Part shown: positions 1-64,000 of the stretch, piece after piece
Position numbering within the stretch: the first letter of the stretch is position 1
Layout of the letters: every line of letters starts with the position of its first letter
NCBI RefSeq assembly: GCF_007859865.1
Contig: NZ_SJPI01000002.1
Location: forward strand, 888,721-952,720
Source: Rubripirellula amarantea
GTDB taxonomy: Bacteria > Planctomycetota > Planctomycetia > Pirellulales > Pirellulaceae
Length of the DNA: 64,000 nt
Direction: 5' to 3'
Notes under the pieces: generated by a model
Told to the model about the DNA's origin: nothing
The model's database searches: none
The model's input: the letters and a program-made list of their open reading frames with translations, nothing else
Made by a program: the position numbers and the translations under genes

Positions 1-611
1 AAGCGACCGAAGGCGATTTGATGGTCGCGGGATGCGACGCTGTTCGGGATTCGATTGAACTGAAACGCCGCTTGGCTTACGTGCCAGACGATCCGCCGTT
101 GTTCGACGACCTAAGTGTGCTGCAGCACTTGCACTTCATCGGCCGCGTCTATCGAGTGGATGACTACGCGGGCAAAGCCGACCGCCTGCTAGATCAATTT
201 CACTTGACCAGCAAAGCCAACGCCGGCGCAACAACTCTGTCTCGCGGAATGAGACAGAAACTAGCGATCGCGTGCGCGTACATTCACGATCCTCAGGTTC
301 TGTTGCTTGATGAACCAATGACGGGACTTGACCCACCGGGGATTCGAACGTTGCTCGATTCGATCCGCGAACAGGCTCAACGAGGAACTACCGTGATCCT
401 TAGTAGCCACCTGCTGGGAATGATCGAGGAAGTCTGCACCGAGGTGCTAATGCTAGGCGCCGGGCGAGTGCGATACTTCGGCAGCGTCGAAAATTTGCGA
501 AGTCGATACCCGGAAGCCGCCTCGCTGGAAGCAGCCTACTTTGCGAGCGAAAACTCAACGGGCATTCTGTCATTTCCAGAACACGCGTGTAGCGCCGAGA
601 CGGTGTTGTGA
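1..611 (+). CDS. ABC transporter ATP-binding protein (5' end outside window)
   Basis: C-terminal part of a cytoplasmic ATPase subunit that would power an ABC exporter. The frame is open from base 3, and Ala-Thr-Glu-Gly-Asp precedes the first possible start codon, so the gene begins upstream; the Walker A loop is not in the window. Visible are the signature motif LSRGMRQKLAIA, Walker B LLLDEPMTGLD and the switch histidine in ILSSH. The C-terminal tail of about 60 residues is poorly conserved. The stop overlaps the GTG of the next gene by four bases (GTGA), so the two are translationally coupled. The substrate cannot be told. Confidence 0.9.
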   Translation, partial: ATEGDLMVAGCDAVRDSIELKRRLAYVPDDPPLFDDLSVLQHLHFIGRVYRVDDYAGKADRLLDQFHLTSKANAGATTLSRGMRQKLAIACAYIHDPQVLLLDEPMTGLDPPGIRTLLDSIREQAQRGTTVILSSHLLGMIEEVCTEVLMLGAGRVRYFGSVENLRSRYPEAASLEAAYFASENSTGILSFPEHACSAETVL

Positions 612-2353
612 AAGCAAGCGACGTGAACGTGACGAATGTGACTTCAAACACTCACGCGTGTGAATCAGCGTGGGACGATTGGATGACACATCGAGAACTG
701 CTGCGTTTGATCGTCGTGCGCAGTCGCTTCCGCATGCACAGATCCGTAAGCAGATTTCTTTCGCCGCGACGAATCATCGCAAGCGTCTTAGCCGCATCGT
801 TCATGGTGCTGTACGTTCTGGCTGGGGTGATGATCTTATCCACTCGCCAGCCCGCCGATCCCGGAAGATTGCAGTTGTGGCTGTCTGGTGGGATGGTCCT
901 GTACGCGATCTATCACAGCACCAAGTGCGCTTGGTCGTCGTCGAGCTTAGATCTGGATCTCAGTCCGAGCGAGCAATGGATGCTCGGCGGTGCGCCCCTG
1001 CGTCGCTCGTCCTTGGCGATCTATCACGTTCTGCAAATTGTGCCGGCAACGTTCATGAAAACGTGTTTGTTGGCCGTTGTTTTGGCGGTCGATGTGACCT
1101 ACCCCGCGATGTTAGTCGTCGGGATATTTGCGTCGCTAATGATGCTTGAGGTATGTCGACTTACGGTAACGCGGATGGCAGGCGGCATGGAGCCTCGTGG
1201 AATCATCGTTTTTCGAGCCATCACGTCAACCCTCGCCGCAGCGATCGTATTCCAAGTGGTGATGCGCATCATTGCGATGGTTCCCTTGGGAGCACCGCCG
1301 CCGATGTACCTTTCCGCGACGTTTAGGTCCTTGGGGCAAACCGCAGCAAGTGAGATGGTGCAGTGGATATCGATGCCTTGGCATTGTGCGGCGAACGTCG
1401 CAGTTTCCGATTCGTTGAATCCTATGACGGCCCTTTTTCTCTTGGCTTCCTTGATCGCCTTGCCAACGTCGGTACTAGCCTTCGTCGTGATTGACCGCCG
1501 GTGTTTGTTGGCCAGTTCTCGTTGGGAACACGCAAGATTGCATTCTGGCGAGTATGAGTCGCAGAAGGGACACGTTGAAAACCGCGTGAGTTCGTTGTCC
1601 GTTTGGCCGACGTCGTTTGGACTTACTGGATTGTTATCAGCAATCGATATTGACGCTTCCTCAGTCGCTTATCGGATGGCCGTCAGCGTGTCACGCTATC
1701 GAGGAACGATCCTGTTCAGTTTCGCCATTCCCAGCGCTATTTGTCTATCACCTTTACTAAGTAGCCGAATCAATCATCCGTGGTTGTTTGTCGTCGGCGG
1801 CGTCGGAATGTGCACCTCACTTGTTGCTCCTTCGGCATTGAGACTCGACTTTCGGCGCGACCTCAAACGAATGCTCTTGCTTCGAACGCTGCCGATCAAT
1901 CCGGCTTCCATGGTGTTGGGACAACTTTGGTTTCCCATTTTGATTACCTGCGTGTTTCAAGTGCTTGTCTTGTCCGTCGCAGCCCTGGTGTTGCACCCGG
2001 GTTGGTATCAATTTTTGATGTACGTGGGGATGCTGGCCGCGCTGTCTGTGTTCACGTTCGCGACAGAGAATGCGTTGTTCTTGGCGTATCCGCATCGCGA
2101 GCGTAACGAAGGCATTGGAATGCTGATCCGAACGAAACTAACGTTTCTTGGCAAAACTAGCATCGTCTTGGGAGCCTTCATTTTGCTAGCGGTATGGGCA
2201 ACATTTTGCAAGGGCATGTTGCCTGAATCGCTGGTCGGCGTTGCCGTGATATCTGGAGCCCTCGTGGTGACCTGGGGTGCGGCAGCGGGCGCTTTCGCGG
2301 TCACAACCTGGTGTTGGCGGCGGTTTGATTTGTCCAGCGAAATGATGGTTTGA
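608..2353 (+). CDS. ABC transporter membrane protein (permease-like)
   Basis: A 581-residue polytopic inner-membrane protein with about eleven or twelve hydrophobic segments, from residue 55 (IIASVLAASFMVLYVLAG) to the C-terminus (GALVVTWGAAAGAFAVTTW). It starts with GTG overlapping the stop of the ATPase gene, which makes it the likely membrane partner. I see no FtsX or MacB signature; it resembles the large two-lobed permeases of ABC-2-like exporters, with a hydrophilic break around residues 300-345. The pairing with the ATPase is inferred from the coupling. The substrate is unknown. Confidence 0.75.
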   Translation: MKASDVNVTNVTSNTHACESAWDDWMTHRELLRLIVVRSRFRMHRSVSRFLSPRRIIASVLAASFMVLYVLAGVMILSTRQPADPGRLQLWLSGGMVLYAIYHSTKCAWSSSSLDLDLSPSEQWMLGGAPLRRSSLAIYHVLQIVPATFMKTCLLAVVLAVDVTYPAMLVVGIFASLMMLEVCRLTVTRMAGGMEPRGIIVFRAITSTLAAAIVFQVVMRIIAMVPLGAPPPMYLSATFRSLGQTAASEMVQWISMPWHCAANVAVSDSLNPMTALFLLASLIALPTSVLAFVVIDRRCLLASSRWEHARLHSGEYESQKGHVENRVSSLSVWPTSFGLTGLLSAIDIDASSVAYRMAVSVSRYRGTILFSFAIPSAICLSPLLSSRINHPWLFVVGGVGMCTSLVAPSALRLDFRRDLKRMLLLRTLPINPASMVLGQLWFPILITCVFQVLVLSVAALVLHPGWYQFLMYVGMLAALSVFTFATENALFLAYPHRERNEGIGMLIRTKLTFLGKTSIVLGAFILLAVWATFCKGMLPESLVGVAVISGALVVTWGAAAGAFAVTTWCWRRFDLSSEMMV

Positions 2354-2379
2354 CCATTATTGGCGACCTATGTTTTTAG

Positions 2380-3897
2380 GTGTCATGGTTCGGTCGGGAT
2401 TTATCGATCGGAATCATCTGCGCAACCGGAACTATCCTCACTCCAACCGTTCTGATTCCTATGGGACTACTCGTTGCACTCTTCGCGATCGCCGCGTTGC
2501 CATTCTTGGTACCGCTGGTTCATCGTGGACGATTGATACCGGTATCCGTGGTGATGTTGGTAACGGGAACCGTGTTTGGTCCATTCTTCTTTGCGGTCGA
2601 CGGGCCGATTCAGATCAGCCTTGATCGACTGCTCTGGGCCGGATTGGTGTGCATGACGCTAATTCAATGGCGACTGGGCAACCTGCAACTGCCCAAACTC
2701 AATCGAATCGATTGGCTCATGCTGGGATTCGGCCTACTTTGTCTAATCGGAGCCTGCCGTGGCGGTCCGGTGCCGACGGGAAGTTCACCCATCGCTCGAT
2801 GGCTGTTCTACATCGCGATGCCATTGGGAACCTACGCGATCGCACGCAGCGTTCGATTGACCGTTAACGATGTGCGCTGGGTAACGCTTGGCGTTTTCTG
2901 GTTGGGCATGTACCTGGCAATCACCGGACTATTCGAGATAAAGTCAATGTATTGGGCGGTCTTCCCCAAGTACATCAACAATCCCGAGGCGTGGGAGTTC
3001 TTTGGTCGAGCCCGAGGACCGTTGTTGAATCCAATCGGCAATGGCGTACTGATGGGATTGGCACTTGCAATAGCGGCGGTTGAGTTTTGCCGGAGCGGGC
3101 GCCAAGGAAAGGTCCTGTACGGATTCGCATCGTTGATTCTGCTTGCTGGTGTCTACGCGACACTCACGCGAAGTTGCTGGATCGGAGCGATCGGGGCCAT
3201 CGGAATGATGGCGATGCTGCAGGTACCTCGTTGGACGCGCGTTCTTGCCATCGCGAGTGTTGTGTTGTTGGCGGGAGCCATGTCGATGGGGCTGAAGGAT
3301 AGCCTGATGGAACTCAAGCGTGACAAAGCTTTGTCCGCGGCTGAAGCAGCTAAGTCTGTTGAACTGCGTCCGTTGTTGGCAGTGGTGGCGTGGGAAATGT
3401 TCAAAGACCATCCCATCATCGGACACGGCTTTGGGCACTACTTCGAACACAATGGCCCTTACCATCAAATTCGCAAGTACGGTTTGCAGCTCGAACGCGT
3501 GCGGCATTACCAACAGCACAACACGTTCTTGGCCGTTGTCGTGGATTCCGGGACACTCGGGATCCTGATCTTTATGTCTGGGCTTCTGCTGTTCTACACC
3601 ACCGGTTGGCAGCTTGCGCGAGGGCTCGATTCCAATCCCGAGATGCGAATGTTGGGATTGTTGATGATGTCGGCGATTGTAATCTACGCCGCCAACGCAA
3701 TGTTCCACGACTTGATCATCATTCCGATGGTCCAGATGTTCATGATGTTCATCGCGGGACTGGCGATCAACGCACGAGAAAAGGGCGTCGTACGCAAAGC
3801 CTCGCTTCAACCCGTCTATGCTAGGCAGCCGCTCGGCCGTTGTGCATCAGGCGAATTTCTTCGTCTTCGATCTTGTGACAGTGCGCTTCGCCACTAA
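2380..3897 (+). CDS. O-antigen ligase/polymerase-like membrane protein
   Basis: A 505-residue protein with ten or more hydrophobic segments and the layout of the Wzy_C/O-antigen ligase family, which acts on lipid-linked sugars at the outer face of the inner membrane. TLTRSCWIGAIGAIGMM and the later large hydrophilic loop with DHPIIGHGFGHYFE fit the conserved Wzy_C region and the GxG-containing loop. The start is uncertain: GTG 2380 keeps an extra hydrophobic segment and has AGG just before it, while ATG 2461 would begin directly in a membrane helix. The last 77 bases overlap the end of the opposite-strand gene. It lies 26 bases after the ABC genes and may be in their operon. Confidence 0.72.
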   Translation: MSWFGRDLSIGIICATGTILTPTVLIPMGLLVALFAIAALPFLVPLVHRGRLIPVSVVMLVTGTVFGPFFFAVDGPIQISLDRLLWAGLVCMTLIQWRLGNLQLPKLNRIDWLMLGFGLLCLIGACRGGPVPTGSSPIARWLFYIAMPLGTYAIARSVRLTVNDVRWVTLGVFWLGMYLAITGLFEIKSMYWAVFPKYINNPEAWEFFGRARGPLLNPIGNGVLMGLALAIAAVEFCRSGRQGKVLYGFASLILLAGVYATLTRSCWIGAIGAIGMMAMLQVPRWTRVLAIASVVLLAGAMSMGLKDSLMELKRDKALSAAEAAKSVELRPLLAVVAWEMFKDHPIIGHGFGHYFEHNGPYHQIRKYGLQLERVRHYQQHNTFLAVVVDSGTLGILIFMSGLLLFYTTGWQLARGLDSNPEMRMLGLLMMSAIVIYAANAMFHDLIIIPMVQMFMMFIAGLAINAREKGVVRKASLQPVYARQPLGRCASGEFLRLRSCDSALRH

Positions 3898-4801
3898 GCG
3901 TCGCCTTGACTCGACGATCGACACTCTTTCGCATGGCTTTGTGATAACCAACGCTTGCGGTAAACAACGTCATCAAGTCCATGAACCGTCGGTCTTCGCT
4001 CAATTCGCCAGCGTCGATATCTAGGTAACTATCGGCGCCGAACGAGAACAAGCGTCCGTCAATCTCGCCGATGTTTTCGCCACCGACCTCGATGTCAAAG
4101 TCAGCACCGATCGAAACCCACTTGCGTTTGAGCACCGCGTGATGCACTTGGCCATCGTGGCAGAACGCAAACGAAAACATCGCCGGGATTCGGAAGGTGC
4201 GATGACATTGTTGAATGGTGGTCACGCATTCGGTGCGAGGAAGCATCACGCACATCGTGAGCAGGTTTTTGCCCACGGCCATCGAGGTATGCACTTCGGT
4301 GATTGTGATCTGTTCGATCGTTCCGCACCAAGCCGTCCGTTCGCCGGTGGTCTTGAACAACTTTAGGACTAAGCGTCGTTTCTCGATCTCGCCGGGTTCC
4401 ATGTTCATGACCGTGTCCTCGGCCATCATCTCATCCAGCTTCGCCTGTTGCTTCGCATCAAGCCGACCTGATTTCTTGATCGACTTCTTCAATTCCTGGC
4501 GGCGTTGATCCTGCATCACGTCAAGCGCGTCTTCCAGTTCGCCCTTGTCCATGTTCCAGACATCGGTCCGCAAACCCAGCATGTGGGTCTTGTTCCAACT
4601 TCCGGACTCGTTGTCTTGAGTCGACACGGTTCCCACGACTTTCATGTTCGTGGTGAAGGCGTTGGAATCAGCCGTGGTGAGTTGCTGAACCAGTTCGACG
4701 TTCGATGGGTGCATCCCGGGCATAGCCCACATGTCGATGTACCGACGACAGGGTTGCGGATCTTTCTTGGCCATCGTCGGGGCTGATAGGAACGTGGGCA
4801 C
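3821..4801 (-). CDS. Conserved hypothetical protein, possible LURP-one/tubby-like domain
   Basis: A 326-residue soluble protein that I do not recognise as a whole. Residues 85-130 form a charged helical stretch (KKSIKKSGRLDAKQQAKLDEM). From about residue 215, FDIEVGGENIGEIDGRLFSF and the following GADSYLDIDAG look like the repeated strand pattern of LURP-one-related/tubby C-terminal-like domains; this is a weak resemblance by eye. There is no signal peptide. The start could be the ATG at 4801 or the one at 4774. Its last 77 bases overlap, tail to tail, the end of the O-antigen-ligase-like gene. Confidence 0.6.
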   Translation of the reverse strand: MPTFLSAPTMAKKDPQPCRRYIDMWAMPGMHPSNVELVQQLTTADSNAFTTNMKVVGTVSTQDNESGSWNKTHMLGLRTDVWNMDKGELEDALDVMQDQRRQELKKSIKKSGRLDAKQQAKLDEMMAEDTVMNMEPGEIEKRRLVLKLFKTTGERTAWCGTIEQITITEVHTSMAVGKNLLTMCVMLPRTECVTTIQQCHRTFRIPAMFSFAFCHDGQVHHAVLKRKWVSIGADFDIEVGGENIGEIDGRLFSFGADSYLDIDAGELSEDRRFMDLMTLFTASVGYHKAMRKSVDRRVKATLSGEAHCHKIEDEEIRLMHNGRAAA

Positions 4802-4883
4802 GGTCTACGAAGGCGCCCCCGTTGCTGAGGACGCTTCGTATTGATCGGCACAACCTAATCGTTAAATCCAGCCAAACCGGATT

Positions 4884-4911
4884 AATCGGCCCGTGTTTCA
4901 CGCGGCCGATT
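4884..4911 (-). terminator. Strong inverted repeat after the RNA helicase gene
   Basis: AATCGGCC at 4884-4891 pairs with GGCCGATT at 4904-4911, and the inner CGTG/CACG extends the stem around a TTT loop with one bulged base. It lies 18 bases past the stop of the minus-strand helicase gene and before the next minus-strand gene. A second small repeat (AATCC/GGATT) follows. There is no U-run, so it may terminate only weakly or may protect a 3' end. Confidence 0.45.
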
Positions 4912-4929
4912 GATCGGCGGATCTAAAAG

Positions 4930-7287
4930 CTATCGCTTGCCTTTGCCGAAGCCCTTTTTGGGGCCACCCTTTTTCTTGCCGCCAAAACCGCCGCCTTTGC
5001 CACCAAAGGGACGCTTTCCACCGCCACCACCTTCCGGTGGGCCGTTGTCAGGGCGAATTTGCAGTTTCTTGCCCATCACCCAAGTGTTTTCGAGAACTCG
5101 AAGAGCCTCGGCGGGAAGTTGGTCGGGCAGATCAACGGTGGTGAAGTTATGGTCGATGTGAATCTGGCCAATGAACTTGCTATCCAAGTTTGCTTCGTTC
5201 GCGATCGCGCCAACCAGGTTCCCAGGACGCACTCCGTCTGCCTTGCCCACTTCAACGCGGTATCGACGCATGCCGGCTTCAACGGGACCACGCTTGCGGA
5301 ATCCGCCACGTGCTCCATCGCGAGCAGGTCGATCGTCGAAATCGCCAGTAAATTCGCGATCTTCCCGTCGTCCTTTTCGTTCTTTGCGGGACGATTCGGC
5401 ACGTTCTTGCAGCAAGAATGGCTGCCCACCGCGAAGCATTTCAGCCAACGCTGCAGCAACCTTCTCAAGCGGCTTGCCACTCTCTTCCATGTACTCGTTG
5501 ATCAAGTTTTCGAAGAAGGTGATGTCTCGTTCGGCCAAAGTCTTGGTGATCTTGGACTTGAACGTCGCTACGCGGTGTTTGTTGATGTCATCGGTCGATG
5601 GCCATTCAACAATCTCGATAGATTGGTTGGTCATGCGCTCGATTGAACGCAAGCGACCACGCGACGAAGGCGTCAGAAACAAAATCGCTTCGCCGCTTCG
5701 ACCAGCGCGACCGGTACGCCCGATGCGGTGAACGTAGGATTCTTGGTCGTGTGGCAGGTCGAAGTTGATGACGTGCGAAATGCGCGGCACATCCAATCCT
5801 CGAGCAGCAACGTCAGTTGCAACGATGATGTCAATCTTGCCATTCTTCAATGAACCCACGGTTCGCTGGCGAGTCGCTTGAGGCATGTCGCCGTTAAGTG
5901 CCGCTACGCTGTAATGGGCTCGAGCCAATTTGTCAGCGATGACGGTGGTGGATTCTTTGGTCTTTGCAAACACGATCACGCCATCGGTTTCTTCGGATTC
6001 GAGAACTCGCTTGAGCAACTCGAGCTTTTCGCCGGCCGATGTGAAGATAGCTCGTTGGCGAATCGACTCTGCCGTCATCGACTTGCTCTTGATCGTGCAG
6101 ACTTCTGCGTCGGTCAGGTACTGGTCAGCGATGCGGCGAATCGGGTCAGGCATCGTGGCACTGAACAAAGCGATTTGCCGTTGGTCAGGGCACTGGTCCA
6201 ACACAAATTCGACATCTTCCAAGAAGCCCATGTTGAGCATTTCGTCGGCTTCGTCGAGAACCAAGCACTTCAATCCATCAAGTTTCAACGTGCCTCGTTT
6301 GATGTGGTCGATCACGCGGCCTGGCGTACCGACGACAACGCTAACACCATCACGCAGAGCGCGACGTTGTGGTTCGTAGTCCTGACCACCATAGATTGCG
6401 GTAACGGCGAAACCTTTGAGTTGGCCCGCGTAGGTTTCGAACGACTTGGCAACTTGCATCGCAAGTTCACGAGTCGGCGCGAGCACCAATGCTTGCGGTC
6501 CAGCGCCCTTCTTCTTGCTTAGGTTCGCCAGCACAGGCAACGCAAACGCGGCGGTTTTACCAGAACCGGTTTGCGATTGAGCAATCACGTCACGTCCCTT
6601 CAACATCGGCGGAATGATCGCCGTTTGAATGGCCGATGGTTCGCTGTAGCCAGATGATTCGATTGCCGCTTGGATTGCCGGTGGAAGTTTGAACTGAGCG
6701 AACCCGGTCAGTACTTCCTCAACAACGGGAGTTTCAACAACGGGGCTTTCAGCTACTGGAGTATCAGCATTGGGAGCAACAACACCGTCGACCGATGCAA
6801 CCGCCGTTTGAGCGACGGGTTGGGCTTCAGTACGAACAGGGGCCTGTATCGTTTCGCTAACCACGGGGGTGTCGGCACCATGTTGCTTATGGTCCGCAGC
6901 GGTGCGTGTCGCTTTCTTATTGAAGACTGGTTTAACAGCCTTCTTCTTCGCAAGCTTCAGCTTTACCTTGCGAACAACCACTAGTCCCGATGCAGCGTCT
7001 TCGGTTGCCACGTCAGAATCGGAACTTTGCACGGATGCATTCGTGTCCGCAACTACGGTTTCTGCAGGAGTGGTTCCTGCGAGCACGGTTTCTGGATTCG
7101 ATCCGGCGATTCGGACTTCGTCGGAGCTTGACAACGCGTCATTTGACGGGGTGTTTTCCACAACTACATCGTCAGACGCAACAGCCTCAGGCGAGTTGTC
7201 CAGTTCGGTGGAATTGATTTGGGTGTCAGGGGCGTCCTCAAGTTCGATACCGGAGTGCGCAACATCAGACAGGTCAGAAAGATTCAT
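4930..7287 (-). CDS. deaD: DEAD-box ATP-dependent RNA helicase (DeaD/CsdA type)
   Basis: A 785-residue RNA helicase of the kind that remodels ribosomal or cold-shock mRNA structure. Residues 1-193 are an acidic, Val/Pro/Thr-rich extension absent from the E. coli protein. The core follows: Q motif from residue 195 (GFAQFKLPPAIQAAI), Walker A GSGKT near 241, PTRELA, TPGR, DEAD at 345-348, SAT at 376-378, ATDVAARGLD and HRIGRTGRAG near 520. A DbpA-type RNA-binding domain spans about 672-745 (RRYRVEVGKADGVRPGNLVG). The tail is Gly/Lys-rich, like RNA-chaperone tails. The 5' leader is long and structured. No Shine-Dalgarno site precedes ATG 7287. Confidence 0.95.
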   Translation of the reverse strand: MNLSDLSDVAHSGIELEDAPDTQINSTELDNSPEAVASDDVVVENTPSNDALSSSDEVRIAGSNPETVLAGTTPAETVVADTNASVQSSDSDVATEDAASGLVVVRKVKLKLAKKKAVKPVFNKKATRTAADHKQHGADTPVVSETIQAPVRTEAQPVAQTAVASVDGVVAPNADTPVAESPVVETPVVEEVLTGFAQFKLPPAIQAAIESSGYSEPSAIQTAIIPPMLKGRDVIAQSQTGSGKTAAFALPVLANLSKKKGAGPQALVLAPTRELAMQVAKSFETYAGQLKGFAVTAIYGGQDYEPQRRALRDGVSVVVGTPGRVIDHIKRGTLKLDGLKCLVLDEADEMLNMGFLEDVEFVLDQCPDQRQIALFSATMPDPIRRIADQYLTDAEVCTIKSKSMTAESIRQRAIFTSAGEKLELLKRVLESEETDGVIVFAKTKESTTVIADKLARAHYSVAALNGDMPQATRQRTVGSLKNGKIDIIVATDVAARGLDVPRISHVINFDLPHDQESYVHRIGRTGRAGRSGEAILFLTPSSRGRLRSIERMTNQSIEIVEWPSTDDINKHRVATFKSKITKTLAERDITFFENLINEYMEESGKPLEKVAAALAEMLRGGQPFLLQERAESSRKERKGRREDREFTGDFDDRPARDGARGGFRKRGPVEAGMRRYRVEVGKADGVRPGNLVGAIANEANLDSKFIGQIHIDHNFTTVDLPDQLPAEALRVLENTWVMGKKLQIRPDNGPPEGGGGGKRPFGGKGGGFGGKKKGGPKKGFGKGKR

Positions 7288-7768
7288 TAAAGACTTTAGG
7301 AGAGAGAAATCAAACGCGGTCGGTTCGCCCTAGATGTGTGAAGTCTGCGTCTATTGATTCACACGGCGAAGGTAATCTGAGCCGACGTCGCCATCCGCAT
7401 GCCTGTCTCGCAGGTGCGGCTTGGTGAGCTTGGCAGCAATGTGCCGCTCACCATCCAGAGAGTCCGGCGGTCATCACCGCTGGCTCACAAAATCAGAGTC
7501 TCGTCATCCCAGACCCCCACTGTATCTGTTTTTGGGTGAAGCACAACGCAAAATAAGCATTATCACGGCTGCCAAATGACAAGCAGCGCCCCGGTACAAT
7601 CGTTAGTGTGCCTAGCCCCTGATGAATGGCGCAGCAATGTGGCCATGCCAAATGCTAAACTCCGTTAACGGGGAAATTGACAACCCACACTTTGCTCGGC
7701 CCAACCTTCAAGTCCGCGTTTTCCGTTGATAGAGGGGGGCGTAGTCTTAGACATAATTGCGATAGCGT
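7288..7768. other. Intergenic region with candidate structured leader of deaD
   Basis: This 481-base divergent gap has no convincing ORF. Clustered inverted repeats sit at 7402-7414 (CCTG/CAGG), 7422-7453 (TGGTGAGC/GCTCACCA, with an inner TGCC/GGCA pair) and 7467-7480 (GCGGT/ACCGC around CATC). If transcribed leftwards they form three successive hairpins in the deaD mRNA leader; read rightwards they would lie upstream of the 7769 gene. The promoters were not identified. Confidence 0.5.
7422..7453 (-). promoter_or_regulatory. Stem-loop in the deaD leader
   Basis: TGGTGAGC at 7422-7429 and GCTCACCA at 7446-7453 are perfect inverted repeats. Inside them GGCA and TGCC pair again around a six-base loop, giving about 12 pairs with a short asymmetric bulge. 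It is the most stable element of the leader and lies 135-166 bases upstream of the deaD start. Confidence 0.45.
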
Positions 7769-8866
7769 ATGACTCACAACGACACAACGCGGTCAAGCGG
7801 CAACCTCGCAACCTGGAAATTGGCGACGGTTATCGGATTGCTTGCCGCGGCAAGCGTCGGCTTAGCGACTCTACTTTCGGATCGCCGGGACGTTTCGCAA
7901 ACTCGCCGGTCCGTCGATTCTGCTCCCGCCGCACCGGTTGCCGTCACGGTGGAACCGCCGCAAGCGTCTTTGGCCGTTCGCAAGGCAGCGTTCTTTGACG
8001 AGTCCGTCGAGCCTCAGATTCAGATCACTGACCAGAAAAACCGCGAAGCGGCTGAGCGGTGCCTAGCGAGACTGCGTGGCGTGATCGCAGGATATCGAAG
8101 CTCGATCACGCCGTTCGTTGAAGACCTGACCAGCTTGTCGACGCGACTAGGGATCGCCCGACGAATGCCAGGATCATGGTGGCACAGCGACGACCGCATC
8201 GAAGTCTATGTCCGGAACAAGTTCGAATCGCACCTGTTTTCGCAGCAATCGTTTAGTCACGACATTGCCAGCGAACTGATTCAATTCAAGATCGACGTCG
8301 ATGCCAACCAAAACTTGTTGCTAAGCGAAGTTCGGGCGGCACTCGACACGTCGGATTTGCCAGATGTTTCGATCGACGAGTATGAGCCTTTCTTTGCAGC
8401 GGTTTCAAGCGACTTTGTTGCCTATTCACAAGACCAGGGCATCACGAGCGTTGCCAACTTTGCCACGGTGATGGTGGCCAGCGAAGTGGGTGGTCAGGTG
8501 TTTGTGCGGTTGGTCGGAGGTCTGTTGACGCGATTCGCCGTCTCAGCTTCGCTTGGCGCTGCCGCTAGCGGTGGCGCGACCGTGGGCGGATCCACCGTCG
8601 GTGCCGGAGCCGGAACATTGGGCGGTCCTGTTGGTGCGGTGGTGGGTTTCGGCGTCGGACTAGCCGTTGGCTTGGTCATCGATTGGTGGATGACGGATCG
8701 TTTCGAACAACAGCTCACGACCCAAATGAACGCTTATCTCGATCAAGTCGAACAGGCGATCATGACGGATCACCCGCATGGCCTTTCCCAGACGCTCCCC
8801 GAGGTTTGTCACGTACTCAAGGATGCCTACCGCGAACGATTCTATGCTCAACTCGTCACGCCCTAA
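7769..8866 (+). CDS. Hypothetical membrane-anchored protein with glycine-rich hydrophobic segment
   Basis: A 365-residue protein of unknown function. It has one N-terminal membrane segment (WKLATVIGLLAAASVGLATLL, residues 16-36), a helical charged domain (about 60-230) and a long Gly/Ala/Val stretch (about 245-310: GAAASGGATVGGSTVGAGAG, then GGPVGAVVGFGVGLAVGLVI). That stretch looks like a glycine-zipper membrane helix pair. The C-terminus is helical (FEQQLTTQMNAYLDQVEQAI). There is no enzyme motif. It is a single gene, divergent from deaD and convergent with the next. Confidence 0.65.
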   Translation: MTHNDTTRSSGNLATWKLATVIGLLAAASVGLATLLSDRRDVSQTRRSVDSAPAAPVAVTVEPPQASLAVRKAAFFDESVEPQIQITDQKNREAAERCLARLRGVIAGYRSSITPFVEDLTSLSTRLGIARRMPGSWWHSDDRIEVYVRNKFESHLFSQQSFSHDIASELIQFKIDVDANQNLLLSEVRAALDTSDLPDVSIDEYEPFFAAVSSDFVAYSQDQGITSVANFATVMVASEVGGQVFVRLVGGLLTRFAVSASLGAAASGGATVGGSTVGAGAGTLGGPVGAVVGFGVGLAVGLVIDWWMTDRFEQQLTTQMNAYLDQVEQAIMTDHPHGLSQTLPEVCHVLKDAYRERFYAQLVTP

Positions 8867-8900
8867 ACCGATCAGCGATCGAATCGACGTTCCAATTCAC

Positions 8901-8928
8901 GCCTGCTTTGCGCAAGATCAAAGCGGGC
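8901..8928. terminator. Bidirectional terminator-like hairpin
   Basis: GCCTGCTTTG at 8901-8910 pairs with CAAAGCGGGC at 8919-8928 (ten pairs, one G-U type) around an eight-base loop. It sits between two convergent genes, 34 bases after the stop of the plus-strand gene. No U-tract follows on either strand. Confidence 0.45.
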
Positions 8929-8999
8929 AGTGAACCAGTCTTCAATTGTCGAGGGACGCATTTAGTTGGCACCGACGCGTTCACGCCGATGGTTGTCCG

Positions 9000-11129
9000 C
9001 TACCAGGCGCGAAGCACACTCACCAAGTTGTGGTGCTGATCGGTCCAGAAGGGCGCGTCTTTGAGTTCTGCTTCGGCCGCGGGAACGCCGACGGCCAACG
9101 CTTCCGTTTCCCAGATCGCGTGGCCAGGTTCGGTAACGACAATCCAAAGCGCTGAACTGGTGCACTTCTCTTTGTCGGCGCCGCTCTTGATCACGCGACT
9201 ATCCAGGCCAGCTTCGTGACAGAGCCGATGAACTAATGGCTCAAGCGACAGGTGCGTGTTCGAAACATGAATCGCCATTACGCCACGCTCGGTCATCCGA
9301 CTGCGGAACAACTCGATCGCTTCGTACGTTAAAAGGTGAGCCGGAATTGCGTCACTGCTGAAGGCGTCGAGCACAAGCACGTCGAACTTCGCGTCGGTCA
9401 TGCGTTCAAGTACGAGACGACCGTCACCGAGGTGATGCGTCTGCGATGACGGGCAGTCTCGCATGAACGAGAAGTAGTGCTGAGCAATATCAACAACGGC
9501 TGGATTGATTTCGATCAAATCAAAATGGTCTTCGGGACGTCCGTAGCAAGTGAGCACTCCGCAACCCAAGCCCACGACGCCGATGTTGAGCGATTCGTTT
9601 TCACTTTGCAATTGCCGAATAGCACGTCCCACGCCACTTTCGTGTCCGTAGTATTTAGTTGGCTGATTCTTGGCTTCCCCATGACGCTGCATTCCATGGA
9701 TCGTCGTGCCGTGCACCAAGTGCAATCCACGCTCGTCCTCCATCACTCGCAACACGCCAAAGAAGTTTCGCTCGGACGCAATCGTGTTTTCGTCGCTGCC
9801 TCGGAACAGCCCTAGTGCAGGCGCGATCATCAAAATCGCGGCGAAGTATCGCAGTCGATACGCGCGGTTCCAATCATAGGTCGGTGATTTCCATCCCTTG
9901 ACCGAAACAAACAAGACAAAGATGAAACCTTGCACCAGGATGATCGAAACAGGCAGTTCGATGAAGCTGTTGAAAATCAGCGGGCACACGACGGCAACGA
10001 TCATTCCGCCGATTGCACCGCCAAAGGAAAGCAACGCGTAATATTGAGTTAACAATTTGGCCGGTGGCTTGAGTCTTGCCACTTCGCCGTGGCACATCAT
10101 GCAGACGCCGAACAAGAACGTCATGAAGCTTGTCACAACACTCAAGAGTTGCAAGTCATACGGAATCAAGTTCTTGGATTCGATCCCGACGATCGCCAGC
10201 ACGGTCATCACGGCGACCATCTTGGGCTTGTACCATTGAGGTGAATCGAACGACACGATGAAGCTGAGCAAGTAAAGGCTTAGCGGCAATACCCACAGGA
10301 ACGGGACAACGGCGACGTCTTGGCACACGTGATTGGTGATGACCAACAGCATCGTGGACGCAAGCGCTGGCAACCCAACCCAAGCGGCACGAATTTTCCA
10401 GGTGACTTCGATTGAATCTTCATCGTTGGTGTCGCTGGTCTGCGGGTTTGCTGCGTCCGAGCGCACTCGCAACAGGCTGATGGCAACCATGCCTTGGATC
10501 AGCAAGAACAGGCACAACATGAGCGACCAGGCGGTGCTTTGCTGAGAAACCGACAAGACCGGTTCGACCAAGAACGGATAGCTAAGCAAGGCCGCCAAAG
10601 ACCCTGCATTAGATAGCGCGTACAGTCGGTAGACTCGATCCGAATTGTCGTGGTAACTCAACCATGCTTGGATCAGGGGCCCCGTGCTTGAGAGCATGAA
10701 GTAAGGCAAGCCCACGTGCGCCGCGAGCATCCAAAGCAGGTAGAGCGTTGGTGATTCGCTGCCAGTCGGTTTCCAGTGATCGCCTGGTTCGATCGGCAAC
10801 AACAGCACCGCAAAACTTAGTAACGCCAAGTGGATCAACGCCTGAGCCGCAGGGCGAAAGTAGGTTCTTAAGACGTGAGCGTACAGGTAACCGCCAAACA
10901 ACAGCACCTGAAAGAACAACATACAGGTAGTCCAGACCGCCGGAGTGCCGCCGAACCAAGGCAGCACACATTTACTGATGACGGGCTGAACTTGAAATAC
11001 TAAGAACGCGCCCAATAATGTCGTCGCGGCGAACCAGAACATCGAAATGCGTTTTCGATGGTCCGTCGGCGTCGCGGCTGAACTTACGGCAACTGGTGAT
11101 ACAGAATTTAACGATTGAGTGGCCATCAT
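9000..11129 (-). CDS. Membrane-fused spermidine synthase-like protein
   Basis: A 709-residue fusion of an N-terminal polytopic membrane region (about residues 28-450, ten or more helices) with a C-terminal Rossmann domain of the spermidine-synthase/SAM methyltransferase family. The nucleotide-binding loop is IGVVGLGCGVLTCYG, followed by LIEINPAVVDIAQHYF and the acidic DVLVLDAFSSDAIPAHLLT, where polyamine synthases hold their catalytic Asp. Such fusions are common in planctomycetes and their products are mostly unproven, so polyamine synthesis is only a possibility. GGGGAA lies a few bases upstream of the two adjacent ATGs; the second (11126) has the better spacing. Confidence 0.85.
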   Translation of the reverse strand: MMATQSLNSVSPVAVSSAATPTDHRKRISMFWFAATTLLGAFLVFQVQPVISKCVLPWFGGTPAVWTTCMLFFQVLLFGGYLYAHVLRTYFRPAAQALIHLALLSFAVLLLPIEPGDHWKPTGSESPTLYLLWMLAAHVGLPYFMLSSTGPLIQAWLSYHDNSDRVYRLYALSNAGSLAALLSYPFLVEPVLSVSQQSTAWSLMLCLFLLIQGMVAISLLRVRSDAANPQTSDTNDEDSIEVTWKIRAAWVGLPALASTMLLVITNHVCQDVAVVPFLWVLPLSLYLLSFIVSFDSPQWYKPKMVAVMTVLAIVGIESKNLIPYDLQLLSVVTSFMTFLFGVCMMCHGEVARLKPPAKLLTQYYALLSFGGAIGGMIVAVVCPLIFNSFIELPVSIILVQGFIFVLFVSVKGWKSPTYDWNRAYRLRYFAAILMIAPALGLFRGSDENTIASERNFFGVLRVMEDERGLHLVHGTTIHGMQRHGEAKNQPTKYYGHESGVGRAIRQLQSENESLNIGVVGLGCGVLTCYGRPEDHFDLIEINPAVVDIAQHYFSFMRDCPSSQTHHLGDGRLVLERMTDAKFDVLVLDAFSSDAIPAHLLTYEAIELFRSRMTERGVMAIHVSNTHLSLEPLVHRLCHEAGLDSRVIKSGADKEKCTSSALWIVVTEPGHAIWETEALAVGVPAAEAELKDAPFWTDQHHNLVSVLRAW

Positions 11130-11265
11130 TTCCCCGTGCTGGTCGATCTCGGCTGCTGTTAGGAAGCAGACAACGAAAAAGCGTAGTCCATAAAATGCAC
11201 CAATGACGGAACGCTTTCCGCAAATACCGATTGTTAGGGATCTTTGCGTAATACCAAATCGGTTT

Positions 11266-14200
11266 CTACTTCTCGGTCAACGGAAACGCTACGGCTTCGT
11301 TTTCGGCCAACTGATATCGCTGATTGATCTGAAGGTTCGACCAAGTTTGCACATCGCCACCGGGCCAAGCGACGGTGACTTGATCCACGATGGGTTGTTG
11401 CCCCAAGCCAAAGGCGAGCACGTTTTCGTTGGTGCAGAAGTAACCGTCGCCACCGGTCAGCCACGCGGTTCGAGTTTGGTTGCCCACTGTAATCGTTACC
11501 GATGCACCGACCGGTTCGCGTTCGGATGTCGTTCCGACCAATTGCAACTGGATCCAACCGTTGGAATCGTCGCCGCGGTTTTCTAGCAACGCGGCTGGTT
11601 TATCGAGATGGTTGGCGACCAGGTCCATGCGACCGTCATGATTCCAATCCAAAGACGCCAGTGTGCGTCCGACCGCCGGGATCGCAAAGTATGAGTCGTC
11701 GGCGGTCTGATCAATCAATTCAAAACGGCTGCCGCGCAATTTGAAAAGTTGTGGCTTCATCAACAACGGCTTGCCTTTATTGGTGAAGTCCTCGATGTTT
11801 CCGTTCAAGATGACCAGCTCATCTTGTCCGTCGTTGTTGACGTCAATCGCCTGAGTTCCAAAGGCAAGCATGTCGTAGGTAGGTGCCGTTAAGCCAAACC
11901 GAGGTGCCAAGTCGCGGAACATTCCGGGCGAACGCTGAAGGTAGAGACTCGATGATTGATTGAAGAAGTTGGTCACGTGCAAATCCATGTTGCCGTCGCC
12001 GTCAAAATCCGATGAAGCGATTCCCATCCCCGCTGTTGCGGTACCGCCTTGATCGAGCGCTAGGCCGTTGGTGGAAGCCAAGTTGTTCCATTGGCCGTCG
12101 TCGGGCGAACGCACCCAATAGCGGTTGGGGCGAAGGTCATTGGCGATGAATATTTCGCTACCGCGTTGCCCATCAAAATCAGCAATCACGATTCCCAGTG
12201 ACGTTGCGGCACCTTCGCCTTCGGTTTCCAAGGGCTCGGGGGTGAACGTGCCGTCGCCTTGGTTGACCAACAACCAATCCGCCGCCGGTTCGAACATTAG
12301 TGGTCCGACGCCATGCGGTTCGCCGGCGGGGTCAAGCTTCACTTTGTTAAATACATCGGGGTCGTCGATATACCCAAGTTCAATGATTTCAGGAAGGCTG
12401 TCGCCCGTGACGTCAGCAACCGCGACCGACGAACAAACGAACTGGGGTTTTGATCGGGAGGCATGATTCCGTAGCGGATGCGTTTCCTGAAACGAGAATG
12501 TCCCATCGCCTTGGTTGATCAATACTCTTACATCACCGAGTCCGGCCACCAGCAGGTCAGGCCATCCGTCTTGGTTAATATCGCCCACGCCAACGCCGGT
12601 CGCGTACGCGTTTGACGCAAGGCCCGATTGGCGAGTAACGCGTCCGAACCGATCACCCAAGCAGCGGAAGAACTCATCGGAATCATCGGGCGTGGTTGTG
12701 GGTGGATCGCCACTGCCTTGCGCGAAGAAAAGATCCGCGTGTGAATCAAGATCAAAGTCGATCACTCCGATGCCACCGCCAAGGGACTCGTGAATGCGAA
12801 TCCGACGCAAAGCTCGTGGCTTGCGGTTGAGATAATCGAACTCGATTCCAACTTGACCGGCTACATCAACAAACGGCACTGCATCTAAGGAACCCGAGTC
12901 GCTCGGTTCGTCCGACTGATCTTGAACCACTTTGGCATCCTTGGCGATCAATTCTTTTGCCCAGGCCAGCAATGGTTTTTGGGAAGGCTGAGGGAAACGT
13001 TGGGGAGACAACTCAAGTCGATTCGAATCTGCCAATAGCTGACTAAGGTCGCGTCGCGCTAGCAGTTGTTGTCGCGTGAGAGCACTCTTCGCCCTCGCGG
13101 ATTCGACCGTCGATTGCCATTGAAGACCTTCGAACAAGCGTCCCACTTCGATGAGCTGTTCGGCCATTTGGAGCCTCAGGTCATCCGGTTCTGGATAAAA
13201 GTGAATTCCTTCGGATGAGCCAGCGATTCGTTGCAACTTCGAAACACGCACCGAGGCGACGCGTCCCACCTCGGGGAACCCAATCGCATTGAAGCAAACT
13301 GTCAATTGACGGTAGTCGGCATCGGATGTCGGGTCGATTTCGACACAGCGAAGCAGCGCTCCGATGGCCGGTTCGTAACGCTTGGACTCGATCAACCAAC
13401 TTGCGATCGTGGACCAGTATTCCGCGTACTGGGTTGCCTTATCGGGGCATTGCAAGAGCCAATGAGGAATTGCTTCGAGGTCTTGGGACCGAACGAGCGA
13501 TATTCCCCACAGCGCGAAACCAGCACCGCTGAGTCGCGATTGTGCGTTCTGCGATTCGAGCAGCGTTGCAGCTTCGTGGTATTGATGCCGCGTGAACATC
13601 AGACGCGCTTCGCCAAGCGGCCATTCAAACGCGGGCGTACTCGGTTCGTCTTCAAACTCGAACGCATTGCGACGATTCACGATCGATTGAAGCTCGCTGA
13701 CGGTGGCGTGACCACTTCGGCATAATTGGTCAACGTGCAAACAAGCTCGATGTCGGTCGCCCATATGATTGAGCAGCCGCACGATGGAATGTCGCAACGT
13801 CGTGTCGCCCGGCGATTTGGCAATCGCTTTTTCCATTGCTAACCATGCCACGTTCGGATTCCCATAGGCATCATGTCCGCCGCTGGCATTGACCGCCTTG
13901 GCAATCACCTGAAGTGCATCGGCCGAGGTCGCTGGGTTCTTGATTAACGGAAGTGCAGTATCGAAGGCAGACTGCCACTTTTGTTCCATGGCATCGGCTT
14001 GGGCAAGCAGCACCATTACCGCAGCGTTGCTCGGGTCGGCAATCAACTGAGATCGCAATACCGACCGTGCGCCCGAGACGTCTCCTTCGTTGAAGAGTGC
14101 TTTGGCTTTGCTGATCGCAGGCGATGAAAGGTTGGGCTTTGAATTTTGCGTCGGTGAGCCCGCAGCTTGTGAGCCCGCAGCTCGTGAGTCCGCAGCTTGT

Positions 14201-14421
14201 GAGTTCTTAGGCGAGGCACCCTTCGGCGGGGCGGTGGGATCGGCATCGCTCGACGCCTGGGTATTGGTTGAGCCCGTTGAACGGCTTGAGCCCGTTGAGT
14301 TGGGTGAAGTTGGCGATTGAGTACGTTCGCCGCATCCCGGCGTTAACGTTAGGGCCAACAACACGTGCGCGGCAACAATCACTGCGAGATAATGGGGAAC
14401 GATACGCTTTTGCCGGTTCAT
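11266..14421 (-). CDS. CRTAC1-type lipoprotein: TPR, VCBS/FG-GAP and ASPIC/UnbV domains
   Basis: A 1051-residue predicted lipoprotein. The signal peptide ends in a lipobox (LTLTPGC, Cys29). A low-complexity Ser/Thr/Ala linker follows (about 30-95), partly encoded by 15-bp tandem repeats. Then come TPR-like helices (about 100-480) and VCBS/FG-GAP calcium-loop repeats with DxDxDG-like patterns (DFDLDSHADLFF, DINQDGWPDLLV, DFDGDGNMDLHV). A C-terminal ASPIC/UnbV domain (about 955-1045) includes AWPGGDVQTWSNL. Family members are envelope proteins, probably for adhesion or carbohydrate/protein binding. The gap to the downstream spermidine-synthase-like gene is 136 bases. Confidence 0.9.
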   Translation of the reverse strand: MNRQKRIVPHYLAVIVAAHVLLALTLTPGCGERTQSPTSPNSTGSSRSTGSTNTQASSDADPTAPPKGASPKNSQAADSRAAGSQAAGSPTQNSKPNLSSPAISKAKALFNEGDVSGARSVLRSQLIADPSNAAVMVLLAQADAMEQKWQSAFDTALPLIKNPATSADALQVIAKAVNASGGHDAYGNPNVAWLAMEKAIAKSPGDTTLRHSIVRLLNHMGDRHRACLHVDQLCRSGHATVSELQSIVNRRNAFEFEDEPSTPAFEWPLGEARLMFTRHQYHEAATLLESQNAQSRLSGAGFALWGISLVRSQDLEAIPHWLLQCPDKATQYAEYWSTIASWLIESKRYEPAIGALLRCVEIDPTSDADYRQLTVCFNAIGFPEVGRVASVRVSKLQRIAGSSEGIHFYPEPDDLRLQMAEQLIEVGRLFEGLQWQSTVESARAKSALTRQQLLARRDLSQLLADSNRLELSPQRFPQPSQKPLLAWAKELIAKDAKVVQDQSDEPSDSGSLDAVPFVDVAGQVGIEFDYLNRKPRALRRIRIHESLGGGIGVIDFDLDSHADLFFAQGSGDPPTTTPDDSDEFFRCLGDRFGRVTRQSGLASNAYATGVGVGDINQDGWPDLLVAGLGDVRVLINQGDGTFSFQETHPLRNHASRSKPQFVCSSVAVADVTGDSLPEIIELGYIDDPDVFNKVKLDPAGEPHGVGPLMFEPAADWLLVNQGDGTFTPEPLETEGEGAATSLGIVIADFDGQRGSEIFIANDLRPNRYWVRSPDDGQWNNLASTNGLALDQGGTATAGMGIASSDFDGDGNMDLHVTNFFNQSSSLYLQRSPGMFRDLAPRFGLTAPTYDMLAFGTQAIDVNNDGQDELVILNGNIEDFTNKGKPLLMKPQLFKLRGSRFELIDQTADDSYFAIPAVGRTLASLDWNHDGRMDLVANHLDKPAALLENRGDDSNGWIQLQLVGTTSEREPVGASVTITVGNQTRTAWLTGGDGYFCTNENVLAFGLGQQPIVDQVTVAWPGGDVQTWSNLQINQRYQLAENEAVAFPLTEK
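14156..14200 (-). repeat. In-frame 15-bp tandem repeat (3 units)
   Basis: Three 15-bp units beginning at 14156, 14171 and 14186, consensus GAGCCCGCAGCTTGT on the plus strand, differ at one position each. They encode a five-residue Ala/Ser repeat in the linker behind the lipobox of the CRTAC1-type lipoprotein. Confidence 0.85.
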
Positions 14422-14571
14422 TGACCCATTGTATCCGAACGCATCCCAATGGTGGACGGGACTTCGTCAACTAGAACCCGTGACCGGTACACGGTGCTTG
14501 GGTGAAGCGTTCTAGGCAGGCAGAATGATTGTTGACGGTATTTGCGAGAACACAAAGTCGAAGATCAAAGC

Positions 14572-14628
14572 TATACTGTGTGAAAACACAGAGGGGGCAG
14601 CCATCGCTCTCCAGTCACACGCCCCCTC
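14572..14628 (+). promoter_or_regulatory. Possible -10 box and hairpin leader of the VWA operon
   Basis: TATACT at 14572-14577 resembles a -10 element, although no good -35 lies 16-18 bases upstream. Just after it, CTGTGT (14576-14581) and ACACAG (14586-14591) form a six-pair stem capped by a GAAA tetraloop. GAGGGGGC (14591-14598) then pairs perfectly with GCCCCCTC (14621-14628) across 22 bases. The operon start codon is at 14653. The paired elements are seen directly; a role in the leader is inferred. Confidence 0.4.
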
Positions 14629-14652
14629 CTCAATCAACCGCTGAGCCCACCG

Positions 14653-15585
14653 ATGGGTTTGTTAGACCTCGTCAAGCCGAAAGATCTGTCAAGAGTGGCG
14701 AGGTTGCAATTGCTGGCCCGTCAAGTGGTAGAAGGATTCTGTTCCGGTCGTCACCGGTCTCCTCATAAAGGATTCAGCGTCGAATTCAAAGAGCATCGCC
14801 AATACATGCGTGGCGACGAGCTGAAGAATATTGATTGGAAGGCATTCGCCAAAAGCGATCGATTGTTCATTCGCGAATACGAAGAAGAAACAAATCTGCG
14901 CTGCACGCTATTGGTTGACCGCAGCGGTTCGATGCGATACGCGGGTGATCGTTCGGGATCGGAAATGAAGTTGGCCAAGTCCGGCAACGGACAATCCAAA
15001 TACGATTACGCTCAAGTCCTTTCGGCTTCGATGGCGTATCTCATGCTCGCTCAACAAGATTCAGTGGGCGCATTCACTTTTGATGATGAACCACGGATCC
15101 AGGTGCCCGTCCGTGGCCGCGCGTCGCACTTGACCGCACTGATGCGAGCGTTGGCGGAAGACGCTACCTATCGTGAGACTGATTTGGGCGGTGTGTTTCG
15201 CAAGATCGCGCCCAAATTAGGACGACGCGGGCTGATCGTGATTATCTCCGATGCGATGGGCGATGCCGATTCCATTGCCCGCGCGTTGACTCAGCTTCGC
15301 GCCAGCAAGCATGAAGTATTGTTCTTTCAGGTCCTTGATCCCGACGAAGTTGATTTCCCATTCTCGGGCCGTATCCAGTTCAAAGATCTCGAGAACGACC
15401 AGAACGAGCAAATCGTTGATGCTCAATCCGTTCGTGATCGATATCTGCAACGCTTTGCGGATCATCAATCAGCGCTGCGAACGGCGTGTCGCAATAACCG
15501 CGTCGACTTGATTGAGATCACGACCGACCAACCGATGGTGGATGTGTTGCATGAGTACTTTGCGCGGCGGAGGCGAATTCGGTGA
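14653..15585 (+). CDS. DUF58 protein with VWA-like fold
   Basis: A 310-residue cytoplasmic DUF58 protein. The family signature is clear: FKEHRQYMRGDELKNIDWKA (about 55-75), then FIREYEEETN and the MIDAS-like VDRSGSM (about 93-99). A typical VWA core continues to the end (RGLIVIISDAMGD). DUF58 proteins usually work with a MoxR AAA+ ATPase and membrane VWA proteins. Here the VWA partners follow directly, but no moxR precedes it in this window. It overlaps the next gene by four bases (GTGA) and is the first gene of a five-gene operon. Confidence 0.92.
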   Translation: MGLLDLVKPKDLSRVARLQLLARQVVEGFCSGRHRSPHKGFSVEFKEHRQYMRGDELKNIDWKAFAKSDRLFIREYEEETNLRCTLLVDRSGSMRYAGDRSGSEMKLAKSGNGQSKYDYAQVLSASMAYLMLAQQDSVGAFTFDDEPRIQVPVRGRASHLTALMRALAEDATYRETDLGGVFRKIAPKLGRRGLIVIISDAMGDADSIARALTQLRASKHEVLFFQVLDPDEVDFPFSGRIQFKDLENDQNEQIVDAQSVRDRYLQRFADHQSALRTACRNNRVDLIEITTDQPMVDVLHEYFARRRRIR

Positions 15586-18089
15586 CGCTGCTTAACGGAC
15601 TGCTCGCCTTGGGTGCTCTTGCATTCACGGTTCCGCTGGTCATTCATTTGTTCTTTCGAAGCAAGTTTCGCGTGGTGCCGTGGGGCGCGATGCACTTGAT
15701 CGATAGCGTGATGAGGGTAAATCGTCGGCGGATTCAGTTGATGAATCTGTTGTTGCTGCTGTTGCGATGCGCGATTCCGATTCTATTGGCGTTCTGTCTG
15801 GCTCGCCCGGTGTTGACCGGTTTTCAATCTTTGCCGGGCGATGCGCCTCAGACAGTTGTGATCGCTATTGACGATTCACGCAGCATGGCCATCGCTAGTT
15901 CGGACTCAACTACATCCATGCAACGAGCGATCGCTGCGACCGACCAACTACTCGATACGCTGTCCCGACGCGACGAAGTCATGATTGTCCGGGCCAGTCG
16001 GCTCGACGAAGTCCCCGGTGCCATGGGAGCCGCGGCCGCGAAAAGCAAGATTGCCGGCATGGGGACGTTTGCGGGGCCAGTCGATTTGGGGCGAATGATG
16101 CGAGCGGCGACCAGTGCCGCAGACCACGCATCGCATCCTCAGCGTCGAATCGTTGTCGTATCGGACTTTCAAACCCACATGGTCGACGACCGTTCCGTTC
16201 AAACCGTTCAGCAACTCGGCGAAACGCTCGCCGCCAAAACGATCGCGCCGGTGATCAGTTTCCTGAATGTGGCTGACTTAAGTGGCGGTGCAGACAGCGG
16301 TGCTTCAGGTCTTGGAAACCTGTCGGTGGAACAAGTGCTGTCCAATTCGGCCGCGGTGGTGGCCGGTCGAGATGCGTATTACTCGGCCCGGATCCGAAAT
16401 CACGGCGACGCGCCGCGCGGGGACGTGCGATTAGTTTGGTCGATCGATGGCAAACCACTCCGCCCCCAGTCAATCACGGTTCCACCACGATCGTCCGCGA
16501 CAACCCGTCTGACGCAAGCGATCGAGGACGCGGGCGTTCATCGGATCACCGTCGCAATCGAGCACGCGGATGCTCTTGCGGCCGACAATGAGCGATCGAT
16601 CGGCGTAGAAGTAATCGACGAGATTCGTGTTTTGATCGTGGATGGTGAGCCCAGCAATCGTCCGCTCGAAGGGGAAGCTGATTTTGTCTCTGTAGCACTG
16701 AGTCCCTTTGCGTTCGGCGGCCAGGATCAACCTGATGCGGTCAGCACACGCGTGGTCAACGAACGAGAAGCAACAAAAGCGATTGAAAAGGAAACCTACG
16801 ACGTTTTGATTTTCGCGGGCGTGAAGAAACCCAGCCAGACGCTTAAACGAAACGTTGCCGATTTCATCGCGTCAGGGGGAAGCTTGGTGGTGTTCGATCA
16901 CGACAAGCTCGATGCAAAAACCTATGCGGAACCGTGGACGACGAGCGATGGTCAACAACCATCCTTAGTGCTGCCGACCGTGATGGGGGATTTTAGAACG
17001 ATTGGCAAAGAAGCCAAAACAGAATCGTTCCCGATGGGACGACGCAACGCTAGCTACTCGGCCTGGGATCTACTGGGTGACGATCAATCGGATTTATTTC
17101 GTGACGTAACGGTGACGGGGTATCGCCAACTTACGCTTCGATCGTCGGACCAAACTCGACCATCAGATCAATCCCGAAACTCACGGGCTCAGCCTTCATC
17201 AACCCAGTCACCATCAACCCAGTCACCATCAACCCAATCACCATCAACCCAGTTTGATCAAACCGAACCGCAGCCCGCCCAAGCCAAAGTCTTGCTCTCG
17301 CTAGCCAATGGTGATCCGTTGATAGTGATGAGTTCAGGTTCCGCCGAGAGTCTGTCCGAACGATCGTCCGAAACTGCAACCGCGAGCCGCGCTGGTCGCG
17401 TCGTTCAGTTTGCCGTTCCGGCTGACGCGACTTACTCGACCTTTCCACTGCGAGCTGTGTATCTTCCGATGCTACAGCAAATGATTTTGGATCTGGCTGG
17501 ATCGCGAAACCCGGTCACGTTTGATGTTGGGGAACCAATTGCGGTCGATCCCTCGCGAGCGTTTAAGAATTTGCCGGACATCAATGCGTCCTTATCGTCA
17601 CTGGACTTCCGTGTCGTGTTGCCAGACGGAACTGAGCAAAAACCAAAATGGCTCAACGCAAGTGCAGCATCATCAGCTAGTTTGCTTTTGCCGGCGACAT
17701 ATCAGCCTGGGGTTTATCGTTTGACCGCTAACACCGATCCCAGCGGTCAAGCAACCGATGACACGTCGGAGTCCGTTTTGTCAACGATTCGTGTCGTCGA
17801 GGTACCCGCGATTGAATCGGATGCCCGCAGTGTCGACGAAGCAAGGCTAGCCAGCGTTGCGGAACTAATTGGTGCAAGTGTCTATTCGGGTGGCCAAGAT
17901 CTTGTTCAGGATGACCAAACTCGTCGCTTTGGACGCGAGATTTGGCGGTGGCTCTTGTTCGCGTTATTAGCCTTGATGGTGATCGAGCTTTGGCTTCAGC
18001 AAAGTTTGGGCACTCCACAACGAGCAAAACAACCTGCTGGAACGAGTAGCAATTCGAATGACACGCAAGTGATGGGGGCTTCATCATGA
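15582..18089 (+). CDS. BatA-type membrane protein with VWA domain
   Basis: An 835-residue membrane protein. The N-terminal BatA domain (residues 1-70) has two hydrophobic segments (LLALGALAFTVPLVIHLFF and LLLLLLRCAIPILLAFCLA) around the basic VVPWGAMHL region. A VWA domain follows with MIDAS DDSRSM (about 90), then a long periplasmic region and a last helix (RWLLFALLALMVIELWL, about 787-803). A Ser/Thr/Gln/Pro linker (about 538-560) is encoded by 15-bp tandem repeats. GTG 15582 overlaps the DUF58 stop, and its own stop overlaps the next start (ATGA). It probably forms a membrane complex with its neighbours. Confidence 0.88.
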   Translation: MTLLNGLLALGALAFTVPLVIHLFFRSKFRVVPWGAMHLIDSVMRVNRRRIQLMNLLLLLLRCAIPILLAFCLARPVLTGFQSLPGDAPQTVVIAIDDSRSMAIASSDSTTSMQRAIAATDQLLDTLSRRDEVMIVRASRLDEVPGAMGAAAAKSKIAGMGTFAGPVDLGRMMRAATSAADHASHPQRRIVVVSDFQTHMVDDRSVQTVQQLGETLAAKTIAPVISFLNVADLSGGADSGASGLGNLSVEQVLSNSAAVVAGRDAYYSARIRNHGDAPRGDVRLVWSIDGKPLRPQSITVPPRSSATTRLTQAIEDAGVHRITVAIEHADALAADNERSIGVEVIDEIRVLIVDGEPSNRPLEGEADFVSVALSPFAFGGQDQPDAVSTRVVNEREATKAIEKETYDVLIFAGVKKPSQTLKRNVADFIASGGSLVVFDHDKLDAKTYAEPWTTSDGQQPSLVLPTVMGDFRTIGKEAKTESFPMGRRNASYSAWDLLGDDQSDLFRDVTVTGYRQLTLRSSDQTRPSDQSRNSRAQPSSTQSPSTQSPSTQSPSTQFDQTEPQPAQAKVLLSLANGDPLIVMSSGSAESLSERSSETATASRAGRVVQFAVPADATYSTFPLRAVYLPMLQQMILDLAGSRNPVTFDVGEPIAVDPSRAFKNLPDINASLSSLDFRVVLPDGTEQKPKWLNASAASSASLLLPATYQPGVYRLTANTDPSGQATDDTSESVLSTIRVVEVPAIESDARSVDEARLASVAELIGASVYSGGQDLVQDDQTRRFGREIWRWLLFALLALMVIELWLQQSLGTPQRAKQPAGTSSNSNDTQVMGASS
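17197..17253 (+). repeat. In-frame 15-bp tandem repeat (3.8 units)
   Basis: Units of CATCAACCCAGTCAC begin at 17197, 17212, 17227 (one A/G change) and 17242 (partial). They encode repeated Ser-Thr-Gln-Ser-Pro in a linker of the BatA-type VWA protein. Confidence 0.9.
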
Positions 18090-20488
18090 TGGCTTCCCTT
18101 CGCTTCGCGGGCGACTTGCCAACGCCGTTGGTTCTAAGCATCGCTGTGATCGCATCGCTAGCGGTAATGTTCTACTACTTGCGTGAAACCAAACACCTTG
18201 ATCCGCCGCTGAGTTACGCGTTGCCCGGATTACGTGCGGCGGCGGTACTGTTGGCGATCTTGATCTTGGCCGGTCCCGTTTGGCACCGGACCATCACCGT
18301 CGGGACACTTGGACGTGTCGTGTTTGCCGTGGACTCATCCAAGAGCATGTCGCTAACGGACACGACCGATCTAAAGCAGAGCGGTCATCGCATGCAGCGT
18401 GCGTTGTCGTTGCTAAGCGGTGATGGAGAAAAGTCGGGATGGCTCGAAGCTTTGTCCTCGACACACCAAGTCGAGGTGGTTGCTTTCGACTTTGGGTCGC
18501 CCACGATCCTGTACGGCGGATCAGATCAGCGAGACGAAAACATAAGTTCGATCGCATCGGATGGTGAATTGCGTTTGTCCACCGTCGCAATCCCTGATGG
18601 CGAGGCAACGTCACTCGCATCACCATTGTCGTCGTCGCTAGCGAGTCTGGACGAAAACGAAGCCACAACGGGGCAAAGCGGCAACGAAGCGGAAAGCGAT
18701 AAGGACGACGAAGGTGCAACTCGGGCGGCGGTGGTTTTACTAAGCGATGGCCGAGGAAACACAGGCGTATCGCCGGTTGATATCGCAGAGCGATTACGAG
18801 TGGTTGGAGCTCAGGTGCACGCGGTTGGGTTTGGCAGCCAAGATGATTTGCCAGACGTCGGCGTCACGCGAGTGGATCGGCCCGAAAATGTTGCTTCCGA
18901 CGGAATCCTGGCGGGCCGAGTTCATTTCAACCAATTTTCGATGAATGGGCGACCCATTGAAGTGCGTATCGAGGACGCTTTGGGGAACGTGCTGTGGCGT
19001 GAAACGATTGATGCCGACGCGGTTGGCCAGCAATCAATTCCATTTCGATTGCCCGTCGAATCCGTGCTTGAAAATTTGGTCGAGGACACTCCTCGCGGCG
19101 TCAATCGCAGCACCGTCGTTATGGATTTGAAAGCAGTTGTCGCGACGGTAGGCGGCGGCAGCGATGATTCGATTCCCCAAAACAACGCGATGTCGTTTCG
19201 AGTGTCCGCATCAACGCGTGACCGACAATTGTTGTTGATCGACGGATCGAGCCGCTGGGAAACGCGATACCTTCGCAACTTGTTTGATCGTGATCCATCG
19301 TGGTCGATCGATACGATTATCTACGGTCCAGGCACCGATACGGCGAGGCTGCCACGTGGTTCACGCCCGGGGCAGTTCCCCATTAAGGCCGAGGATCTTG
19401 CTCGATATGATGCCGTCATCTTGGGCGAGGTTCCTGCGAACGACTTCGAGATCTTTGATGCGGAACTGCTGAAAACTTTCGTCAGCCGTGGTGGTGGTCT
19501 GGTTGTGATTGATGGACGTTACGATCAATTGCGACAACTGACTCAGTCCCGGCTTTCCGAGCTAATTCCCGTTCAATATCAATCCAAGGATCTAGTGCGA
19601 GTCAACAGTATCGCGCCGACGGCGATGGGAGTTGACCAACCGATGCTAAGTTTGATTAACGATCAATCTGCGCTTGTTGACTACTGGAAACGTTTGCCAC
19701 ATCCCGATGCCACGGCGATGGTGAAGGCTCAACCCGACGCTGAAGTTTGGGCGTCTGCGATGGGCGTGACCGGAGAAGAACTTCCCTGGTTGGTCACACG
19801 GCTTTATGGTTCCGGTCGAGTGTTCTATCTCGGTGCCGGGCAAACGTGGCGTTGGCGTTACAAAGTCGCTGACCAAGTTCACGCGAAGTTTTGGAACCAA
19901 TTGATGTTGGCGGTGATGCAACCGCCGTATTCCGCGAGCGACGATTATGCATCGATCGGTACCGACAAGATTGAATATGCGCCGTCGGAATCTGCTGTGA
20001 TTCGAGCACGATTGCAAGGCACCGCAGGCGAACCGATCGGCGATGCGACTGTGGATGCGTTGCTTGTCTCTGGCAATCAAATCATCGCCACCGTGCCGAT
20101 GTCGATCGATGATGCCAATCGAGGCACCTACCGAGCTGAAACGGTGGGCCTAAGTCCAGGTGAGTATGAGGTTCGCTTGAGAGCGAGCGGATTCGACGCC
20201 AAAGCACTTCAGGCATCCGCGCCGATTTGGGTGGGGAACGATCATTCTGCAGAATGGATTCGCACGAGCCTTAGTGAGCAATCGCTTCGGGAGATTACAA
20301 CGGCGGGCGGCGGCGAATACGTTCACGAAACGTCCGCCGAACAGATCCTTGAGCGACTCAAACCGTTGTCTTCCGGCCAGATCATTGATTCCGATGTGTT
20401 GGTATGGCAGTCGTTCTATTGGTTCTGGGCAATCATGGCTTTGTTGGCCATGGAGTGGTATTTCCGAAAACGCAGCGGGCTGGTGTAA
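18086..20488 (+). CDS. VWA-domain membrane protein with glutamine-amidotransferase-like domain
   Basis: An 800-residue membrane protein. Two N-terminal helices (about residues 12-32 and 48-66) lead into a VWA domain with MIDAS FAVDSSKSM (about 79-87), interrupted by an acidic Ser-rich insert (about 170-215). From about residue 375, LLLIDGSSRWETRYLRNLF up to VSRGGGLVVIDG resembles the class-I glutamine-amidotransferase-like fold seen in such VWA proteins; no catalytic Cys triad is obvious, so it is probably not an enzyme. One helix closes the protein (FYWFWAIMALLAMEWYF). The start overlaps the upstream stop by four bases. The next gene starts seven bases downstream. Confidence 0.85.
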   Translation: MMASLRFAGDLPTPLVLSIAVIASLAVMFYYLRETKHLDPPLSYALPGLRAAAVLLAILILAGPVWHRTITVGTLGRVVFAVDSSKSMSLTDTTDLKQSGHRMQRALSLLSGDGEKSGWLEALSSTHQVEVVAFDFGSPTILYGGSDQRDENISSIASDGELRLSTVAIPDGEATSLASPLSSSLASLDENEATTGQSGNEAESDKDDEGATRAAVVLLSDGRGNTGVSPVDIAERLRVVGAQVHAVGFGSQDDLPDVGVTRVDRPENVASDGILAGRVHFNQFSMNGRPIEVRIEDALGNVLWRETIDADAVGQQSIPFRLPVESVLENLVEDTPRGVNRSTVVMDLKAVVATVGGGSDDSIPQNNAMSFRVSASTRDRQLLLIDGSSRWETRYLRNLFDRDPSWSIDTIIYGPGTDTARLPRGSRPGQFPIKAEDLARYDAVILGEVPANDFEIFDAELLKTFVSRGGGLVVIDGRYDQLRQLTQSRLSELIPVQYQSKDLVRVNSIAPTAMGVDQPMLSLINDQSALVDYWKRLPHPDATAMVKAQPDAEVWASAMGVTGEELPWLVTRLYGSGRVFYLGAGQTWRWRYKVADQVHAKFWNQLMLAVMQPPYSASDDYASIGTDKIEYAPSESAVIRARLQGTAGEPIGDATVDALLVSGNQIIATVPMSIDDANRGTYRAETVGLSPGEYEVRLRASGFDAKALQASAPIWVGNDHSAEWIRTSLSEQSLREITTAGGGEYVHETSAEQILERLKPLSSGQIIDSDVLVWQSFYWFWAIMALLAMEWYFRKRSGLV

Positions 20489-20495
20489 GACGCGA

Positions 20496-23400
20496 ATGAA
20501 TACCGAAAACTTAATCCTGAGTGAATTGCCGAGCGAAGAGCTCAATCCCGCGACGGTGTATGTGCTGCAACGTTTCGCGCGTCGGCGTCGGCGCATCTTG
20601 TGGATTCGAGCGATCGCGGTAGCGATTGTGTCGTTGCTGTTGGTAATGGGAACGATTGCGCTAGCCGACTATTGTTTCCTGATCACCGAGCCTGTTCGAT
20701 TTGCGTTGAGCGTGACCGGATACGCGTTGGCGGGCTTCGCCGTTTGGCGAACTTCATTGCGGCATCTCGGGTCGGACGACACGCTTCAGATTGCACGTCA
20801 GCTTGAGTCCGCAGACCCGAGTCTGCGCGAAGACCTGCTATCCGCGGTTGAGTTATCCGAACCAAATTCCGCCAATGGTTCCGCTCGTTTTCGTGAGCGG
20901 TTGCAACATGTGGTTGCCCGTCGGGTCGTTGGCGTTGATGTAGCAAAGCTGTTGCCATTAAGAATTGTAAAGCCGTGGTTGACGGCTGCGACCGCGATCC
21001 TGTTGCTGGCGATCGGACTGCTCTTTGTGCCTCAACTGCAAATGGGACGACGGTTCGCACGAGCCTTTTTACCAGGAGTCGCAATTCAGCGAGCCTCGTT
21101 GACTCAGATTGCCATCGTGAAACCCTCGCCAGCGTCTCGTTACGTTGCGATGGGCGATGCGATTGCCGTTGTCGTGGAAGTTTCTGGACCGCGAGGAATC
21201 GGCAAGAGCGACGATGTGGTCTTGGAATTTGCCAGCGACGATGCGCAGACCAGTCGATGGAGCGTTACCGGCTACAGCGAAATACAAATGGCGCAGCGCT
21301 TGGAAGCGTTCCAGGAAGACACTCAAGCGGAAGTCTTTGACGACGCGGGATTGCTGTCGTCCATCACATCGACTCCGTCCCAGTTTTCAGCGAACATTCC
21401 CGTTGGATCCTCACCGATTCGGTACCGCGTCGTCGCCGGCGATGCCATCACGTTATGGCACACGCTGACACCGTTGCCGCGCCCCGAGGTGACCGCGTTT
21501 AAGAAAGAGTACGTCTTTCCCGATTACGCCAAGTTGTCGCCGCGATTGGAAGAATCCGAAGATGGCGACTTGCGAGCGATTGTTGGAACAACGGCCACCA
21601 TCACCGTCAATTTTGATCAACCGGTCACCGATGCCGTGATCAAGTATGGCAATCGCGGGACTCAGTACTCGCTTGATTCCGTTGATGGGTCGGATCAAGT
21701 ATTTGAGACAAAAATTCGCATGACGACGTCGGGGCATTACCAAATTGATGCGATCGGGAAAGAGTCTGAACTCGGAAACCCATTCGGTCCTCAGTATTCG
21801 ATTGTTCCCAAAGTCGATACGCCGCCTATCGTGCGGTGGAGCGAAGCCATCGATCGAACTCAACTTGTTTCGCCTCTCGACATTGTGGAACTTGCGGGAT
21901 CGGCATCGGACGATCTTCCCTTGGATCAACTGATACAAGAGTTCGAAGTGAACAGCTCGAAGGCGTTCCATCGCGAGCTTTCGATCGAGACACCTGACCG
22001 AGATGTTAGTCTCGCGTGGCCTTGCGATTTGATGAAGCTGCATCAAGGCGCATTGTTGCGTATCGACCAATCGACGACGGAACCGTTACCCGAGTTCAAG
22101 CTGGAAAGCGGTGATATTGTTCGTACGCGACTTGTTGCAATCGACCGCAAAGGCAACCGGGCGGAATCCGATGTGATTGAATTCCTGGTAGCAGACGAAG
22201 GGTTCGACTCAAATCGCCATGATCAATTGAACCGATTGAACCGAACCTTCACGGCTGTTTCCCAGTGGGCCGACCGTGCCAAGCTTGCTCTTGAGGCTGC
22301 TGAAAAGCCGGCGCAGGAGAACGACGCCGAAGCTATTCGCACTGCGATCGGACAACTTGAAGTGCTGATTGAGGAATCCCATCCCATCATTGGCAACTTG
22401 GGATATGAAACTTCTCGAGCGCAAAACCTGTCCGCGGCCGGAAACCTTGAGCTCACGGGTCGCGATGTGATTGATCTGCGAGAAGAGATGCGAGCGTGGA
22501 TCGAGCGAGCGACCTTCCTTTTGCAAGATTCACCCCAAGCTTGGAAAGACGAACAGGAAAGGTTGCTGCGAGAGTGGGGCTCGGAAGCCAAACGGTTGTC
22601 GCAAGCGGCTTCGCGTTTGAATACTTTTGCGACCTATCAATTGGCTCATGAGTTAACGCTGTCGGCGCTGTCGGATCAGTTGTTGCTTTATCACAGCTTG
22701 GAACCGCTGTTCGATCCGAATGAACCGGTCGCCGTGAAGCGATTTCCTCGTCATTTGACGGTAGCGGCTGGACGTCTCGATGCGATGGTGGATTTGATTG
22801 AACAGCACGCCGAGACGTTGCCCGATTCAACTCGAAAGCATTTGCAGCGATGGCAGGACTGGAATGATCGTTGGGCGGACCAATTTCGTGGCGTTGCGAA
22901 GGAAGAGCTAAGCGAAAAGCAAATTCGAGACCGGATGACGCAGTTCGAAAATGAACTTAAGAATCAAATGCGAAACGGTGTTCTTGATGGTCAAATCACA
23001 TCAAAGCTGACCGGTTCGGTGCGTGAGATTCGAAAAGACGTGCAAGGTCTAAGCGAACCCATCTTTCAAATGCGAAAATTTGGAGTGGAGGGCGATCAGG
23101 CGATCCAGCAGTTAGAAAACGAAAAAGATAGCGACCAAATCGCCATCCGAAGGCGACGCGCGGCTCTTTCGCAAAACGGATTCAGCAGCCAGTTCCAGAC
23201 TTTGATGGGCAGGCTCGATGATGAAGAGGCTCTTCATCGTGCGCGTCCCTACGTCGATTTGCAGTTTGCTGCGGACATGAATATGGTCAAGCAAGCGATG
23301 CGGGCAATCGGCGGTGACGGATTCGTTCCGGTTGGGGAAGAATCAGCCGCAGATGTTTACGACAAAATCGGCAAAGCGTTTCGGATCATCGAATCATCGC

Positions 23401-26400
23401 ACGAAGCGGGAGTCCTACGTCGTGAAATGATTGAGTTGGCGGCGGCAGAGTTTGGGTTGAAGGACAACGCTCGCGGCCGCCTTGATCACGAGGTGCGACT
23501 TGATCGGTTCTCGGCGGCCATGGAGTTCGCGGCTCGAGAAATGCAGAGCGCTGGTATCGATTGGCAAATCGTCCGTCGCTTTGACGAAACTCGCTACAAC
23601 AGTCGTTTCGCGAAAGCACGAGAACGGATTTCCAAACGTCGTTGGAGTGACGATGAGTTGCTCAGTGCCGAGGACTCGCTGCGAACGATCATTGCCAGTC
23701 TCGATGAAGGCTTAGAAACGATTTCACCGATCGTGGTTGAGGCTCGGGACACGATCATGCAGTATGTCCCGACCATACCGGAACTCGCTCGCGATGCCGC
23801 CGACAAGGCAGACGAAGCACAGTCGAAAAAAGATGACGCCGCGGAAGCAGGTGCTGAGAAAGTGGAAGACGAAGACGGCGAATCTTCACCCGAATCTGCG
23901 GATGAAGACGAATCCCAAGATACCGCTGAATCGAACACCAGCGATGATCCTGATGCCGTCGATCAATCCGCACGCGTTGATGAGGCAATGGAAGCTGCTC
24001 GCGAGACCGTCGAGGCTCTGCATGACTTTGCGAACATCGCAGATATGACTGACGAAGAACAGCGTGAGTTGTCGCGGGATAGCGATACTGCGGCTGCGTT
24101 GATCCAAGAAGCGGCACGCGAAGCCAAAGCACAGGCGGCGAATCCGAACGCCATGGAAGATGCGAGCGAGGCGACAAAGGATGACGATCAACCCAAGAAC
24201 CCTCTCGATCGGGCTTTGGAAGAACTGGCCAACACGCTACGTCAAACTGCCGAGCATTTCGAGCGTGCGCAACAGGGCGACGATGTAAGCGAATCGAGAG
24301 AGAAATTGCGTCAAGCGGAAGCCGAATTGGGAATCGATCAGAGCCTCGAAAACCGATTCGACCGTGCGGAGGCTATGGCCAATGCCACTCAAAAGGACCC
24401 TCGCGAACTACTCAAGCAACTCGAAAAGGAACTCAGCCGCAATCAACCAATGCAAGAAAGCCTTGAAGAGATTGCCGAACGAACGGCGGAGTCGGTGCAA
24501 CGAGACCTGGAACAAATGGCGCGAGACGAAAAAGCCATTAGTCAACAGCTCGAACGTTCGGACCCCGAGGTCATGGAACAAAAACGGATCGCGGCTACCA
24601 AGATGTCGATCCTTTCGCGAGCGACCGCGACCATTGAGCAAGCCATCTTAGGCACTGTCGATCGAGCCCAGCAGTCGGGCAAGTTCGAAGCGTCCAAAGG
24701 TGAACTTGAGCGTGCCAAAAGCAAGTTGCGTGACGCCGTTGCAGAGCTTTCCGAGATGGGTGGCGAGAATGCTCGGCTAACCGACATGCAGGCGACCGCC
24801 CGGGCGATGGCGACCGCAATTAAGGAAGCCGAGCAGTCGATCGAGAAGGTGGCTGAAACAGCCAACCAATCTCAAGACAAGGAACTCGAAGATGACAATG
24901 CGCAAAAGCGCCAGAGAAACCAATTCGAGAGTCTTGATCGCGACGTGCGTCGTCGACGAGTGGAACAGCTTCGGCAAGCTCAGAGTGAATGGTCACGAAC
25001 GGAAAACGATGCAAAGAATCGTGAAAACCGTGCGAACCAGAACTCCAAGAACATCGAACGGCAAATGGAGCGGCTGGAAGCTCAGTTGAAGCGGGACGAC
25101 AAAAACCGCTCGACGATCGAAGCTCAAACGGCTGAGCTGCAAAAGCGTCTCGATGATTCGCAACAAGAACGTGACGCCGCGAAGGAAACTAAAGAGTTCG
25201 CTGCGGATCGCAAGAAGGAGATGGACGTAGAACGCAAGAAGATCGAACGAGAGCCACTCGCACCACTTCAAAAGCCGAATCCATCGGCTGAACTCGGCGA
25301 TCGACTTGCTCAGCAAGCGCTGGAAAGTCTTGCCGAGGTTCGATCCAAGCTCGGTGAAATCAGCGAAGGTCTGGATATCAACGAACAACTTCGGGCAAGA
25401 CAGGATCAAGCCAAAGGACTGAGTGATCAACAACAACGGATTAGCGATGACGTTGCCGATGCCGCCGAGGCATTGCGGCGAACCGCTCGCCATCAAGGGC
25501 GACTCGAAGCCGATCCGGAAGCGATCGACCAAATGGCCGACAAGCTGGAACGCGAACCAAAGTCCACCACTCAAGACGCGGCCCAGCGTTTGCGAGATAC
25601 TGCTGAATCCCCTGACGTTTCCGGTGAAGCGAACCAGCAAGTTGCCAAGGCTCAGCAGCAAATCATCGAGTCGGCGAGTGAGCTTAGTGATCTGCTCGAA
25701 CAATCGTTACTTGATCAATCGGAACGCGACGCTAATCGCGACGACGCTAGCGCTCAGCGTCAAAGTGCTTCCGAAGAGGCTGAGCAACAGAAAGCGAAAC
25801 AACTCGCCCAAACGCTCGACGAACTCGATCGAGCGATTGCGCAATCCGAGAAGCAGCAGGCCCAGTCCGAGTTGGAGGACGGCGAATCCGGCGACGGTGA
25901 ATCAGCCGATGGCGAGTCTGGTGACAAAAGCAGTGAAGAGGGTTCGCAAGGTGGTGAAGGCCAAGCCCAAGACGGTCAATCGGGGCAAGGCGGTGCATCC
26001 GGTGAAGGCGGCAAACCGATGACGGCTGGCCAAGCGTCTCCTACGCTCGCTCAATCCATGGAATCTCAGGTGCAGCAGGCAGCACGCAGTCGGGCGAAAT
26101 CACTGAACCCCGACGACCCATCGCAAAATCCCGGCGATCCGCAAGATGGTGGCTTGCCCAACGATATGGCGGGTGCCGATCCCGGAACTCCGTCGGACGT
26201 TTCCGGTTCGGGACCACCGCCGGGCGGTGGATCAGTCGAAATCACTGGGATCGACCGAGAGGGGCGTGATTGGGGAAGTCTTCGTCAACGCCACACCGAA
26301 GACGCAGTGGAAGGCCGCGCGATGACGCTGCCGCCCGAATATCGCAACGAAATTCAAGCGTACTTCCAAGCGATCGCTACCAAGGCTGGCGAGAAAGAAG

Positions 26401-26414
26401 GAGCGGGGAAGTGA
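20496..26414 (+). CDS. Giant membrane-anchored coiled-coil protein (DUF4175-like)
   Basis: A 1972-residue protein. I chose ATG 20496 because longer starts run inside the upstream gene. There are three hydrophobic segments (about 35-58, 63-84, 160-180), a beta-rich region to about residue 560 with FPDYAKL and VDTPPIVRW, then some 1200 residues of Glu/Gln/Arg/Ala-rich helix typical of coiled coils. An acidic stretch (about 1105-1160) and a Gly/Ser/Gln linker near 1790-1870 follow. The tail [17 protein letters not shown] matches the conserved end of planctomycete DUF4175-like proteins. It sits between VWA and squalene-cyclase-like genes, and a scaffold role at the inner membrane is an inference. 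Confidence 0.8.
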
Positions 26415-27592
26415 TGACTAATCGTAGAAACGCCAGCGTAGGAAAGCAGCTTCGCCGTCATCGGTTGAACCCTTCTTGTTCACGACGCAGTTGGCTGCGT
26501 GGTGCGGTCGGGGCCGCCGTCGTGGGCGTCGCGAGTTCTCCGTTCACGACTAGTTCGCGTTCGTCGCTAGCCCAGGATCCTTTCTCGCAAACGCTGTACA
26601 TTCCCGACGAGATTGATCGCGCGGTTCAGAAAGCCATTGAGTTTCTTGTCCAGACGCAAAGGCCCGATGGTGCGATCGCGGACAAAAGCCACGAAATTGC
26701 GATGACTGCGTTGGCGGTGATGGCGATGGCGTCAGTCGGTGTGACTCCGACGCCAACGACAAGCCAGGGCAACGCCATGATTAAGGCATTGAATTTTGTG
26801 CTGCAGCATAACCACCAAGATATCAAAGGTTACTTCGGCGACCGTGATGGATCGCGAATGTATGGCCACGGCATCATCACCTTAATGCTGACTGAGATGC
26901 TAGGGATGGGAGCGACGCCACAGCAAAACCAACTGATTCATGAGGGGCTCACGAACGCCATCAAGCTAATCTTGGCTGCACAGAACGTATCTAAACCCGA
27001 GAAGCTTCAAGGTGGATGGCGTTACACGCCTTCGAGCCGCGACGCTGATTTGTCGGTTTCGGTTTGGCAGGTCATGGCATTGCGATCCGCAAAGAATGAT
27101 GGCCTTGATGTTCCCGGCGAAGCGATTGATGCTGCGGTAGAGTACCTTAAGTATTCGTACACCTCGCCTATCGGTCACGATGGAGTTCCCCGAGACAAGG
27201 TGAGTGGTTTTAGCTACACGCCGGGGTCTCATCATCCCACGTTCACGATGACGGCAGCCGGTTTGCTGGCGATGCAAGTGTGTGGCAACTATGATTCTCC
27301 GATGGTGGAAGGAGCGGCCGAATGGTTAATGGAGCATCCACCTAAGGTTAATGAGCGATTCTTTCATTACGGCATCTACTACTACGCCCAAGGCATGCAC
27401 CAAGTCGGCGGAAAATACGCCAAGGAAGCTGACAACATTGTGCCGTCCACGTTGTTGGCGGCGCAACGTGACAACGGAAGTTGGCAGGGTCGCGGCGGGG
27501 AGGAAAAGAACGTGGGACTGGTCTACGCGACCGCGCTATCGATCCTGAGCCTGAGTGTGCGCTATCACTACTTGCCCATCTATCAGCGCTAG
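26414..27592 (+). CDS. Exported squalene-cyclase/prenyltransferase-like alpha-alpha barrel protein
   Basis: About 392 residues. The N-terminus has a twin-arginine-type signal ([21 protein letters not shown]), so export in the folded state is likely. The body is made of prenyltransferase/squalene-oxidase repeats: [20 protein letters not shown], then [20 protein letters not shown] and [20 protein letters not shown]. The DxDD catalytic motif of real squalene-hopene cyclases is not seen, so I call it cyclase-like in fold only. ATG 26414 shares one base with the previous stop; GTG 26411 is the alternative. It is the last gene of the VWA operon, a common planctomycete arrangement. Confidence 0.88.
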
Positions 27593-27599
27593 CGGACTT

Positions 27600-27684
27600 C
27601 GCGGTGAACGTTACACGCGGTGAACGTTGCATGCGGTGAAGTTCGCATGCTGTAGCGGTGCTCAGTTTGTAGCGGTGCTCAGTT
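27600..27684. repeat. Two families of short tandem repeats in a convergent gap
   Basis: CGCGGTGAACGTT occurs at 27600-27612 and 27616-27628, with a degenerate third copy at 27632-27643 (period 16). An exact 17-bp tandem, TGTAGCGGTGCTCAGTT, follows at 27651-27667 and 27668-27684. Both lie between convergent genes and end 12 bases before the stop of the minus-strand gene. I see no hairpin with a U-run. Confidence 0.8.
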
Positions 27685-27696
27685 TTCCGTGGCCGG

Positions 27697-28947
27697 TTAG
27701 ATTTCTAAACCTAACGCAAACGAAATGGCGTCGAGACCGATGGTGCTGTGGGAATCGACGGGGCCGCCTGCGTCGAACCATGTCTGGCTCTCATAGCCAC
27801 CGCGAGCAAACCACTGCCACCGCTGCCCCTTCGGTTGAGTCCATTGCAGGCCTAGCGACAATTCCACCACGGTTAGAATTTCGCGTTGAATAGCGGCATC
27901 CTCTAGTTCCGTGGTGAAGGCACCCTTCATTTCGTAAATCTTCTGCTCCGTTTCGCACTTCAAAAGCGATCCTCGCATGCCGGCGTAGACGCCTAAACGC
28001 GTATCACCCAAACCACGGGCCGCTTGCAGCGAAACAGTAGGACCGGCGCCACTAAGTGTCAGATCATTCGAGACCGCTTCTTGTAACGCTCCACCTCCAT
28101 CGCGAACCTCGCCTAGCAAGTGTTGATCTATCTTCGCCAACCGGACTCCGGCGCCCACCGTGCCGACTAGCGATTCCCAGCGAAACTGTTGAGTCGCTTC
28201 AAAATCGAGAGCCTGAAGTTTGAGCGAATGGCTTGAGGTGAGCGTTTCGCCAACGTTGGCTTGAGCGAAACGCGATAGGTTTCCACCCGCACCATAAACG
28301 TAAACAAACACCGGAGTCGCGCCGGTGACGGCCATCACCGATTCGTCAGCCGCTGCTTCGTCGTACTGAAAATAGGTTGTTCGAAAGCCGCCGCCACGAC
28401 ACGATTGCCACCCGATCCAAGCGCGTGGCGTGAGTTCGTATTCATAATCAAATGGTACTAGGGTGTTTCCTACGGGAGGATCGATGATCAATGCAACGTT
28501 CTGATCAAACCCAGCTCGCATCCAAAGAAACTCGAATCCGCCGTAGAACCCTCGCAAGTCAGCCGCCAAAGGACGCATTGGTGCGACGACGATGGGTTGA
28601 TCCGCAGTCGACGTTCCCCATCCAACGTCGTTTTCGCAGCCGCCGAATTGGGTGCCCGAGTGGATTCCCGGATAGCCATTCGGATAGCCATTCGGATAGC
28701 CGCTGCAATAGTCGTTTGAATAGCTGTTGCGATAGCCATTCGATTCAACGTTCTCGACGAAGTGCTGCCATTGCGAAGGTCCAGCGTAGCTGGACGATCC
28801 GCAAGGGGGAGTCGCGCTCCATTGTGTTGACGAGGTTTCGCAACCGCAATTGCTACCATGGTTCGCCCAAACGCGAGTTGCCGTTGTAGCAGACCAACTC
28901 AACAAGAGGCCAATGGACAATAGCCGCTTTACTGTTTCCGATTTCAT
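27697..28947 (-). CDS. Outer-membrane-type beta-barrel protein with Tyr/Gly repeat segment
   Basis: About 416 residues from ATG 28947, chosen because GGGGGAG lies eight bases upstream and a signal peptide starts there (KRLLSIGLLLSWSATTATRVWA). After it comes a Gly/Tyr/Asn-rich segment with repeats such as NGYPNGYPG (about residues 68-95). The rest shows alternating strands, aromatic residues and a C-terminus ending SFALGLEI, as expected for a barrel. It resembles planctomycete outer-membrane proteins of unknown role. An upstream in-frame extension to 29094 has no signal peptide and is not used. Confidence 0.72.
   Translation of the reverse strand: MKSETVKRLLSIGLLLSWSATTATRVWANHGSNCGCETSSTQWSATPPCGSSSYAGPSQWQHFVENVESNGYRNSYSNDYCSGYPNGYPNGYPGIHSGTQFGGCENDVGWGTSTADQPIVVAPMRPLAADLRGFYGGFEFLWMRAGFDQNVALIIDPPVGNTLVPFDYEYELTPRAWIGWQSCRGGGFRTTYFQYDEAAADESVMAVTGATPVFVYVYGAGGNLSRFAQANVGETLTSSHSLKLQALDFEATQQFRWESLVGTVGAGVRLAKIDQHLLGEVRDGGGALQEAVSNDLTLSGAGPTVSLQAARGLGDTRLGVYAGMRGSLLKCETEQKIYEMKGAFTTELEDAAIQREILTVVELSLGLQWTQPKGQRWQWFARGGYESQTWFDAGGPVDSHSTIGLDAISFALGLEI
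28669..28740 (-). repeat. In-frame 12-bp repeat array (6 units)
   Basis: Six 12-bp units run from 28669, the first two exactly CGGATAGCCATT and the others diverged. They encode a four-residue Asn/Ser-Gly/Asp-Tyr-Pro/Arg/Ser repeat in the barrel protein. The outer units are more diverged than the central ones. Confidence 0.8.
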
Positions 28948-29278
28948 CACCGCACTCCCCCAACGAATTGCACTGTTGCTTAGCAGTCTTGATCGGCAGG
29001 ATCGTTGAAGGGAGATTGAGTGAATGCATTTAGCGCTCTGTGTTCTCGCAATCGCTAAACCCTTACGTGTGCGGTGTGCGATCTGGCGCAACATGTGTGA
29101 CGCATAGGGGCAATGTCACCCGACGCACACATCGTCGTTCCCGCTTACCGTCGACGCGAACAAAGATTTCGGAAACAAATTGAGCTTGTTCGTACGTTCG
29201 CAATATTGCTGCGCAAACAAGTTGCTATGATCTGCGATCTATTCGCAAGCCAATGAGCTGACCTTGCAGGACGCATTG
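28948..29278. other. Divergent intergenic region, barrel gene / nrfH
   Basis: There is no gene in these 331 bases. TTTAGCG at 29029-29035 and CGCTAAA at 29053-29059 are a perfect inverted repeat, and GCAATATTGC is a ten-base palindrome near 29206. Neither matches the palindromes in front of the Rrf2 gene, and I see no clear FNR (TTGAT-N4-ATCAA) box, so control of nrfHA stays open. Confidence 0.4.
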
Positions 29279-29803
29279 ATGCCAGACAAAACACTTCCAC
29301 CAACGATGAACGATGACGGTTCACCAATCGAACCGGCGTCGACCAATCGAATGCGTTGGGGGTACGGAGCGATCCTGTTTGCAGCGTGCCTGGGAATGCT
29401 GGCTGGGATTGGCGTCTTCACGTTTGGCTACGGCAAAGGTGCAAGCTACTTAAGCAACAATCCACAAACGTGCGTGAATTGCCACGTGATGCAGGGTCAC
29501 ATGGATTCGTGGCTACAAAGCAGTCACCACAACGTTGCCGTGTGCAACGATTGCCACCTCCCGCACGACTTTGTTGGCAAGTGGGTTACGAAAGCCGACA
29601 ACGGATTTTTCCACTCTCTCGCATTCACGATGGGAGGCTTTAGTGATCCGATTCAAATCAAGCCTCGCAACAAGCGAGTCACTCAAAACGCGTGCATTTC
29701 CTGCCACAAAGAGTTTGTTCACCCGTTATTGCCAGCGGTCGATGGTCAAGACATGCAGTCGTGCGTGCATTGCCATACCAACGTCGGACACGCCGGGCGC
29801 TAA
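29279..29803 (+). CDS. nrfH: Cytochrome c nitrite reductase small subunit NrfH
   Basis: A tetraheme quinol dehydrogenase of about 174 residues (NapC/NirT family) that passes electrons from the quinol pool to NrfA on the outer side of the inner membrane. One N-terminal membrane helix (GAILFAACLGMLAGIGVFTF) is followed by four CxxCH sites: CVNCHVM (Met ligand nearby, typical of heme 1), CNDCH, CISCH and CVHCH. ATG 29279 is preferred over TTG 29264 because AGGA lies seven bases upstream. nrfA follows after 39 bases. Confidence 0.95.
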   Translation: MPDKTLPPTMNDDGSPIEPASTNRMRWGYGAILFAACLGMLAGIGVFTFGYGKGASYLSNNPQTCVNCHVMQGHMDSWLQSSHHNVAVCNDCHLPHDFVGKWVTKADNGFFHSLAFTMGGFSDPIQIKPRNKRVTQNACISCHKEFVHPLLPAVDGQDMQSCVHCHTNVGHAGR

Positions 29804-29842
29804 TCACTTTTTCACACCCTCACTTTTTTCGACAAAGTCTCG

Positions 29843-31414
29843 ATGACTCAACAAAACAAAAGCGGATTCGGTTGGCTGGCCTTGCTCACTGCGCTGGTGG
29901 CTCTGGCGACCATTGGCGTCGTTTCCTTGTTGGTGAACATCTTTGAACGAAAGCAAGAAGCTCGAACGCCGTTCGTCAAAGTGGTGGAAGTTAGTGAGGT
30001 TAGCACGGATCCAGAACCGTGGGGCCTCAACTTTCCTCAGCAATACGAAGACTATTTGAAGACGGTCGACGACGACTATACCGACTACGGTGGAAACCAC
30101 GCGTTGCCACCGAGTAAGTTAGAAGAACACCCTTGGCTGAAGCGTTTGTTCGCCGGCTATGCGTTTAGCATCGAATACCGCGAAGCTCGCGGTCACGCTC
30201 ACATGTTGTCCGACCAGGAAGTCACCAAACGTGTGACCGAGGTGCAACAGGCCGGCGCTTGCTTGCACTGTCATGCTTCAATCATTCCAACGTACCGTCG
30301 AATTGGGATGGAAACACTCGGTCAAGAGGTCAATGAAGCATCACTGTCCGCTTCGTACAACCAGGAAGCCGTCTTGGCTGGTTTCAAAGCCGTCAGTCAA
30401 AAGACCTACGAAGAAGTGCACGCGGAACTAGAAAAGACACCCGATGGAGTCGTTAAGAGTGAAGCGGGCGATCCGCATCTAGGTGACGCGCACCCGGTTT
30501 CTTGCATTGATTGTCACGATCCGGACACGATGGCAATCCGCGTCACGCGTCCCGGTTTCATTCTCGGCATCGATAAGCTTGCCAAAAGCGACGATCCGGT
30601 TCCCCACTTGCCTAGCATCCAGGCCTGGCGCGATAAGGGAGCCAAGGGCAACTATGACCCGAACGTGCATGCAACTCGTCAGGAACTGCGGTCGTTCGTG
30701 TGTGGTCAATGTCACGTTGAATACTACTGTGCCAACAAAATGACGCTGACGTTCCCGTGGGGCAACGGATTGAAAATGGAGGACCTCGAAAAGGAATGGA
30801 ATGAAACGACGTTCCCCGACGCGGAAGATGGCACGGCCGGTGGCGAATTCTACGACTACGTCCACAAAGAAACGGGCACTAAAGTTTACAAGGCGCAGCA
30901 CCCTGAGTTCGAATTATGGAGCCAGGGCATTCATGCTCGCAGTGGTGTGAGTTGCAGTGATTGTCACATGCCTTACGAGAAGGTGGGCGCGACGAAGGTC
31001 AGTAGCCACTGGGTTCGCAGCCCCATGCTCAATATCAACAAAGCATGCCAAACCTGTCACCATATCGCCGAGCAAGAAATCAAGGACCGCGTGGACTTGA
31101 TCCAAGATCGCACGCGATCACTGATCGACCGCGCTGCCGCTGGAGTGACAGACATGTTCGATGCCATCATTGCCGCGCAAGAAGCCGGGGCAACCGAAGA
31201 ACAGCTTGCTCCCATTCGCGAACTGCAGCGCAAGGCTATGTGGCGATTGGACTTCATCGCTAGCGAGAACAGTAAAGGGTTTCACGCCAGTCAAGAAGCG
31301 GCCCGCATCTTGGCCGAATCGGTGGACTACGCCAGACAAGCGATCGCCGAGTGCTACAAGCTTGGGGCGAACCCGAAACCGGTTCAGGATGAACCGGCGC
31401 TGACTCAGAACTAG
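29843..31414 (+). CDS. nrfA: Ammonia-forming cytochrome c nitrite reductase NrfA (CXXCH at heme 1)
   Basis: A 523-residue periplasmic enzyme reducing nitrite to ammonium with six electrons; NrfA also reduces NO. Five heme sites are visible: CLHCH (140-144), CIDCH (221-225), CGQCH (287-291), CSDCH (371-375) and CQTCH (402-406). The region CGQCHVEYY, the loop TFPWGNGLKMEDL and HPEFELWSQGIHARSGV match the active-site surroundings of NrfA. Heme 1 carries CXXCH, not the usual CXXCK, so His probably replaces Lys as the ligand, as in a known minority of NrfA proteins. The N-terminal helix (about 10-33) may remain as an anchor. Encoded with nrfH. Confidence 0.95.
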   Translation: MTQQNKSGFGWLALLTALVALATIGVVSLLVNIFERKQEARTPFVKVVEVSEVSTDPEPWGLNFPQQYEDYLKTVDDDYTDYGGNHALPPSKLEEHPWLKRLFAGYAFSIEYREARGHAHMLSDQEVTKRVTEVQQAGACLHCHASIIPTYRRIGMETLGQEVNEASLSASYNQEAVLAGFKAVSQKTYEEVHAELEKTPDGVVKSEAGDPHLGDAHPVSCIDCHDPDTMAIRVTRPGFILGIDKLAKSDDPVPHLPSIQAWRDKGAKGNYDPNVHATRQELRSFVCGQCHVEYYCANKMTLTFPWGNGLKMEDLEKEWNETTFPDAEDGTAGGEFYDYVHKETGTKVYKAQHPEFELWSQGIHARSGVSCSDCHMPYEKVGATKVSSHWVRSPMLNINKACQTCHHIAEQEIKDRVDLIQDRTRSLIDRAAAGVTDMFDAIIAAQEAGATEEQLAPIRELQRKAMWRLDFIASENSKGFHASQEAARILAESVDYARQAIAECYKLGANPKPVQDEPALTQN

Positions 31415-31422
31415 ATCGCCGA

Positions 31423-31977
31423 TCAATTACCAGCAGCAGCGATTGGCATGGTAATCACAAGTCCGGCCGTCCGGTCTTCGTTGCTGTTGCGCCGCTTGAC
31501 GTGACACTTCAGACACTGGGAACGCAGGATGATTGCACCTGCGTAACGGAACTCGGTATCACTGAACTGCTCGATCCACGGTTCGCCTTTCGCCAACGAT
31601 TCGACCGCGCGTTTTTCGAAATCATTCTCAGGCAAATGGTCGGTGTTCAGCACGTCTGTGTCGATGATCAACCACTTCACCTGAACTTGGTAGTTTCGGG
31701 ACAGTTCATAGAACACGTCTTCGAGCGAACGGGACGGAATTGCGAACGCGTCGTCTTCATCGAAATAGTCTCGATGAACGACTTGCAACGTTCCTCGTAT
31801 CGTTTCATGCAACAACTTTGAACGATCGCGAGCTTCTTTGGCGGTGGCCGGCGCAGCGATAACGGGTTTAATGGTTGGTTCTTGCTTAGGCTCGCTAGCG
31901 AAAGTGAACGTTCCGGCGACGATCAAAAGAGTCGCCATCGCAGCCCAGCGAGGGTGGTTTCGAAACATCCAAGGCAT
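31423..31977 (-). CDS. Tll0287-like (DUF3365) monoheme c-type protein
   Basis: A 184-residue exported protein (signal WAAMATLLIVAGTFTFA) with a Tll0287-like sensor-type domain and one c-heme site, CLKCH, near residue 157. Its central part, IPSRSLEDVFYELSRNYQVQ, fits DUF3365. Family members bind heme and are thought to sense redox state or gases. The start lies four bases after the stop of the Rrf2 gene, so the two form an operon. Its 3' end faces nrfA with eight bases between the stops. Confidence 0.82.
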   Translation of the reverse strand: MPWMFRNHPRWAAMATLLIVAGTFTFASEPKQEPTIKPVIAAPATAKEARDRSKLLHETIRGTLQVVHRDYFDEDDAFAIPSRSLEDVFYELSRNYQVQVKWLIIDTDVLNTDHLPENDFEKRAVESLAKGEPWIEQFSDTEFRYAGAIILRSQCLKCHVKRRNSNEDRTAGLVITMPIAAAGN

Positions 31978-31981
31978 GCGA

Positions 31982-32404
31982 TCAAACGCTTTCGCAAAGT
32001 GGAATGATGGGACTAGCCGATTCGACCAAGTCCTTGATGCTCACACTCGCGAACGCCTTTTCCGTCGCGGCGTATGCTTTGTCCAGTTCAGCATGCAGAG
32101 GACAGAGTTTGGTGTGCGTGCTAAGGCCCAACGGACACGAGCGAATTCGTTCAATAGGAGCAACGGTGTTGACCACGTCCAAGATTGTCAGCTTGTGGGT
32201 AGGGTGGCTTAGTTCGTAACCGCCGCCTGGACCGGGACGCGACTGCACAAGTCCAGCGGCAGCCAAGTCTTGCAAAACCCGCGTCAGGTAACGTCTTGGC
32301 ACCTTGGTTTGCTCGGCTAAGAAATCCGCCGATGCGGGGATCCCTGGCTGGCTGCCCATGCAGGCGACGGCGCGAAGAGCGTATTCAGCGGTCTTGGAAA
32401 GCAT
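31982..32404 (-). CDS. Rrf2-family transcription regulator (NsrR/IscR-like)
   Basis: A 140-residue DNA-binding protein with an N-terminal winged helix ([40 protein letters not shown]). The C-terminal half carries [15 protein letters not shown], two Cys ten residues apart, rather than the three Cys of classical NsrR or IscR; His or another residue could complete a cluster site. Its neighbours (nrfHA, DUF3365, monoheme proteins) suggest a nitric-oxide or redox sensor. Two matching palindromes lie between this gene and the divergent cytochrome pair, and autoregulation is likely. Confidence 0.9.
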
Positions 32405-32428
32405 TGTGTACGTTGAATTTGAGGACTA

Positions 32429-32483
32429 ATTATATTCATGCACCTTGACGTGCAGATATGGATTCTGTACCATTGGGTGCAGA
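32429..32483. promoter_or_regulatory. Two tandem palindromes overlapping divergent promoters (likely Rrf2 operators)
   Basis: Site 1 (32437-32456) contains TGCAC-N6-GTGCA. Site 2 (32464-32483) is CTGTACC-N4-GGTGCAG. Aligned over 20 bases they share TG-ACC near the left end and GTGCAGA on the right; their centres are 27 bases apart. TTGACG (32445-32450, inside site 1) and TACCAT (32468-32473, inside site 2) are 17 bases apart and make a plus-strand promoter for the cytochrome pair. On the minus strand TATAAT (32434-32429) for the Rrf2 gene lies three bases from site 1. A bound repressor would cover both promoters. Confidence 0.65.
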
Positions 32484-32555
32484 ACTCAAGTTTAGCAGTC
32501 GAGAATCACATCGGCAACTTCAAACTTTGTTGTGTGATCGTTTGCCCTCAATAAC

Positions 32556-33899
32556 ATGAGACCAACCAACGTGAACCTGCTCACGAACCATCCTTTCGTC
32601 GATTGCCTTCGCCTGATTCCGCTGGCTCTATTGGTACTGTTGCCCGCATCTTCAAGTGCGGTTCACGCTCAGGGCGATTACGAAAGGCCGCCGATTGATT
32701 ATCTCAACGCCGAAGTTCATGACCCCTGCGCCGTGCTGGCTAAGAAACTGGAGTCCGGCGAAGTAAAACTTGATTACGACCCAACGTACGGATATTTGAA
32801 GTCTGTGTTGAAGGAGCTCGACGTTCCCGTCAGTTCGCAGACGCTTGTCTTCAGCAAGACTAGTTTGCAATTGCATCGCATTTCTCCTCGCATGCCTCGG
32901 TCGCTGTACTTCAACGACGATGTCTATGTTGGGTATTGCCAACGCGGTGATGTGTTGGAATTCGCAGCAACCGACGCCAAGCAGGGAGCGACGTTCTACA
33001 CCCTGAAGCAAACTCCCAAGGGCACACCTGAGTTCGTTCGCGACAAGGGTGGCTGCTTATCTTGTCACGCTTCAAGCCGAACCCAAAACATTCCGGGTTA
33101 CCTCGTTCGCAGTGTTTTCTCGGATGCCGCCGGCCGTCCTAAGCTAGGCAGTGGTACGTTCACAACCGACCACACCAGCGACTTCAAAGATCGTTGGGGT
33201 GGATGGTACGTCACGGGAAGCCACGGCAAGATGCGTCACATGGGGAACACGCTATGCACTGGTGACGAGCACACATTCGATCGTGAGTCCGGGGCTAATG
33301 AAGATGATCTATCGGAACGATTTCGCACCGATACGTACCTGACGCCGCACAGCGACATTGTGGCTCTAATGGTGCTGGAACATCAAACTCAAATGCACAA
33401 TGCCATCGCAGCAGCGAACTACGAAACCCGGTCGGCATTGCACCAGTCGTTTCAGATGAACGAGCTGTTGGACCGTCCCAAAGATCATGTCAGCGAGAGT
33501 GCCCAGCGTCGTATTGAATCGGCTTCGCAACGGGTGCTTAAGTACTTGCTGATGTGCGACGAGTTTCAACTCACCGATACGGTGTCCGGTTCCACAACCT
33601 TTGCGGATGACTTCACGGCCAAAGGCAAGTTGGATTCTCAAGGCCGGTCGCTACGTGAGTTTGATTTGGAGACTCGTTTGTTCAAGTATCCCTGCAGCTA
33701 CCTGATCTATTCCGCCGCGTTTGACGGAATGCCTGATGAAGTGCGTTCACGCGTTCTGGTAAAGCTGAAAGCGATTCTGGACGGGCAAGATCAGTCCCCC
33801 GAATACGCTCATCTGACGCCCCCGATGCGTCGTGATATTCTGGAAATTCTGCGTGACACCAAGCCCGAGTTCAAACAAATTCTATTGGCAAGCCGCTAG
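32556..33899 (+). CDS. Exported monoheme c-type protein, unrecognised family (paralog A)
   Basis: A 447-residue periplasmic protein. It has a signal peptide (LIPLALLVLLPASSSAVHA) and a single c-heme site, CLSCH, near residue 169. Other marked blocks are QTLVFSKTSLQLHRISPR, YFNDDVYVGYC, RWGGWYVTGSHGKMRHMGN, DIVALMVLEHQTQMHN and GRSLREFDLETRLFKYPCS. These are all shared with the following gene, so they are family signatures; their His and Met residues could bind metal or heme. I do not recognise the function. The gene is divergent from the Rrf2 regulator and lies behind its presumed operators, which points to nitrosative or redox stress. Confidence 0.8.
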   Translation: MRPTNVNLLTNHPFVDCLRLIPLALLVLLPASSSAVHAQGDYERPPIDYLNAEVHDPCAVLAKKLESGEVKLDYDPTYGYLKSVLKELDVPVSSQTLVFSKTSLQLHRISPRMPRSLYFNDDVYVGYCQRGDVLEFAATDAKQGATFYTLKQTPKGTPEFVRDKGGCLSCHASSRTQNIPGYLVRSVFSDAAGRPKLGSGTFTTDHTSDFKDRWGGWYVTGSHGKMRHMGNTLCTGDEHTFDRESGANEDDLSERFRTDTYLTPHSDIVALMVLEHQTQMHNAIAAANYETRSALHQSFQMNELLDRPKDHVSESAQRRIESASQRVLKYLLMCDEFQLTDTVSGSTTFADDFTAKGKLDSQGRSLREFDLETRLFKYPCSYLIYSAAFDGMPDEVRSRVLVKLKAILDGQDQSPEYAHLTPPMRRDILEILRDTKPEFKQILLASR

Positions 33900-33900
33900 C

Positions 33901-35211
33901 GTGATTCCCGAATCAAAAGCTAAGCCGGTAAAGCGATTCGTCGCCAGCGTTGTCGCAGCGCTCACGATCGTCGTCGGTATGTCGTCCTTGGCAAACGCTC
34001 AACTGAGCTTGAATATCGAGATTGACGAGCCTCCCATCAACTACGTGTTGACGAAGGATTCCAATCGAGTCTCTCAATTGATGGATAGGTTGGCCGCTAA
34101 GGAAATTGAGCTTGAATACACGAACGACCACGGATACTTACGCGACTTGTTGAAGGCGCTCGAGATTCCCGAGTCATCCCAAACGCTGGTGTTCTCGAAA
34201 ACGAGCATGCAGGTCCAGCATATTTCGCGTCGTAATCCCAGAGCTGTCTACTTCAATGACGACACCTATGTAGCATGGATTCGCGGCAGTTCGTTGATTG
34301 AGATGTCGACGACGGATCCGAAATTGGGGGCTGCCTTCTACACCGTCGACATGGCGCCTTGGCGGCCTAAAGTGAAGCGATCCAACTACGATTGCCTGGG
34401 ATGTCATTCGACTTCGATGACGCAAGGCGTTCCGGGTCATACTGTTCGCAGTGTGCATCCTGACTTCGACGGTGGAGTCCAGGCTCAAACAGAATCCTTC
34501 GTGACGAGTCACTCGAGCCCATTCGGCGAGCGATGGGGTGGCTGGTATGTCACTGGACTTCATGGTGAGATGCAGCATATGGGCAACGCGTACATGCGCG
34601 GCTCACGCCTGGATACCAGGAACAACGGCAACCGAAAGAACCTGCGAGAAGAGTTCGACACCTTTGGATATCTGTCACCCTACAGCGACATTGTTGCGTT
34701 GATGGTTCTCGAGCATCAAACACAGATGCACAATGTGATGACCAAAGCGGATTTCGCGGTCCGAAAACTGATCTACGATCGCGATGAAACAGGTTCGCAC
34801 GACGTAGCCGAGTGGGAAGCACAAATTCAATTGGTCGCCCGCGAAGTTGTGGATCACTTGCTATTTCGAAACGAAGCGAAGTTAACGAGTGAGGTGACGG
34901 GATCGATCACTTTTGCGCGTAACTTTACCGATCGCGGACCTGTTGATTCACAGGGCCGATCGCTACGCGAATTCGACATGCGAACACGTATGTTCAAGTA
35001 TCCATGTAGCTATCTGATCTACTCTGATGCCTTCAGCGGCTTGCAGCCCATCCTGAAGACCGAGATTTACCGCCAACTCTTAGCCATTCTTGCGAGCGAA
35101 GAGCCTATTGAACGATACGTTCACTTGGATGCCGGCACTCGTACTGATATCTTGGATATCCTGCGAGCGACCAAAACAGATCTTCCTGAGGAATGGCGTG
35201 AGCGTCAGTAG
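33901..35211 (+). CDS. Exported monoheme c-type protein, unrecognised family (paralog B)
   Basis: About 436 residues from GTG 33901, one base after the stop of paralog A; the signal peptide RFVASVVAALTIVVGMSSLANA supports this start. It repeats the blocks of paralog A: QTLVFSKTSMQVQHISRR, YFNDDTYVAWI, heme site CLGCH, RWGGWYVTGLHGEMQHMGN, DIVALMVLEHQTQMHN, GRSLREFDMRTRMFKYPCS. Similarity is high throughout, so the pair looks like an old tandem duplication. The two may form a heterodimer or act on different substrates. They must be co-transcribed. Confidence 0.8.
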   Translation: MIPESKAKPVKRFVASVVAALTIVVGMSSLANAQLSLNIEIDEPPINYVLTKDSNRVSQLMDRLAAKEIELEYTNDHGYLRDLLKALEIPESSQTLVFSKTSMQVQHISRRNPRAVYFNDDTYVAWIRGSSLIEMSTTDPKLGAAFYTVDMAPWRPKVKRSNYDCLGCHSTSMTQGVPGHTVRSVHPDFDGGVQAQTESFVTSHSSPFGERWGGWYVTGLHGEMQHMGNAYMRGSRLDTRNNGNRKNLREEFDTFGYLSPYSDIVALMVLEHQTQMHNVMTKADFAVRKLIYDRDETGSHDVAEWEAQIQLVAREVVDHLLFRNEAKLTSEVTGSITFARNFTDRGPVDSQGRSLREFDMRTRMFKYPCSYLIYSDAFSGLQPILKTEIYRQLLAILASEEPIERYVHLDAGTRTDILDILRATKTDLPEEWRERQ

Positions 35212-35540
35212 GGCAATGATGCCATCTAGCGATGATCTCGAACCAGCATCCCTCTACTGACCAGCTTGACGACACCGCAATCGAAATCAGTTAAAACATG
35301 CTCGTGAATGCGGGATTCATCGCTTGGATGCGCTTTACTTTCGGGTGCTTTTGTGGTTGCAACAAAGCTCGCAGTCGCAATGATCTCCACTTTATCTGTG
35401 GTTGCTCGATAGAACGGCAACGGACATCTTCTACCGCGACGTCACCACAATGAGGACGCTCGCTTGAAAGATGCTATTTTCATTCACCGTCGGTACCACG
35501 CGTAGAGATTCCGCTCGTCAAATCAGATCCGGATAGATCG
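35212..35540. other. Gene-poor spacer before the WD40 kinase
   Basis: In these 329 bases I see no convincing gene. A 64-codon minus-strand ORF (35226-35420) starts with TTG and has no Shine-Dalgarno site or recognisable motif. No strong hairpin or repeat stands out. Confidence 0.4.
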
Positions 35541-38500
35541 GTGTCGAAATCCATGGAACGTAATGACGAACTCGACGTTGGAGCGATCGTCAAAACCGCT
35601 GAACAGCTTCCTGAGGATGCACGTAAGCGGTTTCTAGAACTGTTGCCCGTGAGTTTGCGCACAAGCGTGATCGAGCGACTGGGCGTTCCGACGATGGCGG
35701 ATGCTCTCGTTGATGAGGACAACCAATCGAAGGTCGCGTCAAGTTCCCCGGCCACCGTGTCTGATACGAATGCCACGTTGCAACGAGATTCGCACGAATC
35801 GTTACGGGCATCGGATCTCGATATCCAGGAAATGCCTACTCAGGTCGTTCCGCCGGGGCATGTGCCGCCGCGAGGCACGGTGGAGGTAGGCGAAAGTTCA
35901 TCGGCACATGGAAGCCATGACTTTCATGACCAACCTAATAGGTCATCGACCCAGAATCACGCCAAGAAGGATTCGCCAAACGATTCTTCAAGCGACTCGC
36001 CTCAGTCGACCGTTCAACTTGTCCGCCGTCATGCGCGAGGTGCTATCGGCGAAGTGTACGTCGCCTACGACGAGCAATTGTCTCGCGAAGTTGCTCTCAA
36101 GCGAATTCGTCGCGAACTGCCACCGAGCGTTCGACGGGTGAAACGTTTCCTTCGCGAAGCGGTGATCACCGCTAAGTTGCAGCATCCAGGAATCGTGCCG
36201 ATTTACAACCTGGGTAACGACGGCGTGTCGGCTCACTACACCATGCCGTTGGTGTCGGGGTCTACTCTTTCTCGCTTGATCAATCATACGCACCAGGAAC
36301 TCGGGCCGCGCCCCACGCGAGCGCTTTGGATGTCAAAGATTCGTCCGCTGTTGACCCACTTTATCGCCGTCTGTAACGCGATCGACTACGCTCACAGTCA
36401 GAACGTCCTGCATCGCGACTTGAAGCCATCCAACATCATCGTTGGTTCTCAGGGGCAAACGCTGGTGCTTGATTGGGGCTGCGCCAAAGACATTAGCGAG
36501 ATCGAGTCTGATGATGGTCCCGATTCGGAAGACGACCCCAAGGGCACATCCGCTTCAGCCGACATTACGGTTGCCGGCAGCGTCATGGGAACGATCGAGT
36601 TCATGAGTCCTGAACAAGCATCAGGTGACAATGAACGTGTTGGCACGGCCAGTGACATCTATGGCCTGGGTGCAACGTTGCTGAATTTGTTGACGGGTGA
36701 TGTGGCGTTCGCCAAGGACTCAGATTTTCGAAAGACGCTTGATCTGGTCAAGCAAGGAAAGTTCCGCCGTGTTGATGAACTCAGTTCTCGAGTTCCCAAA
36801 CCGTTAGTGGCAATCTGCCACCGTGCCATGTCGCTGCAGCCGAAAGATCGTTACGCGTCGGCGGGTGACTTAGGACGCGATATTGATGCGTTTCTCGCAG
36901 GCGAAAAAGTGTCGGCGTACAAGGATTCTTTGATGGATCGGAGCATCCGCTTCGTCAATCGACATCAAACCGCCGTAGCAACATTGTTGGGAACAATCCT
37001 GGTCGGCTTCGCATCGTTGCTGTTGGTCGCCTTTATGATTAACCGACAACGGGGCGCGCTAGCGGTAAAGAACAGACAACTTGATTTTGTTAACGATCAA
37101 TTGGAAACCTCTGCGGCGGTGGAGCGAGCGTTAAAGCTCGAAGGCGAATACCGCGAGCAGCAGATTAATCGCCAGCTCTACAACACCGAAATGTTGCTGG
37201 CGAGCGAAGCGTCATCGGAACCAGGCGGAATCGGACGCATGCGTGAACTGATCGATCATTGGCGTCTCGATACGAGCGATGATCTGCGTGGTTGGGAATG
37301 GAACTATTTGGACTCGATGGGACGCCGCGAGCAGTGGAAATTGGATCTTAATGCAACGGTTAGACGCATTCTTTTCACTCGCAATCACCCGAGCGCGAGA
37401 ATTTTCGACGCTGGCCAATCTCAAATCATAACGGTTGATATGGAAGGGCAGAGTGTTGTTGGGTTGGAACGACTTGCCAGCGACGTGACGATGATCGACT
37501 ACAACGACGACCAATCTCTGCTTGCAATGGGGTATCGGGATGGACGTGTCGTGGTGGTCAATACGAATGATTCTAAAGAGAAGCCAGTTGAATTCGGTGG
37601 ACTCGAATCGGCGGTCACCGACTTGCGATGGAATGTGGGGGGCGATTATTTGGCGGCCTGCGACACGGACGGCGAGTTGATTGTTTGGCAATGGTACAAA
37701 CGTGACCAAGAAGGTTGGGGCAGCGGGGTCTTAAACCAACCGGGAAAGCGTTTGCTGACGTGGTCGTACGACGGAAAGGTTTTGTCGTGGACCACGGGTA
37801 ATGAGATTCGAAGCTTAACGATCGATAGCAGCGAAGAAAAAACCGTTGTGAAGGATGATTGGATTGTCGATCCTAGTTGGAGTCACGAAGGGAAATACCT
37901 TGCTTACATTGGGCCAGAAAACTCGGTCGTGGTGACGGATGTGGCTTCCAATGCGACTCATCGTTTTTTTGGTCATCAGCTATTCATCGAGTCGCTGCGA
38001 TGGCATCCAACACGAAACTATTTGCTTAGTGCTAGTGCCGATGGTTCGGTGCGAATCTGGAACCCTGATACTCAAAAGCAAGTCAAGCGACTGCTGGGGC
38101 ATAGCGGCAGTGTGTACTCGGCGGCTTGGAACCGCGATGGCAGAAGCGTGGTTTCGGGCGGACTGCCTGAAGACTCGTTACGGGTGTGGGATGTTTCGAG
38201 CCTAGGTAACGAGGCCTTTGATCGTGAACTGCAAGACCATCCCGCAACGGCTTGGCATCCTGATGATGACCAACTCGCGGTTGCCGAACATAGCGATATT
38301 GTTTTGCAAAGCCGACTAGGCGAAATCAGGCGCATTCGCAACGCTGACGAAAACGCACAACCTATCTTCGGGTTAAGTATCCATCCCAACGGTTCGCAGA
38401 TCGCTTGCGTTTCTGGGAAGGGACGGATCTGGACCATGGATGTCGAGACCGGGGACATTATCAAGGTTTACGATAATGGCAGCCAATCGAATCAGTTTCC

Positions 38501-39227
38501 CGAAATCACAGAGAAGGGAGTCGCTTGGTCGCCCGACGGCACTTACCTAGCGGGTGTTGGGGCCGGAGGGAAGCTAAGAGTTTGGGAGTTATCCAGCGGC
38601 GATGACGTCTCGAAAGACTTAGATGCCAATGGCAAAATTCTTGTCGTGGCTTGGTCACCCAAGTCAGAATCGAGTCAATCGTTGTTGGCCTATGCTGGAA
38701 CCGACAACCGTGTCTTTGTGTTTGATCCCCAGAACCGCGATCATCGAACGAAGTTGTCACAGCCGGGTTGGAAGACTTCACTCGCTTGGTCGGGCGACGG
38801 GGCGATGATAGCCGTCGACGATCGCCGCAGCATCAATGTTTGGGACCTTGCATCCGAAACGCTTGTGGCAAAATGCGATGGACCTAGTGCGATGATTCTG
38901 GCGATTTCCTGGAACAGTGCTCACGATCGAATTGCGGCACTGTCCGAAGACGGCCAAGTCAGCCTTTGGAACGCTAACACCTGGAAGTACTGCGCCAAAT
39001 TTGATTTACACAACCGTGCTCCCTATTCAATCAACTGGAGTCCGGACGGCGACCGGCTGGTCTCCACCGCTCGGCATGGACGCATCGTCTTTCAGGAAGT
39101 TACGTCACCATCTACTGCGGGTAAACCTAGTGCTGGTAGCCCAACGGCGGGCAACACAACTGGCGCTTCGTTGAGTGCGAAGGTGCAGCCGATCGTCCAA
39201 CGAGCCGACGTTGCAGCATCAAACTAG
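35541..39227 (+). CDS. Transmembrane Ser/Thr protein kinase with C-terminal WD40 repeats
   Basis: A 1228-residue receptor-like kinase. Residues 1-155 are low-complexity. The kinase domain (about 160-455) has Lys187 in VALKRI, HRDLKPSN (Asp293), DWG (311-313) where most kinases have DFG, and SPE for APE. A membrane helix follows (about 478-500, TLLGTILVGFASLLLVAFM), then a helical linker and many WD40 repeats (about 600-1195; for example SVRIWNPDTQ, LRVWELSSG, INVWDLAS). The repeats would lie outside the cytoplasm and probably sense or bind a partner. The start may be GTG 35541 or ATG 35553. Planctomycetes carry many such fusions. Confidence 0.93.
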   Translation: MSKSMERNDELDVGAIVKTAEQLPEDARKRFLELLPVSLRTSVIERLGVPTMADALVDEDNQSKVASSSPATVSDTNATLQRDSHESLRASDLDIQEMPTQVVPPGHVPPRGTVEVGESSSAHGSHDFHDQPNRSSTQNHAKKDSPNDSSSDSPQSTVQLVRRHARGAIGEVYVAYDEQLSREVALKRIRRELPPSVRRVKRFLREAVITAKLQHPGIVPIYNLGNDGVSAHYTMPLVSGSTLSRLINHTHQELGPRPTRALWMSKIRPLLTHFIAVCNAIDYAHSQNVLHRDLKPSNIIVGSQGQTLVLDWGCAKDISEIESDDGPDSEDDPKGTSASADITVAGSVMGTIEFMSPEQASGDNERVGTASDIYGLGATLLNLLTGDVAFAKDSDFRKTLDLVKQGKFRRVDELSSRVPKPLVAICHRAMSLQPKDRYASAGDLGRDIDAFLAGEKVSAYKDSLMDRSIRFVNRHQTAVATLLGTILVGFASLLLVAFMINRQRGALAVKNRQLDFVNDQLETSAAVERALKLEGEYREQQINRQLYNTEMLLASEASSEPGGIGRMRELIDHWRLDTSDDLRGWEWNYLDSMGRREQWKLDLNATVRRILFTRNHPSARIFDAGQSQIITVDMEGQSVVGLERLASDVTMIDYNDDQSLLAMGYRDGRVVVVNTNDSKEKPVEFGGLESAVTDLRWNVGGDYLAACDTDGELIVWQWYKRDQEGWGSGVLNQPGKRLLTWSYDGKVLSWTTGNEIRSLTIDSSEEKTVVKDDWIVDPSWSHEGKYLAYIGPENSVVVTDVASNATHRFFGHQLFIESLRWHPTRNYLLSASADGSVRIWNPDTQKQVKRLLGHSGSVYSAAWNRDGRSVVSGGLPEDSLRVWDVSSLGNEAFDRELQDHPATAWHPDDDQLAVAEHSDIVLQSRLGEIRRIRNADENAQPIFGLSIHPNGSQIACVSGKGRIWTMDVETGDIIKVYDNGSQSNQFPEITEKGVAWSPDGTYLAGVGAGGKLRVWELSSGDDVSKDLDANGKILVVAWSPKSESSQSLLAYAGTDNRVFVFDPQNRDHRTKLSQPGWKTSLAWSGDGAMIAVDDRRSINVWDLASETLVAKCDGPSAMILAISWNSAHDRIAALSEDGQVSLWNANTWKYCAKFDLHNRAPYSINWSPDGDRLVSTARHGRIVFQEVTSPSTAGKPSAGSPTAGNTTGASLSAKVQPIVQRADVAASN

Positions 39228-39570
39228 GCGGCCTCGATTCCAACAATTGGCAAGTAGCCATGGCGCCGGCGACCAAGTACTCGGTCTGTCGTAGCGGAAC
39301 TCTATTTCGCTTATTTCCGGATAGCAGTGAGTGCATCTTTGATGCAAAGTCGGCCAATATCGGTCGTTGCCAATCACTTGGCGAATTGCAAAGCCGAGGT
39401 TGCTATGCTCCCGGAAAACCCGATAGGTTGTCTCAACGGCTCGTTTTTGCGACTTGTTCGACAGTGCAGTTTTCTGAGCCTGTACGCCATGCTACGCTAC
39501 AAAACGGCGTTCTGTGGTGGAAAACGCTCCGTGCTGTCTCAAGCCAAAGTCCTATCTGCAACTAGCTGCC
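39228..39570. other. Intergenic region before the response regulator
   Basis: These 343 bases hold no convincing gene; the overlapping ORFs have atypical composition and no motif. GCATC-TTT-GATGC at 39332-39344 is a small perfect hairpin without a T-run. Confidence 0.4.
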
Positions 39571-40002
39571 ATGCATCCCGAGCAAGCGAATTTAGAAAAG
39601 CCCATTCGCTGTGTCATGCTCGTTGACGACGACAGCACGGACAACTTTCTTCACACCCGGTTGCTTAACCGGTCTGGCATCGTCGACGAAATCCTCGTTT
39701 TCGAGGACGCCGAAGCAGCGCTCGATTACCTGCGTGCACCGGTCAAACAGGTCGATCTGATTTGCCTTGACATCAATATGCCACGCATGACCGGCCTGGA
39801 ATTCGTAAACGAATTCGAGGGCTTCTGGGACCCAAGCCAGAAAAAACCGTTGATCGTGATCCTGACAACGTCCGTCGAGCCAAGTGCTATTGAGCTGACG
39901 AAGAAAGTGCCCCGGCTAGTTGCAGCCGAGCCCAAACCGCTGAGGTTGCAGTTGATCGAAACTATCTCGAAGAAGTACTTTCGGTCCGATGAAATCGTCT
40001 AG
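39571..40002 (+). CDS. Single-domain response regulator (CheY/Rcp1 type)
   Basis: A receiver domain of about 143 residues with no output domain. I chose ATG 39571 because the conserved fold starts just after it (IRCVMLVDDDSTDNF). The acidic pair DDD, phospho-acceptor Asp67 in LICLDINMPRMTG, the Thr in VILTTS and the Lys in EPKPL are all in place, so phosphorylation is expected. The length and the FEDAEAALDYL block fit the Rcp1-like regulators that pair with phytochrome-like histidine kinases. The CHASE kinase gene 286 bases downstream is the obvious partner. Confidence 0.9.
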   Translation: MHPEQANLEKPIRCVMLVDDDSTDNFLHTRLLNRSGIVDEILVFEDAEAALDYLRAPVKQVDLICLDINMPRMTGLEFVNEFEGFWDPSQKKPLIVILTTSVEPSAIELTKKVPRLVAAEPKPLRLQLIETISKKYFRSDEIV

Positions 40003-40287
40003 CCAACACGCTAAGTTCGCTGAATGGACTTAGCTTTGATCTCAGGCATGGGGGTGTCCACGAAGTCACATTGACAATCAAGGCGTCATCTACAACGCTC
40101 ACCTGCCGCATTGGTGAACGTCATCAATCGAGAGCGAACGGTAGGCTTGGCTACCAACTTTCCATTGAAGCAAACATAGAATGATTAACGAGTCTAGTGG
40201 CGGGTGGGAAAGCGATGGCAAAGCATTTGCTTTCGAACTCTCTATTGAATTGATGACGCAGCGATACTTTTCTTCCGCGGTGGTCGT

Positions 40288-42861
40288 ATGACTGACACGC
40301 GACGCCAGACAATCAGTGCCATCCGTCAGCGACTCGAGAAAGCGGGTTCACTGCAATGGTTCCATTGGCTAGTCATCGGACTGTCGCTCGGCCTTACGTT
40401 CCTCGCTTGGCGTTACGCCGTTGCTCAGCAAGACAACAAGGTTCAACTTCAATTTGATCGTGAAGCTGAACAAGTCGTTTCGCTCGTTGTCGATCGAATG
40501 TCCACGTACGAAGAGGCTCTTTGGGCGGGAGTGGCATTTGTTTCTTCGACTGATAGCGACGTCGATTCGCAAAAGTGGAGCGAGTACGCAACCAATCTAA
40601 AACTGAAGGAACGCTATCCGGGAGTCAACGGAATTGGTTTGATTGAGGTTCTAAACAGAGACGATCAAGACGCGTTCATAGATCGGGAACGGAAGGATCG
40701 GCCAGACTTTCGTATTCACCCAGAACATGACGGAGACGAGCTTTGGCCCATCGTCGCGATTGCACCAGTGGAAGGAAATGAGGAGGCGGTCGGGCTCGAC
40801 ATGGCCCATGAACAAAACCGCATCCGCGCCGCGCGTAAAGCGCGGGATACTGGTACGGCTCAGGTCACCGGTCCTATCACTCTCGTTCAAGACTCGGCTC
40901 AAACTCCCGGGTTCCTGTTTTTCGTGCCTTACTATCGTCAGGAAATCGACCAGGTCCCCACAGGATCCTTGGTGCTCGATGGTTTGGTCTACGCACCGTT
41001 TGTTGTGCGTGAGTTGATGAAGGGAGTGCTGGAAAAGGATCGCAGACGAGTGGGGATCCGCATTTCGGATCAGGACGAGAGCCTGTTTGACGAGAACGTA
41101 CCCACCGAACCTGATTTCGATCCCGACCCGTTACTACGCAAACGCAAGAGCGTTGAACTTTACGGGCGAACTTGGGATTTTGACATTTGGTCCACGAAGT
41201 CGTTTCGCGCGTCGGTCAGTCGTCGTCAGTCCACTTGGATCTTGTTGGCTGGATTGCTGATTGATTCGTTGCTGTTGGTCCTTTTCTACTCGGTATCGAG
41301 CAGCGCGCGGATATCGTTGGGTCTCGCGGACGCGATGACGGAGGAACTGGAAAGCTTCAGCCTTGCCGCTACGGTAAATCGCGTTGGAATCTTTGACTAT
41401 GACCTCAAGTCCGACCAAATGACCTGGAACGACGCTGCCTATGAACTCTTTGGCAGAGATCAAAATTCGTTTGAGCTAGGCTATCAGGCGGTGCTTAGTT
41501 GCATTCATCCTGAGGATCGTCAGTCAGTCGACGAGCGTTTCAAGAAAGCGATCAGCGAAGACGAAGTTTTCTATTCCGAACCCCGGGTGATACTGCCCAG
41601 CGGTGAAGTTCGCCACCTTTTATCTCGCGCGGTCGTCTTCCGAGACGCTCAAGGTACTGCGAATCGCGTGCTTGGTGCTAACATCGACAACACGCAAACC
41701 ATCGAAGCCAATCGGCAACTCGACGTTACCCAAAGAATGCAAAAAGCGATTCAGGATGCGGCGGGTGTTTCGATGATCGTGACCAACGTTTCAGGGACGA
41801 TTCTTTCAGTCAATCGCACGGTGGAGGTCATGCTAGGTTATTCGCAGGGTGAACTGGAGAACGTGCAATCACTGGAACTCTTGCATGAAACGTCCGAGAT
41901 TCAATCCCGTGCTGCCGAGTTGTCTGAAGCCCATGGAAGACCGGTTGATAGCGGTTTTGAAGCAATCATAGGCAATCCTACGCATAGTGAAGTCGAGCAG
42001 CGAGAGTGGACCTACGTTCGCAAAGATGGCTCCCAATTCCCTGCCTTGGTGACGGTCACGGCCTTGCGAGACGCCGGCGGAATGACCACTGGATATCTAG
42101 CTGTTGCAGCGGACATTTCTGAGCGAAAGAAGGCTGATCTAGCGATTCGCAAGTCGAACGAACAATTGGCACGCAGCAATGAAGAACTTGCGCAGTTCGC
42201 ATACGTTGCGTCTCATGATTTGCAGGAGCCGCTTCGCAAGGTAACCTCGTTCTGCGAACTTCTGGTAGAAGACTGCGAGGATCAGATCAGTGACGATGGC
42301 AAAACGTACTTGGGTTACATCACCGACGGTGCGAATCGGATGCGGACGTTGATTCAGGATCTGTTGGCTTATTCAAAGATCGAAAGTGGAAGCGATCGAA
42401 TCGAGCAAGTGAACTTGAATCAAGTGATCGACGTTGCATTGAGTGACCTTTCAACGGCGATCGAGGAATCTGGTGCTGTCGTTTCCGTGGACGACATGCC
42501 ATTGATTGACGCGGATCCAGCCCAGATGACGCAGCTCTTTCAGAATCTAATCGGCAATGCCATCAAGTATCGAACGGAAGCTAGCCCAAGAGTGCGAGTT
42601 GGTTGCGAGATGTCAAAGGATCAGTGGCTCTTCAAAGTGGACGATAACGGAATCGGCATAGAGCCACGATTTCGGGAACAAGTGTTTGGCATTTTCAAAC
42701 GATTGCACGGGCAAGACGCATATCGAGGAACAGGAATCGGACTTTCCATCTGCAAACGCATCGTTGAACGCAGTGGAGGTAGAATCTGGATCGAAGATTC
42801 ACCCGAAGGAGGCACACGTTTTTGCTTTGTGCTTGGCGATCTGAGCTCAACACAAGCATGA
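40288..42861 (+). CDS. CHASE-PAS-PAS sensor histidine kinase
   Basis: An 857-residue inner-membrane sensor. TM1 spans about 24-45 and a periplasmic CHASE domain about 60-300 (YPGVNGIGLIEV, GLDMAHEQNRIRAARKARDT, PGFLFFVPYY). TM2 lies at about 316-338, followed by two PAS domains (about 355-475 and 490-615). HisKA carries His643 in FAYVASHDLQEPLRKV. The HATPase domain shows QNLIGNAIKYR, DNGIGI and GTGIGLSICKRIVERSGG. CHASE domains bind small extracellular ligands; the ligand here is unknown. There is no receiver domain, which suits the upstream single-domain regulator. Confidence 0.95.
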   Translation: MTDTRRQTISAIRQRLEKAGSLQWFHWLVIGLSLGLTFLAWRYAVAQQDNKVQLQFDREAEQVVSLVVDRMSTYEEALWAGVAFVSSTDSDVDSQKWSEYATNLKLKERYPGVNGIGLIEVLNRDDQDAFIDRERKDRPDFRIHPEHDGDELWPIVAIAPVEGNEEAVGLDMAHEQNRIRAARKARDTGTAQVTGPITLVQDSAQTPGFLFFVPYYRQEIDQVPTGSLVLDGLVYAPFVVRELMKGVLEKDRRRVGIRISDQDESLFDENVPTEPDFDPDPLLRKRKSVELYGRTWDFDIWSTKSFRASVSRRQSTWILLAGLLIDSLLLVLFYSVSSSARISLGLADAMTEELESFSLAATVNRVGIFDYDLKSDQMTWNDAAYELFGRDQNSFELGYQAVLSCIHPEDRQSVDERFKKAISEDEVFYSEPRVILPSGEVRHLLSRAVVFRDAQGTANRVLGANIDNTQTIEANRQLDVTQRMQKAIQDAAGVSMIVTNVSGTILSVNRTVEVMLGYSQGELENVQSLELLHETSEIQSRAAELSEAHGRPVDSGFEAIIGNPTHSEVEQREWTYVRKDGSQFPALVTVTALRDAGGMTTGYLAVAADISERKKADLAIRKSNEQLARSNEELAQFAYVASHDLQEPLRKVTSFCELLVEDCEDQISDDGKTYLGYITDGANRMRTLIQDLLAYSKIESGSDRIEQVNLNQVIDVALSDLSTAIEESGAVVSVDDMPLIDADPAQMTQLFQNLIGNAIKYRTEASPRVRVGCEMSKDQWLFKVDDNGIGIEPRFREQVFGIFKRLHGQDAYRGTGIGLSICKRIVERSGGRIWIEDSPEGGTRFCFVLGDLSSTQA

Positions 42862-42994
42862 CGCGAAGGCGATGCTCGGCGAATGCGTGGGAAGCAGCTC
42901 ACGGAGAATGTTTTCGCCGTATGAGTTGCGCAGCAACGGGCACTAAGATCAAATGGACCTTGATGAAATTCCGTGTACGAAAAGAGAGACTCTG

Positions 42995-43702
42995 ATGAGC
43001 AATCCAAGTAGGCTCAAGAAACCATTGCTTTACGGGTTGATAGGTTCAGTCTTAATAGGTGCGGCGGTCGGAATCCTTTTCGTGATTCGCAATACGTGGA
43101 CATGGTTTGAACTAAGAGTCGTGTTGACCACCGTGGTAATCGCGGGGGCGAGCTTGTGTGGCTTGGCGTGTGACTTGTCTCGCACCCCCAAGGGCATGAA
43201 TTTGATGCCGAAAACGGGACTGAGTTTGGTCGGCTTGGCTGCGATTTTGCTGCTTGGTGGTCTGTGGATCGAGAACGACTCGGAACTGTATTGGAAAACA
43301 ACCATCTGCGCTTCGATCCTCGCGGTCACAACGGTGCACGTTTGCTTACTTTCGATTGCGAGGCTTGCCAACCGCTTCCGCTGGGTCTATGTGATTGGTA
43401 GTCAAATTATCTTCGGTTACGCGATGTTGCTGTGCGGCGTGATCATTGGTGAAATTGACGGTCCCGATATTTGGCGTTTCATCGCGGCGCTTTCCATCAT
43501 TGTGATGGCTATCACGCTCGTGATTCCTATCCTGCATCGAATCAGCAAAATGGAAGTTGGATCGGGCACTTTAGCTAGCCCTATCGAGCAGCGCAACATG
43601 GCCTCCATTGATGAAGAAATCGTTCGATTGCAGGAACGGATTCTCGAGCTAGAACGATTGAAAGAGTCGCTCCGGCCAAAGGAACCGACACCCACTCTCT
43701 AG
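42995..43702 (+). CDS. Hypothetical membrane protein with C-terminal coiled coil
   Basis: About 235 residues from ATG 42995 (an upstream ATG at 42953 adds a hydrophilic leader). There are six hydrophobic segments in alternating loops, for example LLYGLIGSVLIGAAVGILFVI and LSLVGLAAILLLGGLWI. A short amphipathic coiled coil (SIDEEIVRLQERILELERL) ends the protein. The function is unknown. It lies 133 bases after the histidine kinase and could be co-transcribed with it. Confidence 0.65.
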   Translation: MSNPSRLKKPLLYGLIGSVLIGAAVGILFVIRNTWTWFELRVVLTTVVIAGASLCGLACDLSRTPKGMNLMPKTGLSLVGLAAILLLGGLWIENDSELYWKTTICASILAVTTVHVCLLSIARLANRFRWVYVIGSQIIFGYAMLLCGVIIGEIDGPDIWRFIAALSIIVMAITLVIPILHRISKMEVGSGTLASPIEQRNMASIDEEIVRLQERILELERLKESLRPKEPTPTL

Positions 43703-43788
43703 GTGATAAGCGTTTGCGTTTGCCAAGCGATCGGTGATACTAGAGGAAACAACTCCACGGATGAACTCTTTAGCCTGGTGCCCAACAA

Positions 43789-44742
43789 ATGCTTGACCGT
43801 CGAGAATTTGCAATCGCGAGTTCAGCGATGCTTGGATGCGCGTTATCGCACTTAGACCAAGTTGCGCTCGCAGAAGTGCAGAGCCTTCAGAATAAGCGAT
43901 TGATTGAACTTGGTCTTAATGCGTTGGCGCGATCGCCACAACGCAGTTACTTTGCGGACGGCCATCGCGGGGCATCCATGATTTCGGCCCACCTGATGTG
44001 CGTCGACAACGAACTGGGCGACGAAACTTCGAATCGAATCATTGAGTTGTTCGACCTCAATTGGGCAGCATCGGATCTTTGCAAACCATTCCCCGTGGGC
44101 GACCACGTGGAGGACGCGACGGAACGTGTTGGAAAGACCCTTGCGGAAGGGAACGGTGTACTTCGCGAGGTCGGTCACGATGCCATCTTTGCAATGCACG
44201 CGATCAAGGGCTTTCGATTGATGCCAGAAACTGCGACGCGCGAACGTGTGGATGGCGTCTGCGATTTGATTCGAGCTATTAAGCCATGGCGAGACGTGAA
44301 GCCAAATGCTGAGGTGGATCCGCCCGCGTTTGCCGATTCGCAGCAAGCTTCGCGTTATGTTTTGAAGGAAGCCAGTGAGGCGATTGATCGGTTCCAAGGA
44401 TTTGGTCAGGGGTTTGCGGGGCATATGCTTACCTTTGGTCAATCGCTAATCGAGCTTGCTGCGATGGGAGACGTCGAGTGGGCGGAAAGCTGCCGCGTCG
44501 CGTTTTGCAAGTACGTTACGGTTACGCGAAGGGGACCCCGTGATGGTGACCGAAAGATCAAGGATCACTCTCCAAGCAAAACAAGACCGTCAGACTTGGC
44601 TTACTGGCAAAAAAGAGGCGACAAAACCATCGGAATCGGTCATGTGTTTAAGTATCCGTATGCCTATTACGATTTGCTTGAGCGGGCGAACGATCCGGAA
44701 ATTCAACAGCAGCTTGATGCCAAAGCTTGGCAAATTTTCTAA
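43789..44742 (+). CDS. Hypothetical Tat-exported helical protein
   Basis: A 317-residue protein of unknown function. The N-terminus LDRREFAIASSAMLGCALSH looks like a twin-arginine signal, with Ala-x-Ala near VALAE. The mature part is mostly alpha-helical with conserved-looking FADGHRGASMISAHLMC, GHDAIFAMHAIKGFRLMP and IGHVFKYPYAYYDLL. Several His and Asp residues could bind metal. No enzyme family comes to mind. Confidence 0.65.
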   Translation: MLDRREFAIASSAMLGCALSHLDQVALAEVQSLQNKRLIELGLNALARSPQRSYFADGHRGASMISAHLMCVDNELGDETSNRIIELFDLNWAASDLCKPFPVGDHVEDATERVGKTLAEGNGVLREVGHDAIFAMHAIKGFRLMPETATRERVDGVCDLIRAIKPWRDVKPNAEVDPPAFADSQQASRYVLKEASEAIDRFQGFGQGFAGHMLTFGQSLIELAAMGDVEWAESCRVAFCKYVTVTRRGPRDGDRKIKDHSPSKTRPSDLAYWQKRGDKTIGIGHVFKYPYAYYDLLERANDPEIQQQLDAKAWQIF

Positions 44743-44766
44743 AGCTTTCCAGCTTCGATAGAATGA

Positions 44767-44871
44767 ATGACATCGGTGGGTGTTACCTTGGTTGCCGCCA
44801 CGCGTGAAGATAAGACGCTTCGACCGCTTACCGACGACGATTACAATTTCTATTTCTCAATGAACGAGTAA
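44767..44871 (+). CDS. Possible 34-residue small ORF before msrA
   Basis: ATG 44767 opens 34 codons (MTSVGVTLVAATREDKTLRP and onward to TAA at 44869), 21 bases upstream of msrA. A stop in the same frame lies immediately before the ATG. It has no Shine-Dalgarno site. It could be a leader peptide, a gene remnant or chance. Confidence 0.2.
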   Translation: MTSVGVTLVAATREDKTLRPLTDDDYNFYFSMNE

Positions 44872-44892
44872 AAGAAAGGCACGGATATTAAG

Positions 44893-45420
44893 ATGACTGA
44901 GCAAGCCGTTTTGGCGGGAGGATGTTTTTGGGGCATGGAAGATTTGTTCCGTAAGCAACCCGGAGTCGTTTCCACTCGTGTGGGTTACTGCGGTGGTGAT
45001 GTGCCCAATGCGACCTATCGCAATCACGGTACTCACGCCGAAGCGATTGAAGTGATATTCGATCCCGACGCGACGAGTTTCCGTAAGATCCTGGAATTCT
45101 TTTTTCAGATTCATGATCCCACGACACCAAATCGCCAAGGCAATGACCGTGGGACTTCGTACCGTTCAGCTATCTACTTCACCAACCCGGATCAGCAGCG
45201 AATCGCGAAAGAAACGATCGATGATGTCGATGCGTCAGGGATTTGGCCTGGGAAAGTTGTCACGGAAGTTGAACCGTTACGTGACTTTTGGGAAGCGGAA
45301 CCCGAACACCAGGATTATTTGTTGAGGAATCCTGGTGGCTACACGTGCCATTTCGCTAGACCCAATTGGGTATTGCCGTCAAAGGCCGAGGCGTCTGAAC
45401 AGCCTCAATCTTCTAAGTGA
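44893..45420 (+). CDS. msrA: Peptide-methionine (S)-S-oxide reductase MsrA
   Basis: A 175-residue cytoplasmic repair enzyme that reduces methionine-S-sulfoxide in proteins with thioredoxin. The active-site block [13 protein letters not shown] (Cys11) and the family blocks [19 protein letters not shown] and FFQIHDPTT are all present. It lacks the MsrB domain. No resolving Cys pair is obvious near the end, although a Cys occurs in GGYTCHF. It is a single gene, convergent with the dioxygenase 26 bases away. Confidence 0.96.
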
Positions 45421-45445
45421 TAGGAATCACCTAGCAAACTGTAAA

Positions 45446-46147
45446 TCAGCCTTCCGGGGTTGATCCAAGCACAATTCGGAAGTTCGCGGCGAGTTCCCCA
45501 ATGGTCGAATCTGGAATGGGGGTGAACCCAATGGTGACTGAATCGCGAGCAACACCTTGCGGGACACGGTTCCAGATCCCGTCGCGCTCGTTGCCCTCAT
45601 AGCCTTTGATGTAGCACTGCGTCGTCAAGATCTTTTTGCCATTCTTCTTCACGGCAAAGTGAATGTGTGGAGTGCGACCGGGATAGGGAACCGGCTTGAT
45701 CGTGCGGAAGTAGTACTCACCCGTGGAACCGGTCAGGAAACGGCCAAAGCTTTGGAAGTTGCGATCAAGCTTTTCAAAGTCGTTGCTGCCCTTGTGAAGG
45801 TACACGCCTTGGTTGTCCACCTGCCAAATTTCGACCAATGCGTTGCGGACGGGTGCACCGGAGGTGTCCAGGACGCGCCCCGAAAGATGCACAATCTCGC
45901 CGACGGCCGGTGTGATTGCGTCGTTCACAATAAGCAAATCGTTGTCCGTGTCGAGCGGAAGATCAACAGGATAAAACGGGCCTTCGGTTTGACGCGGCGT
46001 TCGCATCAACTCGTCGGCAAACAAACCTGGTCGTTCAAAAAAGGCAGGCACGCTTAACGCAAGCGAAACTCCACCTAGTCGATTCAAGAACTGACGACGA
46101 TCGGGAAAACGGCCGCGGTTGAAATCAAGTCGAGGATCGGTGTTCAT
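45446..46147 (-). CDS. Exported intradiol ring-cleavage dioxygenase-like protein
   Basis: About 233 residues from ATG 46147, where the twin-arginine-like signal DRRQFLNRLGGVSLALSVPA begins close behind; the ORF could start at 46207. The core matches protocatechuate/catechol dioxygenases: TEGPFYP, LVEIWQVDNQGVY, and the Fe(III)-ligand block PVPYPGRTPHIHF with Tyr-His-x-His. It also has the beta-sandwich strand pattern LSGRVLDTSGAPVRNALVEI. Substrate and exported role are unknown, as for most such planctomycete proteins. Confidence 0.88.
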   Translation of the reverse strand: MNTDPRLDFNRGRFPDRRQFLNRLGGVSLALSVPAFFERPGLFADELMRTPRQTEGPFYPVDLPLDTDNDLLIVNDAITPAVGEIVHLSGRVLDTSGAPVRNALVEIWQVDNQGVYLHKGSNDFEKLDRNFQSFGRFLTGSTGEYYFRTIKPVPYPGRTPHIHFAVKKNGKKILTTQCYIKGYEGNERDGIWNRVPQGVARDSVTIGFTPIPDSTIGELAANFRIVLGSTPEG

Positions 46148-46271
46148 GAAGAGTGCTTCGGTAGGTTCGGAGAGAGACGGTTGTGCCCATTCACCGCGAT
46201 TGGACACTTGTTCTTAGGCTCCTTAATTGTAGCGTTCACGCACCTTCAAGCGGTAAGGATTCACCCGGTCA

Positions 46272-46293
46272 TGCACCGCAAATATTTGGTGCA
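46272..46293. promoter_or_regulatory. Perfect inverted repeat between divergent dioxygenase and sulfatase genes
   Basis: TGCACC (46272-46277) and GGTGCA (46288-46293) flank an A/T-rich ten-base spacer in a divergent intergenic region, a normal place for an operator. The arms contain the TGCACC hexamer also found in site 1 of the presumed Rrf2 operators, but the spacer is longer, so I do not equate them. Confidence 0.35.
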
Positions 46294-46371
46294 AGCTTCG
46301 AGCCTATTGGCTGATGCTGGCAATCCGTTCCGGTAGACTAGTCGCTCACCAGTTCGTATGACGCGGACCTG

Positions 46372-46403
46372 ATCAACCTGCGCACCCAATCAACCTGCGC
46401 ACC
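46372..46403. repeat. 15-bp direct repeat upstream of the sulfatase gene
   Basis: ATCAACCTGCGCACC occurs at 46372-46386 and exactly again at 46389-46403 (period 17), 35 bases upstream of the sulfatase start. Confidence 0.8.
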
Positions 46404-46437
46404 GAATCGTTCGCTATTTCAACGAAAGCTCAATTTC

Positions 46438-48090
46438 ATGAACATTCGCATCGCCCTTTTTTGCTTCGGATGTTTGTGCGTGTCCGCAGTGATCGCGGAC
46501 AAGCCCAATAGCATAGAACGTCCCAACATCATCGTGATCTTGGTGGACGACATGGGATTTTCGGACATGCGTTACGGCAGCGAGATTCCGACACCGAATC
46601 TTGATGAATTGGCCGAGAACGGAGTGAGTTTTTCTCAGTTTTATAACACCGGGCGATGTTGCCCTACCAGAGCATCACTGTTGACGGGATTGTATTCTCA
46701 TCAAGCCGGCGTGGGGTGGATGACCGAGGATCAAGGTCAACCGGGTTATGCGGGGCGACTTAGTGGCAACTGCGTAACAATTGCAGAAGTGTTGGGGCAA
46801 GCTGGCTACTTCACGGCGATGACGGGCAAATGGCACGTTGGGTTTGACGGCGGATCCACTCCGTGGCAACGCGGTTTCGATCGCAGCTTGAATCTTCGAG
46901 CGGGCGGTGTTCACTTTTCTAACCAAACCGGGACGAAAGGAAACTTTAAACTGTTCCTTAACGGACAAGTTGTTGCGAAGGACGATCAACGATTTGCTCC
47001 GCCTTGGTACGGAAGTGACTTGTGGACGCGGCAGGGCATCGCTTTCATTGACGAAGCCATAGCGGCCGAGAAGCCGTTCTTTTGGTATCTCGCCCATACA
47101 GCACCTCACTTTCCTTGCATGGCTCCCGCCCAGACAATTGCAAAGTACCGAGGGAAGTACATGAGCGGTTGGGACAAGTTGCGAGAAGAACGATACGCCA
47201 GACAGTTGCAACTGGGCCTGATCGATGAGTCCTGGCAACTTCCGGAACGTCCAGATGAAATTCCCGCATGGGATTCATTGAGTCTTGAAGAGCAAACTCG
47301 GTATGACGAGATGATGGCGGTCTACGCGGCGATGATCGAGGAGATTGATACAAACGTAGGCAAGCTGATTGCAGCATTGAAGTCACGTCAGCAGTTCGAG
47401 AACACGTTAATCTTCTTCATGTCGGACAACGGTGGGAACGCGGAATCGGGCGTTAATGGCCGTAGTGAGGGAGATCATCTTGGCGATCCTCACTCGAATG
47501 TCTTCATCGGGCAATGTTGGGCTCACTTGAACAACACACCGTTTCGAAAGTACAAGCACTACAATCACGAAGGTGGGATTGCGACGCCTTTGATCGCTCA
47601 CTGGCCTGCTGTTGTACAACCTCGATCGAGCCCGAACGATTGGATCACGACTCCGACGCATCTCATCGATATCATGGCCACTTGTGTGGATATCGGTAAC
47701 GCGACTTATCCGCAGACCTTTAATGGCAACACGGTGATTCCCGCAGAAGGTCAGAGTCTGATGCCGCTTTTGACTGGCAAAGACGCGTTTGCTGATCGTC
47801 CAATATTCTGGGAACACGAAGGGAATGCCGCGATACGTATTGGCGACCGAAAACTCGTGCGTTTGGGGAACAAGGGTAAGTGGGAACTGTACGATTTGGC
47901 CAAGGATCGAACCGAGCAGCACGATTTGGCGGCGGAAAATCCGGATGAGGTGGCGGATCTTGTCAAACGGTGGCGGACCTGGGCAAAAAGAGCTCAGGTG
48001 TTGCCACGGCCAAAAGCCAAGAGAAAGCAAGCGGGCAAGAACCGCGGCAAATCGAACACACCCAGTGCAAATCCAACGCCCACGCAATGA
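46438..48090 (+). CDS. Exported sulfatase (arylsulfatase family)
   Basis: A 550-residue enzyme hydrolysing sulfate esters, probably from marine polysaccharides. The signal peptide is IRIALFCFGCLCVSAVIA. Metal ligands sit in PNIIVILVDDMGFSD. The formylglycine motif is CCPTRASLLTG, with Cys74 as the residue to be oxidised (C-X-P-T-R), so it needs a formylglycine-generating enzyme. MTGKWHVG and FMSDNGGNAE are the usual conserved blocks. The C-terminal 30 residues are Lys/Arg/Pro-rich and not part of the family core. It is a single gene, divergent from the dioxygenase. Confidence 0.95.
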   Translation: MNIRIALFCFGCLCVSAVIADKPNSIERPNIIVILVDDMGFSDMRYGSEIPTPNLDELAENGVSFSQFYNTGRCCPTRASLLTGLYSHQAGVGWMTEDQGQPGYAGRLSGNCVTIAEVLGQAGYFTAMTGKWHVGFDGGSTPWQRGFDRSLNLRAGGVHFSNQTGTKGNFKLFLNGQVVAKDDQRFAPPWYGSDLWTRQGIAFIDEAIAAEKPFFWYLAHTAPHFPCMAPAQTIAKYRGKYMSGWDKLREERYARQLQLGLIDESWQLPERPDEIPAWDSLSLEEQTRYDEMMAVYAAMIEEIDTNVGKLIAALKSRQQFENTLIFFMSDNGGNAESGVNGRSEGDHLGDPHSNVFIGQCWAHLNNTPFRKYKHYNHEGGIATPLIAHWPAVVQPRSSPNDWITTPTHLIDIMATCVDIGNATYPQTFNGNTVIPAEGQSLMPLLTGKDAFADRPIFWEHEGNAAIRIGDRKLVRLGNKGKWELYDLAKDRTEQHDLAAENPDEVADLVKRWRTWAKRAQVLPRPKAKRKQAGKNRGKSNTPSANPTPTQ

Positions 48091-48163
48091 CCGCACAGTG
48101 TTTTGCGAGTTGGGCTTCCAAGTTTAGAAATGAACAAGCCAACCGAGAGCTCGAAAGGCATGT

Positions 48164-49069
48164 CTAGAGCTTCAGTTTTTTGACGAGCAAGTCTTGTTCA
48201 TCCTTGGCTGACAACGGTACCCAGTCGATCGTAACGTCAGGCAATTCGCGTTTGAGCTTTACGATATCGGATTCGGGGATATCCACCCATTTCAACTTGA
48301 TCGTCTTAAGTTTGGGCAGCGATTTCAGCCTGATAAGTCCCGCGTACGTCAAGCGTGCCTCCTGAAGGTCTACGGTTTCGAGTGAGTTCATGCTCGCGAT
48401 AACAGGGATCGTAGCATCATCCAAACTCGCCGGTCGTACCGTGCTCCAGTTCGGCAATCGTTGACCGACTTTCAGAGTTCGCAAGTTATCGAGTCCAGCT
48501 AAGTGCTTGATGCCGTCGGGAGAATCCCAATTGTGCCATTGGCGGAACTCTTCAATTTGAGTGAGTTGGCCCACGGCTTTGAGTGCCTCGTCGCCCGCGG
48601 TGGCACCGGCGAAAGTAAGTTGTTTTAGGTTGGGCAACGTCTTCAAATGTGCTAGCCCGGATCCGGTGAACTCTTCAACATCACGAGACGGATGGAACAG
48701 CGAAAGCCGTCTCAGGTTCTTGAGGGCTGCGAAGTGACGGTACCCATCGTCAGTCAGCATTGTTCCGTTAATTTGAAAGGCTTGCAGATCCGAAAGCTGG
48801 GAAAGGATTTGCAAATGATGATCGAGCAAGGGTTTGCCATCGATCGAAATTGATTTTAAGGACTTCAGACTCGCAATCAGCCCGTAGTCAGCGTCCGTCA
48901 AGTCAGTGCAGTCGATCTTTAGGCCTACCGCGTCGCCGTGGTCCATGGTCACGGTGGCTCCCAATTCATCCAAGCGTCGCAGCACGTCGGTCTCGGCACG
49001 GGTGGAACTCATCGTCGAAACGGCAAGAGCTATGGACATTACAAAGCACAGGAAGCAGCGAGTTGGCAT
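48164..49069 (-). CDS. Exported leucine-rich repeat protein
   Basis: A 301-residue protein with a signal peptide (FLCFVMSIALAVSTMSSTRA) and about eight leucine-rich repeats of 23-26 residues; examples are LKSLKSISIDGKPLLDHHLQ, LKNLRRLSLF, LPNLKQLTFAG and LPKLKTIKLKW. The repeats have the F/H-box-like planctomycete LRR form. Such proteins bind partners outside the cytoplasm; the partner is unknown. It is convergent with the sulfatase gene. Confidence 0.85.
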   Translation of the reverse strand: MPTRCFLCFVMSIALAVSTMSSTRAETDVLRRLDELGATVTMDHGDAVGLKIDCTDLTDADYGLIASLKSLKSISIDGKPLLDHHLQILSQLSDLQAFQINGTMLTDDGYRHFAALKNLRRLSLFHPSRDVEEFTGSGLAHLKTLPNLKQLTFAGATAGDEALKAVGQLTQIEEFRQWHNWDSPDGIKHLAGLDNLRTLKVGQRLPNWSTVRPASLDDATIPVIASMNSLETVDLQEARLTYAGLIRLKSLPKLKTIKLKWVDIPESDIVKLKRELPDVTIDWVPLSAKDEQDLLVKKLKL

Positions 49070-49141
49070 GATGGTCGGCTGAGGCAGGACAGGGTGGAAG
49101 GGAAGTAACGTCGCGAATGAACACGAACAAGCAGAGGGAAA

Positions 49142-50026
49142 TTAGGATTCCAAGTAGGTTTCGGCGTACTCGCGGAGATGTTCTCGAAACTCGCGAAGCA
49201 ATCGACTTTGGAATCGGTAAGGATTCCAAACGGCGGCCACGGTACGAGTCGGCTTGGTTCCGTGAAGCGAACGGTAAACGCGTCGTTTGCTTCGGTCAAG
49301 TTTCTTCGCCATTTCTGGGATCATCGAGACTCCGTGCCCCAACGATACGAGTTCTTGGACCATGACCAGTTGGCTGGCTCGCTCGACCGCCACAGGCTGG
49401 ATCGCCCTTTGTCGGCAAAACGTCGTGATGTTGTCGGACAAGCAATGCGCTTCGTCGAGAAGCACGAACGGATAATGCTCGACATCAGCGAGGCGAACTT
49501 GTTTTTTTGTCGCAAGGGGATGTTGCTTAGGCACAACGAGGCTTAACTCTTCCTCGAACAGTTCTTCCACTTCGACATACTTTGAAGGAACCGGAAGCGC
49601 CACGATAGCAACGTCAAGTTCGCCCTGTTTGCATCGCTTCATCAGATGATCGGTTGTATCTTCTTGTACGATCAGCGTCGCCTTCGGATAGGCGTCCGAA
49701 AAGGTCCGTAGTAAGTTGGGCAAGAAGAACGGTGCGATCGTTGGGATCGCAGCCACGCGAATGCGTCCACTTTGCCCGTCGTCGCTGATCTCCGCTTTGC
49801 AGTCTTCTAGAATCAACAAGATCTGCTCGGCCCGTGATTGGAACAACTGTCCCGCGTCGGTCAGGTCGACTGATCGAGGTTTACGTTCAAACAATGGTTG
49901 CCCTAGCTCGTCTTCCAATCGTTGGATCGAGCGACTCAGTGCGGACTGCGAAATACTTAATCGTTCCGCCGCGTGAGTGAAGTTGCGCAATTCCGCGAGG
50001 GCCTGGAAATGCGATAGTTGGCTCAT
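49142..50026 (-). CDS. oxyR: OxyR-type LysR regulator
   Basis: About 294 residues from ATG 50026. The N-terminal helix-turn-helix is [20 protein letters not shown]. The sensor domain contains [12 protein letters not shown]: two Cys nine positions apart (about 195 and 204), in the same setting as the peroxide-sensing pair Cys199/Cys208 of E. coli OxyR (GHC-LRDQ-AMGFC). It is divergent from katG and a LysR-type palindrome lies between, so it probably activates katG on oxidation. A longer start (TTG 50041) is possible because AGGAG is nearby, but its spacing is poor. Confidence 0.88.
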
Positions 50027-50066
50027 GTCCAAAGGGATCAAGCTCCTGGTAAGGCGGCTTTAGGCG

Positions 50067-50135
50067 GCTATGCGTCAGATGCATAGCAAGTATCACCATA
50101 ATTCATTGGAAGACTACTTGGAAATACGAGATACT
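50067..50135 (+). promoter_or_regulatory. LysR-type palindrome and candidate katG promoter
   Basis: GCTATGC (50067-50073) and GCATAGC (50081-50087) form a perfect palindrome with a seven-base spacer, containing CTAT-N11-ATAG, which is the T-N11-A box of LysR regulators. TTGGAA (50106-50111) and GATACT (50130-50135), 18 bases apart, are candidate -35 and -10 elements. The palindrome centre would lie about 65 bases upstream of transcription start, the usual activator position. Confidence 0.6.
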
Positions 50136-50177
50136 TCATCAGTCGAACGAGATTCCGTCCACTTGTCCAGATTTTAA

Positions 50178-52565
<2,388 letters not shown>

Positions 52566-52817
52566 GCGGACTCGGAAAGCTGTTCTGGACACAGCGTCGT
52601 TAATACGCAGGAAAGACGAGTGCCGAGTGATATTCGCTCGGTGCTCGTTTTGCGTTTGGCAAGACCGTTTTGGCCGACAGACAGTGTGTTTGGAGTGCGG
52701 CGAAGGCGTCAATTCGTACCAAAACGAAAGATGGTACTACCAGACGTCGTGTCAGATTTGTGCGATAATGAGTTAATGCTTCTTCACTGTCGACAATTTC
52801 ATTTCTGCAGCTCACGC

Positions 52818-55800
52818 ATGTCTTCGTTCAAAACCTGTTTACGTGCAGCGGTCCTCTTTGTTTGCGCGTCGTTCGCCACTATTGCCAGCGGTGGTGCGCC
52901 TCTATCGTTTAACTCCGACATCCGACCGATCTTGTCGGAATACTGTTATGCCTGCCACGGACCTGACGAAGAACACCGGGCGGCTGATCTGCGATTTGAC
53001 GAACGAGAGCCTGCGATTGACTACGGCGCAATCGTCGAAGGCGAGCCCGACGAGAGTCTACTGATTGAGCGGATCGTGTCCGATGATCCTGATTTGATCA
53101 TGCCACCACCGGATTCAGGAAAGGTGTTGAGCGCCGAGCAGAAGGAGTTGCTTGCCGAGTGGATTCGCCAGGGAGCGGAATATCAAAAGCATTGGTCCTT
53201 CGAATCACTGCCGGCAAAGGTCAACATTCCTGAAACCACAACATCGTGGCCGCGACGGGGCATCGACGCTTTCGTTGCCCAAACGCATCGCGAGAAAGGG
53301 TTTGAACCTGCCGAAGAAGCCGACCGCGCGACGTGGCTTCGACGGGTAACGTTTGACCTCACGGGACTGCCTCCAACGATTGACGAGCTGGATTCGTTTG
53401 AGAGCGATGATTCCGAGGATGCCTACGAGAAAGTGGTTCAACGGTTGCTGAAATCACCAGCGTATGGCGAACGTATGGCGGTAATGTGGTTGGACGTCGC
53501 ACGATACGCTGACACGTTTGGCTATCAGAACGACATTGAAATGGAAGTGTGGCCGTGGCGAGAGTGGGTGATCAAATCATTCAATCAAAACATGCCTTAT
53601 GACCAATTCCTGATCGAACAAGTTGCCGGTGACTTGATCGACGGTGCGAGCCGCGACCAAAAGCTCGCCACAACCTTTAACCGATTGCACCGGCAAACCA
53701 ACGAAGGCGGCAGCGTTGCTGAGGAGTTTCGATTGACCGGTATCACGGACCGAACCACCACCGCGGCAACCGCGTTTCTCGGTCTGACGATGGAATGTTG
53801 CCGGTGCCATGATCACAAGTTTGATCCCATCAAGCAAAAAGAGTTCTACGCGTTGTCCGCGTACTTTTCTGACATCGATGAATTCGGGCTCTATTCGCAC
53901 TTCACGTTTTCAGCGCCAACGCCAGCAATGCTGCTTTACGAAGGCGACCAGGAACAACAGCATCAGTTAGCAAAACGGGCCATTACGGTAGCTGAGCAGA
54001 ACCACCAGGACGTGATTGAGGAAGCACGAAAACTTTGGCAAGTCAGCGTTGAGTCCAAGACGAATGAGTTGCCAACTCCTCGCGAACCCGCGTTCGCTTT
54101 ACCGCTCGATGGCGAAGTTGATGGCGTCGTCGGCAATGCCACACGTTGCGACGGCGATGAGGCAATCCAATGCAAGGAATCGCCACAGTTCGGCCGGACC
54201 TCTGCGTTCTCGTATAGCCTTTGGGTGAAGCCAAGCGTCCAAACGCCTCGAATGGTTGTGCTGCACCAATCGCGAGCCGCTGAAGATTCTGGATTCCGCG
54301 GACTCGAACTTACCCTTGACGATGGACACCCTCAATTCTCAATGATCCATTTTTGGCCGGGCAATGCCGTAAGGGTTCGTTCGATAGAGTCGATTCCCGT
54401 GAACGATTGGACTCACCTCGCGGTCACTCACGACGGCAGCGGGAAAGCGTCGGGCATTCGGATTTTCGTCAACGGCGAAATGGCGAAGGTCGATGTCATT
54501 CGTGACAAGTTGACTCGCGACATTCGACACCGCGACGATTGGCACGACTTGGATCTGGAAAAGATTTCGCTTTCGTTAGGTGCCCGTTTTCGTGATATCG
54601 GTTTCCGCGACGGGGAACTGGACGATTTGAAAGTCTATGATTTGGAGCTTTCACGCGCTGAAGTTCTCGCGATCTATGCAAACGTACGCGAAGATGCAAA
54701 GCCAAGTGATTTGGGCACGTACCTAGCGTTTGAACATCACGCACTGACATCAAACGACGAGATCGCTGATGCGAGGAATGCGTTGGCAGAGGCGCGTCAT
54801 GCCGAGAATGAACTGATCGCATCGGTGCGTGAGATCATGACGATGCGTCACTACGACGACGCTCCTGAAACACACGTGCTGATTCGCGGCGAGTACACCG
54901 AAAAGGACGAAGTCGTGACCGCGAGTACGCCGGCGTTATCAGGTGGTCTACCGGTTGCCGGCGATGATCGCATGGACTTGGCTCGTTGGATGGTTGATGA
55001 GCGGAACCCGTTGACATCACGGGTGATCGCTAACCGCATGTGGCACCTGTTCTTCGGCCGCGGGATTGTTGTTTCGCTCGAAGACTTTGGCTCGCAGGGG
55101 TCGCCACCTGCTCATCCGGAACTGCTGGACTACTTGGCTCGTTCATTGATGGACAACGATTGGGACTTACAGTGGTTGTGCCGCGAAATCGTGCTTTCCT
55201 CGACCTACCGGCAATCTTCGAAGGTAAGCGATCCAAAGAAATATGAAATTGATCCCGAAAACGTTTGGTTGTCGCGAGGTCCCAAGCATCGACTTTCAGC
55301 GGAACAGTTACGCGATACCGTTTTGTCGGCGTCGGAATTGTTGGTGAAGAAGATTGGCGGACCGAGCGTTATGCCCTACCAACCTGCTGGATTATGGAAA
55401 GAAGCTGGCACCGGAAAGACATACAACCAATCAACCGGTGACGGGCTGTTTCGACGTAGCATGTACACGTATTGGAAACGTACGTCACCGCCACCAACCA
55501 TGCTGACTTTAGATGCGACCAGTCGCGAAAGTTGCACACCGCGTCGCGAATTGACGACCACTCCGCTTCAAGCTTTGGTGTTCCTGAACGATCCGCAGTA
55601 CGTCGAGGCCTCGCGAGTGCTGGCCGAACGATTGATCGAGACCAACGGTTCCGATCTCGATGCTCGCTGGAACGAATTGTTCCGACGCTTAGTGAGTCGC
55701 TTGCCGAGTGAACGCGAACGGAGTGTTCTCAACCAACTGTACCAAGAGCAACACGCTTACTTTGCCGACAATCAAACTCAGGCCGACGACTACTCCAAAG

Positions 55801-55907
55801 TCGGAACTCAGCCAACCAAGGGTTCCTATTCACCGAGTGACCTAGCGGCAACTTCAGTCGTGGTGCAGACCATCTTTGCCTACGATGAAACGATCATGCT
55901 TCGCTAA
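52818..55907 (+). CDS. PSCyt1-DUF1549-LamG-DUF1553 planctomycete cytochrome-like protein
   Basis: About 1029 residues from ATG 52818, where the signal peptide CLRAAVLFVCASFATIASG begins. PSCyt1 has one heme site, CYACHGPDE (about residue 43). DUF1549 (PSCyt2) follows (about 135-350, for example WLDVARYADTFGYQND). A concanavalin/LamG-like domain (about 425-620; VNDWTHLAVTHDGSG, FVNGEMAKVDV) is inserted before DUF1553 (PSD1, about 695-1010; NRMWHLFFGRGIV, TTPLQALVFLNDP). The biochemical role is unproven; a link to polysaccharide breakdown is usually assumed. The DUF1501 gene follows after 31 bases, the standard planctomycete pair. Confidence 0.93.
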   Translation: MSSFKTCLRAAVLFVCASFATIASGGAPLSFNSDIRPILSEYCYACHGPDEEHRAADLRFDEREPAIDYGAIVEGEPDESLLIERIVSDDPDLIMPPPDSGKVLSAEQKELLAEWIRQGAEYQKHWSFESLPAKVNIPETTTSWPRRGIDAFVAQTHREKGFEPAEEADRATWLRRVTFDLTGLPPTIDELDSFESDDSEDAYEKVVQRLLKSPAYGERMAVMWLDVARYADTFGYQNDIEMEVWPWREWVIKSFNQNMPYDQFLIEQVAGDLIDGASRDQKLATTFNRLHRQTNEGGSVAEEFRLTGITDRTTTAATAFLGLTMECCRCHDHKFDPIKQKEFYALSAYFSDIDEFGLYSHFTFSAPTPAMLLYEGDQEQQHQLAKRAITVAEQNHQDVIEEARKLWQVSVESKTNELPTPREPAFALPLDGEVDGVVGNATRCDGDEAIQCKESPQFGRTSAFSYSLWVKPSVQTPRMVVLHQSRAAEDSGFRGLELTLDDGHPQFSMIHFWPGNAVRVRSIESIPVNDWTHLAVTHDGSGKASGIRIFVNGEMAKVDVIRDKLTRDIRHRDDWHDLDLEKISLSLGARFRDIGFRDGELDDLKVYDLELSRAEVLAIYANVREDAKPSDLGTYLAFEHHALTSNDEIADARNALAEARHAENELIASVREIMTMRHYDDAPETHVLIRGEYTEKDEVVTASTPALSGGLPVAGDDRMDLARWMVDERNPLTSRVIANRMWHLFFGRGIVVSLEDFGSQGSPPAHPELLDYLARSLMDNDWDLQWLCREIVLSSTYRQSSKVSDPKKYEIDPENVWLSRGPKHRLSAEQLRDTVLSASELLVKKIGGPSVMPYQPAGLWKEAGTGKTYNQSTGDGLFRRSMYTYWKRTSPPPTMLTLDATSRESCTPRRELTTTPLQALVFLNDPQYVEASRVLAERLIETNGSDLDARWNELFRRLVSRLPSERERSVLNQLYQEQHAYFADNQTQADDYSKVGTQPTKGSYSPSDLAATSVVVQTIFAYDETIMLR

Positions 55908-55938
55908 TAGCGATTTACCTTTTATTTCAATAAACACC

Positions 55939-57390
55939 ATGAATACATCCCTATCGCGTCGACACTGGCTGCAAACCTTTGGCATGGGTCTGGGGGGAAT
56001 TGCAGCGTCGCAATTGTTGCACCGTGATCTTGCCAGCGCGGCGACAAAACGGTCGTTGGGACCTGGCGTTCCAAGCGGCGGAGTGATTAACCCAACTCAC
56101 CATGCTCCCAAAGCGAAGCGAGTGATCTACCTTTTTCAAGCAGGCGGTCCGTCGCAGCTTGAATCGTGGGATTACAAGCCATTGCTGAACGAAAAGCAGG
56201 GTGAGCCTTTACCGGATTCCGTGCGCAACGGTCAGCGTCTGACTGGAATGTCGGGGAACCAAGCGGTTTTGCCATTGGCTGGGTCAACCTTCAAGTTCAA
56301 TCAGCACGGTGACAACGGAACCTGGGTCAGCGAATTGATGCCGCATATGGCAGCGAACGTCGACAAGATCGCCGTCATCAAGTCCATGTACACCGAAGCG
56401 ATCAATCACGATCCAGCCATCACCTTCTTGCAGACCGGAAATCAAATCTCGGGTCGGCCGAGCATCGGGTCTTGGCTGCACTATGGGCTGGGAAGTGAAA
56501 ACGACAACTTGCCATCTTTCGTCGTGCTGGTCACCAAAGGTAAAGGCGGCCAACCGCTTTACTCGCGATTGTGGGGGTCTGGTTTCTTACCGGCTCGCTA
56601 CCAGGGTGTTCAGTTTCGTGCGGGCAAGGAACCCGTGCTCTACCTCGCTAATCCACCGGGCATTTCGTCAGAGAGCCGACGGAATATGCTTGATCGACTT
56701 AACGACTTGCATCAACTCGAACAGGATCGGCTGGGCGACCCTGGTCTGACCACTCGCATCGAACAGTACGAAATGGCTTATCGGATGCAATCGAGCGTTC
56801 CCGATGTGGCCAATCTCGCAGACGAGCCACAGAGTGTTTTGGACCTTTACGGTCCTGATGTCGCGAAGCCGGGATCATTCGCTGCTAATTGCCTGTTGGC
56901 TCGTCGTTTGGCCGAGCGGGGCGTGCGGTTCATTCAGTTGTACCATCAAGGATGGGATCATCACGGAAATATTCCCGGCGGCATGAAGGGGCAATGCAAA
57001 GACACCGACCAACCTTCCGCCGCTTTGCTGCAAGACTTAGAGCAGCGCGGGATGCTTGAAGACACGTTGGTGATCTGGGGAGGAGAGTTCGGACGCACGA
57101 ATTATTCGCAGGGTGCGATTACCGCGACGAACTATGGACGCGATCATCATCCACGATGTTTTTCGATGTGGATGGCCGGTGGCGGCATCAAACCTGGAAT
57201 TAGCCACGGTGAAACGTGCCCCTTTGGTTACAACGTCGTATCCGATGGAGTCCATGTTCGTGACTTTCACGCAACCTTGCTGCACTTGATGGGAATCGAC
57301 CATCACCGGCTGTCAGTCAAGTTTCAAGGGCTCGACGCTCGGTTGACCGGGGTCGAACCATCAAGAATTGTGACTGAGATCTTGGCGTAG
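55939..57390 (+). CDS. DUF1501 Tat-exported protein
   Basis: About 483 residues from ATG 55939. The twin-arginine signal is SRRHWLQTFGMGLGGIAASQ. The fold is that of alkaline-phosphatase-like DUF1501 proteins: RVIYLFQAGGPSQLESWDYK, MYTEAINHDPAI, VIWGGEFGRTNYSQG, GRDHHPRCFSMWMAGGGI. It always accompanies PSCyt1/DUF1553 proteins and probably works with the upstream product outside the cytoplasm. The reaction is unknown; a hydrolase or sulfatase-like metal site is possible from the fold. Confidence 0.93.
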   Translation: MNTSLSRRHWLQTFGMGLGGIAASQLLHRDLASAATKRSLGPGVPSGGVINPTHHAPKAKRVIYLFQAGGPSQLESWDYKPLLNEKQGEPLPDSVRNGQRLTGMSGNQAVLPLAGSTFKFNQHGDNGTWVSELMPHMAANVDKIAVIKSMYTEAINHDPAITFLQTGNQISGRPSIGSWLHYGLGSENDNLPSFVVLVTKGKGGQPLYSRLWGSGFLPARYQGVQFRAGKEPVLYLANPPGISSESRRNMLDRLNDLHQLEQDRLGDPGLTTRIEQYEMAYRMQSSVPDVANLADEPQSVLDLYGPDVAKPGSFAANCLLARRLAERGVRFIQLYHQGWDHHGNIPGGMKGQCKDTDQPSAALLQDLEQRGMLEDTLVIWGGEFGRTNYSQGAITATNYGRDHHPRCFSMWMAGGGIKPGISHGETCPFGYNVVSDGVHVRDFHATLLHLMGIDHHRLSVKFQGLDARLTGVEPSRIVTEILA

Positions 57391-57614
57391 CAAGAAACGT
57401 ATTCCGAAAATCAACGAGAACGTTGGTTGATTGCAAAGCACGGGTGCATTGAGACGTACGTGCAAGTCATTGCGGGCGTTGTGCAGGTCGATATCAGTCG
57501 GTCGCTGTAAGACGTACGGGCCGCACTGAGATACGCTTGCTGTTGATGAAACAACTAGCCCAGGCATTGAATGCTTGGCTTCTTCGTGTGTTTGATGCCC
57601 AGCTTACGAGGTCG

Positions 57615-57944
57615 TTACGCCTTCTTCACGAACTCTGATTTCAAAGCCATGGCTCCAATTCCGTCGATTTTGCAATCGATGTCGTGATCACCATCAACGA
57701 TGCGAATGTTCTTGACCTTGGTGCCACCCTTCACGACGCCGCCCCTAAACTTCAGGTCTTTGATGACCACGATCGTGTCACCGTTTTCAAGCACGTTCCC
57801 GTTGGAATCACGAGTCGCGTCATCTTCGACTGGTTCCGGTTCCGACGCGGTCCATTCATGAGCACAGGTGGGGCAGACCAGCAGCACACCGTCTTCGTAG
57901 GTGTATTCAGAATTGCATTCGGGGCATGGAGGAAGGTCGCTCAT
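57615..57944 (-). CDS. yjdM: YjdM/PhnA-type zinc-ribbon protein
   Basis: A 109-residue protein. The N-terminal zinc ribbon has [13 protein letters not shown] and CPTCAHEW; the C-terminal PhnA domain has [26 protein letters not shown] and [18 protein letters not shown]. The length matches the family. It was long called alkylphosphonate utilisation protein PhnA, but it has no proven role in phosphonate metabolism, and no phn genes are near. It is a single gene. Confidence 0.94.
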
Positions 57945-58174
57945 GGTTTGATCGCTTAGAGGAATTGAAATGATGCTCCAATTATCTCTAGATCGTCGTT
58001 TACGTATACCGGGGCATTACGAACCCGAAAGAAATTTGAGAGTGTGTCGTTTACGAACGTATTTTCACGGCCTCGCACATTAACCCCACTTGTGCATTGT
58101 TAGCAAATTAACTGAGCAATTGAGTCCGCGTAGACCTTGTTTGCCTCGTTTCATTTCGTCGCTACACTTGGGAC

Positions 58175-58696
58175 ATGCCACCAACCTTGATCAAACCGAG
58201 TCGACTAAGAACGCTTACATGGATGTTCGTGCTGGTGATTGCTATCACGTCTTCGCTCTCGAAGTTTCCTCAATGTTGGGGAAACTTTGAGTGTCAAAAT
58301 CATTGTTGTTTTAGCGTTGCATCAGAGATTCTTGCGTTGGAAGTCAATGCATTGCAAATCGACGTGGCGGCAAATGCGTTAGTAAGTGAGAGCCATCGCG
58401 GCGACATAGCCGACATCGCCGGTTTTCAAGCGGATGCGTCGTTGGAGGTCAGTGATGGCAACATCGCCAACCGATGCGACGGAAAGTCGTGTCAGTGCCG
58501 GCATGATCGACTACCTATCGCATTTCGGGTTCAGCGTTTACCAGAAGCCGACGAACTGCAAACCTTCGACATCGGTTTGCCGAGTCCCGTTTTGAGTGGC
58601 ATGTCGCAATGCCAGCTAACTCGGAGGGGAACCCATCAGCGGCCCCAGATGACAGCGCTAAATCGCTGCATCCTGCTATCGCGATTTACTCTTTGA
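58175..58696 (+). CDS. Hypothetical exported Cys-rich protein in metal-efflux block
   Basis: A 173-residue protein of unknown function. It has an N-terminal hydrophobic segment (LTWMFVLVIAITSSLS), then Cys-rich stretches: FPQCWGNFECQNHCCF and CDGKSCQCRHD. These Cys and His residues could bind metal, and the position upstream of a P1B ATPase supports that, but it is inference. The start could be ATG 58175 or the internal ATG at 58223. The C-terminal half (LPEADELQTFDIGLPSPVL) has no motif I know. Confidence 0.55.
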   Translation: MPPTLIKPSRLRTLTWMFVLVIAITSSLSKFPQCWGNFECQNHCCFSVASEILALEVNALQIDVAANALVSESHRGDIADIAGFQADASLEVSDGNIANRCDGKSCQCRHDRLPIAFRVQRLPEADELQTFDIGLPSPVLSGMSQCQLTRRGTHQRPQMTALNRCILLSRFTL

Positions 58697-58789
58697 GATT
58701 GGATTTCGCACGGACCGTCTCGTTCGATGGTTTGTGCCCTGATTGCGTGAGTGTTTTTGCGCCCCAAGGTCTCAATCTGGAGTTTTGTC

Positions 58790-59296
58790 ATGGTTCAAGG
58801 TTCTGTCGGTTTCACATGCGCTGGTACAAGAGGATTGGTCGACGTGAATGCTATTGATGCAGGGAAGTTTGAGACCGATGCGCCCACGCCCGTCGGTGCC
58901 AAACGCCGAGTGCTTGTTGGCGAATTTCGGGATGAAGTATTCGCTGATCTAGAGGGCCTGTTTGCGAAGCTGGGATATGACGTATCTCGCGCCACTTTCG
59001 GTGGAATGGTGTCGTCGATGGTTCACGATTTGCGCCCCAATTTAGTGCTGGTGAACGAACGTTTCGCTGACCAAAGTGGCTGGTTAGTGGCCAGCAAATT
59101 GCAGATGTTTACAATTCCACCAAAAGTTTGGTTGTACGCATGCCAATTGCCGTCTCAAGTTACTATTCAAAAATCGGTTTGCGGCATTGAAGAAGTACTT
59201 TCGTATCGCGGTATTCTAAGTCTTTTGCATCGCCAGATTCTCGATCGCATCGCTCTGTTGCAATCGGTTTCAGATAACGAAGACAGTCGCGTATGA
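58790..59296 (+). CDS. Degenerate receiver (pseudo-receiver) protein coupled to P1B ATPase
   Basis: About 168 residues from ATG 58790. Residues 37-155 follow the order of a receiver domain: AKRRVLVGEFRDEVFADLEG (usual VLVVDDD strand), FAKLGYDVSRATFG, LRPNLVLVNERFADQSGW (usual phospho-Asp strand) and PPKVWLYACQLP (usual PVIxLTA). The acidic pair and the phospho-acceptor Asp are missing: GEF and VNE stand there. So it should not be phosphorylated in the standard way. Its stop overlaps the ATPase start by four bases (ATGA), so the two proteins are made together; a regulatory or docking role is inferred. Confidence 0.65.
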   Translation: MVQGSVGFTCAGTRGLVDVNAIDAGKFETDAPTPVGAKRRVLVGEFRDEVFADLEGLFAKLGYDVSRATFGGMVSSMVHDLRPNLVLVNERFADQSGWLVASKLQMFTIPPKVWLYACQLPSQVTIQKSVCGIEEVLSYRGILSLLHRQILDRIALLQSVSDNEDSRV

Positions 59297-61794
59297 ACAA
59301 AGAAAAGATTGAACTTCGTTTACTGCTGCCAACCGTTACCCATTCCGATGATGCCTGCATCACCCGTCTATCTGAATTGCTGCAGTCGAAGGCTGGTGTT
59401 GATGCGGCACATATATCCGCGTCCGAGGCAGAGCAACCTGATCGCATTTGCATTCACTACGATCCTCGCATCGTATCGATCGGTGAGGTTCGTGAACTCG
59501 CGCACCGCGCCGGCGTCGAACTGCACCAGCGGTACGGACACTGGCTAAGTCAGGCTTCGCCCATGCACGCGAGGCGGGCCAGTGCAATCGAATCGCGATT
59601 AGGACGAATCCCAGGTGTGATCGAAGCGTCGGTCACGGCCGAAGGAATGGTTCGTGCTGAATACGATCGACAATTGACCAACGCATCGACGATCGAGAGC
59701 ACACTGGCAAGTTGGACGAAAGAGGTTTCGTTGAAGGGCGGCAGTCCGAGCGTCAAGAAAGACGATGGAACGTGTCACGCCCACGCTGGCCACGATCATT
59801 CACACGGTGGAATCTTCGGGCCCCGATCAGAATTGATTTTCGCAGTGTTGTGCGGCGTCTTTCTGGTTTCCGGATGGCTGATAGCGACACTCGAAACGTT
59901 CGACCCTTGGGTCGCTTGGATGTTCTACATCCTTGCCTACGGATTTGGTGGATATTTCACCGTCACGGAAGCAATCGAAAAGATTCGCGCTGGAAAGTTT
60001 GAGATCGACTTTTTGATGATCGTCGCCGCGGCAGGTGCAGCTTCGCTTGGGGCATGGGCCGAGGGGGCGTTCCTGCTGTTTCTATTTAGTATCGGCCACG
60101 CGATGGAGGGATACGCGATGGGCCGTGCAAAGCACGCCATCGAGTCGTTGTCGCAGTTAGCCCCGCGTATCGCTCGTGTTCGTCGAGATGGTGCGGAATC
60201 TGAAATCGCCGTCGAGGACCTTGTGGTGGGTGACGTCGTGATTGTTAAACCAGACGAACGACTCGCGGCCGATGGGTTTGTGGTCGCGGGCGAGAGCAGC
60301 GTCGATCAATCTCCCATCACTGGCGAAAGCATGCCCGTCGAGAAGCAACCGGTTCGTGACGTGCACTTGGCCTCGCTGAATGTGGAAGACCTTTCCTCTG
60401 AATATCGAGTCTTCGCTGGAACCATCAATCAAGCCGGCGTGCTTGAAATACAGGTGACGAAGATCGCATCGGAGAGCACGCTGTCACGAATCGTGACCAT
60501 GGTCAATGAGGCAGAAACGAGAGTTTCGCCGACTCAGAAGTTCACAAAGAAGTTTGAGCGATACTTTGTTCCAACCGTGGTGGCGGGGGTTCTGTTGCTG
60601 ATCTTCACGCCGCTCGTATTGGAGGAATCTTTTGGCGAATCGTTCTACCGAGCGATGGCCGTTTTGGTAGCGGCAAGTCCGTGCGCGCTCGCGATTGCAA
60701 CGCCTAGCGCGGTCCTTAGCGGAATCGCTCGCGCGGCGCGTGACGGAGTGCTTATCAAAGGAGGTGGCCCCTTGGAAGCACTCGGGAGTCTCGACGCTAT
60801 CGCGTTTGACAAAACGGGAACACTGACGGAAGGCAAACCCAAAGTTACCGATGTTCATCCTGCTGATAATGTCGACGAAGCCGAGTTGCTGCGAAACGCT
60901 GTTGCTGTCCAAGAACTAAGCAAACATCCGCTAGCGCGCGCGGTGGTTCGCGATGGTCGAAATAGGCTCGCGACACTGAATGACACATCAGCGTCTGACC
61001 ACGCAGAAAGCCCGATAGGCATCCCTCATGCAAGCGACTTGAAAAGTATTACCGGCCGCGGTCTCGAAGCGGTCGTTGACGGTGAAGTGGTGCATGTCGG
61101 AAAGGACGACCTGTTTAGTGAAGTCGCGGGCGAGCCACTGTCGAAAGCGATCCGGAACATCGTCGAGACACTTGAGCGGGGCGGGCGGACAACCATGGTG
61201 GTGCGCCGTGGGAATCGCTACCTAGGTGTCATTGGTTTGATGGACGCCCCACGAAGAGCGTCCACTCGAACCATCTTGCGGCTTCGTGAGATGGGCATCC
61301 GTCGGATGGTCATGATTAGCGGTGACAACCAACAAGTCGCTGATGCAGTGGCCAAGGCGATAGGAATCGAAGAAGCGTTTGGTGACCTGATGCCCGAAGA
61401 CAAGGTCGCTGAGGTTCGCAAACTGCAAGCGAATGGTGGAGTCGCGATGGTGGGTGACGGAGTCAACGACGCACCTGCAATGGCATCCGCGGCGGTCGGA
61501 ATCGCGATGGGAGCCGCCGGCAGTGACGTGGCGCTCGAAACTGCTGATATCGCACTGATGGCTGATAAGCTCGAAAATCTTCCATTGGCCATCGGGGTTA
61601 GTCGTCAGGCACGGCGAATCATCCAACAAAACCTTTGGATGAGTTTGGGGATGGTTGTTCTGCTTGTCCCGGCCACGATTTTGGGTTTGAACATTGGACC
61701 AGCGGTGGTGTTACACGAAGGCAGCACTCTTGTTGTCGTTTTCAATGCCCTGCGTTTACTGGCCTATAAACCGAACTCTCCGGCGGCAAACTAG
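59293..61794 (+). CDS. P1B-4-type heavy-metal-translocating ATPase
   Basis: An 833-residue metal export pump. Two N-terminal HMA-like folds (about 6-75 and 90-142) lack the CxxC metal site; instead a His-rich linker (CHAHAGHDHSHGG, about 161-173) precedes the helices. The membrane metal motif is SPC (462-464) and the last helix contains HEGST (808-812). SPC plus HEG[ST] marks the P1B-4 group (Co, Zn, Fe, Cd export), not CPC Cu or Zn pumps. The phosphorylation motif is DKTGTLT (Asp506), and TGES and GDGVNDAPAMA are also present. Start ATG overlaps the pseudo-receiver stop. Confidence 0.93.
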   Translation: MNKEKIELRLLLPTVTHSDDACITRLSELLQSKAGVDAAHISASEAEQPDRICIHYDPRIVSIGEVRELAHRAGVELHQRYGHWLSQASPMHARRASAIESRLGRIPGVIEASVTAEGMVRAEYDRQLTNASTIESTLASWTKEVSLKGGSPSVKKDDGTCHAHAGHDHSHGGIFGPRSELIFAVLCGVFLVSGWLIATLETFDPWVAWMFYILAYGFGGYFTVTEAIEKIRAGKFEIDFLMIVAAAGAASLGAWAEGAFLLFLFSIGHAMEGYAMGRAKHAIESLSQLAPRIARVRRDGAESEIAVEDLVVGDVVIVKPDERLAADGFVVAGESSVDQSPITGESMPVEKQPVRDVHLASLNVEDLSSEYRVFAGTINQAGVLEIQVTKIASESTLSRIVTMVNEAETRVSPTQKFTKKFERYFVPTVVAGVLLLIFTPLVLEESFGESFYRAMAVLVAASPCALAIATPSAVLSGIARAARDGVLIKGGGPLEALGSLDAIAFDKTGTLTEGKPKVTDVHPADNVDEAELLRNAVAVQELSKHPLARAVVRDGRNRLATLNDTSASDHAESPIGIPHASDLKSITGRGLEAVVDGEVVHVGKDDLFSEVAGEPLSKAIRNIVETLERGGRTTMVVRRGNRYLGVIGLMDAPRRASTRTILRLREMGIRRMVMISGDNQQVADAVAKAIGIEEAFGDLMPEDKVAEVRKLQANGGVAMVGDGVNDAPAMASAAVGIAMGAAGSDVALETADIALMADKLENLPLAIGVSRQARRIIQQNLWMSLGMVVLLVPATILGLNIGPAVVLHEGSTLVVVFNALRLLAYKPNSPAAN

Positions 61795-61862
61795 CCCCAA
61801 CTTGCTGTCGCGAAACAGATTTGGACTTTGCTGGACGCTTGGATCGGAGTAGTATTCGAATC

Positions 61863-62282
61863 ATGTTCCGAGCCATTCTCGCCGTATTGTTGATCGCCAG
61901 TTTACTGGCGTGTCCGATTCGCTGCTTAGCCTGTCAGGCGAGTGATGTTTCTGATGTTGCGCCTTCGAGCGTCGGTTGCAAGTGCTGTCCCCATGCTGGT
62001 GAAGCGTCAGGCACAACGACGCCAACCGGCAATCCGGGTGACGTTCCGCAAGATCAGTGTGATTGCCCCGATTGTCTTTGCGACGGTGCCATCGTCGAGA
62101 ACGACGCCGATCTATCATCGTGTTCGACTGCGATGGTTGTTCAATGGTTAGCAGATGCGTGTCAGTCGACTAGCGTTGCTAACTTCGCGTCTACTCCATC
62201 GGATCATGCTCTTCAGCGTCCAACGAGTTCACTTGTCTGCGGAAGAGATGCGCGGATTGCGTATCAATCTTGGCTCATTTGA
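61863..62282 (+). CDS. Small exported Cys-rich protein
   Basis: About 139 residues from ATG 61863, chosen because a signal peptide starts there (FRAILAVLLIASLLACPIRC). The mature part is Cys- and Asp-rich: GCKCCPHAGEAS, DQCDCPDCLCDGAI, then a less unusual C-terminus. About twelve Cys suggest metal binding or disulfide bridges. It lies 68 bases after the P1B-4 ATPase and may be co-expressed as a periplasmic metal-binding partner. The family is unknown to me. Confidence 0.6.
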   Translation: MFRAILAVLLIASLLACPIRCLACQASDVSDVAPSSVGCKCCPHAGEASGTTTPTGNPGDVPQDQCDCPDCLCDGAIVENDADLSSCSTAMVVQWLADACQSTSVANFASTPSDHALQRPTSSLVCGRDARIAYQSWLI

Positions 62283-62509
62283 TTCGCTTGGACTTCTAGG
62301 ATCGCCAACCGCAACGTTGCTTTGCTCGGTTGCTCTCTTGGCTTCGATCCATGCAGCTTGACGGTTGCAACTTGATCCTCGTCACTTCGCTTGATCGCAT
62401 TTGAATTGCGTGCCGCGCGGTGAACATTCGGCAGCTCTTTGGTTTCCATCGAACTGAGTTGCCGTAGTCCTTGACGCTCGTGATCCCATCCCCCTATCCG
62501 TTCAAACAC

Positions 62510-63724
62510 ATGCTACTTCCTTGGGAATACGGTGTTCGGAACCTGGCTCGACGGCCAGTCCGGACTGCGCTAACGCTGGTTGCTCTGGCAACGGTGGTAA
62601 TGCTCGTATTCGTCGTCGTCGGCTTCATTCGCGGATTGGAACGTTCGTTATCCGTCAGTGGCGACGAGAATGTTGTGCTGGTCTACTCCGTCAATTCAGA
62701 AGAGAACATCGAGAATTCATCCATCCCAGCGAGAACGCCGTCGTTATTGTCAGCAAGTTTGAGCGGGACCGTCAACCGTTTTGGAGTCTCACACTCGTCA
62801 CCAGAGTTGTACTTGGGCACTCGTGTGAAAGTTGTCTCCGGCGCTGATGAACTTGAGACTGATGGATTAGAGACCGGTGGATTAGAGAGAAGTGGACTAC
62901 AGAGAAGTGGACTGGGACTTGTTCGAGGCGTCACAACAGCGGCGCCTTTGGTTCGCCGATCCGTACGAATAATGGAAGGCGAATGGCCGTCCGACGGCGA
63001 AGTGATCGTCGGCAAGTTGGTGTCTGCAAAACTGGGCAGCACGGACGCCGCGTTGGCGGTCGGACAGAAACTCGAATTCGAAGGACGTACATGGACAATC
63101 AGCGGTCGTTTCTCCGCTGGCGGCGCGGCCTATGAATCGGAAATCTGGTGCCGATTGGGCGATTTCCAAACGGCGACCAAACGACAGGACTTAAGTCTTG
63201 TGGCGTTGTTGTTGTCGCCGAAAAGTTCTGCCGCCGAAGTCCAATTGTTCTGCAAAGAACGGTTGGATCTCGAGTTGCGAGGGATTCGCGAGACGGATTA
63301 CTACGCGTCCTTGCAACAGCACTACAAACCGGTGCGAATCTTAGCTTGGTTCGTGGTGTTGTTGGTTTCGGGCGCGGGCGTCTTCGCCGGTTTGAACATG
63401 ATGTTTGGTGCGGTGGCCGGGCGAACTCGCGAGATCGCGACGCTCCAGGCAATCGGATACCGTAGACGCGCCATTCTGATCAGTCTGATTCAAGAAGGTG
63501 TGCTCTTGGCGGCTGCTGGATCGTTACTATCCGGCATTATCGCCTTGGCTTTACTGAACGGGATGGCGGTTCGATTCACAATGGGTGCATTCGCATTACG
63601 CATCGATAGCGTCGCAATCTTAATCGGTTGCGGTGTGGGTTTGTTATTAGGTGTCGTGGGTGCGTTGCCCCCGGCGTGGAAAGCGTTGCAAGCCGAAGTT
63701 GCAACGAGTTTGAAAGCGATTTGA
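62510..63724 (+). CDS. MacB/FtsX-like ABC transporter permease
   Basis: About 404 residues from ATG 62510 (TTG 62471 is possible). The N-terminus [20 protein letters not shown] with one helix (about 19-42), a large periplasmic domain (about 43-270) and three C-terminal helices ([60 protein letters not shown]) have the FtsX/MacB arrangement. The conserved [17 protein letters not shown] lies between helices 2 and 3. A pentapeptide repeat (about residues 115-134) is encoded by 15-bp tandem repeats. No ATPase gene is next to it inside the window. A lipoprotein gene follows after 22 bases. Confidence 0.9.
62852..62911 (+). repeat. In-frame 15-bp tandem repeat (4 units)
   Basis: Four 15-bp units begin at 62852, 62867, 62882 and 62897, diverged but aligned. 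They encode [15 protein letters not shown] and LQRSG in the periplasmic domain of the permease. Confidence 0.8.
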
Positions 63725-63746
63725 TTCCCTCTACTGGAGATTTGAA

Positions 63747-64000
63747 ATGAAGATTCTTTACGGTTTGTCATTGGTTGGTTTATCCGCCGTTGCAATTGGC
63801 TGTGGGTCGTCTGATGTTGCTAGTGACCCTCAAGCCGATGTCACAACGGAGACTCAAGAGAACGTCGTACAGCCCTATTCGGCTGCTAAGTCAAAGTATC
63901 TCGTTACGAGTGAACCCGCAGGTGCAATTCCAGTCGGTAAAGCGAGAGAGACGACCAAGGATGGCGAAGAGGTGACATTGGTGGGATTGATTGGTGGATC
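63747..64000 (+). CDS. Lipoprotein (3' end outside window)
   Basis: The first 84 codons of a lipoprotein gene, open to the window end. GGAG lies just upstream of ATG 63747. The signal peptide ends in a lipobox (AVAIGC, Cys19), followed by a Ser/Asp/Thr-rich spacer and the start of a domain (PVGKARETTKDGEEVTLVGL). In context it may be the periplasmic partner of the permease, with an ABC ATPase gene expected downstream; this is inference. Confidence 0.75.
   Translation, partial: MKILYGLSLVGLSAVAIGCGSSDVASDPQADVTTETQENVVQPYSAAKSKYLVTSEPAGAIPVGKARETTKDGEEVTLVGLIGG

Follow-up and report, generated by a model that had tools for sequence, protein, structure and literature searches.

Why should two tandem genes for secreted heme proteins of a nameless family lie opposite an Rrf2-type regulator and beside the nrfHA genes in the planctomycete Rubripirellula amarantea, and to which signal would such an arrangement respond? 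In the window, a stretch of 64,000 nucleotides of this genome, the locus is best explained, with a probability of roughly 0.6 for the whole explanation including its proposed repression, NO signal and NO chemistry, as the periplasmic arm of a nitric oxide (NO) regulon. The two parts of this explanation differ in strength, since membership of the gene pair in a NO regulon is likely, while direct handling of NO by its products falls somewhat short of even odds.

The first gene of the pair, M1 (open reading frame at 32556-33899, plus strand), encodes a monoheme c-type protein of 447 amino acids with a signal peptide predicted by eye at about residues 1-38 and a CXXCH motif at residues 167-171, which follows strands located between residues 96 and 162 by the alignment and an AlphaFold2 model (pLDDT 90.9). 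Its tandem paralog M2 is listed as an open reading frame at 33832-35211 on the same strand, with a likely true start at the GTG at 33901 directly after the M1 stop codon, because a signal peptide results from that start. M1 and M2 are 44-45% identical, contain one CXXCH each and share the sequence blocks RWGGWYVTG and EHQTQMHN, and profile searches of Pfam and NCBIfam provide no name for their family (M hereafter), in agreement with the first-pass annotation, which had described two tandem monoheme paralogs that it could not name. All other elements it had reported were likewise found in place, including the transcription of the pair away from two genes on the minus strand. These are the Rrf2 regulator of the window type, called type 1 (31982-32404; PF02082, 96.6 bits, cut-off 30), and a stand-alone DUF3365/Tll0287 (sCache_heme) protein (31423-31977), which passes the cut-off of Pfam PF11845 (Tll0287-like; 38.2 bits, cut-off 24.1) and has its CXXCH in the form CLKCH.

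The predicted M1-M2 promoter, composed of the promoter-like hexamers TTGACG-17-TACCAT (32445-32473, plus strand), was the one such pattern found as compared to a mean of 0.3 in shuffled sequences. As had been claimed from the first reading, it is covered by two copies of a palindrome, at 32439-32456 and 32466-32483; within these, operator TGCACCTTGACGTGCA at 32439-32454 overlaps the -35 hexamer and operator TGTACCATTGGGTGCA at 32466-32481 the -10 hexamer, and a comparable layout of promoter and operator was seen by eye in relatives. TGYACNTTGACRTGYA has a single exact match in the window, and allowing up to three mismatches gave six matches against a chance mean of 8.7, so that only the exact site is meaningful. 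A slightly looser form of the operator matches four times across the genome (6.9 Mb), as compared to one match for the reversed control. Two of these four look unrelated, one lying within a coding region and the other 49 bp upstream of a gene for a 1246-aa protein.

The palindrome TGCACCTTGACATGCA is found just upstream of hmp, the NO dioxygenase gene, about 122 kb from the M1-M2 locus, whose product matches the NCBIfam model for NO-inducible flavohemoprotein with 531 bits (cut-off 432). Flavohemoglobin-like genes, defined by an E value of 1e-25 or better and an open frame of at least 408 aa, with the NCBIfam check covering the Hmp of this genome, were recovered in 16 genomes, and in 11 of these 16 loci a type-1 Rrf2 gene and a type-1 operator lie beside hmp, two of the 11 belonging to genomes without M. 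All 12 genomes that contain both M and hmp have a palindrome upstream of at least one M gene, of type 1 in three and of type 2 in nine, which is exact in five, has one mismatch in five and two mismatches in two. Counting against the explanation, M has in nine of the 12 genomes the sister (type-2) operator rather than the operator of that genome's hmp, although one of the nine (G373) has type 2 at both. Type-2 Rrf2 is present in each of the seven checked among these nine genomes; for the typing, 20 of 22 Rrf2 genes of interest were read, and one genome (G181) was represented by a single gene that is of neither type. By our own cut, flavohemoglobin is absent in 43 of the 55 M-carrying genomes, which also counts against it. 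Nine of 138 loci have a flavohemoglobin or protoglobin gene at a distance of up to 4 kb from M, which speaks for it. An inverse relation between hmp and an Rrf2 gene adjoining M (hmp in one of 10 genomes with such a gene and in 11 of the 45 others) was dropped, as these numbers are too small.

Linkage between M and Rrf2 genes recurs across loci. The survey read 141 M loci, of which 138 were retained after dropping three duplicates, and 97 of the 138 have 4 kb on both sides. Its phylum draw took 60 M places with their flanks, leaving out other paralogues, near copies and fragments, and its GTDB part comprised the best-scoring 80 of at least 576 confirmed stretches, so that the sample is biased to close relatives of M1. 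With this GTDB part included, 34 of the 138 loci have an Rrf2/NsrR gene no more than 4 kb from M, the fraction being 10 of 61 in the phylum draw plus the window. PF02082 and NrfA searches covered 42 of the 55 M-carrying genomes, where a manual count gave 119 Rrf2 genes over the PF02082 cut-off in a summed length of about 279 Mb, and at this density only about 0.5 loci with a nearby Rrf2 gene would be expected. The anticipated co-occurrence of the family with Rrf2 genes was observed, far in excess of chance. On the M tree, supported branches force at least 14 changes of the Rrf2-neighbour label; as a caveat, near kin share this label, none of 500 shuffles being as low. Of 137 loci, eight have an exact type-1 palindrome upstream of M and 13 an exact type-2 palindrome, as compared to 0 and 1 of 643 control windows; the contrast shrinks when one mismatch is allowed, the counts rising to 21 and 38 for the loci and to 21 and 30 for the control windows. 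Other recurrent neighbours include genes that we take to be sulfatases (20 loci) and a DUF1549-like group (14 loci), which are regarded as background, since such genes are very common in planctomycetes.

The nature of the signal depends on the regulator. NsrR holds its cluster by cysteines in the pattern C-x(4-8)-C-x5-C, and IscR uses a Cys-Cys-Cys-His ligand set. The window Rrf2 lacks the three-cysteine NsrR motif; it and the other type-1 proteins instead have Glu7 and C-x10-C-x2-H with a conserved His in between, a possible Fe-S ligand set. Three kinds of Rrf2 adjoin M, one of them with the classic NsrR cysteine pattern (five loci), and at these five loci no exact type-1 or type-2 palindrome was found. 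A sensor of Fe-S, redox or iron state similar to IscR, RsrR or RirA, which would place M1-M2 in a redox or iron stress regulon having hmp as one member, is the strongest competitor, though an unlikely one. The CxxH end of the type-1 pattern resembles the IscR set, and the window protein scores alike and below cut-off with the NCBIfam models for NsrR (47.7 bits, equivalog cut-off 182), the SUF regulator (42.3), RirA (42.1) and IscR (36.9); two classic-pattern proteins from other loci, at 104.3 and 119.1 bits, are also under the NsrR cut-off. However, the position of type-1 Rrf2 genes beside hmp argues against an iron or redox role, and no Fe-S assembly gene was noticed when the gene clusters that recur near M were inspected by eye.

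It is less likely still that M1, M2 and the sCache_heme protein form a periplasmic relay sensing NO or redox state, acting in signalling rather than in detoxification. In one study, sCache_heme domains in fusion with signalling modules showed NO-sensor properties (PMC12889525), and globin-coupled kinases (loci L045 and L132) as well as a sigma-54 regulator (L045) are encoded near M. Nevertheless, M has no output domain in the Pfam and NCBIfam libraries, the N-terminal helix is the only one in the model judged to be a membrane anchor, and a length of 447 aa together with the many invariant polar residues in the family alignment would, in our judgement, better suit an enzyme or a ligand carrier. 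The protein at 31423-31977 belongs to the stand-alone sCache_heme proteins by its PF11845 match, its CXXCH and its lack of fusion partners, and the stand-alone form examined in the same study exhibited redox-like behaviour without strong NO binding, which counts against a NO regulon.

The first-pass annotation had suggested a nitric oxide or nitrite response system, and only its NO half is sustained, by the Rrf2 linkage and the operator common to hmp. M1-M2 directly adjoin nrfH (29264-29803, plus strand; TIGR03153, 162.9 bits, cut-off 134.2) and nrfA (29843-31414, plus strand; PF02335, 371.3 bits, cut-off 24.1), and hence might supply electron carriers or maturation partners for nitrite reduction. 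This is very improbable, as NrfA or NrfH had no match in any of the other 140 M loci read, contrary to the expected co-occurrence with nrf genes, NrfA lies beside M only here among the 20 of 42 searched genomes that have it, and the remaining 22 gave no NrfA match at E 1e-20. With no operator match upstream of nrfH even at three mismatches, nrfHA was rejected as part of the module: both genes are neighbours, nrfH probably lying outside it and the nrfA adjacency not being conserved. A chance arrangement without functional link is the least credible of all, given the enrichment of Rrf2 and operator at M and the many gains or losses of the label on the M tree, even though most loci (104 of 138) have no Rrf2 gene at a distance of up to 4 kb, and an exact palindrome stands upstream in just 13 of these.

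Under the NO regulon, an NsrR-like Rrf2 repressor, probably bearing an Fe-S cluster, would sit on the two operators covering the -35 and -10 of M1-M2, and the common intergenic region would also control rrf2 itself and the sCache_heme gene, with the same operator placing hmp under the same control. Attack of NO on the cluster would cause the repressor to leave the DNA, releasing synthesis of cytoplasmic Hmp and of three periplasmic c-type heme proteins, M1, M2 and sCache_heme. At their heme, whose coordination we infer, M1 and M2 would then most likely act on NO or on a chemical relative such as hydroxylamine, by binding or converting it. Since M appears to share its genetic switch with a NO-destroying enzyme, this secreted family probably belongs, so far unrecognised, to the means by which planctomycetes cope with NO. 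Both NO and hydroxylamine are turned over in the habitats of planctomycetes, and a periplasmic NO protein, if confirmed, would matter for the nitrogen cycle and for N2O. A secreted heme family that is widespread but nameless in the libraries is hence tied to a concrete, testable regulon, likely extending NO-responsive Rrf2 control to planctomycetes. The portions available to us of the literature on NsrR/Rrf2 and planctomycetes (including PMC1274295 and PMC9338935) contained no description of such a planctomycete regulon, and those on Tll0287/DUF3365, NsrR regulons, globin sensors and P460 contained none of M, a family without a searchable name.

Among known heme proteins, sCache_heme aligns with M1 and M2 in no more than 17-18 columns about the heme motif; M1 and M2 are not DUF3365 proteins over the domain, PF11845 being reached by one of 29 heme regions (E 0.27). 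Cytochromes P460 and c'-beta (PMC6427953, PMC11928373) are small c-type cytochromes with a single heme, in which CXXCH lies close to the C-terminal end of a beta-sheet domain, the former oxidising hydroxylamine and some of the latter binding NO. M1 likewise has its CXXCH near the C-terminus of a beta domain, and P460/c'-beta (PF16694) ranked at the top in VIA for the heme region of M, although the PF16694 sequence profile had no match in 29 M members, either as whole proteins (E up to 0.1) or as heme regions (E up to 10). A bolder and rather doubtful extension would make M1 and M2 a third branch of this fold, in which a new helical domain brings His276, nearly invariant, to two invariant residues, His228 and Asp267. 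They would then constitute a new class of enzymes that convert NO in the periplasm and serve as a main planctomycete NO effector, with the NO regulator controlling M where hmp is missing and three kinds of Rrf2 recruited in separate lineages. The NsrR/hmp regulon (Rodionov et al. 2005, PMC1274295) has a palindrome gATGyAT-N5-ATrCATc, from which the planctomycete system differs by a half-site spacing of six bases instead of five, a second form of the operator (TGGAY-N6-RTCCA), the Cys/His pattern of the window Rrf2 and a periplasmic monoheme effector, of which the consulted parts of the NsrR regulon literature gave no example. In that study an Rrf2-family regulator clusters with hmp, and tandem predicted NsrR sites overlap the Bacillus subtilis hmp promoter; in planctomycetes, too, an Rrf2 gene is clustered with hmp, the palindrome has a TGyA half-site and tandem sites cover the predicted M1-M2 promoter, the same palindrome standing at the hmp of this genome in spite of its distance from the locus.

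In the 6.95-Mb host genome of the window, a planctomycete judging by its relatives, the genes for a DUF3365/Tll0287-like (sCache_heme) protein (31423-31977, minus strand) and an Rrf2 regulator (31982-32404, minus strand) are followed on the plus strand by M1 (32556-33899) and M2 (33832-35211), tandem genes for secreted proteins with a single CXXCH apiece and about 45% identity, the sole members of this monoheme c-type family (M) found in that genome. The palindromes TGCACCTTGACGTGCA and TGTACCATTGGGTGCA, 16 bp each with starts spaced 27 bp, cover one the -35 and the other the -10 of a promoter-like TTGACG-17-TACCAT. The first-pass annotation had described this module of tandem CXXCH paralogs, Rrf2, DUF3365 protein and double palindrome, and its description was borne out. 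M1 and M2 gave no above-chance match to any Pfam, NCBIfam or PDB sequence family, and a Foldseek search with the AlphaFold2 model of M1 (pLDDT 90.9) returned no PDB match at E 0.001. A survey of 392 genomes from the phylum found M relatives in 55, and a GTDB scan confirmed at least 576 M stretches, the best 80 of which are by title planctomycete except three Verrucomicrobia and two plain 'bacterium'. Alignment of 140 M proteins revealed R115, E135, C167, C170, R185, R213, H228 and D267 as invariant, with H171 kept in 139, H276 in 136 and H223 in 132.

Linkage to Rrf2 was examined in 138 M loci, comprising 60 from the phylum draw, the 80 best of the at least 576 GTDB stretches and the window, minus three duplicates. 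Of these, 34 have a gene for Rrf2 or an NsrR-type regulator no more than 4 kb from M, while the 119 Rrf2 genes above the Pfam cut-off across 42 M-carrying genomes lead one to expect about 0.5 of 138 loci by chance; in the phylum draw plus the window the count is 10/61, every midpoint within 2.5 kb. Other genes within 4 kb include sCache_heme (13/138), protoglobin (5/138) and flavohemoglobin (4/138). The nearby Rrf2 proteins are of three kinds: those like the window's (window type, C-x10-CPLH), a sister type with one extra residue and, in five M loci, proteins with the classic NsrR pattern C-x(6-7)-C-x5-C. Window and sister types have in common an unusual conserved Cys-His-Cys-His set, accompanied by an acidic residue close to the N-terminus, which may represent a novel arrangement of cluster ligands. 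In a FastTree phylogeny of M, the Rrf2 label needs 20 changes vs 31.9 in shuffles, and supported branches force at least 14; close relatives share the label, yet it has been gained or lost repeatedly. The order sCache_heme-Rrf2-M of the window recurs in a MAG titled Candidatus Kuenenia stuttgartiensis, a bin that may be misnamed or mixed. Globin-coupled (protoglobin) histidine kinases occur beside or near M in L045 (10757-14573), which also has a sigma-54 response regulator near M, and in L132 (5156-7928), and suggest a second kind of heme-based control in the neighbourhood of this family.

In window-type loci the palindrome upstream of M or Rrf2 retains a central TTGAC, and TGYACNTTGACRTGYA with at most one mismatch was found upstream of M in 13/138 loci vs 4/1370 control windows. 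Sister-Rrf2 loci contain a second form (type 2), TGGAY-N6-RTCCA. Exact palindromes within 350 bp upstream of M were observed in 8/137 (type 1) and 13/137 (type 2) loci and in 0/643 and 1/643 control windows; a further ten palindromes of like design, serving as control for these counts, gave two exact matches summed. Allowing one mismatch, the counts are 21/137 and 38/137 loci vs 21/643 and 30/643 control windows. A type-1 palindrome at G000:C1:1792959-1792974 of the window genome lies 49 bp upstream of the gene for a 1246-aa protein (L176, 2171-5911, minus strand), possibly a further regulon member, or else the palindrome is possibly a chance match.

The suggestion of a nitric-oxide response is strengthened by evidence from hmp, the NO dioxygenase (flavohemoglobin) gene, which had not entered the initial reading. 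In the window genome, one of four operator-pattern matches lies upstream of the gene for an NO-inducible flavohemoprotein (531 bits, cut-off 432), 81 bp from its listed start; this gene is 122 kb from the window's palindromes. The window Rrf2 is the sole such regulator of that genome; the other full-length Rrf2 lacks the Cys/His motif. Among 16 flavohemoglobin-like loci (15 from other genomes and that of the window genome), window-type Rrf2 divergently adjoins hmp in 11, two of them from M-less genomes, and inspection by eye shows a type-1-like operator in 13. All 12 genomes with M and hmp have a palindrome upstream of at least one M gene, with other M copies in some of them showing no visible upstream palindrome: type 1 in three (exact in the window genome and G361, two mismatches in G307) and type 2 in nine, of which three match exactly, five differ at one position and G373, judged by eye, differs at two. 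Seven of these nine, those besides G373 and G181, were checked for Rrf2 genes and all have sister-type Rrf2, five of them with a one-mismatch type-2-like palindrome within 300 bp upstream (one 242 bp off); the single Rrf2 gene read in G181 is of neither type. In genus g3, window-type Rrf2 adjoins M in L045 (G333) and hmp in L193 (G327).

The proposed tie to nrf and nitrite gained no support. A search of 42 M-carrying genomes found NrfA in 20, adjoining M in the window genome only; likewise, among the 138 loci the window is the only one with NrfA no more than 4 kb from M, and upstream of nrfH (29264-29803, plus strand; nrfA at 29843-31414, plus strand) no operator match was found with up to three mismatches allowed. 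From these gene neighborhoods the nrfHA-M adjacency looks local. Upstream of nrfH lies a gene (27697-29094, minus strand) for a secreted protein of a beta-barrel-like family, presumably BBP7-type, and a relative clear by eye stands between Rrf2 and M1 in L094 (about 1261-2800, plus strand). The predicted regulon of M and hmp is a comparative claim, supported by the same kind of evidence as that by which the NsrR regulon was first defined (PMC1274295).
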